Shown: piece after piece, positions 1 through 21,444 of the stretch
Numbering within the stretch: position 1 is the stretch's first letter
How the letters are laid out: each line of letters begins with the position of its first letter
IMG/VR virus record: IMGVR_UViG_3300036828_000221
Coordinates: 1 to 21,444 of that record
From: a virus
Length of the DNA: 21,444 nucleotides
Strand: one strand, 5' to 3'
Notes under the pieces: model-generated
The model's input: only the letters and a program-made list of their open reading frames with translations
The model's database searches: none
Told to the model about the DNA's origin: nothing
Position numbers and translations under genes: made by a program

Positions 1-300
1 GTGCCGTTTCTCCCCCGAACAAGCCCAACCCCAAACGATGTAACTAGATTCGGGCCAATCGACGCCGATCCCGACCCAATCGCCCAAGCCCTCTTCGATC
101 GGGCAGCGGATCGCGCGGTAGCCGCCCACGCGCTACACCCCGAAGTGAACCCGGACCTACTGGTGGCGCCGTCGCTCTTCGCCGAGATGTACCTATACCG
201 CGCGGAGCACGGTGTGATGCCGGAACCGGCACGGTCCGAAGTGACTGAGACCTTTTGGGCGGCGATGGCGCTAGGTACGGAACCCCTACTGCCCGACTAA
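1..300 (+). CDS. Hypothetical protein, unit 1 only; start uncertain
   Basis: This frame of up to 99 codons begins with GTG at the first base and stops TAA at 298-300, so the true start may lie outside the window or further in (an in-frame GTG is at 163). From about residue 24 the protein looks genuinely coding: a helical, Ala-rich stretch (ALFDRAADRAVAAHALH) followed by an acidic C-terminus. I do not recognise a family. The first 17 or so codons overlap a block repeated at 15089 that carries the GTAACTAGATT motif, so that part may be promoter rather than coding. In unit 2 the same frame is open for only 43 codons and lacks the body of the gene. It sits directly before the small terminase, where cos-type phages often keep small accessory genes. 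Confidence 0.5.
   Translation: MPFLPRTSPTPNDVTRFGPIDADPDPIAQALFDRAADRAVAAHALHPEVNPDLLVAPSLFAEMYLYRAEHGVMPEPARSEVTETFWAAMALGTEPLLPD
40..50 (+). promoter_or_regulatory. GTAACTAGATT motif, copy 1
   Basis: An 11-base motif containing overlapping -10-like hexamers (TAACTA, TAGATT) in otherwise GC-rich DNA. The same motif occurs at 372-382, 15127-15137 and, with G for A in the middle, on the minus strand at 12774-12784. Every copy is in or next to a gene boundary. No convincing TTGACA-like -35 lies at the right distance, so it may be an extended -10 promoter or a protein-binding site such as an operator or terminase site. Confidence 0.5.
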
Positions 301-366
301 GGCCGGCCCCGATCCCGGGCGGACGATAAGGGGCGACAGATCGTCACGGGACCAGGGCCAGCACCC

Positions 367-393
367 CCACCGTAACTAGATTCGGTGGTGGTG
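367..393 (+). promoter_or_regulatory. Second GTAACTAGATT motif, inside a dyad ahead of terS
   Basis: The motif at 372-382 is flanked by an inverted repeat, CCACCG (367-372) and CGGTGG (383-388), so its AT-rich core would form the loop of a hairpin. Three successive GTG codons (385, 388, 391) follow at once. If TAGATT (377-382) is the -10 box, transcription would begin near the third GTG and the small terminase message would be nearly leaderless. Unit 2 does not have this arrangement: there the single motif lies about 90 bases upstream of the start. Confidence 0.45.
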
Positions 394-714
394 CCTCAGG
401 ATCCGCTCTTCGATCTGGACACCGGCCCTAAGCCGGTGAAGCGGATCCGCAAAGCAACGGACCGGACGGTGCGCGAGCTTCGCAAGCTGGGCCGCGTCGA
501 GCCGGCCGACACGTTGCTGATCGCCCTCTTGCGGACGTGTTCGGATCGGTGCGACGAGCTGCGCGGCGGTGAGGGCAAGGAGTACCACGAAGCCCAAGCG
601 CTACGGCTGACCGGCGAGCTAGAGGCGAGATTGCGGGGGGTCGGTGGGCCGGTGAGCGATGCTTTCGACCAGCTACTGGCTGCGGCTACGGGTCCCACCA
701 CGCCTAGCGACTGA
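391..714 (+). CDS. terS: Terminase small subunit (unit 1)
   Basis: Predicted DNA-recognition subunit of the packaging motor, 107 residues, highly charged and helical, with no recognisable catalytic site. The assignment rests on position directly before a clear large terminase and on size. GTG 391 is chosen because the unit 2 copy starts MPQDPLF; in-frame GTGs at 385 and 388 would add two residues. The protein is identical to the unit 2 copy, and all of the roughly sixteen base differences I can see are synonymous. Its last 56 bases overlap the start of the large terminase in another frame, and that overlap is almost invariant between the units. The usual alternative for a gene here would be an HNH nuclease, but no HNH motif is present. 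Confidence 0.8.
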   Translation: MPQDPLFDLDTGPKPVKRIRKATDRTVRELRKLGRVEPADTLLIALLRTCSDRCDELRGGEGKEYHEAQALRLTGELEARLRGVGGPVSDAFDQLLAAATGPTTPSD

Positions 715-2125
715 ACCGACGCCCGGGGTCGCCACCCTTGGCCCGGCGACCGACAAGGTCGGGGCCGCGCTTTTCGGCCGGCCGATGCAAGCGTGGCAGT
801 CCGCGGTTAACCGGGTCGCCGGTGAAGTCACCCCGACCGGCGAAATGGTCCACCCGCTGGTGGTGCTTCACGTGCCCCGCCGGGCCGGTAAGTCCGCCCT
901 CGCCCTCGCCCAGCTTTGCCGGCGGTGCCTGGGCCAGCCACGGTCTCAGTCGTGGTACACCGCGCAGACCGGCGGCGACGCGGGCCGCACGTTCCGCCGT
1001 GAATGGCTACCGATCCTCAGAGGTTGCGGGCTGGCCGGCGGACCCCGCCCGAAGCTGAAGGTCTCGCTCCGCGCGGGGTCGGAGTCTTTCGAGCTTCAGT
1101 CCCTGAACACCACCGTGACGTGCTTCCCACCGATCGAAGCCGCCCTACATGGGACGAACGTCGACCTGGCGGTGATCGATGAAGCCTGGGCGCACGACCT
1201 CGACGCCGGGGCCGGTGTCGAAATGGCGGTGTTCCCGGCGCAGCTCACCCGGCCCGGATCCCAAACATGGATTGTGTCGGCCGGCGGGACGATCGCGTCG
1301 ACGTGGTGGGACGGCTGGCTAGAACGCGGCGAGCAAGCCTTAGCGACCGGCGACCCGTCGATAGCGATCTTCGATTGGGGCGCCGACCCCGACGATCCCG
1401 AGTACGACCCGACCAGCCCGGCCACCTGGTGGACCGCCCACCCGGCTTTGGGCGACACGATCACCGAAGCGGCGATAGCCGCGGAGCTGGCCAGGTCGTC
1501 GACGGTGGCGGCTTTCGAACGGTCGGTGCTCAACGTTTGGCCCCGACCCCGCGCCCTGAAAACCGGTGTCGACCTCGCGGCTTGGGCGAGCTTGGCGGAT
1601 CTGGAAGTCACCGCGGCCCCGGCGGTGTTGGCTTTCGACGTCGCCGCCGATCGATCCTCCGCTTCGATGGCGACCGCCGGGGTCGCGCGCGACGGCCGGG
1701 TAGTGGTCGAAGTGGTCGACGACCGTTCCGGCACCGGCTGGATCGAACGCGAAACCAAAGCGTGGCGCCAAGCGAACCGCGCGGGCTTGGTGGTGGCCGA
1801 CGCCCTGAACGCCGGGACGATCGCCACCCGCCTAGAGCTGGCCGGGGTCGACGTGCTGCAAACGTCGGCCGGGCAAATGGCCAAAGCGTGCGCCGATCTG
1901 ATCGACCAGATCACTAACCGGACCGTCGCCCACCGGTCCCAGGCGATACTTGACGGTGCCCTACGTGGTGCCGGGCGACGCCCACTTGGGGACGGGTGGG
2001 CGTGGTCCCGGCGCAATAGTGACGGATCGATCGCCCCGCTCGTCGCCGTGACCTTGGCGGCTTGGGCCGCAAGGTCGACGCCCCGGATCCCGGCCCCGTT
2101 CGTGATAGTTGCCGACCGGAGGTAG
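659..2125 (+). CDS. terL: Terminase large subunit (unit 1)
   Basis: ATP-driven packaging motor and nuclease that cuts concatemers and fills proheads; 488 residues. The N-terminal ATPase has a Walker A motif PRRAGKS (residues 73-79), a Walker B strand with acidic pair AVIDE (D174, E175), and a SAGGT coupling motif near 207-211. The C-terminal half has the RNase H-like nuclease pattern: LAFD (D327), VVAD (D381) and a late Asp near GDGW (about 445). ATG 659 lies inside terS. It is preferred because the N-terminal stretch RVPPRLATEPT is conserved in unit 2 and typical of actinophage TerL; the next in-frame ATG (784) would remove it. The stop is followed immediately by a conserved small dyad and then the portal gene. 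Confidence 0.95.
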   Translation: MLSTSYWLRLRVPPRLATEPTPGVATLGPATDKVGAALFGRPMQAWQSAVNRVAGEVTPTGEMVHPLVVLHVPRRAGKSALALAQLCRRCLGQPRSQSWYTAQTGGDAGRTFRREWLPILRGCGLAGGPRPKLKVSLRAGSESFELQSLNTTVTCFPPIEAALHGTNVDLAVIDEAWAHDLDAGAGVEMAVFPAQLTRPGSQTWIVSAGGTIASTWWDGWLERGEQALATGDPSIAIFDWGADPDDPEYDPTSPATWWTAHPALGDTITEAAIAAELARSSTVAAFERSVLNVWPRPRALKTGVDLAAWASLADLEVTAAPAVLAFDVAADRSSASMATAGVARDGRVVVEVVDDRSGTGWIERETKAWRQANRAGLVVADALNAGTIATRLELAGVDVLQTSAGQMAKACADLIDQITNRTVAHRSQAILDGALRGAGRRPLGDGWAWSRRNSDGSIAPLVAVTLAAWAARSTPRIPAPFVIVADRR

Positions 2126-2139
2126 TTACTTCACAGTAA
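2126..2139. repeat. Conserved inverted repeat at the terL-portal junction
   Basis: A perfect dyad TTACT-TCAC-AGTAA starts on the base after the terL stop and is copied exactly, with its flanks, in unit 2 (16958-16971). It is AT-rich against a GC-rich background. The right arm runs into AAGGG, which can serve as the portal ribosome site, so folding could tune portal translation. As DNA it could be an operator. It has no T-tract and the stem is short, so a terminator is unlikely. Confidence 0.6.
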
Positions 2140-2146
2140 GGGCCTA

Positions 2147-3418
2147 GTGAAGCTCCGACTACGCCGCCGGTCCCGGGATATCGACGCGGCCGACAGTCCG
2201 CCCCAATGGCCGGTGCCGGCCGGCCCTCAGCACCGGCCGCGTATGCCGGACATGGGCGGCGGGTGGCTGGGCGGGCTTTCCAACATGGAACGTTCGTCGG
2301 CGATGGCGGTGCCGACGCTGGCCTATATCCGGGCTCAGCTCGCCGGTGGTGTCGCGTCGATGCCGCTGGAGCGGTACCGGACGAACACCGACACCGGTGA
2401 TGTGAAGCTCGACCCGGGCTGGTGCCAGAACCCCGACCCGGCGCCGGCTATCCCGTCGTCGGTGTTCTGGTCGTGGGTGATCGATGATCTGCTTTTCGAC
2501 GGCAAGAGCACGCTGATCGTGCTGGGCAGGGACTCGACGGGGTTCCCGGTGATGTTCCGCCGGGTCAAGCCCGGCCAGCTCACTTACGACCCGCTAACCC
2601 TTGCGTGGGGCACGATGTGGTTGAACACCGAAGTGAACTATCTCGGGTTCGTGGTCCCGCCTACCGACGTCGTGGTGATCGACGGACCGCACGAAGGGAT
2701 CTGCAACTACGGGGCGGCGACGATCCAAGCCGCTTTGGATCTGGAAACCTCAGCGGCGACCGCGGCCGGCGAACCGTTGCCGAACATCGACTTGCACCAG
2801 ACCGGCGGCGAACCCTTGTCGACTCTCGCCGCCCAGGAGCTGGTCGACGACTGGAAGGGCGCGCGGCAACAGGGCGCGACCGCGTACACCCCGCAGAACC
2901 TTGACGCCCGCGTGCTCGGGTGGTCATCCGCGGAGCTTCAGATGATCGAAGCCCGCCAGTACATGGCGACCCAGCTCGCCCGCATGACCGGTGTCAACCC
3001 GACGCTGGTGTCCGCCGCTATGGGCAGCTCGTCGAGCTACGTGTACACGAACCAGGCGGACTACCGTGCCGCGTTCCTAGACGATTGCCTTGATAGCTAC
3101 CTCCGGGCGATCGAAGGGCGGCTATCGGCGACCGACGTGACCCCGCGCGGCCAGTACGTCCAGTTCGACCGTGACGCGTTCACCCGCTTGACCTTGCTTC
3201 AGCGTGTCGACGTGATGGTGGGCGCCCTGAAGTCCGGCGCCCCGCCGGCCCTGGTCGACCAGCTCGCCACGACCCTAAATCTGGATATCACCATGCCCGA
3301 CGAGCCGGACCCGACCGCACTTCCGACCGACACGCCGGCCCCGCCGCCCTCTAGCGCGGTGCCGGCCCCGCCGCCGCCCCGCCCGACACCCGCCACGCCG
3401 GCACCGGCCGCACCGTAG
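2147..3418 (+). CDS. Portal protein, HK97-like (unit 1)
   Basis: Dodecameric ring at the capsid vertex through which DNA enters and leaves; 423 residues, usual for HK97-type portals of small actinophages. The portal signature is in the core: AVPTLAYIRAQLAGGVASMPLERY near residues 51-74, the central FWSWVIDDLLFDGKSTL region, and the C-terminal helical block containing IEARQYMATQLARMTGVNP and SSSSYVYTNQADYR. The last 40 or so residues are a Pro/Ala-rich tail after the folded domain. GTG 2147 follows AAGGG by four bases. The second half is nearly identical to the unit 2 protein, whereas the first 45 residues differ clearly. Confidence 0.9.
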   Translation: MKLRLRRRSRDIDAADSPPQWPVPAGPQHRPRMPDMGGGWLGGLSNMERSSAMAVPTLAYIRAQLAGGVASMPLERYRTNTDTGDVKLDPGWCQNPDPAPAIPSSVFWSWVIDDLLFDGKSTLIVLGRDSTGFPVMFRRVKPGQLTYDPLTLAWGTMWLNTEVNYLGFVVPPTDVVVIDGPHEGICNYGAATIQAALDLETSAATAAGEPLPNIDLHQTGGEPLSTLAAQELVDDWKGARQQGATAYTPQNLDARVLGWSSAELQMIEARQYMATQLARMTGVNPTLVSAAMGSSSSYVYTNQADYRAAFLDDCLDSYLRAIEGRLSATDVTPRGQYVQFDRDAFTRLTLLQRVDVMVGALKSGAPPALVDQLATTLNLDITMPDEPDPTALPTDTPAPPPSSAVPAPPPPRPTPATPAPAAP

Positions 3419-3434
3419 AGAAGGGCGAGAACAT

Positions 3435-5249
3435 ATGTCTGAGATACGTTTGGCCGCGCCGGCCGCTGGTATCCGTGCCGACCGCCCGTCGCGGACTATC
3501 AGCGGACCGGTGGTCCCTTGGGACGTGTTCGCCGCGGTGAGCACCGGCCAGATCGTGGCTTTCGCCCCGGGGTCGGTGATCCTGGGCGAACGGTCGAAAC
3601 TGGTACTCGATCACGACCCGGCCCAGCCGGTCGCCGTGTTCGTGTCCGCCAATGACACCGGCACCGAACTGGAAGCCACGTTTAGGGTGCCGCCCGGCCC
3701 GGCCGGCGACCAGATCCTGGCCGACGCCCAAGAGGGCTTACGCGACGGGTTCAGCGTGGGCGTTGACGTGATCACGTCGGAGGACCGCGCGGAGGGCACC
3801 TACGTGACCGCCGCGCGGGGCCGGCACGTCGCTTTGTTGTCTGAACCGGCTTTCGACGCCGCCCGGGTGGCTTCAGTGATCGCCGCCGCACCAGTACCGC
3901 CAGCCGCACCGACCGAAGGAGAACCCGCCGTGTCCGATGTTCCGACCCCAATCACCGTTAGCTTCTCGGGACCGCTCGCCGTGGCCACGCTGGCTACCGA
4001 CGACCTGCCCGGCGGCGGCGGTGATGACGAAGTGACACCCGCAACCCCGGCGGCTGGTGCGGTGATCCCGACCGTGGCCGGCGCGCGTGCACCGGTACCG
4101 CTCGCGGCTTCAGCCGCCCGGGTGACCGACCCTTATCCGTACTCGGTGCCCCAATGGATGGGCGGGCCGTCATTCGTGATGGACGCGTACAAGTCGATGG
4201 AAGATCCGGGCTCGATCGAAGCCGACCGGTGGCGGCGATCCCTGGTCGCCCTCTCAGACCCTGCCGTGCTCCGGGCGGGTGTCGCCCGCTTCGCGAACGC
4301 GATGCCGCCGACGATCCAAGCCGCCACCGGTACGACGACCACCGAACCGGCCCTGGTGCCCGACCGGTGGCTACCAGAGCGGTACGTGCCGCTACGTGGG
4401 GCGAAGGCGCCGCTCTACACCGCCCTGGCCAAGTATCCGACCCCCGACTTCACCACGCTTCAGGTACCCCGCACCGCTACTGAGACCGGACTATCTGGCC
4501 GGCCGGTCGACGAAGTGACCCCGATCACGCCGGGCGACATCACCACCGATAGCGACACAATCTCGATCGACGAAGTCGAAGGCGCGTACCTCTTCAGCCG
4601 GAAGTTGCTTCTCGGGTCCAACCCGCAGATCGACCGGATCGCACTCGACGCGTTGGATCGTGCCTGGTTGGCCGACGTCGAAGGCCGCGCGGTGACCTAC
4701 TTCCAAGGCGCCAACGTGTCGACAGCCGTGGGCGCCACGTACGCGGACGGTCCCGGCTACATCGCCGCCCTTCGTGGCCAGCTCGCCCGGATGGCCGCGT
4801 CGACGCTCTACATGGGCACGGCGATCGTGCCGGCGGCGAAGGAATACATCGCTTTGGCGGAAGCCGACGACGGGTCCGGTCGGCCGCTACTGCCCTACGG
4901 TCCGCAGATCAACGCCCCGGGCACCAGCTCGGCCGGCTACGGCACCGTGAGCGTTCAGGGTGTGCCCGCGTTTCCGGGGCCGTATATGCCGGCGGATAAG
5001 ACGTTCGTTCTGGATCAGTCGCTTGACGCGGCGGTGTGCTTCGCGACGCCGGTGATGAATTTCCGGCTGGAATGGACCACCGACACGACCACCGGCGGAA
5101 ACGTCAAAGTGCTGAAGCTGGTGAAGTACTCGGGCGTGGGGTTCTGGTCTCAGTACGTCGGCGGGGTCGTGCTCATGACGAATAGCTCGCCGATCGCCGA
5201 CGAGACCGGCGATCCTGCCAGCTCGAGCGGATCCGGCCGGAAGCGTTAG
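3435..5249 (+). CDS. Fused prohead protease - major capsid protein (unit 1)
   Basis: Single 604-residue chain joining a capsid maturation protease to an HK97-fold shell protein. Residues 1-150 are protease-like (S78 type): candidate catalytic His60 in LVLDHDP, Ser107 in DGFSVGVD, then the typical end GRHVALLSEPAFDAARV. A Pro/Ala-rich linker follows. Residues 166-250 form a spacer that may act as the scaffolding (delta) region. The capsid fold runs from about 310 to the end, with SRKLLLGSNPQIDRIALDAL and CFATPVMNFRLEW as landmarks. ATG 3435 follows AAGGGCGA. An in-frame ribosome site and GTG inside the gene (3916-3932) could give a separate 439-residue capsid protein. Small actinophages with this fusion are known. 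Confidence 0.92.
   Translation: MSEIRLAAPAAGIRADRPSRTISGPVVPWDVFAAVSTGQIVAFAPGSVILGERSKLVLDHDPAQPVAVFVSANDTGTELEATFRVPPGPAGDQILADAQEGLRDGFSVGVDVITSEDRAEGTYVTAARGRHVALLSEPAFDAARVASVIAAAPVPPAAPTEGEPAVSDVPTPITVSFSGPLAVATLATDDLPGGGGDDEVTPATPAAGAVIPTVAGARAPVPLAASAARVTDPYPYSVPQWMGGPSFVMDAYKSMEDPGSIEADRWRRSLVALSDPAVLRAGVARFANAMPPTIQAATGTTTTEPALVPDRWLPERYVPLRGAKAPLYTALAKYPTPDFTTLQVPRTATETGLSGRPVDEVTPITPGDITTDSDTISIDEVEGAYLFSRKLLLGSNPQIDRIALDALDRAWLADVEGRAVTYFQGANVSTAVGATYADGPGYIAALRGQLARMAASTLYMGTAIVPAAKEYIALAEADDGSGRPLLPYGPQINAPGTSSAGYGTVSVQGVPAFPGPYMPADKTFVLDQSLDAAVCFATPVMNFRLEWTTDTTTGGNVKVLKLVKYSGVGFWSQYVGGVVLMTNSSPIADETGDPASSSGSGRKR
3916..3932 (+). promoter_or_regulatory. Internal in-frame ribosome site and GTG start in the fusion gene
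   Basis: AAGGAGA at 3916-3922 is followed eight bases after GGAG by GTG at 3930, in the frame of the fusion gene (codon 166). It sits exactly at the junction between protease and capsid parts. Unit 2 has the same arrangement at 18758-18774 although surrounding sequence differs. The simplest reading is a second translation start that makes free capsid protein in excess over protease-bearing chains. The motif also encodes TEGEP in a linker, so chance conservation through the protein must be excluded. Confidence 0.65.
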
Positions 5250-5254
5250 ATCCG

Positions 5255-5560
5255 GTGGCGACGGGGTGGCCCGCGGATGCTGACCTTGCCGGCCGTTTGG
5301 GACTGACGGACGGCGACGATGCTTCGCGGGTCACCGCGGCTAACGCGGCCGCCCAAGCCGACGCGGTCAACTACGGGCTGGACCCGGTGGCCGGGGCGAC
5401 TGACGCCGGGATCTTCGAAGGGATCCTGCTTATGGGCCAGTGGTGGTACGAGAACCGGAACCGGCCCGAAGGGCTCGATTCGCTTAACCCGATGGCTACC
5501 CCCTACTACCGCAAGGTCGCGATCGGGATCATGACCCGGGGTAAGCCGGCGATCGCGTGA
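5255..5560 (+). CDS. Head-tail connector, gp6-like (unit 1)
   Basis: Small protein of 101 residues expected to form a ring under the portal. It opens MATGWPADADLAGRLGL, continues with a helical region rich in Ala, and has the aromatic core MGQWWYENRN, a pattern I associate with gp6-type head-tail connectors. GTG 5255 lies five bases after the capsid stop, and the gene overlaps the next by GTGA at 5557. The unit 2 counterpart (20070-20381) shares the opening and the W-W-Y core but differs widely elsewhere, so divergence that begins in the capsid domain continues here. Confidence 0.7.
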   Translation: MATGWPADADLAGRLGLTDGDDASRVTAANAAAQADAVNYGLDPVAGATDAGIFEGILLMGQWWYENRNRPEGLDSLNPMATPYYRKVAIGIMTRGKPAIA

Positions 5561-5973
5561 GTGTCGCGGTAACCGTCGCTGAAGTCGTCGACGCGCTCAC
5601 CGCGGCGGGTATGCGTGTCGCGGTCCGCGATGGGGATATCACCCCGCCGGTTACCTACATCACCATCGGGCAGGTCTCCGATGCGGCGATCACGCTGAAG
5701 GGCGGGACGTCGACGCTTCTCTACGTGTACGTGATCCCGATCCGCGGGATCGACAATCTGGCCGGCGACGCCGACCTACTCGATCAAGTGTTCGCCGCGC
5801 TGGGGCCGATCGCCGCCGCCGCCCTCACCGCTACCAGAACGTCGCTGACGATCCGCTCCGACACGTGGCCGGCCTACCGGGTCGACCTGACCGTGCTCGA
5901 AACCACACCGCCCGGAGGTAAAGCAAATGGCAACGCAAGCGAACCGGCTACTCGGAACCTTGAAGCTCGGTGA
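5557..5973 (+). CDS. Tail terminator or head-tail joining protein (unit 1)
   Basis: A 138-residue protein beginning MSVAVTVAEVVDALTAAGMRVAV, with alternating beta segments (VTYITIGQ, LLYVYVIPIRG, YRVDLTVLETTPP). Position between connector and major tail protein, and size, suggest a tail terminator or neck protein; the sequence alone does not decide. The start is GTG overlapping the previous stop as GTGA, indicating translational coupling. The last 47 bases overlap the major tail gene and contain its GGAGGT ribosome site, which explains why PPGGK is kept in both units. Confidence 0.6.
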   Translation: MSVAVTVAEVVDALTAAGMRVAVRDGDITPPVTYITIGQVSDAAITLKGGTSTLLYVYVIPIRGIDNLAGDADLLDQVFAALGPIAAAALTATRTSLTIRSDTWPAYRVDLTVLETTPPGGKANGNASEPATRNLEAR

Positions 5974-6349
5974 CACGTCGACCGGTGTCGCGATGGAAGC
6001 CCAAGTCAGCAACATCGGCGCCCCGCAGACAGTCACCCGCGATTCGCCGGTCACTGTCCTGACTGGTGACGTGATCACCGCGGCCGCAACCAGGTCGTGG
6101 GCGCTAACCGGGTCGTGCCTGCTGGATCTCATGGACCCCCAGGGCGTTTTCTACTTCGTCAACGCCCACGTGGGCGACGAACTGCCGTTCGAGTGGTTGC
6201 CGGCCGGTGCCACCGGGCCGACCGTTTCCGGCACGTGCGTGGTCGACGGGTGGGACACCGAAGAACTAGCCGCCGGGGCGATGATCACGTCCAAGTTCAC
6301 GTGGCCAGTCCAAGGGCAAGCCGTCTGGACCCCGCCGGCCGGCGGCTGA
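5927..6349 (+). CDS. Major tail protein (unit 1)
   Basis: Predicted tail-tube subunit, 140 residues, made mainly of beta segments: LLGTLKLGDTS, MEAQVSNIG, ALTGSCLLDLMDPQGVFYFV, then SKFTWPVQGQAVWTPPAGG at the end. It starts at ATG 5927, eight bases after a strong GGAGGT that lies within the preceding gene. The family call comes from its beta-rich pattern, its size and its place before the tail chaperones and tape measure. The unit 2 protein (20748-21167) has the same length within one residue and the same beginning and end. Confidence 0.75.
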   Translation: MATQANRLLGTLKLGDTSTGVAMEAQVSNIGAPQTVTRDSPVTVLTGDVITAAATRSWALTGSCLLDLMDPQGVFYFVNAHVGDELPFEWLPAGATGPTVSGTCVVDGWDTEELAAGAMITSKFTWPVQGQAVWTPPAGG

Positions 6350-6353
6350 CCCG

Positions 6354-6731
6354 ATGGCGGACAGCTACTCGATCGACATCACGAACAAAGCGGCTTTCGA
6401 CGCGATGCTGGCCGACGTCGCCGCCACGTTCACCGACATGCGCGAGCCGTTGACCGCTGGGGCGCGCGAACTGCTCGCCGAAGGCCAAGCCGCCGCCCCG
6501 AAACGCACCGGCCGGCTGGCCAGCTCCCACCAGGCTTTGGGCGGCGAAGATCGCCGTATCCGGATCGTGGCTACCGCCCCGTACGCGGCCCCGATCCATT
6601 GGGGATACCCGCGCCACGGGATCCGCCGGCAACCTTGGCTCACCGCGACATGGCTCAGATCGCCTAACCCGATGGCGAAGATCACCGACACCGTGCAATC
6701 GAAGATCGATCGGGCAGCATCGCGGACATGA
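6354..6731 (+). CDS. HK97 gp10-like neck or tail-joining protein (unit 1)
   Basis: A 125-residue protein with the signature of the HK97 gp10 family: an N-terminal helical part (FDAMLADVAATFTDMREPL), then AAPKRTGRLASSHQAL and the Tyr/Ala-rich VATAPYAAPIHWGYPRHGIRRQPWL. These proteins help join head and tail or complete the tail. ATG 6354 starts four bases after the major tail stop, and the end overlaps the chaperone gene as ATGA at 6728. The same gene begins at 21164 in unit 2 and is cut by the window end. Confidence 0.8.
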   Translation: MADSYSIDITNKAAFDAMLADVAATFTDMREPLTAGARELLAEGQAAAPKRTGRLASSHQALGGEDRRIRIVATAPYAAPIHWGYPRHGIRRQPWLTATWLRSPNPMAKITDTVQSKIDRAASRT

Positions 6732-7078
6732 CCACCACCGAAAACGTCCCCCAAACGTCCCCGACCATGACCCCGACCGGCTTCCCGAATCTGGCCGGCT
6801 TGCCGTACCTGAACATGACCGTGACCTTCGACGACGGGACCAGCCACGAAGTGCACGCGGATCAGCGGGACATGCGCCGCGCCGGGGCGCACGCGAACCC
6901 GGAGCTTGACCCGATCGGTTACGCCCGGGCGACCGCTTGGGCGTACCTGACCCGCCACGACATGATCGAAGGTATGGGCTGGGCGGCTTTCGACGCGTCG
7001 GTGCCGTTCTGTCTGCCGATCGATGACCCGGCGGTGCCGGCGACCGCGGACCCTACCGTGACGGCTACGGCCGACTGA
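6728..7078 (+). CDS. Tail assembly chaperone, short form (gpG-like)
   Basis: A 116-residue protein located just before the tape measure, the standard place for the G-type chaperone that coats the tape measure during tail assembly. The middle has a compact beta part (YLNMTVTFDDGTSHEVHADQRD) and a helical part (ARATAWAYLTRHDMIEGMGWAAFDA). The last 20 residues are low-complexity Pro/Ala/Thr/Asp, where a ribosome can leave the frame. ATG 6728 overlaps the gp10-like stop. A longer product made by a -1 shift is annotated separately. Confidence 0.8.
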   Translation: MTTTENVPQTSPTMTPTGFPNLAGLPYLNMTVTFDDGTSHEVHADQRDMRRAGAHANPELDPIGYARATAWAYLTRHDMIEGMGWAAFDASVPFCLPIDDPAVPATADPTVTATAD

Positions 7079-7188
7079 TCGGGCAGCTCGCCGTGCGACT
7101 CGGGATCGCCCCGTCGATCTTGTGGGATGAAGATCCCCGCGACCTGGCGACCCTGGTCGAAGTGATCGAAGAGGCCGGCGATGGCTAA
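6728..7188 (+). CDS. Tail assembly chaperone, frameshifted long form (gpG-gpT)
   Basis: Reading one base back, the frame stays open from 7027 to the TAA at 7186-7188 and encodes DGYGRLIGQLAVRLG, then SILWDEDPRDLATLVEVIEEAGDG. This is the kind of C-terminal extension seen in tail chaperones of siphoviruses. The extension overlaps the tape measure ATG (7181). The shift must occur between 7027, after a -1-frame stop at 7024-7026, and the 0-frame stop at 7076-7078. No canonical X-XXY-YYZ heptamer is visible. The best candidate is CCT (7052-7054) slipping to CCC (7051-7053). The product is expected from the family; the exact site is inference. Confidence 0.7.
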
Positions 7189-8506
7189 GGCCGCAACGCT
7201 GACGTTCGACATAATCGCCGTTGCTGACAAGGCGATCGAAACGGTCGACAAGGTGAAGGAGAAGGTCACCGGGGCGCACACCGCGATGAAGGTCGCCGCG
7301 GTCGCCGGTGCCGGCGCCATTCTCGGCGCGCTGGGCGAGGCGACCAACGCGGCGGCGGAACATGAGACCGCCGTGGCCAAGCTCGCCCAGGCGTACAAGA
7401 ACGCGGGCGTGCCGCAAGAGGGCATGAAGGAATCGTTAGAGGCGATCGACAAATCGTCACGTAAGACCGGCCAGTCGGCCGATGACAACGTGGCCGCTTA
7501 CACCAAGCTGATCGCCGCCACACACAACGCGACGACCGCACACAAGGATCTGGCTACCGCCCAGGACCTGGCCGCGTTCAAGGGCACCGATGTGGCTACC
7601 GCGGCCGACGACATCGTGAAGGCCAGCACCGGGTCGACCCGTGCCCTGAAGGAAATGGGGATAGCCACCACCGACGCCAGCGGTAAGCAGTTGACCGGCG
7701 CCGCGTTGATGAACAAGCTCACCGAAGCGGTGCATGGCCAAGCCGACGCGATGGGCCAGACCGCTTCCGGGCAGATGGCCCGCTACAAGGAATCGATCGA
7801 CCAGGCGAAGGTCGCGGTCGGTGAAGCGTTCCTTCCGGCCCTGAAGGGTCTGCTTTCGATGCTTCAGCCGGTGTTCACGTGGCTCAGCAACAACACCGCG
7901 ATTATCAAGGTGCTCGCCCCGATCATCGGGATTCTGGCCGGGCTGATCATGGCCGTCGTCGGGGCGATGCGACTGTGGGCGATCATCCAAGGGATCCTTA
8001 ACGCGGTGATGGACGCGAACCCGATCGGGCTGATCATCGCCGGGATCGCCCTTCTCGTCGTCGGGATCATGGTCGCCTATAACAAGTTTCAGCCGTTCCG
8101 CCAGATAGTGCAGGACGTGTGGTCCGCGTTGCGGACGTTCGGCGATTGGATCGCCCAGCACTGGCAGTTGATCGTCGACCTGCTGCTGGGACCGGTCGGG
8201 GTGATCATCACGAACCTTTCGACGGTGAAGCAGATCATCCGCGACGTGATATCCGCTCTCGGCGACATAGGCCACGCGGTGAGTACCGCTCTCGGGTGGT
8301 TGAAGAAGATCCCGGGCGGATCGATCATTTCGAAGCTGAACCCGTTCAGCGCGTCGGCGCCGGCCGGCCCGGCCAGCTCGACGGTGATCGTGCAAGTGAC
8401 CGCGACGCCGGGCGACGACCTGCCCGAAGTGGTGTACCAAGCCCTTCGCACCTACCAGCGACGCCACGTCCGCCCGGAGCTACGCCCGCTCTTCGCCGGG
8501 CGGTAG
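7181..8506 (+). CDS. Tape measure protein
   Basis: Sets tail length and is carried inside the tail tube; 441 residues, very short for this family. With the rule of about 0.15 nm per residue this would mean a tail of roughly 65 nm. The N-terminal half is helical and coiled-coil-like, rich in Ala, Lys and Asp (KAIETVDKVKEKVTGAHTAM). A long hydrophobic stretch lies at about 241-300 (IIGILAGLIMAVVGAM, GLIIAGIALLVVGIMVAY), the usual membrane-active segment. The C-terminus ends in a basic helix. ATG 7181 overlaps the end of the frameshifted chaperone, which supports the assignment. Confidence 0.9.
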   Translation: MAKAATLTFDIIAVADKAIETVDKVKEKVTGAHTAMKVAAVAGAGAILGALGEATNAAAEHETAVAKLAQAYKNAGVPQEGMKESLEAIDKSSRKTGQSADDNVAAYTKLIAATHNATTAHKDLATAQDLAAFKGTDVATAADDIVKASTGSTRALKEMGIATTDASGKQLTGAALMNKLTEAVHGQADAMGQTASGQMARYKESIDQAKVAVGEAFLPALKGLLSMLQPVFTWLSNNTAIIKVLAPIIGILAGLIMAVVGAMRLWAIIQGILNAVMDANPIGLIIAGIALLVVGIMVAYNKFQPFRQIVQDVWSALRTFGDWIAQHWQLIVDLLLGPVGVIITNLSTVKQIIRDVISALGDIGHAVSTALGWLKKIPGGSIISKLNPFSASAPAGPASSTVIVQVTATPGDDLPEVVYQALRTYQRRHVRPELRPLFAGR

Positions 8507-8509
8507 GCC

Positions 8510-9781
8510 GTGTCGAACACGTGGGATAGTGCCGGCACCGTTTGGGACGGGGCGGAATGGCAGGCCGGCACGCCGCCGGTGCCCGACTGGTCGACGGAAT
8601 GGCGCTGGTGGTACCAGTTGGGCGACGGGACGAACGTCCAGAATCCGACGATCGACCTTATGGGTCTCCTGGTCGAAGCCCGCTGGACCACCGACGCCCA
8701 CACCATGGGCGACGGCACCTTCCGGGGTGATATTCAGCCGGGCAAGGCGACTATCCGGCTTTGGGATCCCGGCCACAAGCTCGACAATCTGAACAAGGCC
8801 GGTGTCGTGTTCGCCCTCTACCGGCCCACCGGGGCGTGCTGGGCGTTCTTTTACGATTCGTTCGCCCGGGGTCTCTACGCGGCGGGCGACCCGACCGACG
8901 CCGACTGCGTGTTCAGCGGTACGCAATGGCCGGCACGGCTGACCGAACCACGCCCCAACGCGGAGACGAGCTGGCCGGCCCAGTCCGCCAACGCCCGGCT
9001 ATCGGCGATCGCCGCCAACCTGGCCGGCACGCCCGGATCGAACATGATCCTGCCGGTGGTCACCAGCTCGATCGCCGGGCAGTCTCAGACCGTCGCCGCT
9101 ACGGCGATGACCAGCGACCCGGGCAGCATGTGGCCCGGCTACCTGACCGTGATCCGCGACGCCGCGACGAACGGGGTCGCTTGGCTCGCCGCTCAGGGTG
9201 TCGACAACATGGCGACCACCGGCATACCGAACGGGTCACTGATCCTGAACTACGCCCGATGGGAAACGAACAATCCGCGGACCTTGGACCGGTCACAGAT
9301 CATCGCCGGCCCCGCGGTGACCGCGGACGCCGCCGTTCTGATCACCCAATCAGTTTTCAACGCGACCGGCCCCACCGGCGCGGCTTCCCAGGCCGTCGCC
9401 CAGGGGTACATCGCTTATTGGGGGTTGCAAGGGCCGGTGATGCGGCTATACGGCAACGTGACGGGTGGACAGCCAGAGAACGTGGGCGCCGCGAATACCG
9501 CCGCCTACATGGTGCAAGCCCATTCCGACCCGCGCGAACTGATCATCGATTCGGTCGACGTGCAGTCCGGCACCCACCGCACCCCGACCGGTGGACTGTC
9601 GCCGACACCGTGGGATCCCTACGGCCACACTTTCTCGCCGGTCGACGCCGTGACGATCAGCGCGCATGAAGGCCAGTACAACCAATACCGGGTGATCAGC
9701 TCCGCGCACCGGCTTACCGCGACGATCTGGCAGACGACCCACACCGTCGAAAAGTACGTGGCCGCACACCCCCTACCGTGA
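8510..9781 (+). CDS. Minor tail protein, distal-tail position
   Basis: A 423-residue protein directly after the tape measure, where distal tail or baseplate hub proteins are found. The beginning is Trp-rich (WDSAGTVWDGAEW, WSTEWRWWYQLGDG); a part consistent with a beta domain follows (VEARWTTDAHTMGDGTFRGDIQPGKATIRLWDPG), and the end is HTVEKYVAAHPLP. No enzymatic motif is evident. GTG 8510 lies three bases after the tape measure stop. It would connect tube and receptor-binding protein. I am confident of a tail role but not of the specific subtype. Confidence 0.7.
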   Translation: MSNTWDSAGTVWDGAEWQAGTPPVPDWSTEWRWWYQLGDGTNVQNPTIDLMGLLVEARWTTDAHTMGDGTFRGDIQPGKATIRLWDPGHKLDNLNKAGVVFALYRPTGACWAFFYDSFARGLYAAGDPTDADCVFSGTQWPARLTEPRPNAETSWPAQSANARLSAIAANLAGTPGSNMILPVVTSSIAGQSQTVAATAMTSDPGSMWPGYLTVIRDAATNGVAWLAAQGVDNMATTGIPNGSLILNYARWETNNPRTLDRSQIIAGPAVTADAAVLITQSVFNATGPTGAASQAVAQGYIAYWGLQGPVMRLYGNVTGGQPENVGAANTAAYMVQAHSDPRELIIDSVDVQSGTHRTPTGGLSPTPWDPYGHTFSPVDAVTISAHEGQYNQYRVISSAHRLTATIWQTTHTVEKYVAAHPLP

Positions 9782-9788
9782 GGAAACG

Positions 9789-10535
9789 ATGACCGACACC
9801 GGCACCAGCATCGAAGCCCTAGCCCGCGAAGTCGCCGAATACCTCCGTGCCCACCGTGACACCCGGCCGCTACTCAATGAGGCCGGCCAGCTCGTCGCCC
9901 CAGGCGCCCAAGCCGCCGGAAGGCTGGTCGTCAACCCGGGCGACGAAATCCAATCCGTTTGGGGCAACACCACATACGACCAGACAATGCAAGTGTTCCT
10001 GGGGGCCGGCGACCGCGATAACCAGTGGTCCGCCCCGCACGACGGGGCGCTTTGCTTCCAGGTCGACACAATGTCGGCTTGGGTCCGCCGTGCCGGGGCG
10101 TGGTGCCCGCTATCGGCCGGCTACACCGCCCGGGTTCACCGCGCCGCGAACTTCAGTTGCTCAGCGACCCCGGCCACGCCGGTACTACTCACGTGGGACA
10201 CCAAGGGTTACGACCCGCAAGCTTGCTATTCGACGTCGACCGGTCTCTACACGTGCCCGGTAGCCGGGCTTTACGACATTCGCTGGAATGTCGGTCTATC
10301 CATCGCGTCGGGGTACTACGCGATGACGACCCTTCGCCAGAACGGGACCGCCGTCGCCTACACCACCCAGGGCTACGCGAACGTGCAATCCGACTTTCAC
10401 GGCACCGATATCCGGTCGTGCGCGGCGGGCGACACGCTCGCCGTTTGGGTCCAATCGAGCATGGCCAGCACGGCGCTTCGCACCGGGCCGACGGAATCGT
10501 TCTTCATCGTGTCGTACCGCGGCCCCGTGATCTGA
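9789..10535 (+). CDS. Minor tail protein with C1q-like C-terminal domain
   Basis: A 248-residue protein, probable receptor-binding or tip protein. An N-terminal helix (EALAREVAEYLRAHRD) suggests attachment or trimerisation. The middle holds a short beta region ending VRRAGAWCPLSAG. From about residue 115 it resembles a C1q/TNF-type jelly roll as seen in phage fibres: ARVHRAANFSCS, VLLTWDTKGYD, STGLYTCPVAGLYDIRW, then the strand-rich end FFIVSYRGPVI. ATG 9789 follows GAGGAAA at good spacing. Several Cys residues are unusual for a phage fibre. The domain call is from pattern only. Confidence 0.65.
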   Translation: MTDTGTSIEALAREVAEYLRAHRDTRPLLNEAGQLVAPGAQAAGRLVVNPGDEIQSVWGNTTYDQTMQVFLGAGDRDNQWSAPHDGALCFQVDTMSAWVRRAGAWCPLSAGYTARVHRAANFSCSATPATPVLLTWDTKGYDPQACYSTSTGLYTCPVAGLYDIRWNVGLSIASGYYAMTTLRQNGTAVAYTTQGYANVQSDFHGTDIRSCAAGDTLAVWVQSSMASTALRTGPTESFFIVSYRGPVI

Positions 10536-10545
10536 AGGGATCGAT

Positions 10546-10881
10546 ATGAGCTACCAGACCCAATCCGCCCTCACCGCCGATTCCGACTTCAACGGTCGAA
10601 GCCAGTCCGCCGCGATCAGCCAAGCCGAGAGCTTCGTGAACGATCAGCGACCCGATTGGGTCGCCCTCGCCCAAGCGGTACTTAGGGGCGAGCTGGACAA
10701 GCTTTCGGCTTTCGTGCGGGCCAACGCGGCCGGCCCCGGGATCGCCGACAAGGTGGACACCGGCGAAGGGACGATCGACCAAGCGCTAGTGCTCGACGAA
10801 GATCTGCTTTCCCTCACACAAGCGAACTGGCCAGTGATCGCCGCCGCCTACTTCGACCAGGAAGGAACCCCGACAACATGA
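10546..10881 (+). CDS. Small conserved-type protein after the tail genes, unknown function
   Basis: A 111-residue acidic protein starting MSYQTQSALTADSDFNGRSQSAA, with helices through WVALAQAVLRGELDKLSAFVRA and the end LLSLTQANWPVIAAAYFDQEG. Small proteins with an MSY-QxAL opening occur in the tail-to-lysis interval of actinophages; no function is known to me. ATG 10546 follows AAGGGA. The stop overlaps the following mini-gene as ATGA at 10878, so it belongs to the late operon. It could be a virion component. Confidence 0.6.
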   Translation: MSYQTQSALTADSDFNGRSQSAAISQAESFVNDQRPDWVALAQAVLRGELDKLSAFVRANAAGPGIADKVDTGEGTIDQALVLDEDLLSLTQANWPVIAAAYFDQEGTPTT

Positions 10882-10970
10882 CAAGCCCTCAGCCCGAACC
10901 TGAACTGCCCGACCCGGCCCCGGAACCTGACGAAGAGCCGACCGGCCACCCGGCCCCGCCCGACGAGTGA
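10878..10970 (+). CDS. 30-residue acidic, Pro-rich peptide, translationally coupled
   Basis: ATG 10878 overlaps the previous stop (ATGA), and its TGA at 10968-10970 overlaps the endolysin GTG (GTGA). The peptide is built almost only from Pro, Glu, Asp and a few small residues (PEPELPDPAPEPDEEP) with no hydrophobic core, so it would be disordered. Perfect coupling at both ends suggests it is translated; it may serve mainly to carry ribosomes to the endolysin start. Similar stop-start chaining appears at 13798-13890. Confidence 0.5.
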   Translation: MTSPQPEPELPDPAPEPDEEPTGHPAPPDE

Positions 10971-11827
10971 GCCTTAACCGGGTGTGGCTACCGTGCCCGA
11001 ACTACTCGACGCGCGGTAACGGCACCGTCGCCCTGGTGGTGGTTCACACCACCGAAGGAGCTTCGAGCTACCAGAACCTGTCCGCGTTCTTCAATGGGAC
11101 CGCCGGCACGCCCGGCGCCGTGAGTAGCCACGTCGGGATCGACGACACGCCCGACACGATCGGCGAGTACGTGCAACGCGGCTACAAGGCTTGGACCCAG
11201 GGCAACGCGAACCCGGTAGCGGTAGCCGCGGAGCTTTGCGGGTTCGCGGCTTGGACCGCTACCGATTGGGCCGGCCACCCGGCGATGCTCAGCAATTGCG
11301 CGGAGTGGATCGCCGAAGAGTGCGCCGCTTTCGGGATCCCGATCCAGAAGCTGACCCCGGCGCAAGCCCAGGGCGGATGGCTCGGGGTGTGCGGGCACGG
11401 CGACTTGGGCGCGTGGGGCGGGGGACATAGCGACCCGGGCAGTTCGTTTCCGTGGGATCAAGTGCTCACCATGGCCAGCGGCGGGACCGTGCCCGACGTC
11501 GACCCCGACACCGACGCCGATCTGATCGGAGAAGAGAACATGATCCTGACCGACCCGAAGTCCGGCGGCTATTGGGTGTGCGACCCGACAAGCCAGCCGC
11601 CCGGCGCCGTGTTCAGCTACCAGGGCGCCCCGTACCTGGGGGCGACGAACAATCCGCAAATGAACGCGCAGAGCTGGCCGGTCGTGGGGATCGACGTGCG
11701 CCCCGACACCAAGGGCGGCGGATACCGGATCGTGCTCGACGCCGGCCAAGCCGGGATCGACGACAACGGCGACCGCCATCGGGCTTACGACTTCCCAGCC
11801 GATGGATCCGGCAAGGTACGAACCTGA
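10967..11827 (+). CDS. Endolysin, N-acetylmuramoyl-L-alanine amidase
   Basis: Cuts the bond between MurNAc and the stem peptide at the end of infection; 286 residues. The N-terminal amidase_2-type domain (about 1-170) has ALVVVHTTEG (His27), SSHVGID (His55), and the motif GHGDLGAWGGGHSDPG, whose His154 and Asp156 would complete the zinc site with His27. After a Pro/Asp linker the C-terminal part (190-286), with SGGYWVCDP, AVFSYQGAPYLG and HRAYDFPADGSGKV, is probably the wall-binding domain; I cannot name its family. No mycolylarabinogalactan esterase (LysB) follows, which gives no support for a mycolic-acid host. GTG 10967 is coupled to the upstream peptide. Confidence 0.88.
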   Translation: MSLNRVWLPCPNYSTRGNGTVALVVVHTTEGASSYQNLSAFFNGTAGTPGAVSSHVGIDDTPDTIGEYVQRGYKAWTQGNANPVAVAAELCGFAAWTATDWAGHPAMLSNCAEWIAEECAAFGIPIQKLTPAQAQGGWLGVCGHGDLGAWGGGHSDPGSSFPWDQVLTMASGGTVPDVDPDTDADLIGEENMILTDPKSGGYWVCDPTSQPPGAVFSYQGAPYLGATNNPQMNAQSWPVVGIDVRPDTKGGGYRIVLDAGQAGIDDNGDRHRAYDFPADGSGKVRT

Positions 11828-11828
11828 C

Positions 11829-12008
11829 GTGCTCGACGACCGGTCGCTTGGCCGGGCACGTCGACTGATCCTGTTCTTGCTAGGGGTTGCGGTGATCGTC
11901 GACGCCCTCGCGGACGGCGAGCACCTAGGGCAGCTCGTCGTCGGCTTGGTCCTGGTTGGGTTAGTGCCCGTCGACGACCTGCTGGGCCGCATCGGCCGGC
12001 GGACCTGA
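11829..12008 (+). CDS. Holin-like membrane protein
   Basis: A 59-residue protein with a basic N-terminus (RSLGRARR) and two hydrophobic segments, LILFLLGVAVIVDAL and LGQLVVGLVLVGLVPVDDLL, ending in basic residues. Small size, two membrane segments and position directly after the amidase make a holin likely. GTG 11829 is one base after the endolysin stop. ATG 11802 is an alternative in-frame start inside the endolysin gene and would add nine residues, perhaps giving a dual-start pair. It is the last gene of the rightward late operon; the next gene converges on it. Confidence 0.7.
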   Translation: MLDDRSLGRARRLILFLLGVAVIVDALADGEHLGQLVVGLVLVGLVPVDDLLGRIGRRT

Positions 12009-12029
12009 CGACGCAAGCCACCACCTGGT

Positions 12030-12078
12030 GTAACTGGGCCAGATTGGGGGTTGCGCCGCTCCTGGGGCGTTCTAGCCT
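12030..12078 (+). promoter_or_regulatory. Possible promoter with motif-like site ahead of stem-loop 1
   Basis: TTGCGC (12051-12056) and TAGCCT (12073-12078) are separated by 16 bases and fit a weak sigma-70-type promoter; a transcript would begin near 12085 and read into stem-loop 1. Immediately upstream, GTAACT (12030-12035) and AGATT (12041-12045) resemble the recurring GTAACTRGATT motif interrupted by GGGCC. No ORF follows on this strand, so a promoter here would make a non-coding RNA. The evidence is box similarity only. Confidence 0.35.
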
Positions 12079-12094
12079 GGTCTGCGGGTAAACG

Positions 12095-12171
12095 CCCTGA
12101 TCCCGACCGGCGCTATCTGACCTCACGGTGCTCCGAAACCAACACCGCAGACACCCCGGACGGGATCAGGG
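12095..12171. repeat. Stem-loop 1 downstream of the leftward gene
   Basis: Two 16-base arms, CCCTGATCCCGACCGG (12095-12110) and CCGGACGGGATCAGGG (12156-12171), pair with one mismatch around a 45-base interior that itself has a CGGTG/CACCG hairpin. The element lies between the convergent holin gene and the leftward gene, so a bidirectional terminator is possible, but there is no T-tract and the loop is large. A very similar element at 12663-12736 has arms with the same GCCCTGA and GATCAGGG ends and the same interior size. It is a paralogous structure of unknown role, as RNA or as DNA. Confidence 0.65.
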
Positions 12172-12179
12172 ACCACTAG

Positions 12180-12509
12180 CTACCCGTTTTCGTACAGCTC
12201 GATCAGTGCCCGACCTTCCGCGGGGGTGATCATCAGCTCGACGCGGATCCGGGCGGTGTCCCACGGTGTCAAGCCCTCAGCGATCGCGGCGAGTAGCGCC
12301 GATCGGCCGGTGTCGTCGTCGAAGTCGATGTTTTCGCCGGCCACCAGGCACACCCCGGGCAACAGCTCGACCAGTCGCGCGCCGATCGGCAGCATCGCGT
12401 GATCGGATACCTCCTGGGCGACCGCGTGCCAGTTGTCAAGTAGTGCCTGCTCTTGGGCGACCTGGTGCCAGTCCTGGCCCGCGCGGTCGGTCTCCCGATC
12501 GTCCGACAT
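12180..12509 (-). CDS. Leftward hypothetical protein (only minus-strand gene)
   Basis: A 109-residue acidic protein starting MSDDRETDRAGQDWHQVAQEQALLDNW and ending EGRALIELYENG. The start is set by a strong AGGAGG seven bases upstream; the frame is open further (to 12749) but that part reads as a His run from a CAC-repeat leader and is probably untranslated. I recognise no family: an N-terminal helical part is followed by a small alpha/beta part (GARLVELLPGVCLVAGENIDF, LTPWDTARIRVELM). It lacks a clear helix-turn-helix or catalytic motif. It faces all other genes and is bracketed by stem-loops 1 and 2, which suggests an independently regulated accessory gene (moron), an immunity factor or a regulator. 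Confidence 0.7.
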   Translation of the reverse strand: MSDDRETDRAGQDWHQVAQEQALLDNWHAVAQEVSDHAMLPIGARLVELLPGVCLVAGENIDFDDDTGRSALLAAIAEGLTPWDTARIRVELMITPAEGRALIELYENG

Positions 12510-12662
12510 GTCGACCTCCTGGTGGTGGTGGTGGTGCGGGTGGCGTGCCCGGCTTTCCCTTCCGGGCACACTCCCAATCTTCCCGGGCGATGACCCTAAG
12601 CGATCGCAAAGATAGGGGCGCGTAGCTCGCTGGTCCCGATAAGTGTGGTTATCTGCAATCAC

Positions 12663-12736
12663 GCCCTGACCAGCACTTTCGCCGGTCGACGCTCGCGGAC
12701 CCAAATACGGCCCGCGCGATAGGTGCTGATCAGGGC
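12663..12736. repeat. Stem-loop 2 upstream of the leftward gene
   Basis: Arms GCCCTGACCAGCAC (12663-12676) and GTGCTGATCAGGGC (12723-12736) pair over 14 bases with one C-A mismatch. The 46-base interior has its own CGCGG/CCGCG hairpin. Total length, arm ends, one mismatch and inner hairpin match stem-loop 1 (12095-12171), and both are followed by ACCA and preceded by TCTGC. It lies in the 5' leader region of the leftward gene. The arm ends look like a tRNA acceptor stem, but no D, anticodon or T arm can be drawn. Confidence 0.65.
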
Positions 12737-12753
12737 ACCAGGTCGTCAACGCA

Positions 12754-12770
12754 TTAGTGCGGTGTACTAA
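12754..12770. promoter_or_regulatory. Dyad TTAGT-N7-ACTAA
   Basis: A perfect five-base inverted repeat in an AT-rich pocket just right of stem-loop 2. Separation of arm centres is 12 bases, near one helical turn, as in operators. The pocket (TACTAAACAAT) could also supply a -10 box on either strand. No protein can be assigned. Confidence 0.35.
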
Positions 12771-12773
12771 ACA

Positions 12774-12784
12774 ATCCAGTTACC
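12774..12784 (-). promoter_or_regulatory. GTAACTGGATT motif, minus strand
   Basis: The reverse strand reads GTAACTGGATT, one base different from the motif at 40, 372 and 15127. It points toward the leftward gene. Its GGTAAC end is the left arm of the 12779-12801 dyad, so a dimeric protein could bind both. Confidence 0.45.
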
Positions 12785-12801
12785 GCGACGCCGGTGGTAA
12801 C
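12779..12801. promoter_or_regulatory. Operator-like dyad GTTACC-N11-GGTAAC
   Basis: Six-base perfect arms spaced 17 bases between arm centres form a 23-base dyad. The arms are the GTAAC core of the recurring motif in opposite orientations, which ties this site to the copies near the terminase genes. Position between two divergent genes fits an operator. Confidence 0.4.
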
Positions 12802-12851
12802 GGGCCGACAGAACGGCAACAAGTCCAAGTCCAAAGCGGGTCGATCTAGGG

Positions 12852-12866
12852 CCTAACGCGGTTAGG
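12852..12866. promoter_or_regulatory. Dyad CCTAAC-GCG-GTTAGG
   Basis: A perfect six-base inverted repeat with a three-base centre, about 110 bases before the TTG start of the winged-helix gene. It partly overlaps the next hairpin, so the two could exclude each other in RNA. A regulator-binding site is plausible; none can be named. Confidence 0.4.
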
Positions 12867-12896
12867 GGGTCCACCACCACCAAGTGGGAACCCCCT
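12864..12896 (+). promoter_or_regulatory. Leader hairpin upstream of the winged-helix gene
   Basis: AGGGGGT (12864-12870) pairs with ACCCCCT (12890-12896), continued by CCAC/GTGG with a GA bulge and a CAC-repeat loop. There is no U-tract after it, so it looks more like a leader or attenuator structure than a finished terminator. A hairpin with the same five-C/five-G core and a GA bulge lies within the gene at 13624-13654. Confidence 0.4.
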
Positions 12897-12973
12897 ACCG
12901 TGCGCCACACCAATCCCGGTTGCACGCCGGGAAAGGGACTAGTGAAACCACCTTCAGGAGAGGCGGAAGCACG

Positions 12974-13801
12974 TTGCCGAAGAAGATACCCACCGGCGGG
13001 GCCGGGACGCGCGATCCCGATCCCAACCAGCCGCGACTTCCCTACCGCCGGCCTAAGACGATCACCACGATCGGGGCCGGCGATGCGCCGTACCTCAGCC
13101 GCGACGAACGCGACCAGCTCCTGGCAATGACCCCGCGCCAGCTTCACCCGGTGCTCGACGCCCACTTCACCGTGGGCCGCTCGGGCGAAGTGTGGGCGTC
13201 GCGCGACGAGCTGGCCGCGCGCGCCGGTGTGCCGATACGGAGCTTCAACCGTCACCGGACGCGGCTAGTCGAGCTGGGCGTGCTCGCCCTGGTGTGGGGA
13301 CCAGCCCGGGCACGTGGGGACCAGCCCGGCCGGAACGCCCGATACCGGCTGATCCGACCAGCCGACATCGCCGCCCCGATCGAATCCACCGAACCGGTAG
13401 AGCAAGTGGACCAACCCGCCCTCGCGCGGTGCCGGTGGTGTCTGGCCACCGACCACGACCATGCCGACTGCCCGAACCGCGCCCTGACGATCGTCCGCTC
13501 CAAGCTCGACGCCGAAGAAGAAACGCGGGCCACAATGGCCCACGATCGGATAGACGAACATGGGCCACTATGGCCCACGATCGACGCTCAAACGTGGGCC
13601 ACTATGGCCCCCATAGCCTCTAAAGAACCCCCTGACGTAGTCAGAGGGGGTTCTACTGATTCAAGTGCCTCGCGCGCGAGCCAAGACCACGATCCCGCCC
13701 CGCCCGAAACGGGCGGGATCGCAACCCCTGAACCAACGGAACGCGAAGCTGACGACGCATGGCTAGCCAAGTTCCGCCGCGACAACGGCTTACCCGCATG
13801 A
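12974..13801 (+). CDS. Winged-helix DNA-binding protein, probable replication initiator
   Basis: A 275-residue protein from TTG 12974, chosen because AGGAGAGG ends nine bases upstream; an in-frame GTG at 12884 would add 30 residues but has no ribosome site. Residues 75-127 look like a winged helix-turn-helix (VWASRDELAARAGVPIRSFNRHRTRLVELGVL, then the wing RNARYRL). Residues 153-166 form a zinc-knuckle-like C-x2-C-H-C cluster (CRWCLATDHDHADC). The rest is acidic and low-complexity, with a helical end. Out-of-frame DNA repeats lie inside the gene (13294-13329 and 13527-13610), as in lambda O and plasmid rep genes. Its position beside the methyltransferase in the non-structural segment fits replication. 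A transcription regulator is the main alternative. Confidence 0.65.
   Translation: MPKKIPTGGAGTRDPDPNQPRLPYRRPKTITTIGAGDAPYLSRDERDQLLAMTPRQLHPVLDAHFTVGRSGEVWASRDELAARAGVPIRSFNRHRTRLVELGVLALVWGPARARGDQPGRNARYRLIRPADIAAPIESTEPVEQVDQPALARCRWCLATDHDHADCPNRALTIVRSKLDAEEETRATMAHDRIDEHGPLWPTIDAQTWATMAPIASKEPPDVVRGGSTDSSASRASQDHDPAPPETGGIATPEPTEREADDAWLAKFRRDNGLPA
13294..13329. repeat. Two 16-base direct repeats, 20-base period
   Basis: GTGGGGACCAGCCCGG occurs at 13294-13309 and again, without change, at 13314-13329. The 20-base period is not a multiple of three, so the copies encode different residues (VWGPAR against RGDQPG). That points to pressure on DNA rather than protein. They lie just after the recognition-helix coding region. 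Confidence 0.65.
13527..13610. repeat. Three palindromic iterons inside the rep-type gene
   Basis: GGGCCA-CWA-TGGCCC occurs at 13527-13541 (CAA centre), 13562-13576 and 13596-13610 (CTA centres). Spacing is 35 and 34 bases. Copies 1 and 2 continue identically through CACGATCG. Copy 2 is read in a different frame from 1 and 3 (HGPLWP against ATMA), so repetition is not a protein repeat. Iterons within an initiator gene are the hallmark of origins such as lambda ori; strong hairpins follow at 13624 and 13699. This is the best replication-origin candidate in the window. Confidence 0.65.
13624..13654. repeat. Strong hairpin next to the iterons
   Basis: AGAACCCCC (13624-13632) pairs with GGGGGTTCT (13646-13654), continued by TGAC/GTCA with a GA bulge and a three-base loop. 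It lies 14 bases after the last iteron, inside the coding frame. It could stall transcription or, as single-stranded DNA, serve as a priming or initiation structure. No T-tract follows. Confidence 0.5.
13699..13717. repeat. GC-rich hairpin CCCGCCCG-AAA-CGGGCGGG
   Basis: Eight perfect G-C pairs with an AAA loop near the end of the winged-helix gene. Very stable, but built only of G and C in a GC-rich genome and encoding a low-complexity linker, so chance is more likely here than for the previous hairpin. Confidence 0.35.
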
Positions 13802-13890
13802 GGCCGGCACCGAAACGGCTACGCCGTAGCCGGCTATCGCGGTACGCCGCCACGATCGCCGCGCTTCGCCGCATATGGGAAACCCGGTGA
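13798..13890 (+). CDS. 30-residue basic peptide, translationally coupled
   Basis: ATG 13798 overlaps the upstream stop (ATGA), and its TGA (13888-13890) overlaps GTG 13887 of the methyltransferase (GTGA). The peptide is strongly basic (MRPAPKRLRRSRLSRYAATI, then AALRRIWETR). It may bind nucleic acid or membrane, or just carry ribosomes across the gap. It mirrors the acidic mini-gene at 10878-10970, also 30 residues and coupled at both ends. Confidence 0.45.
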   Translation: MRPAPKRLRRSRLSRYAATIAALRRIWETR

Positions 13891-14678
13891 GCCGGCCGCG
13901 CTTGCTGGATCTGTTCTGTGGTGCCGGTGGCGCGGCGATGGGCTACCACCGGGCAGGGTTCGACGTGGTGGGCATCGACATCGAACCTCAGCCGCGCTAC
14001 CCGTTCGACTTCCACCAGGGCGACGCGATGACCTGGCGACTCGACGAGTACGACGTGATCACCGCTTCGCCGCCCTGCCACGATCACTCGCCGGCCACCG
14101 GCCGCAGCGGTAGCCACAATCGGCACGGCACCGGCTGGATGCTCGCCGCCACGATCGACCGCTTGGCTGGCCTGTCGATCCCTTGGGTGGTGGAGAACGT
14201 CGACCGTGCCCGCTTCGCCGCGACGGTGTACCGCTTCAGGTTGTGCGGGTCATCGTTCGGGCTCGACGTCCGACGACACCGGTGGTTCGCCACGAATACC
14301 GCCGTGCTCGCCCCACCGTGCGCGCACCATTGGCAGACCCCGCGCTTCAGGGCGACGAACCGTGATCACCCGGCCGGCTACCTGTCGCCGGTGGTACACG
14401 TCACTGGACACCCCAACCACCACGGCGACGCAGCTCGACGAGCGACCGCGATGGGGATCGACTGGATGACCAGCCGCGAGCTAACCCAGGCGATCCCGCC
14501 CGACTACACCGAGTGGATAGGTAGGCGACTCATCGAGTCGATAACCGCAGTTCAGACCTACCGCGCCGTTACCCTTGGATCCCGTGGGCAAGGTGATCCG
14601 GCTACGGCTGGACGAAGCCAAGTCAAAGCAAGGCCACGGCACCAGGGCGTGCTACATCCTGGGATGCCGGCGGGCTGA
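13887..14678 (+). CDS. DNA (cytosine-5-) methyltransferase
   Basis: Transfers methyl from S-adenosylmethionine to cytosine C5; 263 residues from GTG 13887 (ATG 13875 would add four). Motif I is LLDLFCGAGGAAMGY (residues 6-20) with VVGIDIEPQP after it; motif IV is SPPCHDHS with catalytic Cys64; motif VI is VVENV (102-106 region); RRHR near 129-132 matches motif VIII; the end motif SRELTQAIPPDYTEWIGRRL matches motif X. The variable target-recognition part is short, as in phage orphan enzymes, and no restriction partner is present. A role in evading host restriction is likely. Its last 100 or so bases overlap the next gene in another frame. Confidence 0.9.
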   Translation: MSRPRLLDLFCGAGGAAMGYHRAGFDVVGIDIEPQPRYPFDFHQGDAMTWRLDEYDVITASPPCHDHSPATGRSGSHNRHGTGWMLAATIDRLAGLSIPWVVENVDRARFAATVYRFRLCGSSFGLDVRRHRWFATNTAVLAPPCAHHWQTPRFRATNRDHPAGYLSPVVHVTGHPNHHGDAARRATAMGIDWMTSRELTQAIPPDYTEWIGRRLIESITAVQTYRAVTLGSRGQGDPATAGRSQVKARPRHQGVLHPGMPAG

Positions 14679-14772
14679 TTGTGTGGCGGCGAACACTCAG
14701 TACCAGCGGCGGTACCGCTACCAGGCGAAGCCGACCCCCACGGTCGAAGCCGATACCCCTGCCGACAAGTAG
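14575..14772 (+). CDS. Small Cys-rich (zinc-binding-like) protein
   Basis: A 65-residue basic protein with a core HGTRACYILGCRRADCVAAN followed by QYQRRYRY. The pattern HGTR-x5-GCR-x3-C-x2-AN is one I associate with small proteins in actinobacteria and their phages; two Cys at C-x4-C spacing plus the preceding Cys and His could bind a metal. Function unknown; nucleic-acid binding is a fair guess. The start is unsure: TTG 14575, GTG 14584 or GTG 14593, none with a strong ribosome site. It overlaps the methyltransferase end in another frame. Confidence 0.6.
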   Translation: MDPVGKVIRLRLDEAKSKQGHGTRACYILGCRRADCVAANTQYQRRYRYQAKPTPTVEADTPADK

Positions 14773-14794
14773 CACTACCCCCTGCCGGGATTTA

Positions 14795-15037
14795 GTGGGT
14801 ACCCCCGATCCACACCAGACCCCCCTGTATCGCCGGGCGCGTAGGGCCTGGTCGCCCCGGGTCGCCGCCGGTGATGTGGTGTGCCACCTTTGCGATCAGC
14901 GGATTTCAGGGGCCTGGGATCTGGACCACGTGCGGGGGTCGGGTGGCCGGCTACACCCGGCGCATTCGTCATGCAATCGTTCTGAAGGGGCGAGCTGGAC
15001 TCGGCGCAAGCGGCTGGCCTGGGGATCGGCCGACTGA
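14795..15037 (+). CDS. HNH endonuclease
   Basis: An 80-residue nuclease with the full HNH pattern: CHLC (first zinc pair), WDLDHV (D-H core), then HPAHSSCNRSEGA (Asn and His of the fold). GTG 14795, six bases after CGGGA, gives a compact protein; the open frame extends upstream to 14681 but that part reads as a shadow. In many cos phages an HNH protein beside the terminase is needed for cohesive-end cutting. Here it lies 189 bases before the small terminase of unit 2, and by symmetry at the right end of unit 1, supporting a packaging role. Confidence 0.88.
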   Translation: MGTPDPHQTPLYRRARRAWSPRVAAGDVVCHLCDQRISGAWDLDHVRGSGGRLHPAHSSCNRSEGASWTRRKRLAWGSAD

Positions 15038-15088
15038 GCTAGGCCGTTCGCGTTTCTTGGCCGGAAGGTCTCCGCAAGTGCTTCGCCA

Positions 15089-15157
15089 GTGCCGTTTCTC
15101 CCCCGAACAACCCAAACCCCAACCGATGTAACTAGATTTGGGCCAATCGCCGCCGAT
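15089..15157 (+). repeat. Direct repeat of bases 1-69 (unit boundary)
   Basis: Sixty-four of 69 positions agree with the window start. Homology to unit 1 then breaks at the body of the 1-300 gene and resumes near the small terminase. This marks the point where the second genome begins, giving a unit 1 length of about 15.1 kb. Confidence 0.8.
15127..15137 (+). promoter_or_regulatory. GTAACTAGATT motif, unit 2
   Basis: Exact copy of the motif at 40-50 and 372-382. It is the only copy ahead of the unit 2 small terminase, about 90 bases from its GTG, so if it is a promoter the message has a leader here, unlike in unit 1. Confidence 0.5.
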
Positions 15158-15225
15158 GCACACTTGATCGCCCGACCCGGGGCCGGTAGTCCCGCCCGAC
15201 TCCGGTCCCGGGCGGCCTAGAGGCC

Positions 15226-15549
15226 GTGCCGCAGGATCCGCTCTTCGATCTGGACACCGGTCCTAAGCCGGTGAAGCGGATCCGCAAGGCGACTGATCGG
15301 ACGGTGCGCGAGCTTCGCAAGCTGGGCCGCGTAGAGCCGGCCGACACGTTGCTGATCGCTCTCTTGCGGACGTGCTCGGATCGGTGCGACGAGCTTCGCG
15401 GCGGTGAGGGCAAGGAGTACCACGAAGCTCAAGCCCTACGGCTGACCGGCGAGCTTGAGGCCAGATTGCGGGGGGTCGGTGGGCCGGTGAGCGATGCTTT
15501 CGACCAGCTACTGGCAGCGGCTACGGGTCCCACCACGCCTAGCGACTGA
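15226..15549 (+). CDS. terS: Terminase small subunit (unit 2)
   Basis: A 107-residue protein identical to the unit 1 copy at 391-714. Base differences are scattered and, as far as I can count, all silent, so the protein is under strong constraint. GTG 15226 follows AGAGG too closely for a good ribosome site, so expression may depend on the leader. Because the two units encode the same recognition subunit, either could in principle package both DNAs. It overlaps terL by 56 bases in another frame. Confidence 0.8.
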   Translation: MPQDPLFDLDTGPKPVKRIRKATDRTVRELRKLGRVEPADTLLIALLRTCSDRCDELRGGEGKEYHEAQALRLTGELEARLRGVGGPVSDAFDQLLAAATGPTTPSD

Positions 15550-16957
15550 ACCGACCCGGGGCGCCCGCACGTTGGGCACCGCGGCGGACAACGTCGGGGC
15601 GGCCCTGTTCGGCCGGCCGATGCAAACCTGGCAGTCCGCGGTCAACCGGGTCGCCGGCGAACTGACCGACGACGGCGAAATGCTCCACCCGCTGGTCGTG
15701 TTGCACGTGCCGCGCCGGGCCGGTAAGACGGCGATCGCCCTAACCCAGTTGACCCGCCGAGTGTTGGGCCAGCCACGGTCTCAGTCTTGGTATACGGCGC
15801 AGACCGGCGGCGACGCGGGCCGGACGTTCCGCCGGGAGTGGCTACCGATCCTCAGGGGTTGCGGTCTCGCGGGCCCGAACGGCCGGCTGAAGGTGTCGCT
15901 TCGCGCGGGGAGCGAATCGTTCGAGCTGCGCGGCCTGAACACGACGGTTACGTGTTTCCCGCCGATCGAAGCCGCCTTGCACGGCACGAACGTCGACCTG
16001 GCGGTCATCGATGAAGCCTGGTCGCATGACCTGGCCGCCGGGGCCGGTGTCGAAATGGCGGTGTTCCCGGCGCAGCTCACCCGCCCGCAATCCCAAACCT
16101 GGATTGTGTCGGCCGGCGGGACGATCGCCAGCACGTGGTGGGACGGCTGGCTAGAACGCGGCGAGCAGGCCTTGGAGTCGGGCGACCCGTCGATAGCGAT
16201 ATTCGACTGGGGTGCCGACCCCGACGACCCCGCTTACGACCCGACCAGCCCGGCCACGTGGTGGACAGCACACCCCGCGCTGGGCGACACGATCACAGAG
16301 CAGGCGATCGCCGCCGAGTTGGCCCGGTCGTCGAGCATCGCCGCTTTCGAGCGGTCGGTGCTGAACGTGTGGCCCCGGCCCCGCGCCCTGAAGACCGGGA
16401 TCGACTTGTCGGCTTGGGCGGACCTCGCGGACCTCGACGTTCGCGCGACCCCGGCGGTGTTGGCTTTCGATGTCGCCGCCGACCGTAGCTCGGCGAGCAT
16501 GGCGACCGCCGCGGTCGCGCGCGACGGGCGGGTCGTGGTCGAAGTGGTCGACGACCGTTCCGGTACCGGCTGGATCGAACGCGAAGCCAGGGCGTGGCGC
16601 GCGGCGAACCGGGCCGGTCTGATCGTCGCGGACTCGCTGAACGCCGGCACGATCGCGACCCGGTTGGAGCTGGCCGGGCTCGACGTGCTCCAAACGTCCG
16701 CCGGGCAGATGGCCCGCGCGTGCGCCGGGCTGATCGACGAGATCACCAATAGGTCTATCGCCCACCGATCCCAGGCCATACTCGACGGCGCGCTACATGG
16801 CGCCGGCCGGCGCCCGCTCGGGGACGGGTGGGCCTGGTCGCGGCGCAACAGCGAAGGCTCAATAGCCCCGCTGGTCGCCGTCACCCTGGCCGCCTGGGCG
16901 GCCCGGTCGACGCCCCGCCTGCCGGCCCCGTTCGTCATAGTTGCCGACCGCAGGTAG
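15494..16957 (+). CDS. terL: Terminase large subunit (unit 2)
   Basis: A 487-residue packaging ATPase-nuclease, one residue shorter than the unit 1 copy (fewer residues in the GGPRPKLK stretch, here PNGRLK). Walker A PRRAGKT, Walker B AVIDE, the SAGGT motif and nuclease Asp residues in LAFD and IVAD are all kept, so it looks functional. Changes concentrate at residues 21-35 and 58-63 and in scattered surface positions. The stop is followed by the same dyad as in unit 1. Confidence 0.95.
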   Translation: MLSTSYWQRLRVPPRLATEPTRGARTLGTAADNVGAALFGRPMQTWQSAVNRVAGELTDDGEMLHPLVVLHVPRRAGKTAIALTQLTRRVLGQPRSQSWYTAQTGGDAGRTFRREWLPILRGCGLAGPNGRLKVSLRAGSESFELRGLNTTVTCFPPIEAALHGTNVDLAVIDEAWSHDLAAGAGVEMAVFPAQLTRPQSQTWIVSAGGTIASTWWDGWLERGEQALESGDPSIAIFDWGADPDDPAYDPTSPATWWTAHPALGDTITEQAIAAELARSSSIAAFERSVLNVWPRPRALKTGIDLSAWADLADLDVRATPAVLAFDVAADRSSASMATAAVARDGRVVVEVVDDRSGTGWIEREARAWRAANRAGLIVADSLNAGTIATRLELAGLDVLQTSAGQMARACAGLIDEITNRSIAHRSQAILDGALHGAGRRPLGDGWAWSRRNSEGSIAPLVAVTLAAWAARSTPRLPAPFVIVADRR

Positions 16958-16971
16958 TTACTTCACAGTAA
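16958..16971. repeat. Conserved terL-portal inverted repeat (unit 2)
   Basis: TTACT-TCAC-AGTAA, identical to 2126-2139, again starting right after the terL stop and leading into an AGGGG ribosome site for the portal. The bases after it differ between units, so conservation is local to the dyad. Confidence 0.6.
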
Positions 16972-16977
16972 GGGGCG

Positions 16978-18252
16978 GTGAGATTGTGGCGAAGGTCGCG
17001 CGACATTGACGCAGCGGGCGACCCGGCTACCGCCCCAGCCGGCCCGGTCTACCGAAACCGGTCGTTCGATCCGGGCCAAGTCGGCTGGCCCCTGAGCGGG
17101 TTCGGGTCGATCGACCGGGGTTCCGCGATGCGGGTACCGACGTTGGCCTATATCCGCGGGCAGCTCGCCGGGGGTGTCGCATCGATGCCGCTTGAGCGGT
17201 ACCGGACGAACACCGACACCGGAGATATCAAGCTCGACCCTGGCTGGTGTCAGAACCCCGACCCGGCGCCGACCGTGCCCAGTTCGGTGTTCTGGTCGTG
17301 GGTGATCGATGACCTGTTCTTCGCCGGTAAGTCCACGCTGATCGTGTTGGGCCGCGATGCGACCGGGTTCCCGGTGATGTTCCGCCGGGTGATGCCAGGC
17401 CAGTTGACTTACGACCCGGCGATGCTGGCTTGGGGTACCCAGTGGCAGAACACCGAGATTTACTATCTCGGGTTTCAGGTCCCGCCGACCGACGTGGTCG
17501 TGATCGACGGCCCCCACGAGGGCGTGTGCAACTACGGGGGTTCGACGATCCAAGCCGCCCTCGACCTGGAAACCGCGGCGGGGACCGCCGCCAGCGAACC
17601 GTTGCCGAACATCGATTTGCACCAGACCGGCGGCGAGCCGATGGCAACCCCCGAAGCCCAAGCCCTGGTCGACAGTTGGCGGACCGCGCGACGGCTCGGC
17701 GCTACCGCGTACACCCCGCAGAACCTTGACGCCAGGGTGCTCGGCTGGTCGTCGGCAGAACTTCAGATGATCGAAGCCCGCCAGTACATGGCGACCCAGC
17801 TCGCCCGCATGGCCGGCGTCAACCCGACCTTGGTGTCCGCCGCGATGGGTTCCAGCTCGTCCTACGTGTACACGAACCAGGCCGACTACCGGGCCGCGTT
17901 CCTAGATGACTGCTTGGATTCGTACCTTCGGGCGATCGAAGGCCGCCTATCGGCGACCGACGTGACACCGCGCGGCCAGTACGTGCAGTTCGACCGTGAC
18001 GCGTTCACCAGGCTCACCCTGTTGCAACGCGTTGACGTGATGGTCGGGGCACTCAAGTCCGGCGCCCCGCCCGCCCTGGTCAACCAGCTTGCTACCGCCC
18101 TCGACCTCGATATCACGATGCCCGGCGAACCCGACCCGAACGCCCTGCCGACCGACCAGCCCGCCCCGCCGCCGCCCGCCGCGATCCCGGTCCCGAATCC
18201 GGCACCCGCTACACCGGCCCCAGCACCGGCGCCGGTCCCGGCCGCACCGTAA
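16978..18252 (+). CDS. Portal protein, HK97-like (unit 2)
   Basis: A 424-residue counterpart of 2147-3418. The region from the NLDARVLGWSSAELQM segment through RVDVMVGALKSGAPPALV is the same in both apart from one visible substitution (T to A in ARMAGVNP). The N-terminal 45 residues and the Pro/Ala tail differ. A GTG start at 16978 follows AGGGG closely. Portals that share this contact surface could support mixed particles. Confidence 0.9.
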   Translation: MRLWRRSRDIDAAGDPATAPAGPVYRNRSFDPGQVGWPLSGFGSIDRGSAMRVPTLAYIRGQLAGGVASMPLERYRTNTDTGDIKLDPGWCQNPDPAPTVPSSVFWSWVIDDLFFAGKSTLIVLGRDATGFPVMFRRVMPGQLTYDPAMLAWGTQWQNTEIYYLGFQVPPTDVVVIDGPHEGVCNYGGSTIQAALDLETAAGTAASEPLPNIDLHQTGGEPMATPEAQALVDSWRTARRLGATAYTPQNLDARVLGWSSAELQMIEARQYMATQLARMAGVNPTLVSAAMGSSSSYVYTNQADYRAAFLDDCLDSYLRAIEGRLSATDVTPRGQYVQFDRDAFTRLTLLQRVDVMVGALKSGAPPALVNQLATALDLDITMPGEPDPNALPTDQPAPPPPAAIPVPNPAPATPAPAPAPVPAAP

Positions 18253-18261
18253 GGAGCTTCG

Positions 18262-20070
18262 ATGCAGATACGTCTGGCCGCGCCGACCGCTGGTATTCGA
18301 GCTGACCGCCAAGCCCGGACTATCAGCGGCCCGGTAGTCCCCTGGGACGTTTACGCCGCAGTGTCGACCGGCCAGACCGTGGCTTTCGCCCGGGGGTCGA
18401 TCATTCTCGGCGAGCGATCCAAACTGGTCCTCGACCACGACCCCGCCCAGCCGGTCGCCGTGTTCGTGGCGGCGACCGACACCGGCGAATGGCTGGAAGC
18501 GACGTTCAGGGTTCCGCCCGGGCCCGCGGGCGACCAGGTCCTGGCCGACGCCCAGGAAGGCCTCAGGGACGGGTTCAGTGTCGGTGTCGACGTGCTGACC
18601 GCGGAGGACCGCCCCGAAGGCACCTATGTGACTGCCGCGCGGGGCCGGCACGTCGCCTTGTTGTCTGAACCGGCTTTCGACGCGGCCCGGGTCGCGTCGG
18701 TGACCGCCGCCGCACCCGACCCGCCCGCACCAGCACCAGCAGTAATCGCACCCACCGAAGGAGAACCCGCCGTGTCTGACACATCGAACGTGACCACTGT
18801 CCGGTTTGACGGCCCGCTTACCGTCGCCGCGGCTTCGATCGCTACCGACGACCTGCCCGGCGGCGGCGGCGACGATCCGGTCACCCCGACCGCGGCGGCG
18901 ATGGCACCGCTACCGGTGATGGCGGGCGCACCGGCCCGGGTTCAGGACGCCTACCCGTACCAGCTCGGCGGCCCCCATTCGATGCTCCGCGACGCGTGGC
19001 TATCGCATGAGGGCGACCCTGAGGCGGGCGCCCGGCTGGTCAAAGCCCAAAGGTTCAACGCCGACCCCCGCCAGATCCAGGCCGCCACTATCGCGATGGC
19101 CCGCGCGGCGTCCCGGCACGCCCAGGTGATGGCCGCCCCGGGTGACACCGGGAGCATGGCGCCGATCATCCCGCCCGGCTACCGCCCCGACTTCTGGACC
19201 CCGCTTATCGCCTACGAGTCCCCGGTCTATAACGCCGCGACCAAGAGCCCGATCAGCGACTTCACGCCGTTCACGATCCCCCGCGAAGTGTCCCGGGCCG
19301 GCCTGTCGGGAACCCCGGCCGACGAGGTAACCCCGCCGGCCGCCGGCACGATCGCCGCGACCGTCGACACCGTCACCCCCGAAGTCGTGTACGGAAGTTA
19401 TGAATTTTCTAGAGCTCTGGCGATGTCGTCGAACCCGGCTATCGACATGATCGCCAACAACGCCCTCGACGAAGAATGGTTGAAGGACATCGAAACCCGG
19501 GCGATCGCCTTCTGGTCGACCGCCGCGAATCACACCGCCGCCGCGGTCAACTACACCAACGGGGCCGGGTACATCTCCATCGTCCGCCAACAGATGGCCG
19601 CCCAGCGGGTCACCCGCCACGCCCCGACCCGCAACGTGGTCACCCCCACCGCCGAGTACTCCGCGGCGGTCGGCGCCGACGATGCAGCCGACCGGCCGCT
19701 GCTCGGATGGGACGGGGCAACCAACATGTACGGCCCCGGCACTCAGGGCAACGCCGCTTCTGACGCCACGATCCTCGGTGTGCCGACCCTGCCCGAAGGC
19801 GCCGCGCCGCTCACCGCCAACACCAGTTTCTTGTTCACCGAAGGCGACGCGGTGTGCTTCGCAACGCCGGTGATGAACTTCCGGATCGAATACAACGGGA
19901 ACAACCCGCTGGTGATCACCCTGGTCAAATATTCGGGGGTCGCGTTCTGGACCCGCCAAGTGCTCGGGGTACGCATGATGACCAACGGAACCCCTATTTC
20001 GTTCGACGATCCGGGCGGCGGCGAAACCAGCTCGACGAGCGGTAGCCGGGCCGGGTCGACCCGCAAGTAA
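18262..20070 (+). CDS. Fused prohead protease - major capsid protein (unit 2)
   Basis: A 602-residue fusion. The protease part (1-150) is close to that of unit 1, with His59 in LVLDHDP and Ser106 in DGFSVGVD. After the internal GTG the spacer begins to differ, and the capsid domain is strongly diverged (for example SRALAMSSNPAIDMIANNAL against SRKLLLGSNPQIDRIALDAL), though CFATPVMNFR and LVKYSGV remain. ATG 18262 follows AAGGAG. A stop-start overlap (TAATG) couples it to the connector. The abrupt change in similarity inside one chain suggests domain-level exchange. Confidence 0.92.
   Translation: MQIRLAAPTAGIRADRQARTISGPVVPWDVYAAVSTGQTVAFARGSIILGERSKLVLDHDPAQPVAVFVAATDTGEWLEATFRVPPGPAGDQVLADAQEGLRDGFSVGVDVLTAEDRPEGTYVTAARGRHVALLSEPAFDAARVASVTAAAPDPPAPAPAVIAPTEGEPAVSDTSNVTTVRFDGPLTVAAASIATDDLPGGGGDDPVTPTAAAMAPLPVMAGAPARVQDAYPYQLGGPHSMLRDAWLSHEGDPEAGARLVKAQRFNADPRQIQAATIAMARAASRHAQVMAAPGDTGSMAPIIPPGYRPDFWTPLIAYESPVYNAATKSPISDFTPFTIPREVSRAGLSGTPADEVTPPAAGTIAATVDTVTPEVVYGSYEFSRALAMSSNPAIDMIANNALDEEWLKDIETRAIAFWSTAANHTAAAVNYTNGAGYISIVRQQMAAQRVTRHAPTRNVVTPTAEYSAAVGADDAADRPLLGWDGATNMYGPGTQGNAASDATILGVPTLPEGAAPLTANTSFLFTEGDAVCFATPVMNFRIEYNGNNPLVITLVKYSGVAFWTRQVLGVRMMTNGTPISFDDPGGGETSSTSGSRAGSTRK
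18758..18774 (+). promoter_or_regulatory. Internal in-frame ribosome site and GTG start (unit 2)
   Basis: AAGGAG (18758-18763), eight bases, then GTG 18772 at codon 171 of the fusion. Spacing and frame match the unit 1 site at 3916-3932 although the linker just upstream has five extra codons here. A 432-residue capsid protein would result. Confidence 0.65.
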
Positions 20071-20381
20071 TGGCGACTGGCTGGCCGGCCGACACCGACC
20101 TGGCCGCATGGCTCGGCTTGGACCCGACCGTCGACGCCGCGCGGGTCACCGCGGCCAACGACGGCGCGCGTGACGCGGCGATCAGCCAAGCCGAACTGGA
20201 TGCGACCGCCGGCCCGGTCGACTCCGACCAGTGGGAAGCCGTGCTCATGCTCGGCGCCTGGTGGTACCAAACCCGCAACCACGGCGAAGGTATCGACGTG
20301 ATGAACCCCGCCTACGGGCCGTTCACGGTACGAAACCGGGCGATAGCGATACTCCGCAAGGGCAGGCCGGCGGTCGCATGA
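20070..20381 (+). CDS. Head-tail connector, gp6-like (unit 2)
   Basis: A 103-residue counterpart of 5255-5560, sharing MATGWPAD-DLA at the start and the LGAWWYQTRN core; other positions vary widely. The start codon overlaps the capsid stop by one base (TAATG), where unit 1 has a five-base gap and GTG. The end overlaps the next gene as ATGA. Confidence 0.7.
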   Translation: MATGWPADTDLAAWLGLDPTVDAARVTAANDGARDAAISQAELDATAGPVDSDQWEAVLMLGAWWYQTRNHGEGIDVMNPAYGPFTVRNRAIAILRKGRPAVA

Positions 20382-20794
20382 GTGTTGCGGTCACGGTCGC
20401 CGAAGTGGTCGACGCTCTCAACGCCGCGGGCTTACGGGTAGCCGTCCGCGACGGGGACATCACCCCGCCAGTGAGCTATATCAAGTTGGGGCAGGGCACC
20501 GACGCGACGATCACCCTGGCCGGCGGAACGTCCACCGTGTTGTGGGTGTACGTGATCCCGGTGCGCGGTGTCGACAACCTGGCCGGCGACGCCGACCTAC
20601 TCGACATTGTCCTGGCCGCTTTGGCCCCGCTGTCCGCCGCCGCCCTGACGTGGGTGTCGACCACGCTCAATATCCGTTCCGACACTTGGCCGTGCTACCG
20701 CTTCGACCTGACCGTATTGGAAACAACCCCGCCCGGAGGTAAACGAAATGCCGACCATCGCCACCAAGCTGCTCGGAACGCTGAAGTTGGGTGA
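20378..20794 (+). CDS. Tail terminator or head-tail joining protein (unit 2)
   Basis: A 138-residue protein of exactly the same length as 5557-5973, beginning MSVAVTVAEVVDALNAAGLRVAV and sharing VYVIP-RG-DNLAGDADLLD and YRFDLTVLETTPPGGK. ATG 20378 overlaps the previous stop; the frame is open upstream to 20231, but that part shadows the connector. The PPGGK codons carry the GGAGGT site of the next gene. Confidence 0.6.
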   Translation: MSVAVTVAEVVDALNAAGLRVAVRDGDITPPVSYIKLGQGTDATITLAGGTSTVLWVYVIPVRGVDNLAGDADLLDIVLAALAPLSAAALTWVSTTLNIRSDTWPCYRFDLTVLETTPPGGKRNADHRHQAARNAEVG

Positions 20795-21167
20795 CACGAC
20801 AACCGGGATGCAACTCGAAGCACAGATCACCAATCTCGGGGTCCCGCAGACGATCACCCGCGACGCCCCGCAACTGGTCCTCACCGGCGACCTGATCGTC
20901 GCGACCGCGGTCCGGTCCTACCAGATCACCGGTAGCGCCCTGCTCGACCTGACCGACCCGGCCGGGATCTACTACTACGTGCAGGAGAACATCGACCAGA
21001 CCCTGCCTTTCGAGTTCCTGCCGATCGGTCCTACCGGCCCGACATGGACCGGGAACCTGATCGACGACGGCTGGACGACCGACGAGCTCGCCGCGGGCGC
21101 CCTGGTGATATCGAAGTTTGCGTGGCCGGTGCAGGGCATACCGACTGTCACCCCGCCCGCCGGATGA
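20748..21167 (+). CDS. Major tail protein (unit 2)
   Basis: A 139-residue counterpart of 5927-6349 with the same opening (LLGTLKLGDTTTGM) and end (SKFAWPVQGIPTVTPPAG). The middle is changed at many positions. The strong GGAGGT eight bases before ATG is retained. The stop overlaps the gp10-like start as ATGA. Confidence 0.75.
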   Translation: MPTIATKLLGTLKLGDTTTGMQLEAQITNLGVPQTITRDAPQLVLTGDLIVATAVRSYQITGSALLDLTDPAGIYYYVQENIDQTLPFEFLPIGPTGPTWTGNLIDDGWTTDELAAGALVISKFAWPVQGIPTVTPPAG

Positions 21168-21444
21168 CCGATAGCTACTCGATCGACTTCACGAACCTTC
21201 CGGCTTTCGACGCGATGCTGGCCGACGTGTCCGCCGGGTTCGCCGACATGCGCGACCCCCTATCGGCCGGCGCCCGGGAGCTGCTCGTGGAAGCCCAGGC
21301 GAACAGCCCGAAACGTACCGGCCGGCTCGCCGCGTCCCACCAGGCTTTAGCGGCGGACGGCAAACGGGTCCGGATTGTGGCTACCGCCCCGTACGCGGCG
21401 GCGATCCACTGGGGATACCCCAGGCACGGGATACGCCGACAGCC
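21164..21444 (+). CDS. HK97 gp10-like protein, cut by window end (unit 2)
   Basis: The first 93 codons of a counterpart of 6354-6731, including SPKRTGRLAASHQAL and VATAPYAAAIHWGYPRHGIRRQ. It is truncated only by the edge of the window. Compared with unit 1, it begins MTDSYSIDFTNLPAF instead of MADSYSIDITNKAAF. It confirms that gene order continues unchanged in unit 2 as far as can be seen. Confidence 0.8.
   Translation, partial: MTDSYSIDFTNLPAFDAMLADVSAGFADMRDPLSAGARELLVEAQANSPKRTGRLAASHQALAADGKRVRIVATAPYAAAIHWGYPRHGIRRQ

Follow-up and report, generated by a model that had tools for sequence, protein, structure and literature searches.

Comparison of three related small actinophage genomes identifies a 77-nt element (hereafter, A; positions 12095-12171) as a conserved structured noncoding element, recognized by its fold, its conservation and its pairing in relatives. 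We infer that A acts as RNA, with the plus strand as the preferred one. The evidence that A is a conserved RNA is good but not overwhelming, because only three sequences are available and the shuffle control described below was not beaten.

The window, that is, the whole stretch of DNA analyzed, is an entire IMG/VR virus record of 21,444 bases with 67% GC. Its content is that of a small siphophage, an RRH1-like actinophage of roughly 15 kb. The terminase is ~33% identical to those of Rhodococcus phage RRH1, Gordonia phage Schiebs and Arthrobacter phage Decurro, and the ~15 kb gene order is common to this record and a group of environmental contigs. Searches of phage records and genome contigs with the 109-aa gene described below or the terminase yielded no relatives beyond these RRH1-like terminase matches (~33%), and a search for neighbors via the replication gene returned none. 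The terminase-portal-capsid module is present in tandem duplicate (391-4054 and 15226-18899); the two copies are 82% identical at the DNA level over 3.7 kb, with the longest exact match being at most 53 bp, and appear to belong to two different, related phages joined together, either as real tandem prophages or through an assembly join.

The rightward late genes (plus strand) end with an amidase endolysin followed by a 68-aa ORF, reaching position 12008. Beyond them lie A, a leftward gene for a 109-aa protein, a second hairpin (hereafter, B) and a replication-initiator-like gene, in that order. The 109-aa gene (12180-12509, minus strand) is preceded by a GGAGG ribosome-binding site. Homologs were found in two other contigs, L217 and L218, and, in the opposite orientation (plus strand) and with 31% identity, in a third, L124. 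The protein could not be assigned to any PHROGs, Pfam or PADLOC family, and its predicted structure (pLDDT 77) had no PDB match. The 5' leader of this gene (12535-12570, minus strand) contains a GTGCCCGG/CCGGGCAC hairpin, which in L217 reads CTGGCCCGG/CCGGGCCAG, a compensatory change; a CCA repeat follows the hairpin just before the ribosome-binding site. The initial annotation had placed stem-loops of 77 and 74 nt on either side of the minus-strand ORF, each with one mismatch and an inner hairpin within an interior of 45 or 46 nt, preceded by TCTGC and followed by ACCA; arm listing, folding and the sequence itself bear out this description at 12095-12171 and 12663-12736.

The arms of A are 16 nt long and form 15 pairs with one A-A mismatch, enclosing the 45-nt interior with its inner hairpin. 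The outer stem consists of 11 bp, the A-A mismatch and 4 bp, and is followed by UCUG/CAGA and CGGUG/CACCG stems, the whole folding into a single long bulged hairpin in which the asymmetric internal loop is conserved and the apical loop is variable. Because the record is 67% GC, long-armed inverted repeats are common in it: 14 have arms of at least 12 nt, compared to 4-8 in shuffled sequences, and most are located inside genes. Compared to dinucleotide shuffles, the fold of A has z = -5.36 on the plus strand and -6.48 on the minus strand, with none of 200 shuffles being as stable, and just 18 (plus) or 5 (minus) of the record's 797 GC-matched windows of 91 nt fold equally well. In line with the earlier failure to recognize a known family, Rfam gave no gathering-level match in the window and nothing up to an E-value of 5 within 11950-12980. 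The GGG-ACCA end of A is suggestive of a tRNA or a tRNA-like element, but this identity was rejected given that the fold is one bulged hairpin and that ARAGORN reported none; the tRNA/tmRNA search of the window was likewise negative.

The only close relatives of the 109-aa gene are those in L217 and L218, and A adjoins the gene in both. A search of 39 related records with the covariance model of A (R1) detected no convincing copy besides these two; the interior-core pattern matched seven loci in viral contigs, of which only L217 and L218 score as A, and a scan of viral contigs with the broader pattern CCCTGATC-N45-75-GATCAGGG was uninformative among the matches listed. A is 96% identical in L217 and 85% in L218, compared to only 56% and 58%, respectively, at the fourfold-degenerate sites of the neighboring 109-aa gene (p = 1e-15 and 3e-7, simple binomial). 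If the L217-L218 synonymous rate (74%) is taken as the reference instead, conservation exceeds it only weakly (p = 0.03 for the whole element and 0.17 for the interior). Farther than 28 nt upstream of A, the identity of the L218 DNA falls to 55-59%.

The 24 pairs of A on the plus strand are kept through two compensatory changes, CG to GC and AU to GC, along with U-G and G-U wobbles, so that all 72 cells in the three sequences hold standard pairs, whereas sliding the partners by 1-3 columns reduces this fraction to 31-44%. Column shuffles reached the observed covariation in 132 of 500 cases, so with three sequences the control is not beaten. The CCCTG/CAGGG arm ends are retained in all three phages and, within the interior, UAUCUG, CCUCACGGUGC and CGCAGACACCCCGGA are invariant save one indel in the three sequences; the 1-nt indels in A among the relatives argue against protein coding. 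A covariance model and a survey of relatives had been proposed as a check on the earlier suggestion of a small RNA family: for A, the small-RNA reading is supported by the paired replacements, within the limits of the shuffle control, by an interior conserved well above synonymous sites of the adjacent gene, and by a promoter-like site upstream.

This putative promoter, TTGCGC-N16-TAGCCT (12051-12078, plus strand), ends 16 nt before A, and its predicted start, at approximately position 12085, is 10 nt before A. It is the only match to TTG-N15-18-TANNNT on both strands of the 1.1 kb region 11901-13000, with ~0.19 matches expected per strand; a stricter scan for E. coli-type promoters reported no match at this site. 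The site is identical in L217; L218 keeps the -10 hexamer as TAGGGT but not the -35 box, and the sequence around the -10 hexamer, GGGCGTTCTAG, is identical in all three phages. The three wobbles in A are all G-U on the plus strand and would read as A-C on the minus strand, although the latter has extra pairs and is the more stable (alifold energy of -43, compared to -37 for the plus strand). From the wobbles and the tentatively predicted promoter, we prefer the plus strand as the functional one.

The best explanation for A, although a tentative one, is that a short noncoding RNA is transcribed rightward at the convergent junction, with A as its 5' end, and has an antisense or interfering role, or one in binding a host factor. 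The rightward transcript would start ~10 nt upstream of A, from TTGCGC-N16-TAGCCT. The outer stem would provide stability and would be free to covary, whereas the conserved internal loop, CUAUCUGA..CCUCA opposite CACC, would be the recognition part. Such a transcript would oppose the 3' end of the 109-aa gene and so would control the latter in cis, as an antisense RNA or through transcription interference; alternatively, its target could be a host factor that it binds. No clear 3' end for the plus-strand transcript is discernible in the sequence. The OOP-type antisense RNA of phage lambda is short and is made opposite the 3' end of a regulatory gene that converges on it. In its length and in opposing the 3' end of a convergently oriented gene, the proposed A transcript resembles this RNA; however, OOP ends at a canonical terminator, and A has none.

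A may instead be a terminator at the convergent junction, ending the leftward 109-aa mRNA and perhaps the rightward late operon too, which we consider possible, if short of likely. A is located between convergent genes, with the hairpin beginning ~9 nt past the stop codon of the 109-aa gene and being strong on both strands, and in L124, a simple GC-rich hairpin occupies the homologous place, before the convergent integrase of that phage. In position and in having a hairpin in both directions, A matches the intrinsic phage terminators of convergent junctions, but these carry a U-tract directly after the hairpin. The mycobacterial polymerase requires a U-tract for termination, and neither strand of A has a proper one: the tail following A on the minus strand is a weak (C/T)GTTT in all three phages (TGTTTTC in L218), and a terminator scan reported none at A, nor at B. 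Furthermore, the 45-nt interior with its conserved core would be superfluous for a terminator, and the conservation upstream of A would be left unexplained. Overall, the two readings are close, with the conserved interior and the upstream block appearing to favor the small RNA, and the junction position together with the simple hairpin in L124 appearing to favor the terminator.

Element B (74 nt, 12663-12736, strand not assigned) is characterized by its fold and by the conservation of its left arm in L217. Its arms of 14 nt form 13 pairs with one C-A mismatch on the plus strand (a G-U wobble on the minus strand) around a 46-nt interior with an inner hairpin. The stability of the fold is moderate, with z = -3.4 (plus) and -3.9 (minus) against dinucleotide shuffles, and 80 (plus) or 14 (minus) of 1361 GC-matched windows fold equally well. 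The left arm and the 25 nt upstream are identical in L217, the contig of which ends within B; searches for B homologs by operator pattern and by DNA recovered only this truncated copy. Just before B lies an operator-like palindrome, GATAA-N6-TTATC (12639-12654), which in L217 is extended into a perfect GCAGATAA/TTATCTGC. Another palindrome, TTAGT-N7-ACTAA (12754-12770), separates B from the replication gene, the leader of which forms a strong hairpin, TAGGGGGT-CCAC/GTGGGAACCCCCTA (12864-12899).

B is best regarded, on present sequence comparisons, as an independent hairpin among the regulatory sequences that precede the replication gene, and it need not share the function of A. It is unlikely that A and B represent a single element present twice and serving a shared function, be it an RNA family, as originally envisaged, or paired protein-binding sites. 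The outer arm CCCTGA/TCAGGG is common to both, its CCCTG/CAGGG portion is among the features that A retains in the relatives, and GATCAGGG occurs in the record only twice, once in A and once in B. However, the best local alignment of the two spans only 13 columns (GATCAGGG-ACCA), that is, the 8-base arm end and ACCA, and is matched by 12.4% of shuffles; in addition, model R1, which was built from A, fails to find B, and the conserved interior motif of A is missing from B.

Similarly improbable is that A and B act as DNA, either as cruciforms or as protein-binding palindromes, in replication or packaging. The replication gene is near, and conservation of a stem cannot separate DNA from RNA, but a conserved asymmetric internal loop would be unusual in a DNA site, and a more usual kind of origin is suggested by three 27-nt direct repeats with internal GGGCCAC-ATGGCCC palindromes at 13522-13617, inside the replication-initiator-like gene. 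These repeats are a candidate iteron-type origin, for which the iteron-type origin inside the O gene of phage lambda provides a parallel.

Structured RNAs of comparable size are known from other phages. The putL and putR RNAs of HK022 are ~70 nt long, number two per genome and are located downstream of early promoters, putL directly so (PMC9378689). A and B are similar to the put elements in size, number and place, but put consists of two adjacent stem-loops and its copies share sequence, whereas A is one long bulged hairpin and B is dissimilar to it; moreover, put functions in factor-free antitermination through the zinc-binding domain of the RNAP beta' subunit, a role that would be hypothetical for A. 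By this analogy, A could be a protein-free RNA regulator of transcription (through antitermination or polymerase binding) of a different architecture, located where a rightward transcript begins in actinophages with minimal genomes and no lysogeny module, although we consider this very improbable. Small noncoding RNAs, with no function assigned, have been described in actinophages including D29, L5, StarStuff and WC1 (PMC5712189, PMC10986025). They are similar to A in being noncoding and in residing in actinophages, but the best-studied of them comes from a transcribed region of ~500 bp at the genome end, far larger than A. Under the favored small-RNA reading, A is thus a candidate new RNA of a kind already known from phages.

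The comparison with L124 locates a mosaic junction, TGTAACT (12029-12035), to the left of which the sequence matches L124 (the 68-aa ORF is 92% identical) and to the right of which it matches L217. At this place, L124 carries a short hairpin, a leftward integrase, an attP-like sequence resembling a tRNA 3' end, a leftward ORF for a putative HTH repressor, and an excisionase, followed by the plus-strand homolog of the 109-aa gene and a replication gene. The tRNA-like sequence, GGGTTCGAGTCCCTCCCCCGGAGCCA (6985-7012 of L124), is flanked by the integrase on one side and the putative repressor on the other and is likely the attP core. By its gene content, L124 is a temperate relative with a lysogeny module at this position, a module that the lineage of the window appears to have replaced or lost. 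Because the switch in homology lies ~60 bp outside A, A and B do not appear to be the edges of this change.

Least probable of all is that the 109-aa gene sits in a cassette delimited by A and B that is either mobile, as the initial annotation had suggested along with recombination sites, or subject to site-specific inversion: the homolog in L124 is in reversed orientation and the region was swapped as a module between lineages, but the left junction is outside A, L124 has a different lysogeny module instead of an empty site and lacks A-like flanks, its homolog is only 31% identical, which makes the reversal either ancient or a separate event, and no recombinase gene was recognized in the window. 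A search with the actinobacterial dif consensus likewise found no site scoring above 17/28 in the window, with the best five all outside this region.

Should A prove to be a genuine small RNA, it would be a structured RNA not yet registered, in tailed phages whose genomes (~15 kb) rank, as a group, among the smallest known and in which each noncoding stretch is costly, and its covariance model is ready for immediate searching. If A is only an elaborate terminator, it would be ordinary. Under either reading, the comparison locates the point at which lysis and replication modules have been exchanged and at which a temperate relative has its lysogeny module.
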